Assembly (NCBI GenBank): GCA_900314565.1
Contig: OMVU01000009.1
Location: 1-53,027 of the forward strand
From: an uncultured Eubacteriales bacterium
GTDB taxonomy: Bacteria > Bacillota > Clostridia > Lachnospirales > Lachnospiraceae
Length of the DNA stretch: 53,027 nt
Direction of reading: 5' to 3'
The notes under the pieces were generated by a model. It saw nothing but the letters and a program-made list of their open reading frames with translations. It was not told where the DNA came from and did not search any database. Every line of letters starts with the position of its first letter. Positions within the stretch are counted from its first letter, which is position 1. Positions 1 to 53,027 of the stretch are shown one piece after another. Both the position numbers and the translations under genes were made by a program.

Positions 1-1
1 C

Positions 2-37
2 AATGCGTGGATCGCGGGCAGCCTGATCGGATACTAA
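2..37 (+). CDS. C-terminal end of an unidentified protein (cut by window edge)
   Basis: An open frame enters from the left edge and ends at TAA (35-37), giving the tail NAWIAGSLIGY. The hydrophobic composition would suit a membrane protein, but eleven residues do not allow a family call. An intrinsic terminator follows 34 bases downstream on the same strand, which supports a real gene ending here. Confidence 0.55.
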   Translation, partial: NAWIAGSLIGY

Positions 38-71
38 TTCAGAAGAATCAGAATATAATGACAAAATAAAG

Positions 72-109
72 GAGGTTCGGCTTCTATAAAAGGAGTCGGA
101 TCTCTTTTT
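72..109 (+). terminator. Intrinsic terminator of the gene entering from the left
   Basis: Thirteen-base-pair stem (72-84 with 92-104), loop TATAAAA, then a T run (105-109). Four of the pairs are G-U only when read on the plus strand, which assigns the direction. Confidence 0.8.
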
Positions 110-234
110 CATCTCAGTGAGAGCTGTCCTTTTCATGAGGCTGGGAAGCAGCAAATCAGTCTCACAACGGCGGTACCATCCCTCCTGAGATATGCACTCA
201 GCTCTGGAATGATCCACCAGAGGCTTCGGTAGAG

Positions 235-575
235 TTTGTTCTCCATGATTCTCGCTGTATTCCGGGCAATTAGGCACAGCGATCCTTTTCATCATGTTTG
301 TTCTCCCTCATTTTCGCTGTATTCCGGGCAATTAGGCACAGCGGTCACTTTCATCAAATTTGTTCTCCCTGATTTCTCTGATCTATGTAGTACAATCACA
401 GGAAATCTGCGGCCTGTGCCTAAAAGCCTTGACAGATGCAGAAATCATTGGAGAACAATCATAAGAAATCCGCCCCGTGTGCCTAAAACACCTCAGGAAG
501 ACAAAAATCCATGGGGAACATTCACAGAAAATCTCCCCTGTGTGCCTAACAGCCAATTCATGGGGATCAATTCAA
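235..575. repeat. 62/63-bp degenerate repeat array, three copies in each orientation
   Basis: Copies begin with TTTGTTCTCC at 235, 297 and 359 (period 62). From 393 the pattern continues inverted, with units at 393, 456 and 519 (period 63) carrying GGAGAACA and TGTGCCTAA, the complements of TGTTCTCC and TTAGGCACA. Only these two blocks are well conserved; the DNA between them has drifted. The two halves can pair with each other as a long imperfect hairpin. No gene was recognised here. The open frames in this stretch look like repeat artefacts. Confidence 0.75.
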
Positions 576-604
576 AAAAATTGTTCCTGTGTTTATTCAA
601 ATTC

Positions 605-791
605 GTGTTTTGCCAACTTATCCGTATTTCCCAGCCTTATATGTGGTTCCTGTTCGTCAGGCCAAGGATTTGCCTACAGCTTCCTTCAGATTCCACCTCG
701 CAATAGACACGCTTGCTGTTCAGCTATGTACTTCGTCGTTGCCTACGCGTACTCGAGTCTTTCACCCTTTAGAGCGCGCCCATGGCGCGCG
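605..791 (-). mobile_element. 5' remnant of a group II intron (domain I part, no reverse transcriptase)
   Basis: Read on the minus strand from about 791, the sequence starts with a GCGCGCC-ATG-GGCGCGC hairpin and runs through AAAGGGTGAAAGACTCG, AAGCGTGTCTATTGCGAG, GAATCTGAAGGAAGCTG, GGCCTGACGAACAGGAACC and CACATATAAGGC. This order of blocks is typical of the 5' domain of Firmicutes group II introns. The match fades after about 605. No domain V/VI and no maturase frame was seen, so this is a truncated copy. It lies just downstream, on the minus strand, of an intrinsic terminator and two hairpins, a common insertion context for some bacterial group II introns. Confidence 0.75.
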
Positions 792-797
792 AATCTT

Positions 798-884
798 CCC
801 TCCCCCTGCATAGCAGGGGGGTTACACAACCGGAAGCACTTGGGGGGCAGACCAGACGTCCCTCCCCCTGCACAGCAGGGGGAT
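798..884. repeat. Two copies of a CCCCCTGC/GCAGGGGG hairpin, 62 bp apart
   Basis: TCCCCCTGCATAGCAGGGGG (801-820) and a near-identical copy (863-882) each form an 8-bp GC stem with a three-base loop. They sit between the intron remnant and the minus-strand terminator. Their function is unknown. Confidence 0.7.
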
Positions 885-899
885 TATTTTGTCTGCGAC

Positions 900-942
900 A
901 CAACAAAAACAGCCGACACCGGCTCATCCGGTATCGACTGTT
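900..942 (-). terminator. Intrinsic terminator, probably of the ABC-2 operon
   Basis: Fourteen-base stem (909-922 with 929-942) with loop ATGAG on the minus strand, followed by TTTTTGTTG. Two positions pair as G-U only on the minus strand. It lies about 245 bases beyond the stop of the permease at 1188, so the 49-bp tandem repeats would be in that operon's 3' untranslated RNA. Confidence 0.75.
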
Positions 943-961
943 AATTTTTTCAGGCTGAATA

Positions 962-1152
962 CATTTCCACATTCATAATTCTTATTGGTCATCAGTCAGA
1001 CCTTCTTTGAAATTTCCACATTCATAATCCTTATTGGCCATAAGTCAGACCTTCTTTGAAATTTCCACATTCATAGCCCTTATTGGCCACCAGTCAGACC
1101 TTGTTTGAAATTTTCACATTCATAATCCTTATTGGTCATCAGTCAGACCTGT
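962..1152. repeat. Four tandem copies of a 49-bp unit
   Basis: Units start at 963, 1012, 1061 and 1110, exactly 49 bases apart, and carry ATTTCCACATTCATA, TTATTGGCCA and GTCAGACCTT with few substitutions. There are no unique spacers, so this is not a CRISPR array. Confidence 0.9.
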
Positions 1153-1163
1153 TTTAATTATAT

Positions 1164-1187
1164 TCCGGGTGAAAATCCGGGTGAAAA
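1164..1187. repeat. 12-bp tandem duplication abutting a stop codon
   Basis: TCCGGGTGAAAA occurs twice head to tail (1164-1175, 1176-1187). It ends exactly where the minus-strand stop codon of the permease begins (1188-1190). Confidence 0.85.
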
Positions 1188-1937
1188 TCAGAAGTCAAGC
1201 TCCTTTACGTGGAAGATCAGCTGCGACAGCGCCACCGCACCGCCTACAAAGATTACCATTCCCAGAACAAATGAAATGATCCCTCTCCCTGTCATTCCCA
1301 ACATGAAATTGGAATAGGCATTTCTAAGGAATCCGTCCAGATCGTAACGGGTCAGATTGTACCTCTTTACAATGAAGATGGCATTCAGCAGGCTCTTCAT
1401 AGTGCTTAACAATATGATCAGCACAATGTCCAGGATGATCCCCAACGGCATACTGTTCGTCAGATAAATAAACATTGCTGATATGGTCACATAGCCCAAT
1501 AACGCACAGACGTTCTGAAGATACTGCAGCACATACGCCTTTGTCTCGAATGCAGTCATATTCGTACCGAGCACAATTGCAATAAAATAATTAAAAACTG
1601 CCATGATCAGAAACATTCCGAAAAGAAGGATCACGCTGTCAAGGAACTTGGCGAACACGACCTTCGTTCTGGAAAAGCCTCGTCCGATTACCGTACTTAA
1701 TGCTCCGGATTTCTGATCATCGCCGTATACTCCAAGAAGCACTGCCAGACTGGTCAATAAGTATACGATTGGTGCAGGGACCCCTTTGTTCACGAAAACA
1801 AGTCCGTTCCAGATCGGATTCGATACATATCCGATGAAAACTGACATGGCGCACAAAAAAGCGCTTACTATGAACAATACCCAGACATTGACCTTTTTTA
1901 AAATTCTTCTCAAATCCGCTCTTATCAGTTTTCTCAA
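1188..1937 (-). CDS. ABC-2 type transporter permease subunit
   Basis: A 249-residue integral membrane protein and the last gene of a three-gene export operon. It starts MRKLIRADLRRILKKVNVW, a short cytoplasmic basic helix typical of ABC-2 permeases, followed by about six hydrophobic segments (near residues 18-37, 50-68, 95-120, 140-165, 168-190 and 215-240). It is clearly a paralogue of the gene before it, which starts MRNLLRADLRRILKRVSIY. Its start overlaps that gene's stop by four bases, so the two are probably translationally coupled. It likely forms a heterodimeric channel powered by the ATPase at 2650-3471. The substrate cannot be read from sequence; antimicrobial peptide or drug export is common for this type. 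The frame ends directly on a 12-bp tandem duplication. Confidence 0.88.
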   Translation of the reverse strand: MRKLIRADLRRILKKVNVWVLFIVSAFLCAMSVFIGYVSNPIWNGLVFVNKGVPAPIVYLLTSLAVLLGVYGDDQKSGALSTVIGRGFSRTKVVFAKFLDSVILLFGMFLIMAVFNYFIAIVLGTNMTAFETKAYVLQYLQNVCALLGYVTISAMFIYLTNSMPLGIILDIVLIILLSTMKSLLNAIFIVKRYNLTRYDLDGFLRNAYSNFMLGMTGRGIISFVLGMVIFVGGAVALSQLIFHVKELDF

Positions 1938-2653
1938 AACTCAATCTCCTTTTTCCTGAATACCAGAGCTGTAAGAAGGAGCGCTCCGCCAATATAAAGT
2001 ACAATCGCCAAAATCAGCGTATATCCGATATCTCCGGCCGCAATCGAAGCATAGGCATTGTCAATCATGCCGTTAAAATAGAATTCGCTGAAGTCTGTCT
2101 TCAGAAAACCATCCAGCATAGTGAACAGCATAGGCATCAGAAATGCCGAAACCAGAAGGGCAACGATACCGGGCGCGACGCTCCAGGCGATAAAGAAAAA
2201 GAATGTTGTAAATGCAAAGTATCCGCATGTCTTGATAAAAGCAAACAGGACAAAGATCGTCAGCATCTTATTCTGATTCGCTGTGAGACCGGCGTCACCC
2301 ACATTATTCCTGAGGAAAAATGCGAGCCAGATGAAAAAGAAGAAGAAGAGACACATGAGGACACATTCCAGATATTTTGTCAAAATAAGCTTAGTTCTGG
2401 ACATCCCTCTGCCAATGACACACTGCATGGATCCTGCCTGAATCTCTCTCCCGTATACACCGAGAAAGACCGGGATCGAGACCATAATAGGTCCCAGAAG
2501 CGATGTCACGCCCTGCTCCATGCCGACAATATCGGCAGTATAGTCCTTGCTCAGCGCACTTAAAAAGAATATGACAAAAATCAGGAAAAGCCAGACATAA
2601 ATCGATACTCTTTTCAGTATCCTGCGAAGATCCGCTCTCAATAGATTTCTCAT
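1934..2653 (-). CDS. ABC-2 type transporter permease subunit
   Basis: A 239-residue integral membrane protein, middle gene of the operon. It has the same N-terminal basic amphipathic helix and six predicted membrane segments as its downstream paralogue, including a strongly aromatic stretch (LFFFFFIWLAFFL) near residue 112. Four-base ATGA overlaps on both sides (2650-2653 with the ATPase, 1934-1937 with the next permease) indicate one transcript and coupled translation. The conserved stretch around GRGMSRTKLILTKYLE (residues about 82-97) is shared with the neighbour (GRGFSRTKVVFAKFLD) and probably contacts the ATPase. No extracellular domain is present. Confidence 0.88.
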   Translation of the reverse strand: MRNLLRADLRRILKRVSIYVWLFLIFVIFFLSALSKDYTADIVGMEQGVTSLLGPIMVSIPVFLGVYGREIQAGSMQCVIGRGMSRTKLILTKYLECVLMCLFFFFFIWLAFFLRNNVGDAGLTANQNKMLTIFVLFAFIKTCGYFAFTTFFFFIAWSVAPGIVALLVSAFLMPMLFTMLDGFLKTDFSEFYFNGMIDNAYASIAAGDIGYTLILAIVLYIGGALLLTALVFRKKEIEF

Positions 2654-3471
2654 TCCGTGCGTCCTCCGACAAGGTCGAAGTAGAAATCTTCCAGAGAAGA
2701 CTGCTCTTCCACCTCTTTTAAAATCCTGACACCGCCGTCCGAAAGGAGCTTGCGGGCTTTCTCGAGATCATCCACCCTGATTTCGATTGCCGGCTCTTTT
2801 TCTTTCAGATCGTCATGTGTAATCTCCCGCAGTAACGTCCCCTCGTGGACAAAGCCGAATTTGTCAGCAGTGTGTTCCAGCTCACCGAGAATGTGTGAAG
2901 ATACGATAACAGTCATCCCAAACTCATCCCGGAAGCGCTTGATCATATTTCTGACATCGGCAATTCCCTGAGGATCCAGGCCGTTGGTCGGCTCATCAAG
3001 GATCAGGATCTCCGGATTTCCAAGAAGCGCATTCGCGATCCCGAGTCTCTGCTGCATACCAAGAGAATATCCCTTGAAAGGTGTCTTTACGTTCTGAAGA
3101 CCGACGATCGTGAGGACTCTGTCGATTTCCTTCTTCATCTCCCTTGCAGGGATTCCCTTGACGGTAGCAAAGTATTTCAGATTGTTCCTGGCATTCATGT
3201 ATCCGTAGAACTTTGTACCTACAAGGAACCCGATTTTTCCGCGGTTCTGATACAGCTCCTTCTCTGTTTTTGAGCCGGCGATCGATACGTTCCCCGAATC
3301 TCTCTCGCTGAGTCCGAGAATCATTTTAAAAATTGTTGTCTTTCCCGCTCCGTTCTTGCCGACAAGTCCATAGATGTCTCCCTTGTTGACCTGCATATCG
3401 ACATTTTTGAGAACCTGATGACTCCCGTAGTTTTTTACGACCTGATCCAGTTTAATAATTGCTTCTCCCAT
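2650..3471 (-). CDS. ABC transporter ATP-binding protein (ABC-2 exporter)
   Basis: A 273-residue ATPase that energises the two ABC-2 permeases encoded after it. Walker A GKNGAGKTT (residues 38-46), signature YSLGMQQR (135-142), Walker B ILILDEP (155-161) and the H-loop SSH (191-193) are all present. A C-terminal extension of about 60 residues follows the core, as in BcrA/CcmA-like exporters. The open frame extends 46 codons upstream into a dispersed repeat. The start chosen is ATG at 3471 because GAGGAAGGA lies just before it and the family begins there. First gene of the operon. No two-component system is adjacent. Confidence 0.92.
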   Translation of the reverse strand: MGEAIIKLDQVVKNYGSHQVLKNVDMQVNKGDIYGLVGKNGAGKTTIFKMILGLSERDSGNVSIAGSKTEKELYQNRGKIGFLVGTKFYGYMNARNNLKYFATVKGIPAREMKKEIDRVLTIVGLQNVKTPFKGYSLGMQQRLGIANALLGNPEILILDEPTNGLDPQGIADVRNMIKRFRDEFGMTVIVSSHILGELEHTADKFGFVHEGTLLREITHDDLKEKEPAIEIRVDDLEKARKLLSDGGVRILKEVEEQSSLEDFYFDLVGGRTE

Positions 3472-3519
3472 AATGAATCCTTCCTCAAAGAACAGTTGCA
3501 AACCATAATAGGTAAGTTT

Positions 3520-3698
3520 CAAGAACGCCTCGGCGTTCTTGACGCGACGTGCGCGGCGCGTAAGCGCCTTCCACTGCGCACGTCTGCGATCCGCCGCTTT
3601 ATTCTTCATCGCGAGATTGTACTCACGATGAAGGCTAATATCACTTTGCGCGCATATCTCATGTCTGAAAACACGAGTATTTCGCGATGAAGAATAAA
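3520..3698. repeat. Composite intergenic element: hairpin module plus 101-bp element with 17-bp inverted ends
   Basis: The left part (3520-3597) holds AAGAACGCCTCGGCGTTCTT, a perfect 20-base palindrome, then a GC-rich hairpin-prone stretch. The right part (3598-3698) is 101 bp and begins TTTATTCTTCATCGCGA and ends with its exact reverse complement. The same composite, inverted and also with a 101-bp right part, is at 31589-31773. Partial copies occur elsewhere in the window. It has no coding capacity, so it resembles a MITE/REP-type element. It stops one base from the stop codon of the M13 peptidase. Confidence 0.85.
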
Positions 3699-3699
3699 T

Positions 3700-5772
3700 T
3701 TACCAGACAGAAATCCGTTTATCCGGCTCAAGGTACATGCCATCACCCGTCTTTATATCATAAATCTCATAGAATTTTTCGAACTGCTGAAGCGTTACGT
3801 TTATCCTCAGGTAAGCGAGCGGATGCGGATCTCCTTTCACAAGAGAAATCTCCGCATCGGTCGATCTCTGCGTCGCCCAGACGAGGGCCCATTTGCGGAA
3901 AAAAGCATCGTAGTTAAATCCGGGAAGCTTCTCTGCTGCTTTAAGAGCAATGCGTACACCGCCCATATCCGCGATCGCCTCCTTATTTACAGCTCCGCTT
4001 CCGTAATTTCCTGATCCGGAGAACAGATACAGACTCGAGTAATAAGCCGAGACTTTATCAGCTCTGTCATTGAACGCCTGCTGATCTTCTTCAGGCATCC
4101 AGGGCCGTTCGCTTCCGTCCTTATTATATCGGACGCCGCCGTCATCAAATCCATGGGTGATCTCGTGCCCTACTACAATAGCGAGACCTCCGTAAAGATC
4201 TTCATCTGTTATTCCTTCATAAAAGACAGGCATATCGACAATGCCGGCGCAGATGTAAATACCATTATACTGCGGTGAATAAAACGCATTGGTCTGCAGC
4301 GTATTCGTCATAGCATCATAAGGATCCCAGACAGCCCGGTCAAAGTTCCTTGCTACCTTTTTTCCTCTTGCGGCCAGTGACGCTTTCCGCGCTTCAAAAT
4401 AAGCCTCGACCAGATTGCCCCCCTGCTCAGCCGGCACGATATTTAAATCGCTGAAATCGAGCAGCTCGTTATTCGGGAACATAACATGAATACACATAGC
4501 ATCAAGCTTTTCAACAGCAGCCTGTTTTCCCGCATCAGACAGCCAGGACTCTTCCATGATCACATCGCGGAACGCATCGATCAGATTTTTCGTCAGTGTC
4601 TCGAGGCGTTCGATATTGGCCGGGTTCATATACCTGTCAACATAGGCCTGATTGATCGCAGCCATCAGCGCAGTATGTTTGTTGATCTCTTCAAAGAAAT
4701 GATACTCGTCACTTTCTTCATCGCTCAAAGATTTGTCCTGCGGATTTTCCGGATTTACATTAGACCCTTTGGTCTCTTCCATTACTGCAATTGCATCGGA
4801 ACCCACCAGATCGGCGACCTCAAAGAGATACCTCACGATCAGGTAAGACTTGATCTCGGAGATATGAGACTCGTTACAGAGCTGATCCAGCTGATTGACA
4901 TAACCGATATCCATCATATACTGAGGAGCATCCTGAAATCCCCATGCATCCAGATAGGCAAGGATCGGATAGTTCTTCGCCGCCTCCTGCACATCAGTCC
5001 TGCTATAGCTGAGATTTCTGGCCTCATTCTGAGACAGAATGTTGCTGTTTCTGGCAATTGCCTTCTCAAAGCTGTAATTTTCATCAATGATCCGCTTAAC
5101 ATCGGAGGCTTCATATCCCAGATTTTCAAGGAAAACGGACAGCACCTCATTGAGCATCTCTACCTGCGTGAGCGCTTCGTCAGTCAGATCAAAATACAAA
5201 TCATCCTGCAGGCACAGACCGCCGTGCTCAAGCAAGGTCATATAAGCGGTCGGATCCGTGTAGGACTGGCCCGACTGGCCTATTACGAGAGGCGCTGCTC
5301 CAAGCGGATTCATCGCAGGATCACAGATCCAAGCATAGAGACTTTCCGTATCTTTTATTGCCTCGATTCCGTCGATATACTTTTTTACAGGTTCCCATCC
5401 CAGTCTGTCCCTGGTCTCCATGTCTTCAAGCAGGGCACCGTACTTTCGTACTTCTTCTATTCCCTTGCCGGTCACCGTCGTATCTTCAAGCAGGGTACGC
5501 TTTTTCTTCAGTACGTTGGTGAGCACTTCAAGCATTGTGGACGCTCCTCTCCCATCAGAATGTGCGAGGATCCAGTCCTTGTTGACCGCCGCGGCATAAT
5601 CATCCTGCAGGCGGACATCAGTCTCCGCTGTTACCGTGCCGGCAATGTCGCTCGCGATCCACTTCTGCTTTATCCCGGCCATTTGCAGAATTTCGCCTTC
5701 AGAGCAGCCGGTCATCAGCAGGCTGAGCATGAGCACGATCACAATTGTAAACGATATGATTCTTTTTCTCAT
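3700..5772 (-). CDS. M13 family (neprilysin/PepO-type) zinc metallopeptidase, lipoprotein
   Basis: A 690-residue protein predicted to cleave short peptides outside the membrane. The N-terminus is a lipoprotein signal: basic RKR, a hydrophobic core, then lipobox LMTGC with Cys23. The catalytic C-terminal half has the substrate-binding NAFYSP (495-500), zinc site HEITH (536-540) with the third ligand in EAIAD (598-602), His650/Arg656 in DPHPLAYLRINVT, and the family's typical C-terminal end with Trp690 (ISVW). The length is normal for M13. ATG at 5772 follows AAAAGGAGC. It is monocistronic by context, with a composite repeat downstream and a 23-bp tandem repeat upstream. Confidence 0.95.
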   Translation of the reverse strand: MRKRIISFTIVIVLMLSLLMTGCSEGEILQMAGIKQKWIASDIAGTVTAETDVRLQDDYAAAVNKDWILAHSDGRGASTMLEVLTNVLKKKRTLLEDTTVTGKGIEEVRKYGALLEDMETRDRLGWEPVKKYIDGIEAIKDTESLYAWICDPAMNPLGAAPLVIGQSGQSYTDPTAYMTLLEHGGLCLQDDLYFDLTDEALTQVEMLNEVLSVFLENLGYEASDVKRIIDENYSFEKAIARNSNILSQNEARNLSYSRTDVQEAAKNYPILAYLDAWGFQDAPQYMMDIGYVNQLDQLCNESHISEIKSYLIVRYLFEVADLVGSDAIAVMEETKGSNVNPENPQDKSLSDEESDEYHFFEEINKHTALMAAINQAYVDRYMNPANIERLETLTKNLIDAFRDVIMEESWLSDAGKQAAVEKLDAMCIHVMFPNNELLDFSDLNIVPAEQGGNLVEAYFEARKASLAARGKKVARNFDRAVWDPYDAMTNTLQTNAFYSPQYNGIYICAGIVDMPVFYEGITDEDLYGGLAIVVGHEITHGFDDGGVRYNKDGSERPWMPEEDQQAFNDRADKVSAYYSSLYLFSGSGNYGSGAVNKEAIADMGGVRIALKAAEKLPGFNYDAFFRKWALVWATQRSTDAEISLVKGDPHPLAYLRINVTLQQFEKFYEIYDIKTGDGMYLEPDKRISVW

Positions 5773-5839
5773 TCTGCTCCTTTTCCCTTTCGTTAATTTG
5801 TATCTTTTTTCTAAAAATCAAATCCGGTACACAAAATAA

Positions 5840-5932
5840 TTCTCATCTGGTTCCCGAAATAATACTCATCTGATCCTCGAAATATTTTTCATCTGATTCC
5901 CGAAATATTCTTCATCTGATTCCCGAAATGAT
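5840..5932. repeat. 23-bp tandem repeat (four units) running across a stop codon
   Basis: Units with core TTCATCTGATTCCCGAAAT recur at 5842, 5865, 5888 and 5911 (period 23). Read on the minus strand, each unit ends in TGA. The first of these is the stop codon of the adenosine-deaminase-like gene (5912-5914), and that gene's last codons (ISGIR) are encoded by the same unit. Confidence 0.88.
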
Positions 5933-8353
5933 CTCCGGGCTCTCCGACCCGTCGATCAGCTTCGCATATCCCTCAAGCATCTTTGCCTTGGAAGTCAGCA
6001 GGCCTGCGTGCGAACTGACAAAAATCTGGGCCTTCTTTTTCCCGTTCCTTGCCTCCTGGACAACATTGATCGCGGAAGAGTTTCCGTCGATTGCGATAAC
6101 GACGGATGGCCTCCGCTTGAAGATCTCGTAGGAAAAGCTCTTATAAAGGCCGAGTCCCGTCGGCTCGATGGAAATTCGGATACCAAGGTCATATCTGCGG
6201 AGACGTCCGGCCTCAGTAAGCGTGATCTGTGTCGGTACGATCGCAAAGATCCTGAACTTATGACCGGCCAGATCTGCGAGCTCCCGCTCGTAGCCGAGAA
6301 GCCTGTGACCGATAACAAAAAACACTTTCTGAGGATCTGCCTTCTTTACCAGCTCCTCAATGAAAAGCCTGAATTCCTCTTTTACCCGCGTATGGTGATG
6401 GTCATTGTTGAAGCTTCCGCCGAGGAGGACGACCGGCAAAGCGTCTGTCGGCATTTCCCGGATCTGTGCGGAAAGGACTTCCGCGCTCTCGACCTTGCCC
6501 GGAGGCGTCTGGTACGAGCTCTCCGGTCCCTTCTCTTCGCTGATTCTCCTCTCATAGAAAAGACGCACATCCTCCCCGCCATTTATGCGTGTAAAATTCT
6601 TCTTCTTTTCCTCAAAGACGTTCATACTGTCCCGAAGGACCAGATTCTCGGCCTCTTTCATGGCCATCAGTTCCTCATACGTCAGATCCAGCATCCTCTC
6701 CAGCGCGAGCTGCTCATCGATGGAATCCGTTCCATAGATCGCGCCTCCGTCCGTTCCCTGCACACAGAGAATATCTTCTTTCAGGTACTGCTTTAGCGGG
6801 TGCTGTTTCAGCGTGCTGAGGTTGTTGAGCCGGACATTCGATGTCAGCTGAAATTCCAGGACGACCCGGTCCGACCGCAGTGTGCGGAGAAGCTCCTTCC
6901 CTCTCTCCGTCTTCAAATTAGGAGTATACAGACCGTGGCCGATCCGGACACGGGGCATTTTCTGGCCGGGCAGGAGCGCCTCCCGGACGCACTGTACGCT
7001 TTTTTCAACATTATCCCTGAGTCCGTCATTTTCTCCGGCGTGGATCCGGATCACGAAGCCCGGGTTGTCCGCCGCAATGCTGACCAGTTCGGCAAGGACG
7101 GGCTTGAGATCCCTGATATCATTGATCTCCTCCCCGATGATATCGCTGCCGGCGATATAGGGATCAGCTGCCGTTGCACGAAGCGTCCTCAGCTGGTCCC
7201 GCAGGACCTGCCGGGACTCGACATTATCTTTGACGATCGTCAGAGGGATCCGTCGGAAGGATGCAAGGAAACGCAGGGTAACGCCGGTCTCCGCCGTGAT
7301 GTCCGGCATGGACGCGTGAAGGAAGGCAAGGACTTTTGGAGCATCCGCCGGCTTGACCAGACTCGTATCGGAGATCTCAGCGTAGACGATCCCTCTCTTC
7401 TTACAGCCCCGGGCAATCCATAGCAGCTTGTTCTGGTACAGCGTGTAGTCCGCAAATCTCGGATCCAGGCGGTCCGCCTCCATCTGCCGCAGTGCATCCG
7501 TGATCTCCCTGTCCGGGATCTTCTCTGCGTTCGTCAGCGCAATCTTCTCCTCCGACTTGATGCCTTTTGCGAAGACGTAACGGTAGAGGTAGACCTTCTC
7601 AAGATTTGAGAAAACAGCCTGGCCATCCTTCAGGATCGTGAGCGACGCGCGGATCCGGGGCAGATTGTGGTCAGCATTTTCCAGATTATTCAAAATGAAG
7701 TCCGCAAAGTTGATAAATGTATTGTCATCGATCCTCCGGACCTTGTACTTTCCCTGCAGGGGAGAATCCTTAAAGCGCTTCGCCACCTCCTTCCGCTCCT
7801 CTTCCAGCCTGGTCTGCTGAGCCGGACTGGGAATGAGCCCGAGCTTCTTTATATAGTACAGCGGGTAGCGGATCTGATGACGGATGCCCAGCGCTATGAG
7901 GATATCCGCATCCAGGTTCGCATTCATATGCGTATGCAGGTCGGTCCGGAACTTATGCTCCCGCCGGATGTAGGTCTTCACGAGGGTCTTGCGAAAATCC
8001 AGATGATAGTCCTTTGTCTGGCTCATGAGCGTCTTGGCAATCGCCGGCACGTAGGCCTTTCTCTCAATTTCACCGTCCGGATAAATGTTCGCCACCTTCG
8101 TATCATTCAGACGGAAGACATAGACCTCCCGGTTGTCCCCGTCTATATAGCAGGGAATCTCGCCCCGAATGACTTTGAGACCGCTCTCGTCGAAACTGAT
8201 CGGCAGATTACAGAGCGAGGCAAGGTTCGTGATCAGATTCCCGGTCTTATGGTAGGGCGTCCGGAGAATGTAGGAGAGCTGAGCGTCCTTGCTGTAGAGC
8301 TCCACAATAATATCTTTTTCCTTATCCAGATAGAACTGACCGAATTTCTGCAT
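5912..8353 (-). CDS. Large adenosine-deaminase-like protein with C-terminal SLOG/Rossmann-like domain
   Basis: 813 residues, more than twice the length of ordinary adenosine deaminase. The metal-dependent hydrolase motifs are in order: HTH in DLHTHMN (138-144), HAGEND (438-443), RIGHG (470-474), LTSN (503-506) and TD in GTDGG (533-537). Zinc ligands and catalytic Glu/His/Asp therefore look intact, though the usual second Asp of the last motif is Gly. A large insertion separates the first two motifs. Residues about 640-800 form a separate alpha/beta domain with VVLLGGSFNND, VIGHRLLGYERELADL and VVIAIDGNSSAINVVQEA, reminiscent of SLOG-type nucleotide-binding folds. ATG 8353 is preferred over an upstream start because AAGGAGTC precedes it. 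Likely role: nucleoside or nucleotide deamination, perhaps ligand-regulated. A relative of RADAR RdrB is possible, but no RdrA-like ATPase is adjacent. Confidence 0.7.
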   Translation of the reverse strand: MQKFGQFYLDKEKDIIVELYSKDAQLSYILRTPYHKTGNLITNLASLCNLPISFDESGLKVIRGEIPCYIDGDNREVYVFRLNDTKVANIYPDGEIERKAYVPAIAKTLMSQTKDYHLDFRKTLVKTYIRREHKFRTDLHTHMNANLDADILIALGIRHQIRYPLYYIKKLGLIPSPAQQTRLEEERKEVAKRFKDSPLQGKYKVRRIDDNTFINFADFILNNLENADHNLPRIRASLTILKDGQAVFSNLEKVYLYRYVFAKGIKSEEKIALTNAEKIPDREITDALRQMEADRLDPRFADYTLYQNKLLWIARGCKKRGIVYAEISDTSLVKPADAPKVLAFLHASMPDITAETGVTLRFLASFRRIPLTIVKDNVESRQVLRDQLRTLRATAADPYIAGSDIIGEEINDIRDLKPVLAELVSIAADNPGFVIRIHAGENDGLRDNVEKSVQCVREALLPGQKMPRVRIGHGLYTPNLKTERGKELLRTLRSDRVVLEFQLTSNVRLNNLSTLKQHPLKQYLKEDILCVQGTDGGAIYGTDSIDEQLALERMLDLTYEELMAMKEAENLVLRDSMNVFEEKKKNFTRINGGEDVRLFYERRISEEKGPESSYQTPPGKVESAEVLSAQIREMPTDALPVVLLGGSFNNDHHHTRVKEEFRLFIEELVKKADPQKVFFVIGHRLLGYERELADLAGHKFRIFAIVPTQITLTEAGRLRRYDLGIRISIEPTGLGLYKSFSYEIFKRRPSVVIAIDGNSSAINVVQEARNGKKKAQIFVSSHAGLLTSKAKMLEGYAKLIDGSESPEIISGIR

Positions 8354-8406
8354 TCCGACTCCTTTTCTTCCAGTTTCACTTTGCGCAGTCATTCATCATA
8401 GATTTA

Positions 8407-8431
8407 CACCACGAGAATTCTGCGTCAGAGA
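8407..8431. repeat. Dispersed repeat 'D' starting at a stop codon
   Basis: CACGAGAATTCTGCGTCAGAG and flanks. Read on the minus strand, it follows the TAA of the AEC gene directly. Sister copies begin in the same way at the stops at 11287 and 25888. Confidence 0.8.
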
Positions 8432-9349
8432 TTAAATTCCCATCACCAGTGATACGAGCGGCATCGTTACGATCGACAGGAGCGTCGTCAGCGCGATCCC
8501 CTTGGACGCCAGCGTGTAGTCTGCACCGTTCTGCTGGGCGATCATTGCGACCAGGGACCCTACAGGCGTAGCAAGCATGACCATGGACACGCCGACAAGG
8601 ACCGGGTCATGTACAAAGAGACGGATGATCAGCATGCCGGCGATCGGGATCACAAGCATTTTTATAAATGAAAATCCGAGCAGACGTACATCCGTGAACA
8701 GCTCGCGGATCGGAAATTCCGTCATCGACGCCCCGATCACTACCATGCTGAGAGATGTCGGCAGCGCTCCGAGACTGTCCACACTGGTCACCAGGAACTC
8801 CGGCACGGGCAGTTTGACAAAGGAGAGGAACAGTGTGACCGCGCATGCGATCGTTCCTATATTGATCATATTCCCTGCCCTGATTTTTTTCTTTTCACTC
8901 CCCTTAGGCTGCAGGATCGACGAGCCGTACGTGTAAATAAGGAAATTGAATGGGATCGTAAAGAGCGACGCATAAAGGAGGGCTTCCGCGCCATACATGG
9001 CACGGATCAGCGGGAATCCCATAAAACCGATGTTGGAGAAGATCAGCATGACCCTGTATACGCCGCGGTCCTCCGGCTCTGTTCCCAGGAGCCGTGGAAC
9101 AAAAAGGCCGCACAGGATCGTGAACCCATACACAAAAAAGCACAGGATGACTGTCAGGAGGAGCATTCTGCCGGAAGGGGCTTCCGCGCGCGAAATCGCT
9201 CCGGAAATGAGCATGCAGGGATTTCCTATATTTACGATAATAAATGAAAGACTGTTCATGCCGGACTGATCAAGATGACCGCTCTTTCGAAGGATGTACC
9301 CGATCAGCATAAAGATCAGCATGGCGAGCATCTGCTGCAAAAGTATCAT
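8432..9349 (-). CDS. AEC family (auxin efflux carrier-like) permease
   Basis: A 305-residue integral membrane protein of the bile/arsenite/auxin-efflux superfamily fold: two repeats of five hydrophobic segments joined by a hydrophilic loop (GSEKKKIRAG). It starts MILLQQMLAMLIFMLIGYIL and has the conserved Gly/Pro-rich crossover LATPVGSLVAMIAQQNGAD near the C-terminus. Bacterial members move organic acids such as malate; the substrate here is unknown. The open frame extends 24 codons further upstream. ATG 9349 is chosen because AGGAGAG precedes it and the upstream residues are polar. It stands alone on the minus strand, divergent from the GltD-like gene. Confidence 0.9.
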   Translation of the reverse strand: MILLQQMLAMLIFMLIGYILRKSGHLDQSGMNSLSFIIVNIGNPCMLISGAISRAEAPSGRMLLLTVILCFFVYGFTILCGLFVPRLLGTEPEDRGVYRVMLIFSNIGFMGFPLIRAMYGAEALLYASLFTIPFNFLIYTYGSSILQPKGSEKKKIRAGNMINIGTIACAVTLFLSFVKLPVPEFLVTSVDSLGALPTSLSMVVIGASMTEFPIRELFTDVRLLGFSFIKMLVIPIAGMLIIRLFVHDPVLVGVSMVMLATPVGSLVAMIAQQNGADYTLASKGIALTTLLSIVTMPLVSLVMGI

Positions 9350-9417
9350 AATTCTCTCCTGTTTTTGCCGGAACGCCTCAATTATACCACAAGGAGGAGA
9401 TTCTGCGCACCTGAGAT

Positions 9418-9501
9418 TCAAGGTCGCCTCAGCGTTCTTGCTGCAGCGTGCGCGGCACGTAAGCGCCTTCCGCTGCGCACGTCTGCAATCCGCCGGAGTT
9501 G
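9418..9501. repeat. Dispersed hairpin module 'B' copy
   Basis: TCAGCGTTCTTGCTGCAGCG, then GTAAGCGCCTTCCGCTGCGC and ATCCGCCGG, homologous to 3526-3597 in the same orientation. It lies in the divergent AEC/GltD-like intergenic region (9350-9693), which otherwise holds only the promoter and operator listed separately. Confidence 0.75.
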
Positions 9502-9557
9502 CACAGTCAGAAAGCTTCTCAGTTTACAGAATTTTTTCAAAAAAACCCTTTCCCCCC

Positions 9558-9586
9558 TTGATTCCCGGCGCCATTCGTGGAATAAT
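9558..9586 (+). promoter_or_regulatory. Sigma-A type promoter for the GltD-like gene
   Basis: TTGATT (9558-9563), 17-base spacer, AATAAT (9581-9586). Transcription would start near 9593, at the edge of the palindrome at 9595-9614. Confidence 0.6.
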
Positions 9587-9594
9587 AGAATCAG

Positions 9595-9614
9595 AAATGT
9601 AAGGGCTTACATTT
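9595..9614. promoter_or_regulatory. Perfect palindrome at the transcription start, cre-like operator
   Basis: AAATGTAAG-GG-CTTACATTT has nine-base arms. The core TGTAAGGGCTTACA differs from the Firmicutes cre consensus at one central base. The core GTAAGGGCTTAC recurs at the KDPG aldolase promoter (38029-38040). Repression by CcpA or another LacI-type regulator is inferred. Confidence 0.55.
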
Positions 9615-9693
9615 CAATATCCAGGTATTGTTTTACCCGTTACGACGGCTGTTTTTCTATCATTCATCAATTAACAATCGGAGGGTTACGCAT

Positions 9694-11001
9694 ATGGCAC
9701 TGCATGTTATGGAAGAAGCAAATCATTGTCTCGGCTGCAAGGTTCCCCGCTGCCAGCAAGGATGTCCGATTCACACAAATATTCCGGAAGTCATCCGCCT
9801 TCTGAAAGACGGCAAACTCAACGAAGCCGGCTGGATGCTCTTTGAGAACAATCCCCTCACCACGGTCTGCTCTCTCGTCTGCAACCACGAGAAGCAATGT
9901 GAAGGCCACTGTGTACGGGGGATCAAGGGCAGTCCTGTGCATTTCTCTGTCATCGAGGATTATATCTCCACGACCTACGCGAACCAGATGGTCGCAGGGC
10001 CGAAGGAATCGAACGGACGCAGCGTAGCGATCGTCGGTGCAGGTCCCGCCGGTCTCACGATCGCGATCATTCTTGCCAGATACGGCTACTCCGTCACGAT
10101 TTTTGACAGCCGCGACAAGATCGGCGGTGTTCTGCGCTACGGCATTCCCCGCTTCCGCCTTCCGGACACGGTCCTGGACGATTTTGCCTATCGTCATCTG
10201 GAACTCAAGGGAATCCGCTTCCGCCCCAACACCACGATCGGCACCGCGATCACGATCGATGACCTCTTCCGCGACGGTTATCAGAGCGTCTTCCTGGGGT
10301 CAGGACTCTGGAGACCCCGCAAGCTGGCAATCAAGGGCGAGAGCCTTGGCAATGTGACCTATGCGATCAATTATCTCGCATCCCCGGAAGCCTTCAGACT
10401 CGGTGAGAGGATCATGGTCATCGGTTCCGGCAACTCTGCTATGGACTGTGCCCGTACCGCGATCCGTCATGGCGCAAGATACGTCACTGTCATCAACAGG
10501 ACCGGAGAAATCGCCGCGAGCCAGTATGAATCAAGCTACGCAAAGCTTGAAGGCGTCCGGTTCCTGATGTACAGGATGCCTCTGGAAATCCGTGAGGACG
10601 GGATCGTGCTCGCAGATGTCGAAGTCGCCGAGGACGGTTCCATCGCAGCAGTCCCGGGCTCAGAGAAGCTCTATCCCTGCACCGGGATCATTATCGCAGT
10701 CAGCCAGGGGGCTGAGAAGAACCTTGCGAGCAACGCAGGTCTTGATATGGGAAAAGGCGGCCTTCTCACCGTCGATGAGAGCGGACATACCTCCCGCGAG
10801 GGAGTCTTCGCTGCCGGTGACGCGACGAGCGGAGCCCGCACGGTCGTCGAAGCGGTCGCAAAAGGCAAGAAAGTCGCCGAGGCAATGCATGCCTATATGC
10901 AGACACTCCCGCTTCCCGAGCCGTCAAAATATGCTGATGCTCCTGTAGTCGAAGAGATCGAGTCAGCAGCTCAGGCGGAACAGCTCATCCACGGGGAATA
11001 A
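9694..11001 (+). CDS. NAD(P)-dependent oxidoreductase, glutamate synthase small-subunit (GltD) family
   Basis: A 435-residue flavoprotein. The N-terminal Fe-S domain has CLGC-x4-C-x3-C (Cys13, 16, 20, 24) and a second cysteine set (Cys59, 63, 69, 73). These are followed by the FAD-binding GAGPAG (115-120), NAD(P)-binding GSGNSA (244-249) and a C-terminal FAADGD-like FAAGDAT. The family passes electrons from NAD(P)H to a partner such as GltB or to other acceptors. No large glutamate synthase subunit is nearby, so the partner is unknown. Stand-alone versions are common in Clostridia. ATG 9694 follows GGAGGG. The open frame extends 22 codons upstream but across the operator. A strong terminator follows. 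Confidence 0.88.
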   Translation: MALHVMEEANHCLGCKVPRCQQGCPIHTNIPEVIRLLKDGKLNEAGWMLFENNPLTTVCSLVCNHEKQCEGHCVRGIKGSPVHFSVIEDYISTTYANQMVAGPKESNGRSVAIVGAGPAGLTIAIILARYGYSVTIFDSRDKIGGVLRYGIPRFRLPDTVLDDFAYRHLELKGIRFRPNTTIGTAITIDDLFRDGYQSVFLGSGLWRPRKLAIKGESLGNVTYAINYLASPEAFRLGERIMVIGSGNSAMDCARTAIRHGARYVTVINRTGEIAASQYESSYAKLEGVRFLMYRMPLEIREDGIVLADVEVAEDGSIAAVPGSEKLYPCTGIIIAVSQGAEKNLASNAGLDMGKGGLLTVDESGHTSREGVFAAGDATSGARTVVEAVAKGKKVAEAMHAYMQTLPLPEPSKYADAPVVEEIESAAQAEQLIHGE

Positions 11002-11043
11002 ACTGCACTGATCCCTGCGAAGTGTATTCGTGATACATAATAC

Positions 11044-11085
11044 AGCGCGGGAGTCCTATCACAGTGATAGGGCTCCCGCGCTTTT
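11044..11085 (+). terminator. Intrinsic terminator of the GltD-like gene
   Basis: Nineteen-base stem AGCGCGGGAGTCCTATCAC with a one-base loop, followed by TTTTT. The one non-Watson-Crick pair is G-U on the plus strand. Confidence 0.9.
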
Positions 11086-11141
11086 TGATCTCTGACAAGG
11101 TCTGTATCCCCCCTGTCAGGACCAGGTATCATTTTGAACAT

Positions 11142-11286
11142 TCATCTCCCGATTGACCTCACGAGAATTCTGTGTCAGAGAATCGGGAACACCTCAGCGT
11201 TCTTTCCGCACCGCGCAGGGTGCCAGGCACCTTCCACTTTGCGCATCCATCTCATGAGCGAACTCACGGGAATTCTGTGTCAGAGA
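11142..11286. repeat. Two 'D' repeats flanking a diverged 'B' module
   Basis: CACGAGAATTCTGTGTCAGAG (11161-11181) and CACGGGAATTCTGTGTCAGAG (11266-11286) bracket TCAGCGTTCTTTCCGCACCG and CACTTTGCGCATCCATCTCATGAG. The right D copy abuts the stop codon of the GH13 gene. Confidence 0.8.
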
Positions 11287-12978
11287 TTAAAGTTCAGCCA
11301 CAAATGCCAGATATCCGTCGAGCACCGCTTCCCATCCGTCCTTCGTTTCAACGAATTCCGGCTCCTTTCCTCCCGCGAGGGTGGACAGAAGGATCTTCTT
11401 CGGCTTAACGGGCAGAGGCAGCACTTTGTTTTCATTTCCAAAGGCGGCAACGACAAGCAGCGTCTGGTTCTCTCCCTTTCTGTAGTAAGCCATAATGTCA
11501 TGAAGGTCCTGCCTTACGGGGATCATTTCTCCCCAGACAAGCGTTTCCGCATACGCAGGATCTTTTCTGAGTGCGATCAGCTTCTTATAGTAATTGTAGA
11601 CCGAATCCGGATCTGCCTTCTGCGCCGCAAGATTAATTTCCGTATAGTTCGGATTTACGGGAAGCCACGGCATACCCGTCCCGAAGCCCGCATTCACGGT
11701 GTCATCCCACTGGTAAGGAGTCCTCGCGTTATCCCGCGAGAGCTTCCCGAGCGCGTAAAGCGCCCGCTCCTCCGTCACGCCGTCCGCAAGCGCGACCTTG
11801 TAGGCATCCAGAGACGAAATATCATCCACCTCTTCGATCGACGTGAATTTTTTATTCTCCATCCCGATCTCCTGCCCCTGATAAATCCAGGGAAGACCCT
11901 TCAGGAAGAAATACCCTGTCGCGAGCGTCTTCTTGCTGTCCTCGCACTGGTCTCCGTCCGGAATATAGCGGGACACGCCGCGGGGCTCGTCATGATTCTC
12001 GATGATGTTGGAAATGAACCCGATCTCCCCGATCTTCTTCTGTGTGTTGAAGACGCAGTCACGGTACTCGTCCGGGGTGATGTCTGCATTTTCATGCCAG
12101 CCTTTTCCCGACTGACCGAAGACAGTCGGCGCAAAGTCGAACATCGTTGAGAAGTAGCCGGAATCCCCGATGAAATCCGGGATCTCCTCCGCCTTCTCGT
12201 TAAAGACTTCTCCGACCGTAAAGGCCTCGTGCGGTGCAAAGCAGCGGTCCCGGAGCTCCCCGAGGAATTCACCGACACCCTTTGCATCCCGCAGCATATT
12301 GCCGATGGATGTAAGGCCGTCCGGCCGGTCAGCCGGGTAATCCTTAAAGGGCAGCGCTTTCTTGATATTGATGATCGCATCGATCCGGAATCCGGCAAGC
12401 CCTTTATCGAGCCACCAGTTGACCATGTCATAGATTTCTTCCCGGACCTCCGGATTCTCCCAGTTGAGATCCGGCTGCTTTTTGTGGAATACATGGAGAT
12501 AGTATTTATCCTCATGTCCCGGGAGCTTTTCCCAGACCGGACCGCCAAAGTAAGATCGCCAGTTACAGGGGAACTTCCCATCTTTGACCGTCTCAATATA
12601 GAAATATTTCCCATACTTTCCGTCGGGATCCTCACATGCCCGTCTGAACCACTCATGTTCATCAGAACAATGGTTGACGACCAGATCCATGACGATATAC
12701 ATGTCGCGCTTTTTCGCTTCGGCGAGCAGGCGGTCCATGTCGTCCATCGTCCCGAAACGCGGGTCAATGTTCCTGTAATCCGAGATGTCATACCCCTGGT
12801 CAGCAAGCGGAGAGGCGTAGACCGGCGAGAGCCAGATGATATCAATGCCGAGCGCCTTCAGCTCATCTAATTTTTCAATGATACCGGGGAGATCTCCGAT
12901 TCCATCTCCGTTCGTGTCATAAAAGCTTTTCGGATAAATCTGATATGCGACTTTTTTGTGCCACCATTTTCTTTCCAT
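11287..12978 (-). CDS. GH13 alpha-glucosidase (oligo-1,6-glucosidase-like)
   Basis: A 563-residue cytoplasmic enzyme without a signal peptide that hydrolyses short alpha-glucosides. It begins WWHKKVAYQIYPKSFYDTNGDG, typical of the oligo-1,6-glucosidase/trehalose-6-phosphate hydrolase group. Region I is DLVVNH (98-103), region II GFRIDAI with nucleophile Asp200, region III VGEVF with acid Glu257 and region IV ENHDEP with Asp330. The residue after the nucleophile is Ala, where alpha-1,6-specific members often have Val, so the linkage specificity is left open. ATG 12978 follows AGGAGA. It is divergent from the LysR gene, with no sugar transporter adjacent. Confidence 0.93.
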   Translation of the reverse strand: MERKWWHKKVAYQIYPKSFYDTNGDGIGDLPGIIEKLDELKALGIDIIWLSPVYASPLADQGYDISDYRNIDPRFGTMDDMDRLLAEAKKRDMYIVMDLVVNHCSDEHEWFRRACEDPDGKYGKYFYIETVKDGKFPCNWRSYFGGPVWEKLPGHEDKYYLHVFHKKQPDLNWENPEVREEIYDMVNWWLDKGLAGFRIDAIINIKKALPFKDYPADRPDGLTSIGNMLRDAKGVGEFLGELRDRCFAPHEAFTVGEVFNEKAEEIPDFIGDSGYFSTMFDFAPTVFGQSGKGWHENADITPDEYRDCVFNTQKKIGEIGFISNIIENHDEPRGVSRYIPDGDQCEDSKKTLATGYFFLKGLPWIYQGQEIGMENKKFTSIEEVDDISSLDAYKVALADGVTEERALYALGKLSRDNARTPYQWDDTVNAGFGTGMPWLPVNPNYTEINLAAQKADPDSVYNYYKKLIALRKDPAYAETLVWGEMIPVRQDLHDIMAYYRKGENQTLLVVAAFGNENKVLPLPVKPKKILLSTLAGGKEPEFVETKDGWEAVLDGYLAFVAEL

Positions 12979-13182
12979 TCTGTATCTCCTGTTCATCAAT
13001 CAAATTGTTGAGTAAAGTTCAATTTATTTCAGACATTGATAAAGCTTAAAAATATCAGTCCACGCTCTGTTCTTAACACTTACCATTATATCCTTATTCG
13101 TTTTCTTTGTCTGCTTTAAAGATTATCAGATTTTCATCGCACAAGTCTTTCACTTTTTCGTATACTTCTTCCGCTTTTTTGT

Positions 13183-13217
13183 TATAATATTATCGTATGT
13201 CAATACTTTTTCGGTAT
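13183..13217 (+). promoter_or_regulatory. LysR gene -10 element and proposed autoregulatory LysR box
   Basis: TATAAT at 13183-13188 gives a start near 13195. The box ATAC-TTTTTCG-GTAT (13203-13217, a T-N11-A palindrome) lies about 15 bases downstream of that start, where binding would block transcription. The same box type occurs at 14173 and 15840. Confidence 0.6.
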
Positions 13218-13253
13218 GGAAATCATTCTTCGCCGATATAACAGGAGGTCTTT

Positions 13254-14147
13254 ATGGATTTGCGGCAGATCCGTTATTTCTTAACGGTGTCAGAAGAGCT
13301 GAATATCACCCGTGCGGCAGAAAAGCTGCACATCTCGCAGCCGCCTCTGAGCCGTTCTCTCATCGACCTCGAGGAAGAACTCGGCTGCCAGCTTCTCATC
13401 AGGGGGAAGCGGCATATCACGCTCACGCCGGAAGGGCTCGCCCTCAAGAGACGCGGCGAGCAGCTGCTTTCACTCGCCGATATGACGAAATCCGAGATTG
13501 CTGAAATGAATAACGGGATCAGCGGGACCATCTATCTCGGCCACGTTGACAGCAACGGACCTTATCTGGCTGCCGAATGGATCGCAGGCTTCCGGGAAAA
13601 GTATCCCAATGTGACATACAATCTATGGTGCGGAAATGTCGATGATCTCACAGACCGCCTGAAGACAGGCGTTCTGGATCTCGCCATTACGATGACTCCC
13701 CTGAACACTGAAATTCTCGACGGATTTCCGGTCTACAGTGAACACTGGGTCGCGATGATCCCTTACGGTCATCCGCTGGCTGAAAACCCGGAAGAACCGG
13801 TCCATATTGCCGACCTCGTTGACTATGACCTCATTATCTCCTCAAGACGGTCCCGCCATGAGGAGATCCTGAAATGGTTCGAAGGGTGTCCCGGACAGCC
13901 GCATTTTGCCGTGCAGATCGCGCACTCTTCCAATGCGGACAAGCTGGTCACACGGGGAATCGGCATCGCGATCTTTCCGGCTTCCGTCGCGAAGAATATT
14001 TCCCCGGATTCCTCAGTCCTCATCAAGAGGATCGAGCCTGCCGTCAGAGTCGGCTATCTCCTCTCCTGGGACCGCGCGCACACGCCCGGCAGGCTTGCGT
14101 CAAAGTTCATAGAGCATGTGCGGGAACAGCTCGACGGCACGTTCTGA
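13254..14147 (+). CDS. LysR family transcriptional regulator
   Basis: 297 residues, the usual length. The N-terminal winged helix-turn-helix is MDLRQIRYFLTVSEELNIT followed by AAEKLHISQPPLSRSLIDLEEELG (about residues 22-45). A LysR substrate-binding domain of two Rossmann-like lobes follows from about residue 90. RBS AGGAGG lies seven bases before ATG. Palindromes of the LysR T-N11-A type are found at its own promoter and at about -66 of purA and gdhA downstream, so it probably represses itself and activates those genes. The inducer is unknown; a nitrogen or nucleotide metabolite is plausible by context. Confidence 0.93.
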   Translation: MDLRQIRYFLTVSEELNITRAAEKLHISQPPLSRSLIDLEEELGCQLLIRGKRHITLTPEGLALKRRGEQLLSLADMTKSEIAEMNNGISGTIYLGHVDSNGPYLAAEWIAGFREKYPNVTYNLWCGNVDDLTDRLKTGVLDLAITMTPLNTEILDGFPVYSEHWVAMIPYGHPLAENPEEPVHIADLVDYDLIISSRRSRHEEILKWFEGCPGQPHFAVQIAHSSNADKLVTRGIGIAIFPASVAKNISPDSSVLIKRIEPAVRVGYLLSWDRAHTPGRLASKFIEHVREQLDGTF

Positions 14148-14172
14148 GGGGGATGCATTCTCATTCTTCATT

Positions 14173-14239
14173 ATACCGAAAAGGTATTACTGTTCCAAAC
14201 GTTCAGGTATTTTAACTTTTAAAAGATGGGGCTTATACT
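14173..14239 (+). promoter_or_regulatory. purA promoter with LysR box at -66
   Basis: ATAC-CGAAAAG-GTAT (14173-14187), then AGGTATTTTAACTTTT containing -35 TTAACT (14212-14217), a 16-base spacer and -10 TATACT (14234-14239). The start is near 14246, so the box is centred at about -66, the classic LysR activator position. An extra GGTAT half-site lies close to -35. Confidence 0.6.
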
Positions 14240-14249
14240 GTATTCGCAT

Positions 14250-14325
14250 CATCCGTCCGGATCGCGGACACGTACAGTGGAAAGTGCTTACGCGTCGCGG
14301 CAGGAACGCCAGGGTGTTCCTGACC
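14250..14325. repeat. Dispersed hairpin module 'B', inverted and shortened, in the purA leader
   Basis: ATCGCGGACACGTACAGTGG, AAAGTGCTTACGCGTCGCGG and CAGGAACGCCAGGGTGTTCC match 31701-31773 with a short internal deletion. The element would be transcribed as part of the purA 5' leader. Confidence 0.7.
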
Positions 14326-14429
14326 GGTCAATCAGTCATTCATAAGTTTTCAGGCTCTTGCGAAACCCTGTACGAAATGGAATTCTGTTTCGCAATTGCC
14401 TGATCAGTTTTACATATAAGGAGGAAAAC

Positions 14430-15707
14430 ATGCCTGTCACAGCTATTGTCGGTGCAAACTGGGGAGACGAGGGAAAAGGAAAGATCACGGACCTTCTCGC
14501 ACAGAACGCGGATTACGTCGTCCGTTTTCAGGGCGGTGCAAACGCCGGCCACACGATCATCAATCAGTATGGGCGTTTTTCCCTTCATCTGCTCCCTTCC
14601 GGTATCTTTTCAGCGCGTACCATGAACATTATCGGCAGCGGCGTTGCCTTTGATGTCCGGAAATTCGTGACAGAGATCAAAAGCGTTATTGAGGGAGGCG
14701 TTCCCGAGCCGAAGATCCTTGTATCCGACCGCGTCCAGCTCCTCATGCCCTACCACATCCTCCAGGATACCTATGAGGAAGAACGTCTCGCAGGAAAAGC
14801 GTACGGTTCCACAAAATCCGGGATCGCGCCTTTCTATCAGGACAAGTATGCAAAAACCGGTATACAGGTCAACGAACTGTTCGACGACTCCATCCTCAAA
14901 GACAAGGTCGCCAATATCTGCACCCTTAAAAATGTGCTCTTTACGCATCTGTATCACAAAGATCCGCTCGATCCCGAAGAAGTCCTTGCGACGCTTCACG
15001 AGTACCGGGATCTGATCGCCCCCTATCTGGCGGATACCAGCGCAATACTCACGAATGCACTCAAGGAGGGCAAGCGTGTTCTCGTCGAGGGACAGCTCGG
15101 AACGCTCAAGGATCCGGACATGGGAATTTATCCCATGGTCACAAGCTCCTACACCACGGCGGCCTTCGCTGCAGTCGGTGCAGGCTTCCCGCCCTATGAG
15201 ATCAAAGATATCGTGACGGTCGTGAAGGCTTATTCCAGCGCGGTCGGAGGCGGTGAATTTGTCAGCGAGATCTTCGGAGATGAAGCGGAAGAACTTCGGC
15301 GCCGCGGCGGAGACAAGGGCGAGTACGGAGCGACGACCGGACGTCCGCGCCGGATCGGCTGGTTCGACTGTGTCGCTTCGCGCTATGGAGTCCGTGTCCA
15401 GGGAGCCACGGAGGTCGCGCTCACAATCCTTGACGCGCTCGGCTATCTGAAAGAGATTCCTGTCTGTGTCGGATATCAGTACGGGGACGAAGTCCTTCGA
15501 GATTTCCCGACCACACCTGTTCTTAAGAAATGTAAGCCGATCTACAAAACACTCCCCGGCTGGAACTGCGATATCCGCGGGATCCGGAAATACGAGGATC
15601 TGCCGGAGAATGCACGCGCGTACGTCGAATTTATTGAGAAAGAGATCGGTGTGCGGATCTCCATGGTCTCCAACGGGCCGGGAAGAGAGGATATTATCTA
15701 CCGCTGA
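14430..15707 (+). CDS. purA: Adenylosuccinate synthetase
   Basis: 425 residues. It condenses IMP with aspartate using GTP, the first step from IMP to AMP. The GTP-binding loop is GANWGDEGKGKITD (residues 8-21), then FQGGANAGHT with the catalytic His and QFQGG-like context, VEGQLGTLKDPDMGIYPMVTSS, and the C-terminal NGPGREDII. The start at 14430 follows AAGGAGG; an open frame of 24 more codons upstream is leader. It is not linked to other pur genes. The promoter resembles that of gdhA and carries a LysR box. A strong terminator follows. Confidence 0.96.
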   Translation: MPVTAIVGANWGDEGKGKITDLLAQNADYVVRFQGGANAGHTIINQYGRFSLHLLPSGIFSARTMNIIGSGVAFDVRKFVTEIKSVIEGGVPEPKILVSDRVQLLMPYHILQDTYEEERLAGKAYGSTKSGIAPFYQDKYAKTGIQVNELFDDSILKDKVANICTLKNVLFTHLYHKDPLDPEEVLATLHEYRDLIAPYLADTSAILTNALKEGKRVLVEGQLGTLKDPDMGIYPMVTSSYTTAAFAAVGAGFPPYEIKDIVTVVKAYSSAVGGGEFVSEIFGDEAEELRRRGGDKGEYGATTGRPRRIGWFDCVASRYGVRVQGATEVALTILDALGYLKEIPVCVGYQYGDEVLRDFPTTPVLKKCKPIYKTLPGWNCDIRGIRKYEDLPENARAYVEFIEKEIGVRISMVSNGPGREDIIYR

Positions 15708-15772
15708 ACGCAGAAAAAAAGATCCTGTGAATCAGGAACGCATTAAAGAAAACCGGCTGCAGGCCGGCAGTT

Positions 15773-15818
15773 CCGGGCAGATTCTCCAAAGAGTCTGCCC
15801 GGTATTCTTTCTTTTTTT
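15773..15818 (+). terminator. Intrinsic terminator of purA
   Basis: CCGGGCAGA and TCTGCCCGG form a nine-base stem, followed by a long T-rich tract (TTCTTTCTTTTTTT). Confidence 0.88.
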
Positions 15819-15839
15819 ATAGAACGCCGGGCATTCTTC

Positions 15840-15906
15840 ATACTTTTTCAGTATGGTAACTAGTACAATTTAGGTATTTTACTTGTAATTGCATTAAATG
15901 TATATT
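15840..15906 (+). promoter_or_regulatory. gdhA promoter with LysR box at -66
   Basis: ATAC-TTTTTCA-GTAT (15840-15854), AGGTATTTTACTTG with -35 TTACTT (15879-15884), a 16-base spacer and -10 TATATT (15901-15906). The start is near 15913, so the box centre is at about -66. The geometry is the same as at purA. The remaining leader to 16093 (about 180 bases) shows only weak hairpins and no riboswitch I recognise. Confidence 0.65.
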
Positions 15907-16021
15907 ATTTTTAATGTCGAGAAGGAAGATGCGTTCCCGCGAACGGATCGTCTGACAGGCTTCTGTTCACACAGATCCCGGGAAAAGACCTGTTCGGCCG
16001 CGCAGTCCGAAAAGGATATGA

Positions 16022-17440
<1,419 letters not shown>

Positions 17441-17763
17441 TCGATCCGATCCTCTTTGATCTTCCGGCGCTGCGCATCTGCTGCATGAAGGTGAAGTTAT
17501 GCAGCATACTCATGTATCACTTCACTCGGTTGAATGACATAGCGCCATAAACTGAATAAACCAATGACTATCATGACCTCTCCGGCTCCTGCAGTATATT
17601 GGACTAAAATCCTGCAGGGGCTTGAGAGGTATCTGTGGTCTATGGGCATGATTGCCTGCAGACGAAAACAATTGGGGGAGAAGCTGATTTGGTCCCGGAT
17701 CCCGCGCTCTTTGCGAGCGGGTCTTGAAATTAACGAATTTTTCTTTAGGATACAGGAAATAAT
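17441..17763 (+). other. 323-base structured leader between gdhA and glmS, no gene
   Basis: Contains TGCTGCAT/ATGCAGCA (17479-17506), a long imperfect stem from ACCTCTC...CTCCTGCAG (about 17577-17596) to CTGCAGGGG...GAGAGGT (about 17612-17630), and CCCGC/GAGCGGG (17701-17721). No T-rich terminator follows gdhA. AGCGCC (17541-17546) recalls the glmS ribozyme cleavage site, but the conserved core of that ribozyme was not found. It may be a regulatory leader of glmS. Confidence 0.4.
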
Positions 17764-19623
17764 ATGTGTGGAATAGTCGGATTTACAGGAACCAAACAGG
17801 CTGCTCCGATCCTTCTGGAAGGCCTGTCAAAATTAGAGTACCGCGGATATGACTCCGCCGGACTTGCCGTCCGGAACGGTACCGAACTCGCCGAGGTCGT
17901 CAAATCGACCGGCAAGCTCTATAAACTCGCCGAGAAGACGGACAACGGGCGTACGCTGACCGGGACCTGCGGAATCGGTCATACGAGATGGGCCACGCAC
18001 GGCGAACCGTCTCAGACCAATGCACATCCCCACGTCAGCGGGAACTGCCAGGGATCCGGCTCAGGCTCCGTTGAATCAGATGTGGTCGGCGTACACAACG
18101 GAATCATTGAAAATTATCAGGAACTCAAGGAAAAGCTTCTGCGCCACGGTTACCAGTTCTACAGTCAGACGGATACCGAGGTCGTGATCAAGCTCATTGA
18201 TTACTACTATAAAAAGTACAAAATCGGTCCGATCGATGCCCTCGCAAAGACCATGGTCCGTGTCAGGGGTTCCTATGCACTGGAAGTCATGTTCAAGGAT
18301 TACCCGAACGAAATCTACGTCGCGCGTAAAGACAGCCCCATGATCATCGGCATCGCTGAAGGGGATACCTATGTTGCGTCTGATGTTCCGGCAATCTTAA
18401 ATCACACGCGCCAGGTCTACTATATTGACAATCTCGAGATGGGACGCCTTGTTCCGGGCAAAGCGCATTTTTATGACCTGAACGGCGACGAGGTCGAAAA
18501 AGAATGCGTGACGATCTCCTTCTCTGCGGAAGCCGCAGAAAAGGGCGGATACGAACACTTTATGATGAAGGAGATCCATGAACAGCCCCGCGTCCTCCGG
18601 GATACTTTCGGAAGCGCAGTCCTTGATAACGTGATCAATCTGGGCGTCGACGAGGAAGCTCTGGCAAATATCCGCCAGCTTTATATCGTCGCCTGCGGAT
18701 CTGCCTATCATGCAGGAATCGCAGGACAGTATGTCATCGAGGATCTCGCGGAGGTCCCGGTCCGGGTCGAGCTGGCCAGTGAATTCAGATACAGGAAACC
18801 CAAGTTCTCGGATGGCTCCTTTGTGATCATCATCTCGCAGTCCGGAGAAACTGCGGATTCTCTTGCTGCTCTCCGCCTTGCAAATGAAAAAAACGTTCCG
18901 ACGATGGCGATCGTCAATGTGGTGGGAAGCTCTATAGCGAGAGAGGCAAAGTACGTCTTTTACACGCAGGCAGGCCCGGAAATCGCTGTCGCGACGACAA
19001 AAGCCTACAGCACTCAGCTCCTCTCGCTCTACCTTTTCGCCATCCAGCTCGCGAAGGTGCGCGGAAATCTGGATGCGGAAGCGGTCAAAGCACTGCTCGC
19101 TGAGCTCTCCACGCTTCCGGCAAAGACCGAGCGGCTTCTCGAGGACAAGGAGCGACTCCAGTGGTTCGCCTCCAAGCTCATCAACGCGAAGGATATGTTC
19201 TTCATCGGCCGCGGGCTTGACTATGCGATCTGTCTGGAAGGCAGCCTGAAAATGAAAGAAATCAGCTACATTCACTCTGATGCCTACGCTGCAGGAGAAC
19301 TGAAGCACGGAACGATCAGCCTGATCGAGGACAATATTCTGGTCGTCGGCTCTCTGACACAGCCTGAGCTCTACGAAAAGACAGTCAGCAATATGGTCGA
19401 AGTCAAGAGCAGAGGCGCGTCCCTCATGGCGATCACAACGTACGGCCACTACAGTATCGAAGATCTGGCGGACTTTGTCGTCTATGTCCCGAAGACAGAT
19501 CCTCATTTCCTCACCAGTCTTGCGATCATCCCGCTGCAGCTGCTGGCCTACTATACCGCAGTTGCCCGCGGCGAGGACGTCGATAAGCCGAGGAACCTTG
19601 CAAAGAGTGTTACTGTTGAGTAA
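17764..19623 (+). CDS. glmS: Glutamine--fructose-6-phosphate aminotransferase (isomerizing)
   Basis: A 619-residue cytoplasmic enzyme that makes glucosamine-6-phosphate for peptidoglycan and polysaccharide. The N-terminal glutaminase begins MCGIVGFTG with nucleophile Cys2 and has GHTRWATHGEP and VHNGIIENY. Two SIS sugar-isomerase domains follow (ACGSAYHAG about residue 310; SQSGETADSL; ATTKAYSTQL). The C-terminal tail ends KPRNLAKSVTVE, as expected for the isomerase site. A weak AGGAAA ribosome site precedes the ATG. The long leader suggests post-transcriptional control. Confidence 0.97.
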   Translation: MCGIVGFTGTKQAAPILLEGLSKLEYRGYDSAGLAVRNGTELAEVVKSTGKLYKLAEKTDNGRTLTGTCGIGHTRWATHGEPSQTNAHPHVSGNCQGSGSGSVESDVVGVHNGIIENYQELKEKLLRHGYQFYSQTDTEVVIKLIDYYYKKYKIGPIDALAKTMVRVRGSYALEVMFKDYPNEIYVARKDSPMIIGIAEGDTYVASDVPAILNHTRQVYYIDNLEMGRLVPGKAHFYDLNGDEVEKECVTISFSAEAAEKGGYEHFMMKEIHEQPRVLRDTFGSAVLDNVINLGVDEEALANIRQLYIVACGSAYHAGIAGQYVIEDLAEVPVRVELASEFRYRKPKFSDGSFVIIISQSGETADSLAALRLANEKNVPTMAIVNVVGSSIAREAKYVFYTQAGPEIAVATTKAYSTQLLSLYLFAIQLAKVRGNLDAEAVKALLAELSTLPAKTERLLEDKERLQWFASKLINAKDMFFIGRGLDYAICLEGSLKMKEISYIHSDAYAAGELKHGTISLIEDNILVVGSLTQPELYEKTVSNMVEVKSRGASLMAITTYGHYSIEDLADFVVYVPKTDPHFLTSLAIIPLQLLAYYTAVARGEDVDKPRNLAKSVTVE

Positions 19624-19639
19624 AACACTGTCACAGGGC

Positions 19640-19712
19640 AAAACGTCACTGTAAGGCACAGTGCTGCTGTATGATACAACGTTACTGTATGGCACAATGC
19701 TGCTGTACAGAA
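19640..19712. repeat. 36-bp direct duplication after glmS
   Basis: AACGTCACTGTAAGGCACAG, then TGCTGCTGTATGATAC (from 19642), is repeated with few changes from 19678. It starts about 20 bases after the glmS stop. Confidence 0.7.
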
Positions 19713-19756
19713 ACATTTTGCTGCAGAACAATACTCTGCAGCAACGGAAACCTATA

Positions 19757-19806
19757 AAGACGGAGATCCCGCACTGAGCTGTTTCTCAATGCGGGATCCC
19801 CGTCTT
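19757..19806. terminator. Bidirectional terminator between glmS and the polysaccharide genes
   Basis: AAGACGG-A-GATCCCGCA pairs with TGCGGGATC-C-CCGTCTT around a 16-base loop. The flank is AATTATA on the plus strand and TTTATA on the minus strand, so it can serve both converging transcripts. Confidence 0.7.
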
Positions 19807-19813
19807 AATTATA

Positions 19814-19890
19814 CTGTGAAGATTATCTCAAAGTTCATGCAGTGAAGATTATCTCAAAGTTCATACTGTGAAAATTATCGCAGCGTTTAA
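19814..19890. repeat. 26-bp tandem repeat, three units
   Basis: GTGAAGATTATCTCAAAGTT recurs at 19816, 19842 and 19868 (third copy diverged), period 26. It lies about 25 bases beyond the stop of the minus-strand glycosyltransferase. Confidence 0.85.
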
Positions 19891-19915
19891 ACAATGTGCG
19901 TCGTTTCCCTGACGA

Positions 19916-21082
19916 TCAGTCATACGCCTCAAGGAACACCTTCTCATATCTGTCTGTGATATACCGCCAGCTGTAGGCATCCCTGATCCTCTTCTTCGCC
20001 CTGCGGCCGTACTCCGCTCTCTTCTCCGGATCCATGGCGTCTGCTTTTGCGATCACATTCGCCAGACTTCCCTGTTTCCGGCCCCAGTACAGAGCGGCAT
20101 TCTCACCCACCTCACGGTTAAAGCCTACACCGATCAGGAGATTCAGCTCTGTGCTTGCAAGCGCCTCCAGGAGGGACGGATTTGTACCGCCGACCTGATG
20201 TCCGTGAATGTAAGCCCAGGCATTTTCCCTGATCTTCTTGAGGAGCTCCTGATCATACACCGTTCCGACAAATTTGATTCTCGGATCCGCTGAAAAATGA
20301 AGCTTTTCCTCTAGCTCGGCATGAAGCTTCGGATTCTCCGTGGTAATGATCGCCAGATCCTTTGTCGTATCGGACGCCATGAATTCACGGATGATTGTCT
20401 CCACGTTGTTCTCCGGAACAAAACGCCCGACAACGAGATAGTACTCGTTCGGAGTAAGTCCCTTCTCTGTAAGCCAGTTCACATACTTCTCGTCGTCATC
20501 GGCAAGCACAGACGGCTCTGTATCTGCGCCGTAAGCGATAAACGCAGTATGCGGATCATGCTTTTTGTATTCATCCCTGATATACTGCTCGATGCATTTG
20601 CTGTCGCAGATAATAAGGTCGCTCCACTCGATCATGCCGTTCTCGGAGATCTTCCAGTATTTGCGGATCGGGAGAGACCACTTCGAGCGCTTCCACTCAT
20701 GTCCGTCCGGGTTGAGGTAGAGGACTCCGCCCAGATCCTCGACCTGCTTTTTGATCTGATGAATGAACGGACCGATGCGGCTGGCAAGGACATAGAAGAT
20801 CGGGCGGGGAATACACATTTCCTTACAGTATTTGATCGAGGCCCGGAGCGCCAGCAGGTCATAAACTACCGCTTTCGCCGGTCCGATCTTCGGAACATTT
20901 ACATTGAATACACGGGCACCGAGATATTCGAACTCATCGTTCCTGTCCGACATGCGGGCTACGTGATACTGAATCTCATCCGTCGACTGATTCTGCACCA
21001 GCTTATCGACAAAGGTCTCAAATCCACCGTACTCTGCGGGGATTCCCTTTGACCCGACAATAAATACATGCTGCTTTTCCAT
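19916..21082 (-). CDS. Glycosyltransferase with DUF1972 N-terminus (rhamnosyltransferase-like, GT4)
   Basis: 388 residues. The N-terminus VFIVGSKGIPAEYGGFETFVDKL is the signature of the DUF1972/Cps2T-type family, which adds a second sugar, often rhamnose, to a lipid-linked sugar. A GT-B C-terminal domain follows (YLVVGRFVPENNVETIIREF; GHQVGGTNPSLLEALAS near residue 285). It is encoded 18 bases after the polyprenyl-phosphate sugar transferase, so the two probably act in sequence in capsule or exopolysaccharide assembly at the inner membrane face. ATG 21082 is chosen because AGAGGTGG precedes it; a GTG nine bases upstream is in frame. Confidence 0.9.
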   Translation of the reverse strand: MEKQHVFIVGSKGIPAEYGGFETFVDKLVQNQSTDEIQYHVARMSDRNDEFEYLGARVFNVNVPKIGPAKAVVYDLLALRASIKYCKEMCIPRPIFYVLASRIGPFIHQIKKQVEDLGGVLYLNPDGHEWKRSKWSLPIRKYWKISENGMIEWSDLIICDSKCIEQYIRDEYKKHDPHTAFIAYGADTEPSVLADDDEKYVNWLTEKGLTPNEYYLVVGRFVPENNVETIIREFMASDTTKDLAIITTENPKLHAELEEKLHFSADPRIKFVGTVYDQELLKKIRENAWAYIHGHQVGGTNPSLLEALASTELNLLIGVGFNREVGENAALYWGRKQGSLANVIAKADAMDPEKRAEYGRRAKKRIRDAYSWRYITDRYEKVFLEAYD

Positions 21083-21100
21083 GTGATCCACCTCTTTCCT

Positions 21101-22543
21101 TTACTTTGCTCCGGATCCCGTAAAGATCATTCCGACTGTCTTCAGGATGATTCTGATGTCCTCGAGAATGCTCCAGTTATCAATATATTCCATGTCCAGA
21201 TTGACGACCGTCTCAAAATCCGTGATATCGCTTCGGCCGCTTACCTGCCACATTCCGGTAAGACCGGGCCTGAAGGACATACGGGCGCGGTGATGCAGCT
21301 CATAGTGCTCCCACTCATCCACTGTCGGAGGTCTTGTGCCGACCAGTGACATCTCACCGATCAGGATATTCCAGAACTGCGGGAACTCATCGATGGAAGT
21401 CTTCCGGATGAACCAGCCGATTCCGTGTCTCGTGCCGTCCGGACCGCTGCCGATAATACGGGGGTCATTTTCCATCTTGAACATGTTGCCTTTTATTTCA
21501 TTTTTCTCCATCAACTGCTTCTTCCGCTCTTCCGCGTCTTTATACATGGAGCGGAACTTGAACATCAGGAATTTCTTACCGTTCTGACCGATACGGACCT
21601 GGCTGAAGAAGATAGGACCCGGATCCGCAAAAAAGATCATGGGACCTACAATGATCGTGATCAGGGCAGTGAAGACAAGGCCGATGATCGCTCCCACGAT
21701 GTCCATGGTCCGCTTTACTATGAGGCCCCAGATACTGGCTCTTCGAATATTCTCGGTGACGACCATGGTCCCGCAGAACTTCTCAACGAAGAGCTCTGCC
21801 TGCCGCTCGATCTTCAGATTGATATAGGAGTGCGTTGTAATGCCCATGGCCGAAAGCTCAGCCATCGTCTTTTCCGGCAGACCGTCGTCCGGTCTCGTGA
21901 AAATGAAAACATCATCGACCCATCGATCCTGAATATCCTCTGCCAGCGAGTCTTTGCGGGCGAGGACCCGTATGCCTTCGTACTGCTTTCCGAAGTACTC
22001 GTCTGTATCCGTCAGGACCATACCGACGATCGAATATCGATCCTCCCCATAGAGCCGGATCTTTCTCATCACCGCATCAAAGGAAGCCGTATCCGTCACG
22101 ATCAGGAGCAGTTTATTGAACATACGGCTCTTAAAGACATGCCTGATCAGGAACTTCCAAATCTCATGGGCTGCAAATACAGCGACAAAGCCGAATATTG
22201 CAAAGAACTGGATCAGGCGGCGGGCCTGGAAAAAATCACTTCTCGCGACATAGTAAAAGAAGACCAGCAGGATGACAAGAACACCGACTTCCTCAAGACA
22301 GACAAAAAACTCTTTTAAGGTATCCCTTCCCTGCAGATTATTGTGGACCTTCAGCATGATCGACTCGCTGAAGATAAAGAGCAGGATTAAAATGGCTAAG
22401 CCTGCCACATCCCTTGAAGGGGGAAAGAACGGCACTTTATTATATACTGCATATGAAAACCCGAATATCAGCGAAAGTATCAGTGAATCTAAAAGGATAA
22501 ATTCCAGGTACCTGAACCACCCCTGTCTCTGCATTCTATACAT
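21101..22543 (-). CDS. Exopolysaccharide polyprenyl glycosylphosphotransferase (priming sugar transferase)
   Basis: 480 residues. It transfers a sugar-1-phosphate to undecaprenyl phosphate to start repeat-unit synthesis. The N-terminal half has four or five membrane segments and a CoA-binding-like Rossmann domain. The C-terminal catalytic domain begins at KRTMDIVGAIIGL, with FFSQVRIGQNGKKFLMFKFRSM, FPQFWNILIGEMSLVGTRPP and GMWQVSGRSDITDFE, and ends with a DIRIILKTVG helix. This is the WbaP/CpsE/WcaJ type. AGGGGTG lies before ATG 22543. It forms a two-gene operon with the downstream glycosyltransferase. No polymerase or flippase is in the window. Confidence 0.93.
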   Translation of the reverse strand: MYRMQRQGWFRYLEFILLDSLILSLIFGFSYAVYNKVPFFPPSRDVAGLAILILLFIFSESIMLKVHNNLQGRDTLKEFFVCLEEVGVLVILLVFFYYVARSDFFQARRLIQFFAIFGFVAVFAAHEIWKFLIRHVFKSRMFNKLLLIVTDTASFDAVMRKIRLYGEDRYSIVGMVLTDTDEYFGKQYEGIRVLARKDSLAEDIQDRWVDDVFIFTRPDDGLPEKTMAELSAMGITTHSYINLKIERQAELFVEKFCGTMVVTENIRRASIWGLIVKRTMDIVGAIIGLVFTALITIIVGPMIFFADPGPIFFSQVRIGQNGKKFLMFKFRSMYKDAEERKKQLMEKNEIKGNMFKMENDPRIIGSGPDGTRHGIGWFIRKTSIDEFPQFWNILIGEMSLVGTRPPTVDEWEHYELHHRARMSFRPGLTGMWQVSGRSDITDFETVVNLDMEYIDNWSILEDIRIILKTVGMIFTGSGAK

Positions 22544-22679
22544 TTCTTACTTCACCCCTTTTGATCAAAACCGAATACTGAACTCTTCTGTCTCCTGTAT
22601 GTTTTATGAGACATAATTTTTTTTATTTTACCATAAAGAAGAAAAGGACGCTCATACAAAATCAAAATATTTATTCATA

Positions 22680-22766
22680 AAAGCTTCCGGCGAATCGCAG
22701 ACGTTCGCAGAGGAAGGTGCTGACGCGCCGCGCATATCGCGGCAAGAACGCTAAGGCGTTCATGAA
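22680..22766. repeat. Dispersed hairpin module 'B' overlapping the tcdA stop codon
   Basis: AGCTTCCGGCGAATCGCAGA, GGAAGGTGCTGACGCGCCGC and CAAGAACGCTAAGGCGTTCA match 31690-31773. The terminal ...TTCATGAAC supplies the TGA stop (22760-22762) of tcdA. Confidence 0.75.
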
Positions 22767-23518
22767 CCAAACGCCAGATCCTTCACGACTTCTCCGGCAA
22801 TGATCAGTCCCGCCACGGACGGTACGAACGCAGTACTTCCGGGCACCGACCGCCTTGCAGCACTTATATGATCGGCGTCCGGACGGTCTTCCGCCTCGTC
22901 CCTGTAGAGTCTTATTCTTTCCTCAGGGATCTGAATCGGCTCCTCTTCCGAGTATACGACCTTCAGTTTCCCGACACCGTGCTTTCTGAGTTCCCTGCGC
23001 ATTACCTTCGCGAGCGGGCATACTTTCGTCTCATAAATATCCGCCACCCGGAAAAGACTGCCATCCAGCTTATTGCCCGCACCCATGGAACTTATGACCG
23101 GAATCCCCAGTTCCTGCGAGCGAAGAACAATCTCGATCTTTGCGGTCACGGTATCGACGGCGTCGATGACATAATCATAGTCCGCAAACGGAAACTCCCC
23201 CGCATTTTCAGGGAGGACAAAAGCCTTATATGTACGGATCCGGACATCCGGATCGATCTCCAGCATCCGTTCTTTCATGACATCGACCTTATATCGACCC
23301 ACTGTCTTTCTCGTAGCGATGATCTGCCGGTTAAGATTTGTGAGGCACACTGTGTCATTGTCGATCAGGTCAAATGCCCCGATACCGCTGCGGACCAGGG
23401 CTTCGCAGACATAGCCTCCGACGCCTCCTATGCCGAAAACGGCAACGCGTGACCGGCGCAGCCGGTCTATTCCGTTCTCCCCTATAAGAAGTCCGGTCCT
23501 TGAAAATTGGGTAAGCAT
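22760..23518 (-). CDS. tcdA: tRNA threonylcarbamoyladenosine dehydratase (ThiF/MoeB family)
   Basis: 252 residues. It cyclises the t6A37 side chain of ANN-decoding tRNAs using ATP. It begins LTQFSRTGLLIGENGIDRL, the family signature, followed by the nucleotide-binding GIGGVGGYVCEALVRSGIG (about 29-47), LTNLNRQI, DAVDTVTAKIEI and a C-terminal SVAGLIIAGEVVKDL. AAGGAGAG lies before ATG. It is monocistronic. The stop codon lies inside a dispersed repeat. Confidence 0.93.
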   Translation of the reverse strand: MLTQFSRTGLLIGENGIDRLRRSRVAVFGIGGVGGYVCEALVRSGIGAFDLIDNDTVCLTNLNRQIIATRKTVGRYKVDVMKERMLEIDPDVRIRTYKAFVLPENAGEFPFADYDYVIDAVDTVTAKIEIVLRSQELGIPVISSMGAGNKLDGSLFRVADIYETKVCPLAKVMRRELRKHGVGKLKVVYSEEEPIQIPEERIRLYRDEAEDRPDADHISAARRSVPGSTAFVPSVAGLIIAGEVVKDLAFGS

Positions 23519-23679
23519 GGCATTCTCTCCTTCTTTTGATTATTTTCTGTCCAATTACCACGATTTCATGGATATTCTCTCTGCAGAGTTGTAAAATACA
23601 ATTGAAAAAGACGGCTTTTCTACAGCTACAGTCTATTTATTTCAGTCAGATACAGCATTTAACCGGAGGAACCATCCCC

Positions 23680-25329
23680 TTGGCGAAACAAAAAAAACAA
23701 AGAAAAAAGAAAAAAATCACCCGGGCGATTCTCCTGAGACTCGTGATTTTCGCTGTCGTTTTGATTGCTTTCAATATCTATATGGGTGCCACTCAGATCG
23801 GCGGACACGTAGCGGATACGATCAGCAGCCAGATGAAAACGACCGCCGACTTCTTCTACGACTATGTCGATTACGATACTCTTGACGACCCCGATGCCGC
23901 CTGGGTCGATATTGCGGGAACTTATCTCACTCCCAGCCTTTTCCCGCGAATCGAGACAGCCGAATATGCGGGAGTCTATACCCTTCTCTGCGGCGAAGGA
24001 GATACGCTCCGATACGGCACCGGTGTCTGGGCGGCCGACACCGCGGATCTGGAGGACGCACGTAAGGCCGGGCTCCTGAGCAATGACCCCGAGGTAAATG
24101 AGGAGCTGTATCATCAGCTGCTGGATAATAAAACGAATACTTATATCGAACTCGATCCGGAAACCGCAGATGACAGTCCCCGTCTTCCCGGTATAGTTGT
24201 CGTTCCGGTCTCCGATGAGAACAGCAATATCACAGGGTTCCTCTGTCTCGAGATCAGATACGGCGGAAGAATGTTCGTTACCGCTGTCTATATCGTCTAC
24301 GGTGCCATCGCGCTCATGATCGAGCTCGTCTTCACGGTCCCCTTCTTCCTGATCCTATATTTCATGATAGGCCGGAGAGTCGTAAAGCCGCTCAACGCTG
24401 TGGAAAAGTCGGCACTGAATTTTGTAGACAAGACACGTGAAGATTCTGATCCCGAAAAGTGGATCTTTGACCGTCCGAAACTCAGAGTCCACGACGAGAT
24501 CGATTCTCTCGGCGAATCGATCGAGGTGATGGCCCGCGATATGCAGACTTACATGAAATCGACGCTCGATAAGACAAGGGAAAACGAAAGGATCAGCACA
24601 GAGCTCTATCTTGCATCCCGTATTCAGCAGTCAATGCTCACGACGGATTTTCCGGCTTACCCGGACCGAAAAGATTTCGATATTTATGCCTCCATGGTAC
24701 CTGCAAAGGAGGTTGCCGGCGATTTCTACGATTTCTTCCTGATAGACGATGATCATCTCGCCCTTGTCATGGCGGATGTCTCCGGAAAAGGTGTTCCGGC
24801 TTCCATGTACATGATGGTCGCAAAGACGCTTCTCCACAACGTACTTCTGCTGGGTCACACGCCGAAGGAGTGTCTGGAGACTGTGAACGACCAGATTGAC
24901 GAGCATAATGACGAAAATATGTTCATCACGGTCTGGCTCGGCATCCTCGAGCTGTCGACCGGACTCGTCACGGCGGCAAATGCCGGCCATGAATACCCCA
25001 TCGTTCGGAAGGCGGACGGGCAGTTCGAGATCTTCAAGGATAAGCACGGAATCGTACTCGGAGCGATCCCGCACAAGAAGTACGATCAGTATGAATTCTA
25101 TCTGGAAAGAGGAGGAACGCTCTTCCTCTACACCGACGGTGCCCCGGAGGCGACCAACGCCGAGGAAAAACTCTTCGGGATGGACAGAGTCCTTGAAACG
25201 CTCAATAAAGATCCTGATGCAGGCCCGGAAAAGCTCCTCAAAAATGTCGAGGACGCAATCAACGTCTTCGTCGGGAAAGCTCCTCAGTTCGACGACCTGA
25301 CGATGATGGCAGTCAGGCTCGAGAAATAA
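23680..25329 (+). CDS. Membrane PP2C-type serine phosphatase (SpoIIE/RsbU family) with HAMP domain
   Basis: 549 residues starting at TTG 23680, preceded by GGAGG. The open frame continues upstream, but the family-like start MAKQKKQRKKKK fits here. Order: basic N-terminus, membrane helix (15-37), extracytoplasmic sensor (38-198), second helix (200-231), HAMP linker (to about 285), coiled stretch, then the SpoIIE phosphatase from about 310 with AKEVAGDFYDFF (342-353), MADVSGKGVPASMYM (364-378), AANAGHEYPIV and QFDDLTMMAVRL. The Asp residues that bind Mg/Mn are present. It probably dephosphorylates an anti-anti-sigma factor in response to an external signal. No RsbV/RsbW partner is adjacent. Confidence 0.93.
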   Translation: MAKQKKQRKKKKITRAILLRLVIFAVVLIAFNIYMGATQIGGHVADTISSQMKTTADFFYDYVDYDTLDDPDAAWVDIAGTYLTPSLFPRIETAEYAGVYTLLCGEGDTLRYGTGVWAADTADLEDARKAGLLSNDPEVNEELYHQLLDNKTNTYIELDPETADDSPRLPGIVVVPVSDENSNITGFLCLEIRYGGRMFVTAVYIVYGAIALMIELVFTVPFFLILYFMIGRRVVKPLNAVEKSALNFVDKTREDSDPEKWIFDRPKLRVHDEIDSLGESIEVMARDMQTYMKSTLDKTRENERISTELYLASRIQQSMLTTDFPAYPDRKDFDIYASMVPAKEVAGDFYDFFLIDDDHLALVMADVSGKGVPASMYMMVAKTLLHNVLLLGHTPKECLETVNDQIDEHNDENMFITVWLGILELSTGLVTAANAGHEYPIVRKADGQFEIFKDKHGIVLGAIPHKKYDQYEFYLERGGTLFLYTDGAPEATNAEEKLFGMDRVLETLNKDPDAGPEKLLKNVEDAINVFVGKAPQFDDLTMMAVRLEK

Positions 25330-25366
25330 CCGCAGAATGGTAAAAGCTCTGACTCCGGTCAATATT

Positions 25367-25389
25367 CAGGAACGCCGAGGCGTTCCTGA
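25367..25389. repeat. Isolated palindrome of the 'B' module
   Basis: CAGGAACGCCGAGGCGTTCCTG between two converging genes is the terminal hairpin of the B family. Without a T tract it is a weak terminator at best. Confidence 0.6.
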
Positions 25390-25400
25390 TATGTCAAGGA

Positions 25401-25667
25401 TCAGATCCAGTTGTAATCTCCTCCGGTGAGCGCGAGGGACAGGAGACGGTCGTAGAGTTCGACTTCCTCCCCCTCCACCACGCGTATGAGCTCCGCATCC
25501 TCACGGATCTCCGGCATCGGATCATCCGGACCGAGTTCCATGTCAGGCTCTTCCCCGCAGTACGGGCATACGATCTTCGGCGCGAGCTTCAGGTCAAGGA
25601 ACCGGTTACTGCAGCACGCGCATTCAAAATATCCTGCTCTCTTGGTATCATCAGGTACAAAATACAT
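25401..25667 (-). CDS. Small zinc-ribbon protein
   Basis: 88 residues, acidic. CACC (17-20) and CPYC (34-37) form a CxxC-x13-CxxC zinc ribbon. The C-terminal half is helical and acidic (VVEGEEVELYDRLLSLAL). The architecture resembles small clostridial zinc-ribbon proteins of unknown role, and no function is claimed. AGAGGAAG precedes the ATG at a good distance. It converges with the phosphatase gene. Confidence 0.75.
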   Translation of the reverse strand: MYFVPDDTKRAGYFECACCSNRFLDLKLAPKIVCPYCGEEPDMELGPDDPMPEIREDAELIRVVEGEEVELYDRLLSLALTGGDYNWI

Positions 25668-25720
25668 ATCTCTGCTTCCTCTCTGATGCGTTTACGCATC
25701 TGTATCGGAGATCACTTGTG

Positions 25721-25746
25721 AAGCCCCGCATTCGCGGGGCTTTTAT
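25721..25746 (+). terminator. Intrinsic terminator-like hairpin
   Basis: AAGCCCCGC-ATTC-GCGGGGCTT followed by TTTATT on the plus strand. No plus-strand gene lies immediately upstream, so the transcript it ends is unclear. It directly abuts a partial dispersed element. Confidence 0.6.
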
Positions 25747-25887
25747 TCTTCATCGCGCAGTACTCGTGATTTTAATCATGATGTACGCGCGCAAAGTGAT
25801 GCCCGCCTTTCTTTTCATTCCGTCCGAAATAGTTTTACTCTGCGCATTCATCTCATGGTTGAAATCACGGGAATTCTGCGTCGGAGA
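25742..25887. repeat. Truncated 101-bp element plus 'D' repeat
   Basis: TTTATTCTTCATCGCGCAGT...CGCGCAAAGTGATGCCCGCC (25742-25810) matches the first two thirds of 31589-31689. TGCGCATTCATCTCATGGTT and CACGGGAATTCTGCGTCGGAG (about 25840-25887) form a D copy that ends at the stop codon of the GH28 gene. Confidence 0.8.
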
Positions 25888-27390
25888 TTAAAAAGACCTG
25901 CCTTCTATATTCATGTCCGCAGTAAACTCCGCCTCGATCGGATCCTCCGCATTTTCCGGAAAAGATACATCCCGGAAAGTCACATCCGTAAGATAATACG
26001 CAGGTTCCTCAAATCCGCGGAGAACGACAGGCTGACACGACTCAAAGAGCTCCGTCTTTTCATTTTTTGCGAGACCCGTGATCTTTATATTTCGGAAATG
26101 AAAACCGGAAAGCACCGGCGGATGCTCCGCCCCCTCCCCGTCATCATTGTATCCGACGCTGTGGATCTGGATCCTCGGTGCAACGCAGTCCGTGAAGAAG
26201 ATATCTTTCACATACCCGCCGCGTTTAGCGGTCGCCTTCACTTCCAGTCCATAGTAAGAGCCGGAGAGATCGCAGTCCCAGAACTTCACGTCCCGGACAC
26301 CGCCCGACATCTCGCTTCCGATCGCAAAACCGTGCCCGTAATGAATCTTACAGTCAAAAACACGGATATGTTCGGTAGGGATCGCAATCACATTTCCCTC
26401 CGGATTCTTGCCGGATTTGACGGCAACAGCGTCATCCCCCGTAAAGAACTGCGAGCCGAAAAGGATGCAGTTCGACGAAGAATCAGGATCCCAGCCGTCG
26501 CCGTTCCAGATGTGCTTTGAGATCAGCGTGACAGCGTCCGTCACGATATCACTGGAATAAATCATGTGGATATTCCAGGCAGGCCCGTCACGAAGGACAA
26601 GATCGCTGATGCGGACATGCTCAGCGCAGGAAATGTTGATGAGCCTTCCCCGCACACGGCCCGGGACTGTGTCTTCCTTCTCGATACCGTATGTGTCCTC
26701 CGGTCTCGCGAATCCGGATTCGGAAAGAAGCGCTTTCTCCCTCGCGATCGTATTCTCCATGAGCGCCCTGCCGCCGCCGCAGACCATACCGCCGCCGGTG
26801 ATCCGGACATTTCTCGCCGTGATCCCGCGCTCCCGGTCGAGCTCGCCGATATTGAGCAGGGAGGCATAGCACATCCCCTCAATTCCCTCGAAGCGGCTCA
26901 TAATACGCGGCTCATAGTCAGACGGATCCGCCGTTCCCAGGAGGACTCCGCCCTCAGAGATGTACAGTTCCATATCACTGTGCAGATTCAGCGCACCGGT
27001 CCTGAAAACTCCGCGGGGTATCACTACAGTGCCTCCCGCCGGGCAGTCATCGATCGCCCTCTGGATCGCGCTGCGGTTCATGGTCTCCCCGTCCCCGACG
27101 GCGAAATACGGCGCTTTCGTCACATCGATCTTCGGCCGCTCCTTCTCTGTCCGGACGCGCTCTTCGAGCTCCCAGACCGGTCTTCCCTGATGCAGAAAGC
27201 GCACTTCCACGATGTATTCACTGTCCGGGAAAAGCCCTTTTGCCGTGACATGGGTCACGACTGACGTCTCCCGCCGGCTCGCCGGCCCTGTGAGCCGGAA
27301 AATGAACTTGTCACCGGGGATATACTCTTCCGGTTTTTCCCACCAGACAGTAACAGAAGTTTCCGTTCTTAATATGTGCAGTTCCGACAT
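25888..27390 (-). CDS. Glycoside hydrolase family 28 (polygalacturonase-like)
   Basis: 500 residues, no signal peptide, so it probably acts in the cytoplasm on imported oligogalacturonides. The N-terminal 90 residues form a fibronectin-III-like beta domain. A right-handed beta-helix follows with GH28 motifs NGDGWDPDSS (for NTDG), TGDDAVAVKSG (for GDDC-AIKSG) and HGFAIGSE (for GHGxSIGS). The usual RIK is EVK here (YYGLEVKATAKRGG), a departure at a substrate-binding Arg, so activity or specificity may differ. GGAGAAAG precedes ATG. It is the terminal gene of a minus-strand stretch. The product would feed the uronate/KDG pathway at 38-41 kb. Confidence 0.9.
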   Translation of the reverse strand: MSELHILRTETSVTVWWEKPEEYIPGDKFIFRLTGPASRRETSVVTHVTAKGLFPDSEYIVEVRFLHQGRPVWELEERVRTEKERPKIDVTKAPYFAVGDGETMNRSAIQRAIDDCPAGGTVVIPRGVFRTGALNLHSDMELYISEGGVLLGTADPSDYEPRIMSRFEGIEGMCYASLLNIGELDRERGITARNVRITGGGMVCGGGRALMENTIAREKALLSESGFARPEDTYGIEKEDTVPGRVRGRLINISCAEHVRISDLVLRDGPAWNIHMIYSSDIVTDAVTLISKHIWNGDGWDPDSSSNCILFGSQFFTGDDAVAVKSGKNPEGNVIAIPTEHIRVFDCKIHYGHGFAIGSEMSGGVRDVKFWDCDLSGSYYGLEVKATAKRGGYVKDIFFTDCVAPRIQIHSVGYNDDGEGAEHPPVLSGFHFRNIKITGLAKNEKTELFESCQPVVLRGFEEPAYYLTDVTFRDVSFPENAEDPIEAEFTADMNIEGRSF

Positions 27391-27494
27391 GGATCTTTCT
27401 CCTATAAAAAAATACTTGTGACGCTCATGCTTGAAAACACGAGATTGCGCCGGTCGGTTTTCAACAGGGCCACCTCAGCATTCCTGCCGGGCGT

Positions 27495-27524
27495 AAAAAA
27501 AGCGCCTTTTCAAAAAAGACGCTT
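27495..27524 (-). terminator. Intrinsic terminator of the dehydratase operon
   Basis: On the minus strand AAGCGTCTTTT pairs with AAAAGGCGCTT (one U-G) and is followed by a T run. It lies about 60 bases after the stop of the 55-residue protein. Confidence 0.8.
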
Positions 27525-27584
27525 TTGATGCATCCGTCGATATTCGTTTTCTGTGTATCAGCGCCTTTACACAGACGAAAGAGT

Positions 27585-27752
27585 CTACAGATGCCTGTTT
27601 CGTTCGATCTTATCGTAATGCTTAAGAAGGAACGGTTCAATACGGGCAGTGAGCTTCATATCAAGGTTCAGAATATAGACCGTGAAGGTGATCACAAAGA
27701 ACCCGGCAGCAAACATAAGAAGCTTACAAAGGAATTTTATCAGTTTCGACAT
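27585..27752 (-). CDS. 55-residue single-pass membrane protein in the dehydratase operon
   Basis: Starts MSKLIKFLCKLLMFAAGFFV and continues with a hydrophobic stretch to about residue 30, then a basic cytoplasmic tail (HYDKIERNRH near the end). RBS AAAGGAGG is placed ideally, and a terminator follows the stop (27585-27587). It begins 21 bases after the stop of the larger dehydratase subunit, so it is probably the last gene of that operon. No family recognised. It could anchor the dehydratase at the membrane, which is only inference. Confidence 0.75.
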   Translation of the reverse strand: MSKLIKFLCKLLMFAAGFFVITFTVYILNLDMKLTARIEPFLLKHYDKIERNRHL

Positions 27753-27773
27753 AGCAGATCCTCCTTTCTCTGC

Positions 27774-29339
27774 TTACCAGGATTCTTCGTCATGGAGGAC
27801 CTCCAGTGACGGATCGAGCGGTTCTTCACGCATGACGGTGCGCATGTAGGAATTGATCTGGTCACGCACACCCTGACGGGAAACGATTCGCGGATCGAAC
27901 AGATCGTGGACGACCCAGATCAGAGGAATGTTCTTTTCACGGGCACGCTCCTCGAAAAGACCGTGCATACCGTCCAGCGCCTTGCAGGACATGTGCTCCC
28001 AGAGAATGACCATGTCGGCGTTGAACATTTCAACGGTCTCCCACAGCTCATCCAGCAGGACCTTGTATCCGCCGTGTGTACGGTTGCGCATGATCATGTT
28101 CTCGGTCAGCCATGCCATGTCATAGTACGCGGTCTCACGATTCTCCGGTGTATCTTCTTCCCTGATCACACGGGTGGAGACCATGGAGAGCATATCGGTC
28201 AGCGGCACAATGCCCCAGCAGTTGAGCAGCCATACAAGGAAGTCCATATAGTAATGAGACTGTACACCCCAGATGATTGCCCTGTGGCGATATTCCTTCG
28301 CAGCCATCTTTTTCTTCTCGTAGGCCTGCTTCGCCAGTTTTGAGATTTTCCGGTCCGCCTTTTCAAAGGCAGGAATACGGCCGCAGATGGCCATGTAGTT
28401 GGTCTCCGTATACAGGGCAAGGTTGGAGCCGAATACCTGCGGATACTCCGTACGGTTCATTTCCAGCCATTCCTGGCGGCACTTTGTCGCATAGTTGACT
28501 CGTTTTGCGCACTCGAAATACGCTTTCCAGTCCCATGCCACACCGGTATGCTTTTCCACGAACGCGATTGCATTGCGGATCTCCTGGGCGGCGTAGTCCT
28601 GTACGTCATCTTCCCTATGGCGCAGCGGAGCGGCCAGCTGGAAGACCGGGATCCCGTCTTCTTTTTCCAGACGGCGGGAAATGACACCGTTGCCAAGCAG
28701 TGATCCGTCGCAGGTGGTATTACACTGGATCGCGCACGCGCCCAGGACCGGAGCGTCATCGTCAATGGAGACACCTGCTTCAGCTTCCGGCATCGGACAG
28801 ACATCCGAGGCAAGTCCGAATTCCTGGGCAACGTCGATGTAGTACTCTGCCGCATGCTGGTTCAGCAGAACGGATACATAGGTGGACGGTGTCTCACGGC
28901 TCAGTACCTTCAGGGTCGGGAAGCCCATCATGACCGCGGTCATCTCATTTTCATCCACAAGGACGACTCTCTTTGAGAATTTCTTATCATTGCCGATGCG
29001 GCGGTCACCGCGGAACAGGTTTTCCAGCAGCTGGGCGACGTCATCGATAATAAGGTCCTGCTCTGTATGGCAGATCCGCAGATACTCACCGCGCAGTCCC
29101 TGTGTGTGACGGTCGACCATCATCGGAACAGCGAGATAATTCGCCATCCAGCGGTAGCGGAACATGGCTTTGATGTTGCGGGGCTTTACGATGAACTTGC
29201 CGAGCGTCATCATGATCTTCAGCCATCTGGAGTAGTCATATAATGTATCCGAGACACCGCGCCATTCACGTCGTTTGCGTACCTTTCCGCCGTCGATGTA
29301 AAAATCGCCTAAACGGTCAGCGCCAACTTCCTTAGCCAT
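27774..29339 (-). CDS. 2-hydroxyacyl-CoA dehydratase / benzoyl-CoA reductase family subunit (larger)
   Basis: 521 residues. It belongs to the HgdA/HgdB/BcrBC superfamily, whose two subunits bind a [4Fe-4S] cluster and the acyl-CoA and are activated by an ATP-driven one-electron donor. Visible features: CNTTCDG (about 207-213), VCPMP, EHMSCKALDG (about 464-473) and the C-terminal DLFDPRIVSRQGVRDQINSYM. Compared with HgdB it has an extra N-terminal segment of about 100 residues. It overlaps the partner gene upstream by eight bases. No activator ATPase (HgdC) gene is adjacent. The substrate is not inferable. Confidence 0.85.
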   Translation of the reverse strand: MAKEVGADRLGDFYIDGGKVRKRREWRGVSDTLYDYSRWLKIMMTLGKFIVKPRNIKAMFRYRWMANYLAVPMMVDRHTQGLRGEYLRICHTEQDLIIDDVAQLLENLFRGDRRIGNDKKFSKRVVLVDENEMTAVMMGFPTLKVLSRETPSTYVSVLLNQHAAEYYIDVAQEFGLASDVCPMPEAEAGVSIDDDAPVLGACAIQCNTTCDGSLLGNGVISRRLEKEDGIPVFQLAAPLRHREDDVQDYAAQEIRNAIAFVEKHTGVAWDWKAYFECAKRVNYATKCRQEWLEMNRTEYPQVFGSNLALYTETNYMAICGRIPAFEKADRKISKLAKQAYEKKKMAAKEYRHRAIIWGVQSHYYMDFLVWLLNCWGIVPLTDMLSMVSTRVIREEDTPENRETAYYDMAWLTENMIMRNRTHGGYKVLLDELWETVEMFNADMVILWEHMSCKALDGMHGLFEERAREKNIPLIWVVHDLFDPRIVSRQGVRDQINSYMRTVMREEPLDPSLEVLHDEESW

Positions 29340-30534
29340 TGTGCTCCTCCTTTCTGATCTTCTTGATGTCTATGCTTTCGACAAAGGCCTGTACTCTGGT
29401 GCGCATCTGTCCGGAGGAACCGATCGCGTACGGACGGTCTACCGTCAGGACCGGATATCCGAACTCCTCGCGCAGGATGTGTGAACCGAGCATTTTTTCG
29501 TATGCCCACGGGTCGCAGAATTTCATCTGCTGGTAGATGACGCCGTCCGCTCCGTATTCTTTCGCCAGAGCGGCCACATAGTCACGGCGGGCATCCATCT
29601 TCGTGCTGTCCATGTAACGCGGGCACTGTCCGCGGTACATATAGGCGCGGCAGATCTGCGTCAGCGCGTCTTCCGTATCGTTCAGTTCGATCGGATCACG
29701 TCCCGGATAGGAACCGTAGCAGTAACGGTCAGCACATACATAGGCGCCGCTTTCCTCCACGAGCTTGATAAAGTCGATGTCATCCACTTCAGACCCTACG
29801 ACCACGACACGCGCGCCGTACGGGAATTCCGGATCAGGTTCACGTGTTTTCAGTTCTTCCAGCGTTTCCTCAAGCTTATCCATGATCAGATACTTCGGAG
29901 CCGCGTAGGTCGCCATTGTAATAATATGGAATTCATAGCCGGTGATCCTCGGGTGCTCTCCCTTGCGGAATTCACCGATCGCCCGGATCAGTTCGCATAC
30001 TTTGTTATGCTCTTTGACCGCAGCCCGGATCGCTTCGTCAGAGATATCGATGCCATAATGCTCCTTTAAAGGCGTCAGGATATGATTCCGGCACTGTACG
30101 ACGTACAGATTCAGTCCGTTGTCATCCGCCTTCATCGGGATCTCCATGTAAGAGAAGAAGAAATTCTCTTTGTCTTTCCCGAGCGTCCCCAGCAGCTCCA
30201 TGTTTTCGACACAGCGGTTCATCATGGTACAGCCGTCCGGTGTAAATATACAGTCCGCAAAATTATATCCGCCTTCCACTGCACGTTCCAGCAGAGCGCG
30301 GGAATACTCACACAGGAAACTTGTAAGGTAATAGGTGGCCACTTCCATCGAGCCGGACCGCGGGGCACGAAGCCGTGCAGAAAACACGCCCGGCAGATTC
30401 AAGAGCGGCTCAGGGGTGTTCTCACAGGTATAAGCCGCGCAGATCTTCCCTTCCTGCTGGGCTTGCCGTATGAGGGGGTTGTAAGCCTCCATAAGAATAT
30501 TCTCAAAATACGTAAGATGCTTCAGATCTTTCAA
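29332..30534 (-). CDS. 2-hydroxyacyl-CoA dehydratase / benzoyl-CoA reductase family subunit (smaller)
   Basis: 400 residues, starting at TTG 30534 with GAGGGATGA just upstream. Family motifs: CIFTPDGCTMMNR (about 94-106, cluster ligand region), YGADGVIYQQMKFCDPWAYE (about 329-348) and the C-terminal DRPYAIGSSGQMRTRVQAFVE. It pairs with the subunit encoded next, whose start overlaps this gene by eight bases. The cysteine pattern supports one [4Fe-4S] cluster per subunit. First gene of a three-gene operon ending with a small membrane protein. Confidence 0.87.
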   Translation of the reverse strand: MKDLKHLTYFENILMEAYNPLIRQAQQEGKICAAYTCENTPEPLLNLPGVFSARLRAPRSGSMEVATYYLTSFLCEYSRALLERAVEGGYNFADCIFTPDGCTMMNRCVENMELLGTLGKDKENFFFSYMEIPMKADDNGLNLYVVQCRNHILTPLKEHYGIDISDEAIRAAVKEHNKVCELIRAIGEFRKGEHPRITGYEFHIITMATYAAPKYLIMDKLEETLEELKTREPDPEFPYGARVVVVGSEVDDIDFIKLVEESGAYVCADRYCYGSYPGRDPIELNDTEDALTQICRAYMYRGQCPRYMDSTKMDARRDYVAALAKEYGADGVIYQQMKFCDPWAYEKMLGSHILREEFGYPVLTVDRPYAIGSSGQMRTRVQAFVESIDIKKIRKEEHNG

Positions 30535-30660
30535 TGTTCATCCCTCATACTTTCCAGGTCCCCTTCCGTTAACACACGTACGAAAGGTTTGTTTATCTCT
30601 ATAAAAAAAGTATAATTCATAGGAAAATCACTGTCAATAAACGGGAAAACTGAGGGGTTC

Positions 30661-30694
30661 TTTATTCTTCATCGCGAGACCGTACTCACGATAA
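30661..30694. repeat. 34-bp fragment of the 101-bp element
   Basis: TTTATTCTTCATCGCGAGAC and GTACTCACGAT match the left end of 3598-3698, without the right end. Confidence 0.7.
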
Positions 30695-30702
30695 AAACAA
30701 AT

Positions 30703-30738
30703 AAGAAAAAGAGCCCTCCACCCGAAGGCGATGGGCTC
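30703..30738 (-). terminator. Intrinsic terminator of the hemolysin III gene
   Basis: GAGCCC/GGGCTC closes a larger loop with an internal CGCCTTCGGGTG hairpin on the minus strand, followed by TTTTTCTT. Confidence 0.8.
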
Positions 30739-30767
30739 CTGCTCCTTTTAAAATAGTACTGAAGCAC

Positions 30768-31421
30768 TCACAGTACCTCAAGGTATATTGCAAAAAAGTG
30801 GCAGATCGTACCTCCGAGCACGAAAAAATGCCAAATAGAATGCATATAGCGAACATTCCTGCCAAGACTGTAGAAAACAACTCCGAGCGTATACACCACT
30901 CCGCCGATGAGCAGCAGGACGATCCCTCGCGGACTGACCGCAGATGCCAGGCTTTTATATGACAGGACCACAAGCCATCCCATGATCACGTTGATAACGG
31001 CGGAGCCTTTTTCAAATTTGTCAACGTTGACGGCATTGAAAACAATACCCAAAACCGTCAGGCCCCAGATGATCCCGAAAATCGTCCAGCCCTTCCATCC
31101 GCGGAGGCTCACAAGAGTGAACGGCGTGTAGGTCCCGGCGATCAAAAGAAATACGCTGCAATGATCGATCACACGCAGCACGCGCTTAGCGCCTTTGGCG
31201 GTGATGGAGTGATACAGCGTGGACATGCAGTAAAGGAAGATCATCGCTGCTCCGAAAACGGCGGCGCTGACGATCCCCGCTGCACCAACGCGGTCGCATG
31301 CAGCTTTGACTATGCATAGTACACATGCCGCTATGGCAAGTCCTGCACCGACTCCATGTGAAATCGCGCTGATCAGCTCCTCAGCCAGAGAATAATTCGG
31401 TATAGCTATTCTTGAATGCAT
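30768..31421 (-). CDS. Hemolysin III family (PAQR-type) membrane protein
   Basis: 217 residues with seven predicted membrane helices. It starts with a short cytoplasmic end ahead of SLAEELISAISHGVGAGLAI. The metal-site residues of the superfamily are visible: SHG near residue 19, STLYHS (about 67-72) and SIWHFFVLGGTICHF (about 195-209), giving His residues that can bind zinc. Bacterial members (YqfA/TrhA) affect membrane lipid homeostasis; a hemolytic role is not implied. AGAGGTC precedes ATG. Single gene. Confidence 0.93.
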   Translation of the reverse strand: MHSRIAIPNYSLAEELISAISHGVGAGLAIAACVLCIVKAACDRVGAAGIVSAAVFGAAMIFLYCMSTLYHSITAKGAKRVLRVIDHCSVFLLIAGTYTPFTLVSLRGWKGWTIFGIIWGLTVLGIVFNAVNVDKFEKGSAVINVIMGWLVVLSYKSLASAVSPRGIVLLLIGGVVYTLGVVFYSLGRNVRYMHSIWHFFVLGGTICHFFAIYLEVL

Positions 31422-31588
31422 GGCAAGACCTCTTCCGGATTCAAACTAATTTGCATCAACATAGTAATCATTTCCTCTTGATATAGTTTTCATTACTACA
31501 TTATACAATTATCTGTCAGTTTGTCAAGAGTTCAGCTGCCAAAGCAGGCATCTGCAGCCTGATCGTACGAATACAGAGCCCGCAGGGA
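31422..31588. other. Upstream region of the hemolysin III gene
   Basis: AT-rich at 31440-31530, which probably contains the minus-strand promoter. No gene, RNA or clear operator recognised. The rest of the gap to 31824 is filled by the composite repeat. Confidence 0.4.
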
Positions 31589-31773
31589 TTTATTCTTCAT
31601 CGCGCAATACTCGCGACTTCAGTCGTGAGATACGCGCGCAAAGTGAAGCTTGCCTTCATCGTGAGTACAATCTCACGATGAAGAATAAAAGCCTCCGGCG
31701 GATCGCAGACGTGCGCAGTGGAAGGCGCTTACGCGCCGCGCACGTCGCGGCAAGAACGCCGAGGCGTTCTTGA
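31589..31773. repeat. Composite intergenic element, second full copy (inverted)
   Basis: The 101-bp part (31589-31689) begins TTTATTCTTCATCGCG and ends CGATGAAGAATAAA. Read on the other strand it matches 3598-3698 along its whole length. The B module (31690-31773) follows with GGATCGCAGACGTGCGCAGT, GGAAGGCGCTTACGCGCCGC and CAAGAACGCCGAGGCGTTCTTG-type ends. Confidence 0.88.
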
Positions 31774-31824
31774 ACTGCTTTGAAAGAGCGATGCCATTTG
31801 TATTCTGCTTACGCTTCATGCTCA

Positions 31825-32901
31825 TTATCGCGCTGCCACCACACAGGTCGGCTGCACCATCTCCATCTTTATATCCGTGAGCGAAAGCGTCTCCGTCTGC
31901 CTGTCAAAATGCATGACCGTGACCATATCCGAATCTTTATTGGCTACGATCAGATGATTGCCGAACACTCCGAAATCCCTCGGCGTGATTCCTCCGGTCC
32001 CCATGGTGCAGAGATAGGTCAGCCGGCCGTCCTCCTCCACCCGGAAAGCTGTAATGGCCTGGTAGCCCAGGCGCAGGGAGACAAAGAGATATTTTTCATC
32101 CGCGCTCATTTTGATCGCCGATCCGACGCTCAGGACATCGGCGCTTGCGGGGACGCAGAGCTCCTCCGAGGGTTCCATTCCCGGCAGTGCGTCCGCCCTG
32201 TCAAGGAGCTCCCAGCCCGCTTCGGTCTTCCTGTAGGCAAAGACCTCCGAGCTCATCTCCGTCAGCACATAGAGGCGATCCCGCTTTTCGCCTGCCATAA
32301 CAAGATGACGGGGTCCGGATCCGGCCGGAAAGTCAATATCCCGGTCTGTGGGGACGAGGGTTTCATTTTCCCGGTCGATCCCGTAAATGAAGACCTTGTC
32401 CAGCCCCAGATCCGCTACAAAGAGCTCGCCGTCCCGGTCCCCCGCAAAATGACAGTGGGGCACAGACTGACGGTCCGGCCGTGCTCCGTGTCCCACGTGC
32501 TGTATTTTGCAGAGATAACGGAGACCGCCGTCTTCCAGTATCCTGAAGACCGCAATATTTCCCTTTCCGTAGCTTGCGCAGTACACAAGATCCTCCTTCT
32601 CGGAGACAGAGATATGGCACGGCCCGATCCAGTCCGCGGTGAAGCGGGAGAGCTCCTGCGCACCTTTCTCCGACAGGAGCAGCGCAACGACCGCTCCACC
32701 CTGTCCCGACCTCTCAAATGTATAGAGGATCCTGTCTCCGCCTTTTTTCAGGATGGCCAGATATGTGGGGGCTGAAAGGCCTCCTATCCCTGAAATTTTT
32801 CTGAGACTTCCCTGTTCAGGAGCAAATTCCGCGAAACAGATTCCCTGTTCATTCTGTTTTCCGTAGCCGCCAAGTACTATCTCTCTCTTCCTCTTTTCCA
32901 T
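31825..32901 (-). CDS. Lactonase family (6-phosphogluconolactonase-like) beta-propeller protein
   Basis: 358 residues, cytoplasmic. It has the seven-bladed propeller pattern of the YbhE/Pgl lactonase family: GGLSAPTYLAI, YCASYGKGNIAVFRI, HVGHGARPDRQSVPHCHFAG (about 138-157, conserved active-site region), GPRHLVMAG and GGITPRDFGVFGNHLIVANKDSD. The family acts on 6-phosphogluconolactone or related lactones; the actual substrate is unproven. ATG 32901 follows GGGAGGTC. A 22-codon upstream extension is rejected. Single gene. Confidence 0.88.
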   Translation of the reverse strand: MEKRKREIVLGGYGKQNEQGICFAEFAPEQGSLRKISGIGGLSAPTYLAILKKGGDRILYTFERSGQGGAVVALLLSEKGAQELSRFTADWIGPCHISVSEKEDLVYCASYGKGNIAVFRILEDGGLRYLCKIQHVGHGARPDRQSVPHCHFAGDRDGELFVADLGLDKVFIYGIDRENETLVPTDRDIDFPAGSGPRHLVMAGEKRDRLYVLTEMSSEVFAYRKTEAGWELLDRADALPGMEPSEELCVPASADVLSVGSAIKMSADEKYLFVSLRLGYQAITAFRVEEDGRLTYLCTMGTGGITPRDFGVFGNHLIVANKDSDMVTVMHFDRQTETLSLTDIKMEMVQPTCVVAAR

Positions 32902-33178
32902 AAATGAGACCTCCCAAAAAAATCGAAAAGGACGTGTCACGAAACCGTATCCCTGTATCCGTTTCATTTGATTATATATTACTATAGCTCATCGGAAGTT
33001 GTGAAACAACTTTCGATAAAATAGCCCTCCTTTCATACACTATGGCACTTTCATCTGCTATAATGTATTGGCAGGTCCTGAACTCAATTCCCGCATATGA
33101 TTAAGCCAAGTCTCGCAAATGATACGCCCGGCACGGCAGATGATATGACGCATACAGCCTGCCGTAAGGAGACCTCCT

Positions 33179-34912
33179 ATGAAGCATTTATTAAGACAGC
33201 TGAAAGATTATAAGAAGGAGACGATCCTCGCCCCTCTCTTTAAAATGCTGGAAGCACTTTTCGATCTCTTCGTCCCGCTCGTCGTCGCCCGCATTATCAA
33301 CGTCGGCATCGACGGAAATGACCGGGCCTATATCATCCGCCAGTGTCTTCTCCTCGTCGCCCTGGCTCTCATCGGCCTCGCCTGCAGCGTCACTGCCCAG
33401 TACTTCGCCGCCCGTGCGGCCACCGAAGGAGCCGCGGGACTCCGCCGTGATCTCTTCGGCCACATCCAGAAGCTGGATTTCCAGGCACTCGATACGATTG
33501 GAACGAGCACACTCATCACCCGCATCACAAGCGACATCAATCAGGTCCAGAACGGCATCAATATGACCCTGCGCCTTCTTCTGCGCAGCCCCTTCATCGT
33601 ATTCGGCGCGATGATCATGGCCTTTACGATCAACTTTAAGGCCGCGCTGATCTTCGTCGTGACGATCCCGGTACTCTCCGTCATCGTATTTTCCATCATG
33701 CGCGTGACCGGCCCCGGCTACAGAAATATCCAGAAACGTCTCGACAGGATCATGGGCGTCACCCGGGAGAATCTGACCGGTGTCCGCGTGGTCCGTGCCT
33801 TCGGAAAAGAGCAGGATGAGATCGCCCGCTTTGAGGAAGCCAACAGCTCCCTCAACACCATGCAGACCCGTATCGGACAGATCTCCGCCCTCATGAATCC
33901 GCTCACCTATGTCGTCGTCAACCTCGGCATCATTGCCATTCTCTACGTCGGCGCACGCGAGGTCGACGGCGGGACGCTCCTCAGCGGAGATGTCGTCGCG
34001 CTGATCAACTACATGAGCCAGATCCTGGTCGAGCTCGTCAAGATGGCAAACACGATCGTCCTGATCAGCAAGTCTCTCGCCAGCCTGAACCGGATCAGCG
34101 AGATCCTCGACACAGAACCCACTATGAAATTTGAAGATGCTGACCGGGCGTTCTCTGACAGCACCGAAGCCGTCCGCTTTGACCATGTCAGTCTCACCTA
34201 TGCGGGTGCGGGCGACGAGAGCATTTCTGAGATTTCCTTCACCGCAGAACAGGGCCAGACAATCGGCATCATCGGCGGAACCGGCAGCGGCAAGTCCACC
34301 CTGGTCAGCCTGATCTCCCGCTTCTATGACGCCACGAAAGGCAGTGTATTTCTCTTCGGCCGTCCGATCACAGAACTCGGGCGGGATGAACTTCGCAGCA
34401 ATGTCCACGTCGTCATGCAGAAAGCCCAGCTCTTTAAGGGCACGATCCGCGAGAACCTTCTGTGGGCGGACAGAAATGCCTCCGACGAGGAACTCTGGAA
34501 AGCCCTCGAGATCGCGCAGGCATCGGAAGTCGTCCGCGGCAAGGCAGGCGGGCTCGACGAGCCGGTCGAGCAGGGAGGCCGCAATTTCTCCGGAGGCCAG
34601 CGTCAGCGTCTCACCATCGCGAGGGCTCTTGTCGGAAATCCGAAAATCCTCATTCTGGACGACAGCTTCAGCGCACTCGACTTTGCGACGGACGCCGCTC
34701 TGAGACGGGCTCTTCATTTGCTTCCTGCGGAGACGACAGTCTTTATCGTCTCCCAGCGCACGTCCAGCCTGAAAAATGCCGATCAGATCATCGTCATGGA
34801 CGACGGCAGAATGGCCGGAATCGGAAAGCATGATGATCTCCTTAAGACCTGCGAGGTCTACCGCGAGATCCATGAAAGCCAGTTCCAAAAAGCGGAGCAG
34901 GATGCCGTCTGA
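33179..34912 (+). CDS. ABC exporter half-transporter, degenerate ATP site (heterodimer partner 1)
   Basis: 577 residues: six membrane helices (residues about 15-310) then a nucleotide-binding domain. Walker A GGTGSGKST (about 363-371) and signature FSGGQRQRL (about 473-481) are intact. Walker B is LILDDSFSALD, with Asp in place of the catalytic Glu, the hallmark of the non-catalytic half of BmrCD/TM287-288-type heterodimers. The switch residue is Gln (SQR) rather than His. The following gene encodes the canonical half. Multidrug or peptide export is likely. TATAAT at 33059-33064 may be the -10 element. Confidence 0.93.
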   Translation: MKHLLRQLKDYKKETILAPLFKMLEALFDLFVPLVVARIINVGIDGNDRAYIIRQCLLLVALALIGLACSVTAQYFAARAATEGAAGLRRDLFGHIQKLDFQALDTIGTSTLITRITSDINQVQNGINMTLRLLLRSPFIVFGAMIMAFTINFKAALIFVVTIPVLSVIVFSIMRVTGPGYRNIQKRLDRIMGVTRENLTGVRVVRAFGKEQDEIARFEEANSSLNTMQTRIGQISALMNPLTYVVVNLGIIAILYVGAREVDGGTLLSGDVVALINYMSQILVELVKMANTIVLISKSLASLNRISEILDTEPTMKFEDADRAFSDSTEAVRFDHVSLTYAGAGDESISEISFTAEQGQTIGIIGGTGSGKSTLVSLISRFYDATKGSVFLFGRPITELGRDELRSNVHVVMQKAQLFKGTIRENLLWADRNASDEELWKALEIAQASEVVRGKAGGLDEPVEQGGRNFSGGQRQRLTIARALVGNPKILILDDSFSALDFATDAALRRALHLLPAETTVFIVSQRTSSLKNADQIIVMDDGRMAGIGKHDDLLKTCEVYREIHESQFQKAEQDAV

Positions 34913-35045
34913 GGCGATGCAGGAAGCAAAGCGGGCTGCAAGCGTCCGCTTACCCATCCGGAACGCTTCGGCGGCTTAACAGGGAAAGACATCCGGCAGA
35001 TCAGAACAGATACAGTTTTCGTGTTTGCGGAAGTGGAATAAAGAC

Positions 35046-36806
35046 ATGGAAAAGAAGAAAACGAAAAAGACAAACAAGAACAGAGAAGTCCTCCGGCGGA
35101 TCCTCCTCTTCACAAGACCCTACGCTCCCTTTATCGTGATCAGCTTCGTCTGCGCTGCAGTGAGCGTGGCCGTCTCCCTGATCGTTCCCGTCTTCTGCGG
35201 GAAGGCGATCGACGAGATGATCGGGGCCGGATCCGTTCGCTTTGAAGGCGTCATGACGATCATAGGAGGGATCGGGATCGTCGTCGCTGTCGCAGCGCTT
35301 GCGCAGTGGATCATGGCGGTCTGCAACAATAAGATCACCTTCGGCGTGTCCAGAGATCTCCGGAACGAGGCGATCCGGAAGATTCAGACGCTTCCCCTGT
35401 CCTTCCTCGACAGTCACCCTACCGGCGATCTTCTGAGCAGGATCACGGCAGATGTGGACACATTTTCTGACGGACTGCTCATGGGCTTTACCCAGCTCTT
35501 CTCAGGCGTCATCACGATCCTCGGGACAGTGGGATTCATGCTCTACGTGAGCCCGCTCATCACGCTTGTCGTCGTCGTGCTCACCCCGATGAGCCTCCTG
35601 GTCGCGCGCTACATCGCCAGCCACACATATCGCTATTTCCGTCAGCAGACGGTTGCCAGAGGAGATCAGACTGCATTTATCAATGAAATGATCGAGGGAA
35701 TGAAAGTCGTCCAGTCCTTCGGCTACGAGGAGGAGAGTCAGGAAAAATTTGACGGTCTGAACCGGAAACTGACGGAAGCCAGCAGACAGGCGACCTTCTA
35801 TTCCTCCCTGACGAACCCGGTCACCCGTTTCGTGAACTCAATGACTTATGCAGCGGTCGCCCTCGCAGGAGCCCTGTACGCGATCTCGGGAGGCATCAGC
35901 ATCGGCCAGCTCAGCGTCTTTTTAAGCTACGCGAACCAGTACGCGAAGCCGTTCAACGATATCTCGAGCGTCATTACCGAGCTGGAAAATGCCATCGCCT
36001 GCGCAGACCGTCTCTTCCGTCTCCTGGACGAGGAAGAACAGCCGAAAGAAAAAGAGACCATCCTGCAGACGGACGGCCATGTCGAGATCTCCGGCGTCGA
36101 TTTCTCCTATGTTCCGGAGATCCCTCTGATCGAGAACTTTAATCTTGATGTCTCACCGGGCAGGCGGGTAGCGATCGTCGGCCCGACAGGCTGCGGAAAG
36201 ACGACGCTCATCAATCTGCTGATGCGCTTCTACGATGTGAAAAACGGATCCATCCGGGTCGCCGGAACGGATATCCGCGACGTGACCCGGCATTCTCTGC
36301 GGGGCAGCTACGGGATGGTCCTCCAGGATATCTGGCTGAAAGCCGGTACGATCCGGGAAAATATCTGTTACGGAAAGCCCGATGCCACCGACGAGGAGGT
36401 CATCGCAGCGGCAAAGGCCGCGCATGCGCACAGCTTTATCCGCCGGCTTCCGAACGGCTACGACACGGTCATCACGGAGGATGGCGGAAACATCAGCCAG
36501 GGACAGAAGCAGCTCCTCTGCATCACACGCGTCATGCTGCATCTCCCCCCGATGCTGATCCTCGATGAGGCGACATCCAGTATCGATACCCGTACGGAAA
36601 TCAAAATTCAGGCGGCATTTGCGCGCATGATGAAAGGAAGAACAAGCTTCATCGTCGCCCACAGGCTCTCGACGATCCGGGAGGCAGACGTGATCCTCGT
36701 CATGGACAGCGGTCATATCGTGGAACAGGGAAATCATGACTCCCTGATGGCGAAGAACGGAGCGTACGCAAGGCTCTATATGAGTCAGTTCAGCGCAGAA
36801 CAGTAA
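35046..36806 (+). CDS. ABC exporter half-transporter, canonical ATP site (heterodimer partner 2)
   Basis: 586 residues with the same six-helix plus NBD layout. Walker A GPTGCGKTT, signature ISQGQKQLL, Walker B MLILDEATSSID with catalytic Glu, and AHRLS with the switch His. The SQGQ signature pairs with the degenerate site of the partner, as in TM288. A basic tail (MEKKKTKKTNKNR) precedes the first helix. ATG 35046 is preferred to an in-frame TTG 21 bases upstream. The gap to the first half gene is 133 bases without a terminator, so the two are probably co-transcribed. Confidence 0.93.
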   Translation: MEKKKTKKTNKNREVLRRILLFTRPYAPFIVISFVCAAVSVAVSLIVPVFCGKAIDEMIGAGSVRFEGVMTIIGGIGIVVAVAALAQWIMAVCNNKITFGVSRDLRNEAIRKIQTLPLSFLDSHPTGDLLSRITADVDTFSDGLLMGFTQLFSGVITILGTVGFMLYVSPLITLVVVVLTPMSLLVARYIASHTYRYFRQQTVARGDQTAFINEMIEGMKVVQSFGYEEESQEKFDGLNRKLTEASRQATFYSSLTNPVTRFVNSMTYAAVALAGALYAISGGISIGQLSVFLSYANQYAKPFNDISSVITELENAIACADRLFRLLDEEEQPKEKETILQTDGHVEISGVDFSYVPEIPLIENFNLDVSPGRRVAIVGPTGCGKTTLINLLMRFYDVKNGSIRVAGTDIRDVTRHSLRGSYGMVLQDIWLKAGTIRENICYGKPDATDEEVIAAAKAAHAHSFIRRLPNGYDTVITEDGGNISQGQKQLLCITRVMLHLPPMLILDEATSSIDTRTEIKIQAAFARMMKGRTSFIVAHRLSTIREADVILVMDSGHIVEQGNHDSLMAKNGAYARLYMSQFSAEQ

Positions 36807-36823
36807 AAGATTTGGAAAGTAAA

Positions 36824-36932
36824 AATAAGGGGCTGTCGCACTGAAGCGAGTCCGTATTATATATAGCAGCCATCATTTATAGATGAATGCTTTATACAGT
36901 ACGGAAACTGCTTAATGCGACAGCTCCTTATT
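36824..36932. mobile_element. 109-bp MITE-like element with 17-bp inverted ends, possible terminator
   Basis: AATAAGGGGCTGTCGCA (36824-36840) and its 16/17 complement (36916-36932) enclose a nested AGTCCGTA/TACGGAAACT stem. It has no coding capacity. The ends resemble insertion-sequence terminal repeats (GGGGCTGTCGCA), and it begins 17 bases after the exporter stop, where it could also act as a transcription end. Confidence 0.65.
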
Positions 36933-37070
36933 ATTTCCTGAGATTGCAGTTTTAAGCATTGACTTTCCCTTTCATCCGGATTCTCTTTCAGGTAATTACG
37001 AAAGTCTGCGCTTCATGGATAGTGTATGAGCAAGCAGACGGCTTCCGCGCCCGTAGCCCGGGAAACTGTT

Positions 37071-37841
37071 TCATCCGATCGCTCTCTGGATCTCTCCCTT
37101 CGTGCGAAGAACAAATTCGGCAAGGGTATGGATCCTGTCATTGTCCATGCGCTCCACAGGAGCTGAGATACTGAACGCATACTGAGCGCTGCCGCCCGCC
37201 GGAATCACGGTCGCCGCGATGCAGCGGACGCCGGACTCATTTTCCTCATTGTCGAGCGCATACCCTCTCTTCCGGACATCCTCCAGAGAAAACATAAAGT
37301 CCTCATAGTTCGTAATTGTGTACGGCGTGATCCTTCTGACATCACTCTCCTGCCACACAACAGCCGTCTCGTCCAGACTGAGCGCGGCGCAGATCGCCTT
37401 CCCGACTCCGGAGCAGTACAGCGGGATCCGTCCGCCGATCCGGGAGCCCATCTCGGCAGAGTGCGCCTTCCCCATTACCTTGTCGATATAAACTGCATCT
37501 GCACCGTCCCGTTTCACAAAATGAACCGTTTCCCCCGTCTCCTCGGACAGTCTGGCAAGGAACGGGTGCACGACCACAATAATATCTGTTCTTAAGACCA
37601 CTTTATGACCAAGGGATGCGAGCTTCAGCGTGAGGGAATACTTTCCGTTCTCCTCATTCTGGGTCACATAACCCATATAAATAAGTGACCGAAGTATCCT
37701 GAAAGCCGTCGTCTTGTTGAGCCCGAGGGCCTGTGCGATCTCCATGAGGCCCAGCTCTCCCTTGTCTGCCAGCAGTTCGACTGCGCCAAACAGCCGGTCC
37801 GCGACCTGAATCGGATTTTTCTCCATATACTCTTCTGACAT
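37071..37841 (-). CDS. IclR family transcriptional regulator (KdgR-like)
   Basis: 256 residues. N-terminal winged helix: VADRLFGAVELLADKGELGLMEIAQALGLNKTTAFRILRSL (about 13-53). The C-terminal IclR effector domain has GETVHFVKRDGADAVYIDKV and GVRCIAATVIPAGG. It is divergent from the KDPG aldolase/KDG kinase operon, with a 7-bp-arm palindrome between them, so it most likely represses that pathway until KDG or a derivative binds. ATG 37841 follows GGGGGCAG. Eight codons of upstream frame are not used. Confidence 0.92.
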   Translation of the reverse strand: MSEEYMEKNPIQVADRLFGAVELLADKGELGLMEIAQALGLNKTTAFRILRSLIYMGYVTQNEENGKYSLTLKLASLGHKVVLRTDIIVVVHPFLARLSEETGETVHFVKRDGADAVYIDKVMGKAHSAEMGSRIGGRIPLYCSGVGKAICAALSLDETAVVWQESDVRRITPYTITNYEDFMFSLEDVRKRGYALDNEENESGVRCIAATVIPAGGSAQYAFSISAPVERMDNDRIHTLAEFVLRTKGEIQRAIG

Positions 37842-37939
37842 AACTGCTGCCCCCTTATCATGCATACAGTCTCTCTCAATCGGGTCTTTCTTTATCCTGC
37901 ATAAATTTTATCACAGCATACATCTCTTTTCAAGCTTAA

Positions 37940-37956
37940 GTTTCACATTGTGAAAC
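37940..37956. promoter_or_regulatory. Palindromic operator for the IclR/KdgR-like regulator
   Basis: GTTTCAC-ATT-GTGAAAC, perfect seven-base arms, midway between the divergent genes. It resembles KdgR/IclR-type sites (GAAAC/GTTTC half-sites). A further TTTCACA half-site is at 37984. Confidence 0.65.
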
Positions 37957-37996
37957 CTTGTTTATATATTTTTTCCAGATTCTTTCACACTTTGAC

Positions 37997-38040
37997 TTGA
38001 CATTTCATAATATGGCACTATAATTAAGGTAAGGGCTTAC
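37997..38040 (+). promoter_or_regulatory. Consensus promoter of the KDG operon with cre-like palindrome at +1
   Basis: TTGACA (37997-38002), 16-base spacer, TATAAT (38019-38024), both perfect consensus hexamers. GTAAG-GG-CTTAC (38029-38040) covers the start site and matches the core of the palindrome at 9595-9614. Catabolite repression is inferred. Confidence 0.75.
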
Positions 38041-38104
38041 AAAAAAGGTTCAATATTGTTTTACAATACGAAACTTATAAACAAAAACTAAGGAGGACAA
38101 TATC

Positions 38105-38743
38105 ATGAATGAAGTATTAAAGAAACTCGGCGAAATCGGTATCATCCCGGTCGTAGTTCTTGATGACGCAAAGGATGCTGCTCCGCTCGCAAAAGCGCTC
38201 ATGGAAGGCGGACTTCCGTGCGCCGAAGTCACATTCCGCACTGCAGCCGCTGCAGATGTCATCCGTGAGATGGTCACAGCTTATCCGGAGATCTTCGTAG
38301 GCGCAGGCACTGTCCTCACAATCGATCAGGCCAACAGAGCCATCGAAGCAGGCGCTAAGTTCATCGTCAGCCCGGGCCTCAATCCGGAAGTCGTTCAGTA
38401 CTGCATCAACCGCGGCATCGCTGTCTGCCCCGGCACATGCACACCTTCCGAGGTTGAGCAGGCACTTGCTCTCGGTCTCGACACAGTCAAATTCTTCCCG
38501 GCTGAGCCGGCAGGCGGACTCGGATTTATTAAGGCGATCGCTGCTCCGTATACGAACGTTATGTTCATGCCCACAGGCGGCATCAACGCAAAGAACGTCC
38601 GCGAGTACCTCGCATATAACAAGATCCTTGCATGCGGCGGAAGCTGGATGGTCAAGAAGGACCTCGTCACAGCCGGCGATTTCGAAAAGATCACTGAGCT
38701 TGTCCGCGAGGCAGCTGACATTGTCAAGGAAGTCCGCGGCTGA
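38105..38743 (+). CDS. eda: 2-keto-3-deoxy-6-phosphogluconate (KDPG) aldolase
   Basis: 212 residues. It splits KDPG to pyruvate and glyceraldehyde-3-phosphate. The catalytic Glu41 is in AEVTFRT and the Schiff-base Lys129 in DTVKFFPAE. FVGAGTVL, FIVSPGLNPEVV and MPTGGINAKN complete the TIM-barrel family pattern. AAGGAGG precedes ATG. It is followed after 77 bases by a KDG kinase, together forming the lower uronate pathway. Codon use is strongly biased, which together with the perfect promoter suggests high expression when induced. Confidence 0.96.
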   Translation: MNEVLKKLGEIGIIPVVVLDDAKDAAPLAKALMEGGLPCAEVTFRTAAAADVIREMVTAYPEIFVGAGTVLTIDQANRAIEAGAKFIVSPGLNPEVVQYCINRGIAVCPGTCTPSEVEQALALGLDTVKFFPAEPAGGLGFIKAIAAPYTNVMFMPTGGINAKNVREYLAYNKILACGGSWMVKKDLVTAGDFEKITELVREAADIVKEVRG

Positions 38744-38820
38744 TCACAGCTGACGTACCGTTTCAAATTTCAAAAAGAAACAAATAAATCAGATAAAGTA
38801 AAATAATAAGGAGATCTACC

Positions 38821-39918
38821 ATGAATTTGAATCTGAGACCGAAAGAAGAATGTATGTATGACGCTGTATCCCTCGGAGAAGTCATGCTCCGTCTCGATCC
38901 GGGCGAAGGCCGTATCCGCACAGCCAGATCCTTCCGCGCATGGGAAGGCGGCGGAGAGTACAACGTTATCCGCGGTCTCCGCAAGTGCTTCGGCATGAAG
39001 ACAGCTGTCCTCACAGCCCTTGCTGACAACGAAGTCGGCAAGCTCCTCGAGGATCTCATGATGCAGGGCGGCGTTGACACATCTCACATCTTCTGGAAGA
39101 AGACAGACGGAATCGGCCGTATCTGCAGGAACGGTCTCAACTTCACAGAGAGAGGCTTCGGTATCCGCGGCGCGAAGGGCTGCTCTGACCGTGCGAACAC
39201 AGCGATCTCCCAGGCAAAGCCGGAAGATTTCGATTTCGAATACCTCTTCGGAACACTCGGCGTCCGCTGGCTGCATACAGGCGGCATCTATGCTGCTATC
39301 TCCGAGCAGACCTGTGAGACAGTCCTCGCAGCGATCAAGACAGCCAAGAAGTACGGCACGATCGTATCTTACGACCTGAACTATCGTCCGTCCATGTGGA
39401 GCGCAATCGGCGGCCAGGCAAAGGCTCAGGAAGTCAACAAGGAAATCGCTCAGTATGTCGACGTCATGATCGGTAACGAGGAAGATTTCACGGCTTGCCT
39501 CGGCTTCGAGATCGAAGGCAACGATGCAAACCTCAAGGAGCTGAACCTTGACGGCTACAAGAAGATGATCGGCGAGGCAGCCAAGGTCTATCCGAACTTC
39601 AAGGTCGTTGCAACGACTCTTCGTACAGTCCGTACAGCTACAGTCAACGACTGGAGCGCGATCTGCTGGGCAGACGGCGAGATCTACAAGGCAAAGCAGT
39701 ATGACGGTCTGGAGATCATGGACCGCGTCGGCGGCGGTGACTCCTTCGCTTCCGGTCTTGTATACGGCCTCATGACAACAGGCGATCCGGAGAAGGCTGT
39801 CAACTATGGTGCAGCGCACGGTGCACTCGCTATGACAACACCTGGCGATACAACGATGGCTTCCGTAGACGAGGTCGAAGGTGTCATGGGCGGTGCCGGC
39901 GCACGTGTCGCAAGATAA
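38821..39918 (+). CDS. kdgK: 2-keto-3-deoxygluconate kinase-like PfkB family sugar kinase
   Basis: 365 residues. Ribokinase fold: N-terminal SLGEVMLRLDPGEG and GGGEYNVIRGL, C-terminal DRVGGGDSFASGLVYGL with the catalytic Asp and anion hole. The position straight after KDPG aldolase supports phosphorylation of 2-keto-3-deoxygluconate to KDPG. It has about 40 residues more than KdgK of E. coli, mostly in the middle. AAGGAG precedes ATG. A second, shorter PfkB kinase follows. Confidence 0.87.
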   Translation: MNLNLRPKEECMYDAVSLGEVMLRLDPGEGRIRTARSFRAWEGGGEYNVIRGLRKCFGMKTAVLTALADNEVGKLLEDLMMQGGVDTSHIFWKKTDGIGRICRNGLNFTERGFGIRGAKGCSDRANTAISQAKPEDFDFEYLFGTLGVRWLHTGGIYAAISEQTCETVLAAIKTAKKYGTIVSYDLNYRPSMWSAIGGQAKAQEVNKEIAQYVDVMIGNEEDFTACLGFEIEGNDANLKELNLDGYKKMIGEAAKVYPNFKVVATTLRTVRTATVNDWSAICWADGEIYKAKQYDGLEIMDRVGGGDSFASGLVYGLMTTGDPEKAVNYGAAHGALAMTTPGDTTMASVDEVEGVMGGAGARVAR

Positions 39919-40027
39919 TTCCGATCCTGTCAGGCGGGTTTTCGATCAACGTAAAAAGAAAAGGCCTCGAAGCACATCGGAACCTGCCAAAGTACGTGTC
40001 TGACTGGATTTGAACGATGAAGTACTT

Positions 40028-40072
40028 AACGCCGGAAGGAGTACGCATAAATGCGATCTCTCTTCCGGCGTT
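40028..40072 (+). terminator. Hairpin after the KDG operon
   Basis: AACGCCGGAAGGA pairs with TCTTCCGGCGTT around a 20-base loop. The following T content is weak, so it may be a partial terminator before the second kinase. Confidence 0.55.
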
Positions 40073-40184
40073 CCTTATCCGCTTACCCCGAAGCGTGGCC
40101 GATTTCCCGGAGTTTCCGCCTGATCCGCTTCGCCCTCATTAATCTGCACCCGCATAATATTGCGGATTTTAAAAGGACTGAATT

Positions 40185-41225
40185 ATGAAACACATAGTTG
40201 CAGACAACAAAGACTTTGATATGCTGACTTTCGGAGAAGTCCTTCTCCGCCTCTCTCCCACCGGTGACGGCCGTCTTGCAGATGGCGAAACATTTGTAAA
40301 GCGAGTCGGCGGCGCAGAACTCAACGTTGCGACAGGCGTCTCCCTTCTCGGACAGCGCACCGGCGTTATCTCCGTACTTCCTGCAAATGATATCGGTGTG
40401 TACGCGAAGAACCGGATCCGTTTCAGCGGTGTCAGTGATGACTTCATCGCGTTCGACGAAGCTCATGACGCAAGACTCGGAGTCTATTACTATGAGAGCG
40501 GCGCTTATCCGAGAAAACCGGGTATCGTCTATGACCGTGCGCACGCATCCTTTACGAAAGTACGCATCGAGGATTTCCCGGAAAACATTTTCAGCTGCAC
40601 GCGCCTCTTCCACACTAGCGGAATCACTCTCGGCCTTTGCGAGCAGACCAGAAAGACCGGCGTGGAAATGATCCGCCGTTTCAAGGAAGGCGGAGCTGTC
40701 ATTTCATTTGACGTAAACTTCCGCGGCAATCTCTGGACCGGAGACGAAGCAAGGGAATGCATCGAGAAGATCCTTCCCTATGTAGATATCTTCTTCTGCT
40801 CGGAGGACACAGCCCGTCTTACATTCGGCAAGACCGGGACAGCTGAGGAAATTCTGAAGAGCTTCACGGAGGAATATCCGATCAAAGTGGTCGCAGCCAC
40901 CCAGCGTATCGTTCACAGCCCGAAGCACCACACGTTCGGCTCCATTCTCTACGCACGCGAGACCGATACCTTCTACTCTGAGGAACCGTACCACAGGGTC
41001 CAGGTCATTGACCGGATCGGAAGCGGAGACGCCTATGTCTCGGGTGTTCTCTACGCGCTCCTTACGGATGCACATGATTATCAGAGAGCGGTCGAGTTCG
41101 GCGATGCGACGGGTTCCGTCAAGAACACGATCCCGGGCGATATGCCTTCGTCCGATCTCGATGAGATCGAATCGGTCATTGCGTCACATAAATCGACCGG
41201 TTATCAGAGTGAGATGAACCGTTAA
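40185..41225 (+). CDS. Second PfkB family sugar kinase (KDG kinase-like)
   Basis: 346 residues with TFGEVLLRLSPTGDGRL, GGAELNVATGVSLLG and a C-terminal DRIGSGDAYVSGVLYALL with the catalytic Asp. It is paralogous to the kinase before it but clearly diverged (YYYESGAYPRKPGIVYDR is typical of KDG kinases). It could use KDG, or a related keto-deoxy sugar acid such as the galactonate epimer. AAAAGGA precedes ATG. It has its own leader and a strong terminator. Confidence 0.85.
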   Translation: MKHIVADNKDFDMLTFGEVLLRLSPTGDGRLADGETFVKRVGGAELNVATGVSLLGQRTGVISVLPANDIGVYAKNRIRFSGVSDDFIAFDEAHDARLGVYYYESGAYPRKPGIVYDRAHASFTKVRIEDFPENIFSCTRLFHTSGITLGLCEQTRKTGVEMIRRFKEGGAVISFDVNFRGNLWTGDEARECIEKILPYVDIFFCSEDTARLTFGKTGTAEEILKSFTEEYPIKVVAATQRIVHSPKHHTFGSILYARETDTFYSEEPYHRVQVIDRIGSGDAYVSGVLYALLTDAHDYQRAVEFGDATGSVKNTIPGDMPSSDLDEIESVIASHKSTGYQSEMNR

Positions 41226-41232
41226 TATTATT

Positions 41233-41272
41233 GAACGCCGGACTCTTCTTCACGAAAGAAGAGTCCGGCGTT
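41233..41272 (+). terminator. Strong hairpin after the second kinase
   Basis: GAACGCCGGACTCTTCTT and its complement form an 18-base stem with a four- to five-base loop. The flank TTCTCTAC is only moderately T-rich. Confidence 0.75.
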
Positions 41273-41340
41273 CTCTACATCCCTGACCGGCGGCAGCTTA
41301 TGCTGATAATTGCGATTTCCTGATGACCTTAATCCGTTAC

Positions 41341-42096
41341 TTATTGATTTTCCAAAAAGTCCTTCACTTCATCAATCCATTTGGATTGCTCAAAACTGAG
41401 AAGCTGCGCATGCGCATATCCATTATAGCATCTTATATTCGTCTGCGGATTCACCTCTTTCATCTTAACTGCACTCTTCTTAGAGACCAATTCATTTCCC
41501 TTTGTTCCGTGCATAAACAATATTTTACAGGAGTCATCATATCGCCTGAACTCAAAAGCGGAGAATACGCTGCCGAGTATATTTTTAATAGACAATTCAT
41601 CCATATACTCCGCAAGTCTTAAGAAATCCTCCAGAAATCGTTCCGGAAGAAAATCTTTTTTAAAGTTTTCCAATACTTTAGGATCTCTTTTTCTTGATTT
41701 TTGAATAATCCTGATATAATTCCCGGTCATAAACTTTATCACTATTTTAGGCATCGGAAGAAGCGGTGCGCCATCAAGTACCAGGTACTCCGTTGAAATC
41801 CCCTGCAGCCCAGCCAGTGCTGCAGCAATGCGGCCGCCCATTGACAGACCGCAAAGCATATAAAGTTCTCCGTCAAAATTCTGAATAAGATAATCGTGAA
41901 TTTTAGCAGCTTCATCTTCCACCGAGATAAAATGACTGGGCTCCTCTTGCGTATGAGCATCCAGTTCAGGAATTACTACATAGTATTCCTCCGAAAAAGC
42001 ATTCGCAACATCCATCCAGATCTGCCAGGGATTCAACAGTCCATGTATAAGCACTATTACTTTTCCGGATTCGTTTCCAACTGTATGAAATTTCAT
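41341..42096 (-). CDS. Alpha/beta hydrolase
   Basis: 251 residues. Oxyanion loop LIHGLLNPW (about 16-24), nucleophile elbow GLSMGG with Ser85, and a C-terminal NGYAHAQLLSFEQ with the likely catalytic His. Substrate unknown. More AT-rich than its neighbours, marking the start of an accessory region. The open frame has an ATG 15 bases upstream. The chosen start follows GAGGCGAAG. Confidence 0.82.
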   Translation of the reverse strand: MKFHTVGNESGKVIVLIHGLLNPWQIWMDVANAFSEEYYVVIPELDAHTQEEPSHFISVEDEAAKIHDYLIQNFDGELYMLCGLSMGGRIAAALAGLQGISTEYLVLDGAPLLPMPKIVIKFMTGNYIRIIQKSRKRDPKVLENFKKDFLPERFLEDFLRLAEYMDELSIKNILGSVFSAFEFRRYDDSCKILFMHGTKGNELVSKKSAVKMKEVNPQTNIRCYNGYAHAQLLSFEQSKWIDEVKDFLENQ

Positions 42097-42160
42097 TTTT
42101 CTTCGCCTCATCCTGCGAGATAAGCGAACAGCCTGCTATTGTTGACAGTGCTTTATTCGC

Positions 42161-43087
42161 TCATATTCTGCACACCATAATATATTCTTCTTCATTTTCA
42201 TCTGTAATCTCAAAGCCGACGCTCCTGTACATCCTGACCGCATAGTTGGCTTTCTGAACGGCAAGTGACGCCTGCCTGTAACCATGGTCTTTCAGCAGAG
42301 AAAGCATCTCTTTCATCAGACCGGTACCGATTCCCTGCCCTCTGTATTCCGGAAGCAGCGATATGGCAAATGACGGAGTTTCATCATCCACATGACCGTA
42401 ATCATTCATGATCCTTGTCCATACCGCACCGACCACATGACCGGCTGCCTCGGCCACAAGACAATGATCTGCCCGTCCGCTTCCAAAGTCGTCATAATAG
42501 AGCCGCAGTTCCGGGCGCTCAACGATTGTCCTGTCGGGCGGTTCCATGCCTTCAGGAATGAAGATCGCCTCGTACAGAAAATCCTTCAGCAAATATGTCT
42601 CTTCAGGGAGCAGCTTTCGTATCCGTACACTATGATGCAGTTTTCGTATCTGTACATCACGATAGACTTCAGCCAGATCTTCCACGTCAATCACACGAAA
42701 TCCGTTCTCCATCAGGAGCTGCGCTGTCACGCCGGTTCCATCCACCAGTGTTCCGGAAAATGTACCGTCATATCTTTGTTTTACGCCGCAGCTGGGACTT
42801 CTTGACTGCAGCACGATCAAGTCCGGTTGTCCCCGCATGGCGATTTCCAGACACTTTGCAGCACCGGCACGGAATTCCGCATCCACGACACGTCCGTCTT
42901 TCGCCGTGACCACACCATTCCTGATCTCGGAAGGAACACGCGGTGTCGGAAGGCCGCCCATCTGTTCCGGGCAGACCGTGATCACTTCATTTTCCTCCAT
43001 GAGCTGCAGGACCTTCCGGTTCCGGTTGCTGCCGCCGTTATATTTACAATTCTCGCCTGCCAGGCATGCGCTGACCATGATCTTCAT
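42161..43087 (-). CDS. DUF523 domain fused to GNAT acetyltransferase
   Basis: 308 residues. N-terminal DUF523 (about 1-145): MVSACLAGENCKYNGGSN, CPEQMGGLPTPRVPSE and SRSPSCGVKQRYDGTFSGTL, with cysteines that may bind metal. A GNAT domain follows (about 155-308) with the acetyl-CoA loop LLPEYRGQGIGTGLM (about 246-260) and ASLAVQKANYAVRMYRSVGFE. DUF523 usually occurs alone (about 150 residues) or with DUF1722, so this fusion is unusual. No start ambiguity. Function unknown. Confidence 0.85.
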   Translation of the reverse strand: MKIMVSACLAGENCKYNGGSNRNRKVLQLMEENEVITVCPEQMGGLPTPRVPSEIRNGVVTAKDGRVVDAEFRAGAAKCLEIAMRGQPDLIVLQSRSPSCGVKQRYDGTFSGTLVDGTGVTAQLLMENGFRVIDVEDLAEVYRDVQIRKLHHSVRIRKLLPEETYLLKDFLYEAIFIPEGMEPPDRTIVERPELRLYYDDFGSGRADHCLVAEAAGHVVGAVWTRIMNDYGHVDDETPSFAISLLPEYRGQGIGTGLMKEMLSLLKDHGYRQASLAVQKANYAVRMYRSVGFEITDENEEEYIMVCRI

Positions 43088-43161
43088 TTTCTTTCCTTCT
43101 TCAGGTTTTTTCGCTTTTTTCCCAGTTTTCCGTTCCGATTTTTCCAGGCATTAACTACACT

Positions 43162-43356
43162 TCAATCTATGATTTTTCTCAGATACGGATCTGCGCCGTA
43201 CTTCCCTTCAAGGTACTGCTTATCATATTTGGCGTCTTTGCGAACGACCTCACCATTTCCGGTTTTGAATTCTACCAGAGAATATAGTTTTGAATTCTGA
43301 TTGTTTCCTTTGGCAACGAACCAGATTTCATCGCGTCTGAACACTTCACTATTCAT
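43162..43356 (-). pseudogene. C-terminal fragment of an AAA15-type (COG1106) ATPase
   Basis: 64 residues with FRRDEIWFVAKGNNQNSKLY and a RKDAKYDKQYLEGKYGADPY stretch, closely resembling the extreme C-terminus of AAA15/OLD-like ATPases found in abortive-infection and related defence modules. No P-loop part is present upstream (43357-43407 is intergenic), so it is a remnant. Confidence 0.65.
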
Positions 43357-43415
43357 TGTAGAGAGATCATGGGACGTCTGCTCGGGCTGTTCTTTATAAC
43401 AATTATACTACTTTA

Positions 43416-44064
43416 TCACGCTGCCTTCTTGTACCTCAACACTTTTCCGGTAATAAAATCGAACAGGAACCCGCAGCCAAGCGAGAGCACGGCGACCAGT
43501 GCGCCTCCGATGATCAGCAGGTCCGTCCGGTTGAGTCCGAGCCCTGTGAAGATGATTTCTCCGAGTCCGCCGGCGCCGATCTTGGCCGCCAGCATTGATA
43601 GCGGAAGCGATCGTGCTGATGCCGATGGTCGATACGACAGCCAGGCGTATGCCTGCGTACAGAGCTACTTTGGCAAGCGGAACCTGCACCTTGAACAGGA
43701 TCTGCATGTCGGTGAGGCCGATGCCGCGCGCCGCCTCTACGACGGCGGGATCGACTTCATTGATGCCTGTGACAAAATTCCGCAGCAGAAGATACTGGTT
43801 ATAGATCACCAGGACGATGATTGCCGTTTTCTTTCCGAGTCCCGTAAGAGGTATGAGCAGCGCGAACACCGCCAGTGACGGAATGGAATAGATCATTGAA
43901 AACAGCTGAATGAGCGCGTAGCCGAGTCTGGGGAACTTCACCGCAAGAATCGTGAGGACCGCGGCAAGAGCGACCGAAATCACGAGTGTGGCCAGCGTCA
44001 GCTCCACGGTCTCCAGGAGCGGGATCAATATTTTGTCGGGGTGATCGATCAGATATTGGATCAT
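43416..44064 (-). pseudogene. Osmoprotectant (glycine betaine/choline-type) ABC permease, frameshifted
   Basis: Residues 1-160 read as an OpuCB/OsmW-type permease: LLETVELTLATLVISVALA, SIPSLAVFALLIPLTG, EVDPAVVEAARGIGLTDMQI and STIGISTIASAI. Near 43595-43606 the frame changes. The original frame continues as basic nonsense to 43408, while the other frame reads GAGGLGEIIFTGLGLNRTDL and a final membrane helix to a TGA at 43416-43418. One indel restores a normal protein of about 210 residues. It overlaps the chimeric gene by four bases. Either a decaying gene or a sequencing indel. Confidence 0.75.
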
Positions 44065-45074
44065 TCTCTCACCGCCTCCCAGAACTCTTCCTGATCCCGC
44101 GCCGAGCGGATCAGCATATCTACGAAATCATCCGCCGGATGCCGCACGATCTCGGCAGGGGTATCGAACTGAAGCAGTCTGCCTTCGTTCATGATCATGA
44201 CGCGGGTCCCCAGCTTGAACGCCTCGTTGATATCGTGCGTGACAAGCAAAAATGTCTTTTTTGTTCCCTCATGAAGCCTTTTAAGTTCATTCTGAAGGTT
44301 GAGCCTTGTGATCGCGTCGATCGCGCCGAAAGGCTCGTCGAGCAGCATGATCTTCGGATCCGTGACCAGCGCCCTGGCGAGGCCGATACGCTGCTGCTGT
44401 CCGCCGGAGAGCTGCCCCTCGGTCGTATAGGCAGGCGATGCGTCGGCTTCTCCCTTTTCAATGACTTCGTACTTGAGGCCGTTGTCATAGACCTTGGATG
44501 ATTTCCAGTTGAATTCCCCGTAGACCCGAGTCAGTCCCGGAATGCCGTCGTCGCGCTCGTCAAACTCGCCCTGCGAAGCGAAGCGAATCTCGGAGGCATG
44601 CGCCTGCAGATCGGAGATAGTCCTGATCCCAAGTGAATCGGAGATCTCTTTGCTGACGAATATCCCCTGGCCGTCGTTTGCCTGCGCATAGTCGAGCCAT
44701 GTCAGCTGAAATTTCTCCTCGTACTTCTCCTTCACTACGTTATACACTTCGTCCGGGTCAGTGATCAGGTCTTCCTGCAAAATAGACAGAAGGCCCGTTC
44801 CCGTGTATTCCGGATAGAGATCGATCTCATCGCTCACAATGCTCTGGTGGATGAGGGAAGAAGAAATATCGTATACCCTTGTCACATCATAGCCCGCATC
44901 CTCAAGTGCCAGCGAGTACAGTTCGGCGACGATCTCATTTTCCGTGAAGTCCTTGGAGCCGATCCGGATCTCTCCGGCGCTCCCACTGCCGCCGGCTCCA
45001 TTTCCGCCGCACCCGGCAAAGGCTGCTACGGTGAGTATCAGGGTCAACATGATCGAGATTGTTCTTTTATGCAT
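44061..45074 (-). pseudogene. Chimera of osmoprotectant-binding lipoprotein and OpuCA-type ATPase created by deletion
   Basis: Residues 1-218 are a substrate-binding lipoprotein: signal with lipobox (AFAGC, Cys22), IRIGSKDFTENEIVAELY, DEIDLYPEYTGTGLLSIL and EVIEKGEADASPAYTTEGQL. At about 44410-44420 the protein switches in frame to the C-terminal half of the ATPase: LSGGQQQRIGLARAL, IMLLDEPFGAID and LLVTHDINEAF. Walker A and the end of the binding protein are missing. The shared QL codons suggest recombination at a short homology. Neither product can be functional alone. Confidence 0.85.
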
Positions 45075-45135
45075 ATTTTGATTTCCTTTTTCTCTTTCTA
45101 CAGCGTTTTGCTGTGGTCATTATTTCTGCAGTTTC

Positions 45136-45220
45136 TATTGCTGCAGTTTTTACTGCAGCAGTTTTTATTGCTGTGATTTTTATTGCTGCGGTTTTTATTG
45201 CTGCGATTTTTATTGCTGCG
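45136..45220. repeat. 15-bp tandem repeat (six units) across the metY stop codon
   Basis: TATTGCTGCGATTTT-like units start at 45136, 45151, 45166, 45181, 45196 and 45211. On the minus strand each reads roughly CAGCAATAAAAAxC. The first TAA is the metY stop (45210-45212) and the following units repeat it in frame. Confidence 0.9.
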
Positions 45221-46514
45221 ACCTGTCCAGCGCCTGGCCGATATCCGCGATCAGGTCCTCCGCATCTTCGATACCGACCGAGAGACGCAGGGAATCGGGA
45301 AAAACACCTGCCTTGGCATTTTCTTCCGGCGTCTGCCCGAAATGGGTGGAGGATTCCGGATGTACGATCAGGCTTTTGGCGTCTCCGACATTTGTCATAT
45401 AGTCAAATATCTCCACATTTTCCAGGACCTTAAGCGCATTTTCACGACCGCCTTTTACGCGGATGGACATGATGGCACCGGGACCTTTCGGGAAATATTT
45501 CTTTCCCAGTTCAAAGTAACGGCTGCTCTTAAGACCCGGGTATAGCACCTCTGAGACAGCCGGATGTCCATCCATGAATTCCGCCAGTTTCTGCGCGTTG
45601 CTGACATGCCTGTCCATCCGCAGCGAGAGCGTTTCCATTCCCTGGAGGATATTGAACGCCGCCTGCGGCGTCATATGCCCGCCGAACTGCGTCAGATATA
45701 CGATCCGGAATCGCTGAGTGAACATCTGCGTGAGCAGCTTCTCCTCTTCGATCTTGCCCCTGAACTGGTCATAGAATTCTTCGAACTGCGGGAATCTTCC
45801 GCCCAGCCAGTCAAATGTACCGGCTTCCGTGACCATTCCCGCGATCGTCGTTCCGTGCCCGCCCAGATATTTGGTGGCCGAATAGCAGGCGATGTCCACG
45901 CCGTGCTCAAAAGGCCTGAACAGATATGGGGTCGCAAACGTATTATCGATCACAATTGGGATCCCATAGGAATGGGCGAGCTTTGTGATCGCGTCAACAT
46001 CCAGCACGTTCATGCCCGGATTGCCCAGTGCTTCGATGTATACTGCTTTCGTGTGCTCGTCAAAATACTGCCTATAGGACTCCACGTCGTTCTCATCGTC
46101 GATAAAACGTGCCTCGATCCCGTACTGCGGCAGAACGTTCTGCAGAAGATCCGTGCTTCCGCCGTAAAGCGTCTGCACGGAGACGATGTTGTCACCGGCC
46201 CGGCACAGATTCAGGAAAGTCCCCGAGATCGCCGCCATTCCGGAAGCGAGGGAGAGTGACGCCGTTCCTCCCTCCAAAGAAGCGAGCCGCTTTTCCAATA
46301 CGCGGTTGGTCGGGTTTGAAAAGCGGACGTACGAATCGCCTTCCTCTCTGTATTCAAAGAGCCTGTTGCACCGTTCATAGTCCCCGAGCTCGAACGCCGC
46401 CGTCTGGTAGATTGGAACTGCTTTGGAACGGTAATGCTCCCCGGGATCGTAACCGGCGTGGAGCTGTCTTGTAGTAAAACCCAGGTCTTTTCTCTCATAC
46501 GCTTTGTAACTCAT
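45210..46514 (-). CDS. metY: O-acetylhomoserine sulfhydrylase (aminocarboxypropyltransferase)
   Basis: A 434-residue PLP enzyme that makes homocysteine from O-acetylhomoserine and sulfide. FTTRQLHAGYDPGEHYRSKAVPIYQT at the N-terminus, YVRFSNPTNRVLEKRLASLEGG, DNTFATPYLFRPFEHGVDI and SATKYLGGHG with the PLP lysine are diagnostic of the MetY branch. Its first 20 bases overlap the end of the Fe-S protein gene, so they are coupled. The transcript probably starts at the operator-bearing promoter near 47.73 kb and passes the Met-rich leader. The stop codon lies inside a 15-bp tandem repeat. Confidence 0.95.
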   Translation of the reverse strand: MSYKAYERKDLGFTTRQLHAGYDPGEHYRSKAVPIYQTAAFELGDYERCNRLFEYREEGDSYVRFSNPTNRVLEKRLASLEGGTASLSLASGMAAISGTFLNLCRAGDNIVSVQTLYGGSTDLLQNVLPQYGIEARFIDDENDVESYRQYFDEHTKAVYIEALGNPGMNVLDVDAITKLAHSYGIPIVIDNTFATPYLFRPFEHGVDIACYSATKYLGGHGTTIAGMVTEAGTFDWLGGRFPQFEEFYDQFRGKIEEEKLLTQMFTQRFRIVYLTQFGGHMTPQAAFNILQGMETLSLRMDRHVSNAQKLAEFMDGHPAVSEVLYPGLKSSRYFELGKKYFPKGPGAIMSIRVKGGRENALKVLENVEIFDYMTNVGDAKSLIVHPESSTHFGQTPEENAKAGVFPDSLRLSVGIEDAEDLIADIGQALDRSQQ

Positions 46515-47451
46515 GCTGAGATCCCGTTCCTTTCCTTTTAATTAATTTCAGTGCTCCCTTCGGACATGTGCTCCTGCAGATCCCGCATCCTGCGCATTTC
46601 GATGGATCTGCAACAACGGACTTTTTACCTTCAGCCGTGCTGTATTTTGCAAAGACCTGCAGATGACAGCGCTGAATGCATTTCCCGCAGCCCACACATT
46701 TCTCTTCATCCTGCGCGATGATCCATTCGGCCGCGGGCCAGACTCCCACGCTGTGCCGTGCCTTCTGGGCCCGGAAGAGATAACAGCAGTCGCCGCAGCA
46801 ATTGCAGATACCGCCCATGGCCGATGTATGCATGAGGCCGTCCTTCTCTGTCTGCCGGACGATCCCGGCGGCCCGCTCTGCGTCGATCTGCTCCGAGAGC
46901 CCGCGGTCGACAAATGTGTTGATCCCGTTCTTATAGGTGATACAGGTGCGCCTCGGCAGACCGCAGGCGCCGGTCAGGGACCGGCAGTCACAGTAGTTCA
47001 GGTAGACCGGGCGCGGATCCGACAGGATCTCCTCCTCGATCTCTTCGAGGGGAAGAACCCGGTCGGATGTCGGCGGATCCTGCCCGTTATCCAGTGTCTT
47101 CAGATACTCTTTGAAATACCATTCATCCAGGATGACCCGCTTCTCCCAGGAAAGCATCTGATATTTCTCGTAATTGGAAATGCAGTAAACGTCCAGAAAT
47201 CCGTAAAAGTTGTTCAAGCGGAAGAAATTCCCGGTCTCATCTGTTTTGTTCAAAAGCCCGCGCCGGTACTCTTTTGCCGTGTCGATCCGGGGTGCCTTAG
47301 CAGGAACGGGCATCCTGATCTCTCCCGCCGAGACAGCGAGCATGAACCGGATCTCCTCTTCCGTGAAGAAGAAGGTGATCAAATCCGCCCCCTCCGGGGG
47401 AATCTCAAACAGGTCGCACATGATCTTCGTCTGGTCATCTGATAGTTTCAT
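46495..47451 (-). CDS. 4Fe-4S ferredoxin-domain protein upstream of metY
   Basis: 318 residues. The N-terminal 130 residues look helical (winged-helix-like). A Cys-rich middle has YCDCRSLTGACGLPRRTC and ICNCCGDCC. Two bacterial ferredoxin motifs follow, CVGCGKCIQRCHLQVF and CAGCGICRSTCPKGA, near residues 249 and 283. It probably carries two [4Fe-4S] clusters and perhaps further metal at the CNCC site. It is co-transcribed with metY (20-base overlap), so a part in sulfur reduction or delivery is plausible but unproven. Similar proteins occur in anaerobes without a defined role. Confidence 0.82.
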   Translation of the reverse strand: MKLSDDQTKIMCDLFEIPPEGADLITFFFTEEEIRFMLAVSAGEIRMPVPAKAPRIDTAKEYRRGLLNKTDETGNFFRLNNFYGFLDVYCISNYEKYQMLSWEKRVILDEWYFKEYLKTLDNGQDPPTSDRVLPLEEIEEEILSDPRPVYLNYCDCRSLTGACGLPRRTCITYKNGINTFVDRGLSEQIDAERAAGIVRQTEKDGLMHTSAMGGICNCCGDCCYLFRAQKARHSVGVWPAAEWIIAQDEEKCVGCGKCIQRCHLQVFAKYSTAEGKKSVVADPSKCAGCGICRSTCPKGALKLIKRKGTGSQHELQSV

Positions 47452-47494
47452 GGGTCCTCCTGACAGTTTTTGAGGCGTTTTGAAAGCAGGGTAT

Positions 47495-47521
47495 AAAAAA
47501 ACCGGGAAAATACATTCCCGG
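47495..47521 (-). terminator. Intrinsic terminator (attenuator candidate) before the Fe-S/metY genes
   Basis: CCGGGAA-TGTATT-TTCCCGG followed by a run of seven T on the minus strand. It lies between a leader ORF and the first structural gene (start 47451). Confidence 0.85.
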
Positions 47522-47571
47522 CACAGTGTATATGAATTACTTTGATGTTTGATCCTGCAGTCTCTCCTTCT

Positions 47572-47670
47572 TCATGACATATACATGTGCACAGCAAACA
47601 GACACCGATTACACATCAGTACGGAGGTCATTCGCATATATGTGGTGGTGTTCGCTGACATGATTTTCAT
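47572..47670 (-). CDS. Met-rich 32-residue leader peptide
   Basis: Starts MKIMSANTTTYMRM and has seven Met and two Cys (MCNRC) in 32 residues. RBS GAAGGAGGG is strong and correctly spaced from ATG 47670; the stop is TGA at 47572-47574. It lies between an inverted-repeat operator/promoter (47726-47750) and an intrinsic terminator (47495-47521), upstream of an Fe-S protein and O-acetylhomoserine sulfhydrylase. The layout is that of a leader-peptide attenuator sensing Met or Cys supply. It could instead be a small regulatory RNA with an incidental ORF. Confidence 0.6.
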   Translation of the reverse strand: MKIMSANTTTYMRMTSVLMCNRCLFAVHMYMS

Positions 47671-47725
47671 AGAGAGCTGCCCTCCTTCTGGTTTCTTCTG
47701 GATGTTTATGTGATTTTATCTTATA

Positions 47726-47750
47726 AATACCTAGTTTGCCAATAGGTATT
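47726..47750. promoter_or_regulatory. 25-bp inverted-repeat operator, Rrf2/CymR-type
   Basis: AATACCTA-N9-TAGGTATT with perfect eight-base arms. On the minus strand TTGGCA inside it can serve as -35, with TAAAAT 18 bases on as -10. The ATACC...GGTAT form recalls Rrf2-family sites of Firmicutes, some of which control sulfur or Fe-S genes; the assignment is inference. Confidence 0.6.
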
Positions 47751-47878
47751 ATATGATATTGCAGACCATTGTTCCTGATTCATGTGTACAACTTCGCCGG
47801 ATTTCATTGATCAAGAATGTTTTTTAGTACAGGTCATCCCCTATACTTAAGTCATCAAAACAAAGAGGAGGACATGTC

Positions 47879-48049
47879 ATGAACAGAATCTATTTCACGA
47901 TTACCGGACCCGATCATCATTACGGTCAGGAATTCTTCGAACCGAAGATGTCTGTCCACCTGGTCAAAGAGCCGGATAACGAAGTTGATAAGGAAGCCAT
48001 AAGAGAGATCACAAACCGGAACGAATCTGGGTACGCGGCGATCATCTGA
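47879..48049 (+). pseudogene. N-terminal fragment of a HIRAN-like domain protein
   Basis: GAGGAGG ribosome site, then 56 residues starting MNRIYFTITGPDHHYGQEFF and continuing to MSVHLVKEPDNEVDKEAIRE, which resembles clostridial HIRAN-domain proteins. The expected GLGxVGYVANSP segment is garbled (NESGYAAII then stop). A degraded 5' gene end. Confidence 0.55.
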
Positions 48050-48117
48050 CAGAAAATGAGGTGCGAGATGGAAAATGTTATGTGATTTATATGCTATACC
48101 TTCTCATAATCATCAGG

Positions 48118-48264
48118 TATACTATGCTTCGTGGAGGAATTTCCGATCCGAGAAACAAGGCAATCATGAAAATATTAAATTTGATTGCTATCGGTGAACA
48201 TGCCGGGAGCGGCGTTCCGGACATTTACTCTGTTTGGGCCGACAACGGTTCTGTCTCTGAATAA
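48118..48264 (+). pseudogene. C-terminal fragment of an AlbA_2/RecG-like (COG2865) regulator
   Basis: The frame contains GGISDPRNKAIMKILNLIAI then GEHAGSGVPDIYSVWADNG, the typical ATPase-like C-terminal motif of COG2865 proteins. The upstream part of such a gene is absent. It follows the HIRAN-like fragment directly, so two genes have been cut down here. Confidence 0.65.
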
Positions 48265-48284
48265 ATAAGCGGAGTGAAAGTGTA

Positions 48285-49052
48285 ATGACCATAATAAAGA
48301 ACGAGATACCTATTCTGGAGTATGATACAGATCCGTCAGGCGTGATTATGCCAGATCACGAACATATAAATATCAACTTTCCTAAGAAAGCAGTATTCGC
48401 TTTCCTTCGTGACGATGTAGACCGGTACGCGAAAGAGCATAATGCGGTGGCTGTAGCCCATTTTGAATCGGCAACAAAGGAATACCCCGTTTTCATTCTT
48501 GACGTGGATGGACAGCAGACTTGTCTTGTGCAGGCTCCGGTAGGTGCGCCTGCTGCAGCCCAGATCCTGGACTGGCTTATCGCTTATGGTGTCCGAGAGA
48601 TAATCAGCTGCGGCTCTTGTGGCGTATTGGTTGATATCCCCGAAAACGCATTTTTGGTTCCTTGCAAAGCACTTAGAGACGAAGGAACTTCATATCACTA
48701 TCTTCCGCCTGAACGGTTTGTTGATGTTTCTGAAAAGGCACGCCATGCCATTGAGAAAACGATGAAGAATCATGGCCTTCCTTATATGGAAGTTGTTACG
48801 TGGTCAACAGACGGCTTCTTCCGAGAAACAAAAGAGAAAGTGGCGTACAGGAAAAGTGAAGGGTGTTCGGTTGTTGAAATGGAATGCTCTGCGCTTGCGG
48901 CTTGTGCTAAGATGCGTGGTGCAATTTGGGGAGAACTCCTCTTTACGGCTGACACTCTTGCAGATGCGGAGCACTACGATGAACGCAACTGGGGCGATGA
49001 TTCCCCATCTTATGCGTTGGAATTGTGTATTGAGGCGGTCTTGAATATTTAA
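48285..49052 (+). CDS. Nucleoside phosphorylase (uridine/purine phosphorylase superfamily)
   Basis: 255 residues. Family features: VGAPAAAQILDWLIAYGVREIISCGSCG (phosphate and base site region), DEGTSYHYLPP (about 139-149), a VVEMECSALAACAKMRG stretch (about 200-216) with the ribose-binding MxE, and the LFTADTL loop. It cleaves nucleosides with phosphate; base preference is unclear. No membrane or signal segment. A weak GGAGTG site precedes ATG. Followed by a methyltransferase 24 bases on. Confidence 0.9.
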   Translation: MTIIKNEIPILEYDTDPSGVIMPDHEHININFPKKAVFAFLRDDVDRYAKEHNAVAVAHFESATKEYPVFILDVDGQQTCLVQAPVGAPAAAQILDWLIAYGVREIISCGSCGVLVDIPENAFLVPCKALRDEGTSYHYLPPERFVDVSEKARHAIEKTMKNHGLPYMEVVTWSTDGFFRETKEKVAYRKSEGCSVVEMECSALAACAKMRGAIWGELLFTADTLADAEHYDERNWGDDSPSYALELCIEAVLNI

Positions 49053-49075
49053 CTACGGAAACTATGGAGGAAAAA

Positions 49076-49858
49076 ATGAATTTTCTTGAACAATACTACA
49101 ACAATTATGACGAAGAGGGGCGCCTGCTTTCTCGTCATGGGCAGGTGGAATACCTGACCACGATGAGATACATAGAAGAAGCTCTGGAAGGCATTTCAAC
49201 TCCAAGCATCCTTGAAGTAGGCGCAGGCACAGGACGCTACAGTGTGACATTGGCAAAGCAAGGGCGGCAAGTAACTGCTGTTGAGCTGATTGAGCATAAT
49301 CTGGAAATACTGAAATCCAAATTAGAAGGTACGGAACCCATCACAACATTCCAGGGAAATGCTTTGGATCTGTCCCAGCTTTCTGACAATTCTTTCGATC
49401 TGACCATGTTGCTCGGTCCGATGTATCACCTTTACACGAAGGAAGAAAAGCTGCAAGCACTTTCTGAAGCGGTGCGTGTGACAAAACCAGGCGGTTATAT
49501 CCTGGTGGCTTATTGTATGAATGAGCCGACCGTCATACAGTATGTATTCGGTCTGAACCATCTGCATGAAGTGATGGAACTCAATATGCTAACCTCTGAC
49601 TGGCATTGTATAAGTGAGCCGAAGGATCTTTTTGAGATGGTGCGCACAGAAGAGATTGCGGACTTGGATTCGGCGGTTCCTGTGAAAAGAATCAAACTGG
49701 TCGCTACAGATGGGGCGACGAATTATATGCGAGAGTACATTGACGTCATGGACGATGAAACTTTTGATAAATGGATGGATTATCATCTCACGATCTGTGA
49801 ACGACAGGATTTGATTGGGGCCTCCCACCACACGTTGGATATACTCCAGAAAAAGTGA
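49076..49858 (+). CDS. Class I SAM-dependent methyltransferase
   Basis: 260 residues. Motif I is ILEVGAGTGRYS (about 45-56), the acidic post-motif TAVELIEHN, NSFDLTMLLGPMYHL (motif IV region) and VTKPGGYILVAY. The C-terminal 90 residues form a variable substrate domain. Substrate unknown. GGAGG lies just before ATG 49076. Likely an operon with the nucleoside phosphorylase. A terminator follows. Confidence 0.9.
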   Translation: MNFLEQYYNNYDEEGRLLSRHGQVEYLTTMRYIEEALEGISTPSILEVGAGTGRYSVTLAKQGRQVTAVELIEHNLEILKSKLEGTEPITTFQGNALDLSQLSDNSFDLTMLLGPMYHLYTKEEKLQALSEAVRVTKPGGYILVAYCMNEPTVIQYVFGLNHLHEVMELNMLTSDWHCISEPKDLFEMVRTEEIADLDSAVPVKRIKLVATDGATNYMREYIDVMDDETFDKWMDYHLTICERQDLIGASHHTLDILQKK

Positions 49859-49899
49859 CAAATACCGGTTATAAAGGGAGCTTTGCAGCCTCTGATAAA

Positions 49900-49947
49900 A
49901 GCCCGTCAGAGGATCATCGGAGATCCTTTGGCGGGCTCACTCTCTTA
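49900..49947 (+). terminator. Terminator-like hairpin after the methyltransferase gene
   Basis: AGCCCGTCAGAGGATC pairs, with mismatches, with GATCCTTTGGCGGGCT, followed by CACTCTCTT. Confidence 0.6.
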
Positions 49948-50068
49948 AGCCGTCAGATACGCAGCCACCGTCGCTGATTAGCAGATATCGTAAATAAGCG
50001 CAGTCATAGTAACCGGTCTCAAACTGACTTTTTTCTTGTTCCGGCATAGCCTCAAACCTATACGCTCC

Positions 50069-50842
50069 TTAATAGATTATCTGTCTCTTTTTTTTCCAGT
50101 CAACCGCTTCCAGATATGTGTCACATTCATCATGAATTCCGACAAGTTCGCACCATCTGGCTGACAAAAGCCTGGCGTACTGGATCGGGTCAGCTCCGTA
50201 GCATCCAAGTGCAAACCCATCGTTGATCTCCACCAGCAATGTCTGCCCTTTTTCCGTCACGCCTATATCCATCGCATATCCTGCCGGTGCACTTTTAAAT
50301 GCTTTTACGGCCTGTTCCAGAATCTCAGGATCAAAATTCCTGTGCCAGTCTCCTCTATAAGGGCGAACGTCCCAGATATTCCCATACCTCACAAACGCCC
50401 TCCATTCTGTGTCAAAACTGACCAATTCACTGCAGAGAACCGGTTCATCAGATTTTGCCTGCCTGCGTCTGGGGACATCCTTCTCCGATTGCAGAATAAA
50501 TCCGACAAATACTTTATCCTTAACAGGTTTCACAAACACAGGCCATTGTTCCTGTTTTGACAGAATCCCTTCCAGCGTATCATTCCATACTCTGCGCCCC
50601 AGAAAGCAAGATAATTCTTCCGGATAATCATACTCAGATATTTGAATACCATACTCATTCAGTTTTCGTGTAATCGTAGAAACTCCGCCTACGATCAAAT
50701 CATCCGGCGTGCAACCTGATAATTCTTTGTCATTTGAGTAGAAAATCGGCTTGAAGCCAAGTTCCCGGAACCCCTGCCAGGCATTGTAATCTGTCTCTGT
50801 TTCCGGAAACCCATTCATATCTGTTTTAATGAATATTCTCAT
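50069..50842 (-). CDS. ATP-grasp ligase, R2K clade (partner 2)
   Basis: 257 residues. ATP-grasp features: FVKPVKDKVFVGFIL with Lys105, EWRAFV (146-151), the acidic MDIGVT (about 191-196) and LLVEINDGFALGCYG with metal-binding Glu205/Asn207 (204-209). The pattern is that of the R2K families of ATP-grasp enzymes, predicted to form peptide- or amino-acid-type amide bonds. The pre-ATP domain is short (about 90 residues). Its start overlaps the stop of the other ATP-grasp gene by four bases (50839-50842). Last gene of the cassette. No terminator was located after it. Confidence 0.82.
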   Translation of the reverse strand: MRIFIKTDMNGFPETETDYNAWQGFRELGFKPIFYSNDKELSGCTPDDLIVGGVSTITRKLNEYGIQISEYDYPEELSCFLGRRVWNDTLEGILSKQEQWPVFVKPVKDKVFVGFILQSEKDVPRRRQAKSDEPVLCSELVSFDTEWRAFVRYGNIWDVRPYRGDWHRNFDPEILEQAVKAFKSAPAGYAMDIGVTEKGQTLLVEINDGFALGCYGADPIQYARLLSARWCELVGIHDECDTYLEAVDWKKKRQIIY

Positions 50843-51705
50843 ATTTTCATATCCTTTACCGCCTGATATAAAGCCCTGTAATATGCAGCTGCATCCTGAC
50901 CCGGAGACAATCCGGACACGCCCCCGTCTCCGGCTTCAATTATTTTCCACGTCCCATCTGTCAGCTCAGCATAGTCGATTGTGTAATACAGACTTTTCAA
51001 GCCTGAATATTTGTTAATTAGTTGCTCGGGAGGCATGCGGGTATAGCCCGGCTGTCCGGAGTTCCTGCTCAAACTGATGATTTCATGGTTCGCATAGAAT
51101 ACGCGGAATTCATTGGTCTTCCCGTCACAGCGTTTCAGATCCAGATATTCCTTAATACAGATTCCACCTGTCAGCAAATCACCCCTGTATTTATAAAAAA
51201 CCTGCATCCATTCATCGAATCCCTGCTGTGTCACGTTACGATCGAAAAATGCAGGGAACTCAGTCCCTTTTACTGACTTTACACTGTCCTTGACCATAAA
51301 CCTTGAGAATGTCCTTTTGACTGTCTCCACATCAACGTCACCGCTTTCAAATATCATCATGCCTGCAGTATCTTCCCTTATGTCCGGGTAGACATTTGGA
51401 AACAAATGCAGATTCTGATATTCCTCCGGAGATGTAAGCAGTCGAATGCCCTGAGATTCAAGATCTGAGTAAAATTTTTCATATTCATTCGGTTTCAGCA
51501 TCCAGCCGCGATAAATCACGGGATTAGTAACACTCTCATCCGTTCTTATTTTGAGCTTATCTCCCGCAAGCCATTCATCATAATTAAAAAGTACCGTCCG
51601 GAACAAACCGGTTTCTTTGGCAGCAAGATATTCCTCCCGCATATCCTCTTCAATCTCCCGGAAATTCATATAACTTCCTGGAAAGAGCAATGTCATCCTG
51701 CTCAT
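50839..51705 (-). CDS. ATP-grasp ligase, R2K clade (partner 1)
   Basis: 288 residues. N-terminal pre-grasp region with VIYRGWMLKPNEYEKFYSDL and LLTSPEEYQNLHLFPNVYP, typical of R2K family 3. Lys residues in SRFMVKDSVKSVKGTEFP (about 134-151), NEFRVFYANHEI (198-209) and the metal-site KIIEAGDGGVSGL (254-266). Together with the next gene it makes a co-translated ligase pair. GAGGAGAAA precedes ATG 51705; an in-frame GTG lies 18 bases upstream. Substrate unknown. Confidence 0.82.
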   Translation of the reverse strand: MSRMTLLFPGSYMNFREIEEDMREEYLAAKETGLFRTVLFNYDEWLAGDKLKIRTDESVTNPVIYRGWMLKPNEYEKFYSDLESQGIRLLTSPEEYQNLHLFPNVYPDIREDTAGMMIFESGDVDVETVKRTFSRFMVKDSVKSVKGTEFPAFFDRNVTQQGFDEWMQVFYKYRGDLLTGGICIKEYLDLKRCDGKTNEFRVFYANHEIISLSRNSGQPGYTRMPPEQLINKYSGLKSLYYTIDYAELTDGTWKIIEAGDGGVSGLSPGQDAAAYYRALYQAVKDMKI

Positions 51706-51719
51706 TTTCTTATTTCTCC

Positions 51720-52100
51720 TCACCCAAATGCGTTATCGCGCTTAAATGTATTCCTGTTTCGTTCACGAGCCAGCTCCTCCATTACATGATAGCCATTCTC
51801 ATCAACAGGAATTCCCTTCCGTGCCATTTCATCAATTACAAATTCCAAAGGAAATCCATATGTCTCAAACAGGCAATACGTAAACACTCCCGATAGAATC
51901 GGCTCCGGACTGTATTCAAAATAAACACACTCTTCCTCCAGTTTCACCATGGTATGATGGAAGAAAACCGGTCTTCGTATCGCAAGGGTGTACCCGTTCT
52001 CAAAAGTAAAGCGATAATGATCTTCCTTACGGTTAAATATCGTTTTTTTGAGCTTTCCGATCCGGTTCCGCCGGCCGTTCACAATCGTGCCAATCTCCAT
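51720..52100 (-). CDS. Alanyl-tRNA-synthetase-derived fragment protein
   Basis: 126 residues from ATG 52100. Residues about 70-126 (GVFTYCLFETYGFPLEFVID, then RKGIPVDENGYHVMEEL and a final DNAFG) match the segment of alanyl-tRNA synthetase just after its catalytic core (TYGFPxDL...VDExGFExxM...FG). The class II active site and the editing domain are absent. ATG 52100 has no ribosome site. An excellent one (AAGGAGGAGCTGAC) precedes ATG 52144, but there the frame stops after seven codons. One extra G in the run of five (52138-52142) would join them. Encoded 14 bases before the ATP-grasp pair. Confidence 0.72.
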   Translation of the reverse strand: MEIGTIVNGRRNRIGKLKKTIFNRKEDHYRFTFENGYTLAIRRPVFFHHTMVKLEEECVYFEYSPEPILSGVFTYCLFETYGFPLEFVIDEMARKGIPVDENGYHVMEELARERNRNTFKRDNAFG

Positions 52101-52172
52101 GTTCTGAATCAGTTTGAAATTCAGCTTAAATTTTCTGCCCCCATGTCAGCTCCTCCTTCGTGTTATAACATG

Positions 52173-52236
52173 CAGAATCGTCAGATTCTGAAAAATAAAA
52201 GAGCCGCTTCACAGAATGGCTTCTGCAAGGCGGCTC
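52173..52236 (-). terminator. Intrinsic terminator after the small Ala-rich peptide gene
   Basis: On the minus strand GAGCCGC/GCGGCTC with internal CAGAA/TTCTG is followed by TTTTATTTTT (52191-52236). A second hairpin CAGAATC-GTCA-GATTCTG lies at 52173-52190. It would separate, fully or partly, the peptide gene from the downstream enzyme genes. Confidence 0.8.
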
Positions 52237-52258
52237 CGGTTACCAGAACAATGAATTA

Positions 52259-52399
52259 TCACTTCGTCTCCTGTATTCGGATGACTGAGTGACCAGACGG
52301 ACCGCCTGAAAAAGCCTTTGCTGCAAGCCAAGAAGCACGCGCGCCTTCGGCTGCCCGTGCTGCAAATGCTGCATCTGCTTTATTCATGCGGTACATCAT
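52259..52399 (-). CDS. 46-residue Ala-rich small protein (possible substrate peptide of the ATP-grasp cassette)
   Basis: Starts MMYRMNKADAAFAARAAEGA, then RASWLAAKAFSGGPSGHSVI and a short charged end. GAGGGG lies seven bases before the ATG and a terminator follows, so it looks like an expressed gene. The first 30 residues would form an amphipathic helix; the rest is Gly/Ser/Pro-containing and flexible. No family recognised. Its position, immediately upstream of the AlaRS fragment and two ATP-grasp ligases on the same strand, with a terminator in between, is like a precursor peptide followed by modifying enzymes. This is inference only. Confidence 0.55.
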   Translation of the reverse strand: MMYRMNKADAAFAARAAEGARASWLAAKAFSGGPSGHSVIRIQETK

Positions 52400-52420
52400 A
52401 ATCGACCCCTCGTTTCAAGT

Positions 52421-52620
52421 GATATTACTTATAGTAAAAGTAATATCATCGGAACCGCTTCGCGAACCCGATGATCATAATTCGGGCGATTCCATCGCCC
52501 TTTTATCGGGAGTTCCTTACGGAACTTCCGATAAGATATATTACTTGCAATATACTCCCAAAATCCGGCCAGAGCAACAAGAAATTTGAAAAACGCCCAG
52601 ACATGTCGCTCTCGAGCGAC
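52421..52620. repeat. Cluster of short palindromes at the right end
   Basis: GATATTACTT/AAGTAATATC (52421-52447), GGGCGAT/ATCGCCC (52484-52500), TATCGG-G-AGTTCC/GGAACT-T-CCGATA (52504-52533) and TGTCGCT-CTCG-AGCGACA (52603-52620). No gene in this stretch. Function unknown. Confidence 0.6.
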
Positions 52621-52682
52621 ATATTAGGGCGATTTCCCGATAAACCGGGCCAAAGATTACGCCCGTCCCGGATATGTGCAAA

Positions 52683-52862
52683 TCAGTTTGATTGTCTTAC
52701 CTGAATGAACCGACTCCACTCTTCATCAAATACATAATTCCCATTAAACATCCCTAATTTACCGGTATCACTGTGAAAGAGACCATTAATATATGAAAAA
52801 GGAATGTAGTCAGCATTGTCTTCACGCCAAAACTGTGTGTTATTGGTGAGGGTGGTCTTAGA
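52683..52862 (-). pseudogene. C-terminal remnant of an unidentified protein
   Basis: A 59-codon minus-strand frame without a start codon and with protein-like composition: TQFWREDNADYIPFSYINGL, HSDTGKLGMFNGNYVFDEEW and a final SRFIQVRQSN. A stop at 52863-52865 cuts it off upstream. No family recognised. Confidence 0.45.
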
Positions 52863-52922
52863 TTATACTTCCCGGAGGCAGATAAATCAAAGGGACAACC
52901 TCATCGTACAGGATTTTTCGGG

Positions 52923-52993
52923 TTTGTGAAATCTTGGGTTGAAACTGCCTCTCACACGGGGCCTTCGTTTTGTGAAATCTCAAGTTGAAGACC
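52923..52993. repeat. Two direct repeats at the window edge
   Basis: TTTGTGAAATCTTGGGTTGA (52923) and TTTGTGAAATCTCAAGTTGA (52968), 45 bases apart. This could be the end of an insertion sequence or another repeat family. The window stops before it can be resolved. Confidence 0.5.
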
Positions 52994-53027
52994 ATTGTCC
53001 CAATATCCACTTCGTACTTCATTCAGT

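What the first reader, a model, noticed from the sequence alone, without database searches (positions are those of the whole stretch)
50069..52399. Compact cassette: small Ala-rich peptide, AlaRS-derived fragment and two R2K ATP-grasp ligases
Four minus-strand genes in 2.3 kb with four-base or 14-base junctions: a 46-residue peptide gene with its own RBS and terminator, a 126-residue protein whose C-terminal half is recognisably alanyl-tRNA synthetase, and two different R2K ATP-grasp enzymes. ATP-grasp enzymes ligate carboxylates to amines, and an AlaRS-derived piece could bind tRNA or alanine. Together with a possible precursor peptide this suggests an undescribed peptide-tailoring or tRNA-linked ligation system. 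Seen: motifs, spacing, terminator. Known: ATP-grasp chemistry and the AlaRS motif. Inferred: joint function.
Basis: partly seen in the sequence, partly recalled or inferred. Interest (0 to 1): 0.78.

Follow-up and report, generated by a model that had tools for sequence, protein, structure and literature searches.

The report
Known ligase pair beside AlaRS-like orphan
Two neighbouring genes encode a pair of ATP-driven ligases of an already described kind, carried on what looks like imported DNA; a one-off protein ending in a piece of alanyl-tRNA synthetase sits in front of them, and the small peptide gene beside them seems unrelated.

Summary
The genes are there, but they form separate units. 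(1) Window 50069-51723 encodes an R2K.3 and an R2K.2 ATP-grasp protein, clear family matches with the published hallmark motifs. Linkage of these two families was reported in 2015 (PMC4431377, section 7). (2) The 126-codon ORF upstream is a chimera: residues 61-126 match the end of the AlaRS tRNA-recognition domain (35.3 bits; best of 2000 shuffles 3.3); residues 1-60 match nothing. No stand-alone relative is listed for the genus (42 genomes), family (299) or class (236) samples, and none lies beside R2K genes in 31 other loci. (3) The 46-codon peptide gene lies 158 nt away behind a strong terminator-like hairpin. Its first 95 nt are identical in one congener, G331, in which no R2K gene and no AlaRS-like short ORF was found. 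The peptide is therefore probably not the ligases' substrate. Best reading: a mobile two-ligase module of a known kind plus one orphan AlaRS-derived protein that may be an adaptor or a useless chimera. Joint peptide tailoring is not supported.

The parts
50069..50842 (-). R2K.2-family ATP-grasp protein, 257 aa (R2K_B), ExN motif EIND
   Evidence: PF18299 5.1e-53, PF14243 3.1e-36; K105, K110, E205, N207 invariant in 5 aligned sequences, window included
50839..51723 (-). R2K.3-family ATP-grasp protein (R2K_A), 294 aa from GTG 51723 or 288 aa from ATG 51705 (the likelier start), ExGD motif EAGD
   Evidence: PF14243 5.9e-21, PF18299 1.1e-8; ExGD in 12 of 12 R2K.3 sequences, window included; K145, K149, K152, E263, G265, D266 invariant in these 12; 4-nt ATGA overlap with R2K_B
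51720..52100 (-). 126-aa orphan chimera (Ala126): residues 1-60 unknown, residues 61-126 = end of the AlaRS tRNA-recognition domain, up to the stop
   Evidence: weak codon evidence that the frame is coding
52121..52144 (-). 7-codon frame with the only good Shine-Dalgarno sequence (AGGAGG 52157-52152) just upstream of Ala126, in another register
   Evidence: direct reading; may be a coupling leader or the trace of a changed 5' end
52200..52237 (-). strong terminator-like hairpin followed by a T-rich tract, between the peptide gene and Ala126
   Evidence: -24.6 kcal/mol, z -6.32; sequence; not listed by the consensus scan, probably because the stem is interrupted
52259..52399 (-). 46-codon Ala-rich ORF (pep46), separate unit, probably not part of the ligase module
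   Evidence: no family hit below E 0.2; first 95 nt identical in G331:C255, the only credible match besides G000 in 42 genus genomes
52443..52544 (.). about 100-nt dispersed triple-hairpin repeat upstream of pep46; absent at the G331 site
   Evidence: matches in 12 of 42 genus genomes, 14 in G000 with the window's own counted and only 11 of 67 candidates scored; z -7.04; G331 lacks it

Best explanation
A horizontally acquired pair of R2K ATP-grasp ligases. R2K.3 (51723-50839) and R2K.2 (50842-50069) are translated in a coupled fashion and most likely act one after the other: each uses ATP to activate a carboxylate as acyl-phosphate and joins it to an amine, so that a protein target receives an amino acid or short peptide in two steps. 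Ala126, co-directional and 14 nt upstream, is most likely an accessory protein whose AlaRS-derived helices bind a partner (an RNA acceptor end or the target), or else a chimera without function. pep46 is a separate unit behind its own terminator. Shown: family membership, motifs, junctions, independent occurrence. Inferred: import, ligase chemistry, two-step order, target, role of Ala126.
For: Family scores. ExGD and ExN hallmarks in all sampled sequences (12 and 6), judged against the definitions in PMC4431377. 4-nt overlap. R2K.2 and R2K.3 co-occur beyond chance in 299 family genomes: 10 have R2K.3, 5 have R2K.2, 3 have both (Fisher p 2.6e-4, or 4.7e-3 without the window's genome). Adjacent in L062, and flanking an ADP-ribosylglycohydrolase in G088, the published arrangement. 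Import: GC 44.1% over 50069-52100 against 52.5% over 6001-47000; third-position GC 0.45-0.47 against 0.66-0.69 in two genes nearby; only 2 of 42 genus genomes, G000 and G316, have PF14243 over its cut-off. Relatives in phage, plasmid and viral-contig collections.
Against: No R2K.2 or R2K.3 protein has a demonstrated activity in anything read here. CDC123, the studied R2K.1 member, is described as an eIF2 assembly chaperone with ATPase activity, and 'ligase' occurs 0 times in that paper's main text. Most R2K loci seen lack the other family: 2 of 31 hold both. No target gene is linked. No credible solved relative by sequence (none; one thiolase row at E 0.063). Low GC is not special to this end of the window: bases 1-6000 have 46.5%. 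The promoter scan found fewer sites than its shuffles (3 against 6.9).
Confidence: 0.5

Rival explanations
1. Ala126 is a non-functional chimera or remnant: an AlaRS gene end fused by chance to other DNA, carried along with the ligases.
For: No relative listed in 42 genus, 299 family and 236 class genomes other than AlaRS-length frames. All 10 phage-record hits are AlaRS: 8 opened lie in frames of 642 codons or more, 2 are annotated alaS. Pattern scans of IMG/VR and GTDB confirm none. Of 32 plasmid-collection hits 16 are annotated alaS; the rest carry no annotation there and were not opened. Invariant AlaRS residues are changed, e.g. D to E at positions 79 and 86, 30 of 30 AlaRS having D. No Shine-Dalgarno sequence at its ATG; a strong one opens a 7-codon frame in another register. 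The codon evidence is weak: the antisense ORF 51954-52292, presumably spurious, has a similar codon-position GC (0.48/0.39/0.46) and nearly the same codon score.
Against: Only 40% identity to its own genome's AlaRS over residues 65-126 with an open frame: a fragment that old would be expected to have collected stops without selection. Its frame scores best of the six over its own span under two codon models (0.089 and 0.112 bits per codon; next -0.047 and 0.017). It sits directly in front of R2K_A, whose ribosome-binding site overlaps its end.
Confidence: 0.38
2. tRNA-linked ligation: Ala126 holds the acceptor end of a tRNA (perhaps tRNA-Ala) and hands an aminoacyl group or the tRNA to the R2K enzymes.
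For: The retained piece includes the loop with the G3:U70-reading Asp (D400 in E. coli, PMC10036535 passages; mapped). That paper also mentions a natural split inside the same domain in Nanoarchaeum AlaRS. Aminoacyl-tRNA synthetase paralogues are known beside ATP-grasp ligases in other systems (PMC2922099 passages).
Against: The Asp is Glu here, the Asn partner region, catalytic core, editing and C-Ala domains are absent, and ATP-grasp enzymes in general do not need tRNA (recalled). No second case.
Confidence: 0.12
3. RiPP-like system: pep46 is the precursor peptide tailored by the two R2K enzymes.
For: Small Ala-rich ORF with a ribosome-binding site close by on the same strand; its start is conserved in G331.
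Against: Terminator-like hairpin between them; no R2K at E 0.001 and no Ala126 in G331, though it is 78% complete and its contig ends inside the peptide gene; 0 of 31 R2K loci carry it. R2K enzymes are not the graspetide ligases (recalled).
Confidence: 0.05
4. pep46 and the hairpin are a leader-peptide attenuator, or a structured RNA, that controls the operon behind it.
For: Ala-rich frame, hairpin 21 nt after its stop, strong folding of 52145-52440 (z -4.52) and of the ORF itself (z -4.15); 95 of 95 nt identical in G331 while the upstream flank is 80% and stretches around the AlaRS gene 84-90% identical.
Against: No Rfam match at gathering score in this region and only chance-level ones below it. 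No alternative antiterminator was worked out. What follows in G331 is unknown because the contig ends.
Confidence: 0.2
5. The R2K proteins are ATP-dependent assembly chaperones, like CDC123 for eIF2, not ligases.
For: CDC123 works as an eIF2 assembly chaperone and ATPase (PMC12860950 passages).
Against: R2K.2 and R2K.3 are separate families, for which PMC4431377 predicts active ligases from retained catalytic residues; no partner complex is linked here.
Confidence: 0.2

Closest known systems
R2K.2 / R2K.3 operons (Burroughs, Zhang, Aravind 2015, PMC4431377)
   Same: One gene of each family side by side on one strand; hallmark motifs; sporadic, phage- and plasmid-borne relatives
   Different: An AlaRS-derived ORF lies upstream; no ADP-ribosylglycohydrolase or GNAT gene between or next to them in what the contig shows
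CDC123 (R2K.1)
   Same: Same ATP-grasp clade with two lysines
   Different: Other family; CDC123 acts on eIF2 assembly in eukaryotes
AlaRS tRNA-recognition domain / split and mini AlaRS (PMC10036535)
   Same: Ala126 residues 61-126 align with the end of that domain
   Different: Ala126 has no catalytic, editing or C-Ala domain, and Glu for the G3:U70-reading Asp
aaRS paralogues in non-ribosomal peptide synthesis (PMC2922099)
   Same: aaRS-derived protein near ATP-grasp ligases
   Different: Those are class-I synthetase-like proteins in metabolite operons; this is a 66-residue class-II piece without active site

Membership tests
R2K.2 | Match to PF18299 above its cut-off | tested here: met
   R2K_B 179.3 vs 26.2 bits; R2K_A also passes (35.5), so the motif decides
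R2K.2 | Two lysines in the RAGNYA region and a final ExN motif | tested here: met
   K105, K110, E205, N207 invariant in 5 sequences; which lysine is which is inferred
R2K.3 | Match to PF14243 above its cut-off | tested here: met
   R2K_A 75.8 vs 26.3 bits; R2K_B also passes (125.5), so the motif decides
R2K.3 | ExGD in the last strand instead of ExN | tested here: met
   EAGD; ExGD in 12 of 12 R2K.3 sequences, window included
R2K.2-R2K.3 operon | Both genes adjacent on one strand in several genomes | tested here: met
   Window, L062, and G088 with one gene between
R2K clade | ATP-dependent amide ligation | not testable with these tools
   predicted only, in PMC4431377
Alanyl-tRNA synthetase | Catalytic core with class-II motifs 1-3 | tested here: not met
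   Only AlaRS profile columns 377-442 of 879 are aligned
Alanyl-tRNA synthetase | Asn and Asp reading G3:U70 | tested here: not met
   Asp replaced by E79, Asn region outside the aligned piece
RiPP system with pep46 as precursor | Precursor gene conserved beside the tailoring enzymes | tested here: not met
   0 of 31 R2K loci; occurs in G331, where no R2K was found
T-box or other known leader RNA | Rfam match | tested here: not met

The most novel reading that the evidence does not exclude
Ala126 is the first stand-alone AlaRS tRNA-recognition piece turned into an adaptor: its AlaRS helices bind the acceptor end of tRNA-Ala (or an Ala-bearing substrate), its N-terminal domain docks on the R2K pair, and the two ligases add alanine-derived tags to a protein in a tRNA-guided way.
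Probability: 0.08. Interest if true: 0.8.

Novelty: new variant of a known kind. Interest (0 to 1): 0.33.

Why it matters
Nothing read here reports the chemistry or target of R2K.2/R2K.3 proteins, although they recur on phages, plasmids and bacterial genomes. A compact, coupled pair with a small accessory protein is a convenient unit to express and test. The AlaRS-derived piece, if functional, would be an unusual reuse of a synthetase part.

Tried and rejected
Rejected: one four-gene system (co-occurrence survey negative). Rejected: the N-terminal half of Ala126 also being AlaRS. Some pairwise hits align residues 11-126 with full AlaRS, but the profile alignment covers only 61-126 (its envelope starts at residue 20). 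Rejected: defence-system membership by library (no PADLOC match). Rejected: a pep46 relative near an R2K.2 gene in G684 (10 of 20 residues inside a 558-codon ORF, chance) and the weak family hits (best E 0.003, inside a 626-codon frame). Led nowhere: single-sequence fold of Ala126 (mean pLDDT 47.6; strands in 2-42 and helices in 67-123 at low confidence, so no fold search was run); pep46 in plasmids and by pattern in IMG/VR; N-terminal half in phages (E 2 or worse). Weak: codon-position GC as proof of coding, because the antisense ORF looks alike; after seeing this I raised the remnant rival from 0.35 to 0.38. Not done: tree of Ala126, metagenome scans (none allowed), alternative-fold analysis of the leader, opening of the unannotated plasmid-collection hits. 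Literature searches for a stand-alone AlaRS piece or an AlaRS-linked R2K operon: (listings seen; 5 papers opened: PMC4431377 outline, passages and sections 5 and 7; PMC7824862, PMC2922099, PMC10036535 and PMC12860950 passages only). None describes it in what was seen.

Rows dropped: 4 of 34 AlaRS frames shorter than 850 aa were left out of the AlaRS profile, and one of 35 loci gave no frame. One sequence first put into the R2K.3 alignment (L044b) proved to be RlaP and was dropped. One search used 31 loci, some near-identical (L146/L147; L151/L152/L154) and one with a broken R2K copy (L126); L061, L129 and L130 were left out of it, but the AlaRS profile found nothing in them. The match list was cut at the weak end, and one search listed only E 1e-6 or better.
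Full report
What is there. The window is the whole of contig C86 of a 4.2-Mb, 191-contig genome, G000. On its minus strand lie a 257-aa ORF (50069-50842), a 294-aa ORF (50839-51723), a 126-aa ORF (51720-52100) and a 46-aa ORF (52259-52399). The first two overlap by ATGA. The second can start at GTG 51723 or, with a GAGGAG site in front and in line with its homologues, at ATG 51705, which leaves 14 nt after the 126-aa ORF. The 46-aa ORF stands apart: 158 nt and a strong terminator-like hairpin (52237-52200, -24.6 kcal/mol, z -6.32; not listed by the consensus scan) lie between it and the 126-aa ORF. So three genes are packed, not four.

The ligases. The 257-aa protein is R2K_2 (PF18299, 5.1e-53; also PF14243, 3.1e-36) and the 294-aa protein R2K_3 (PF14243, 5.9e-21; also PF18299, 1.1e-8). 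Burroughs et al. 2015 (PMC4431377; sections 5 and 7 read) define R2K.3 by an ExGD motif in place of ExN. The 294-aa protein has EAGD, and 12 of 12 aligned R2K.3 sequences, window included, have ExGD; the 257-aa protein has EIND, and all 6 of its set have ExN. The same paper reports R2K.2 and R2K.3 genes linked in one operon in certain Firmicutes and actinobacteria, sometimes around an ADP-ribosylglycohydrolase gene. I see the same: R2K.2 then R2K.3 in L062, a Lachnospiraceae MAG contig, and R2K.2, ADP-ribosylglycohydrolase (PF03747, 2.6e-73), R2K.3 in G088. Of 299 family genomes 10 have R2K.3 and 5 have R2K.2 at E 1e-6 (one of the 5 only as a contig-edge fragment, G009), and 3 have both (Fisher p 2.6e-4, or 4.7e-3 without G000). 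In G092 the two lie on different contigs. Of 391 class genomes 4 have PF18299 over the cut-off, G000 included and one with stops inside. Relatives occur in 12 phage records (R2K.2), 10 plasmid records (R2K.3), 15 plasmid records (R2K.2) and some IMG/VR contigs (1, 9 and 1 loci). The pair is thus a known, mobile kind. The segment looks imported: GC 44.1% over 50069-52100 against 52.5% over 6001-47000, third-position GC 0.45-0.47 against 0.66-0.69 in two genes a few kb away. Bases 1-6000 are also low (46.5%), so this is an indication, not proof.

The AlaRS-like protein. Pfam gives tRNA-synt_2c at 3.9e-6, under its cut-off; NCBIfam gives alaS at 1e-4; PDB AlaRS chains are the best sequence hits. 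A profile from 30 full-length AlaRS sequences scores it 35.3 bits over residues 61-126; the best of 2000 shuffles scored 3.3 (1273 printed). The piece is the end of the tRNA-recognition domain and its last residue is a Gly conserved in 30 of 30 AlaRS. The Asp that reads G3:U70 in AlaRS (D400 in E. coli, PMC10036535 passages) falls on E79 here; all 30 AlaRS have Asp. The numbering step from chain position 399 to residue 400 is my inference. Residues 1-60 match nothing.

Is it a gene? For: an open frame at 40% identity to its genome's AlaRS, the best codon score of the six frames over its span under two models, and its place in front of R2K_A. Against: codon-position GC (0.51/0.34/0.46) resembles the R2K genes, but the antisense ORF 51954-52292 gives 0.48/0.39/0.46 and nearly as good a codon score (0.077 and 0.049 against 0.089 and 0.112). 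No relative is listed in 42 genus, 299 family and 236 class genomes (all other matches listed lie in frames of 564 codons or more; the list was cut and one search shows E 1e-6 or better only). All 10 phage-record hits are AlaRS (8 opened, frames of 642 codons or more; 2 annotated alaS). Plasmid-collection hits: 16 of 32 annotated alaS, the others not opened. The scans find close relatives only and confirmed none. The 5' end is odd: the only good Shine-Dalgarno sequence serves a 7-codon frame in another register.

The peptide. pep46 matches no family below E 0.2. In the genus only G331 has a credible match: 95 of 95 nt from its ATG are identical, up to that contig's end, whereas the flank upstream is 80% and stretches around the AlaRS gene 84-90% identical. 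G331 shows no R2K match at E 0.001 and no Ala126, but is 78% complete. In 299 family genomes the next best hit is E 0.003, inside a 626-codon frame. The region folds strongly (z -4.5; ORF alone z -4.15), so a leader peptide or an RNA element is possible; Rfam has no match here. A 100-nt hairpin repeat (52443-52544), found in 12 of 42 genus genomes, sits just upstream and is missing at the G331 site.

Co-occurrence test. In 31 loci with R2K genes none has an AlaRS-like ORF (profile E 0.01), an Ala126 relative or pep46 (blastp E 1e-3); 2 hold both R2K families. Contigs that end near the gene (L062 3.0 kb, L050, L060, L125) and near-identical viral contigs limit this.

Mechanism. Most likely: two coupled ATP-grasp ligases that act in turn on a protein target, as PMC4431377 proposes for this pair (prediction, no assay). 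Ala126 may be an adaptor or a useless chimera; one case cannot decide. A serious rival for the enzymes is an ATP-driven assembly role as for CDC123 (PMC12860950 passages).

Verdict. Observation partly confirmed, joint-system reading not supported, ligase pair known, AlaRS-derived orphan unexplained. Interest 0.33.

Noticed in passing
L044 5594-6349 with 4739-5590 (G128): An R2K.3 gene directly beside RlaP, the RNA-repair pathway polymerase-beta protein (PF10127, 6.8e-89), which hints at RNA or tRNA repair contexts for R2K.3.
   Followed up: partly
L049 6172-7823, L051 6228-7857, L044 6720-8469: R2K.3 genes in three genomes lie near a short protein of similar N-terminus (radical SAM, PF04055, tested for L049 only) and a 334-372 aa protein without Pfam match; a recurring neighbourhood not mentioned in the parts of PMC4431377 that I read.
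   Followed up: partly
window 52443-52544: A roughly 100-nt repeat folding into three hairpins (z -7.04), dispersed and often in tandem at about 95-nt spacing, in 12 of 42 genus genomes; an empty site in G331 suggests it moves.
   Followed up: partly
window 48285-49858: A phosphorylase-superfamily gene and a methyltransferase gene on the plus strand share the low third-position GC of the ligase genes, so the imported segment may reach to about 47 kb.
   Followed up: no
window 530-707: Group II intron D1-D4 piece on the minus strand (Rfam RF02001, 63 bits).
   Followed up: no
window 52923-52989: Two 21-nt direct repeats with 46-nt spacing close to the contig end, possibly the edge of a mobile element.
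   Followed up: no
L145 3410-4918: On a Deinococcus plasmid an R2K.3-like gene lies beside a macro-domain gene and between IS6 copies, again linking R2K to ADP-ribose functions.
   Followed up: no
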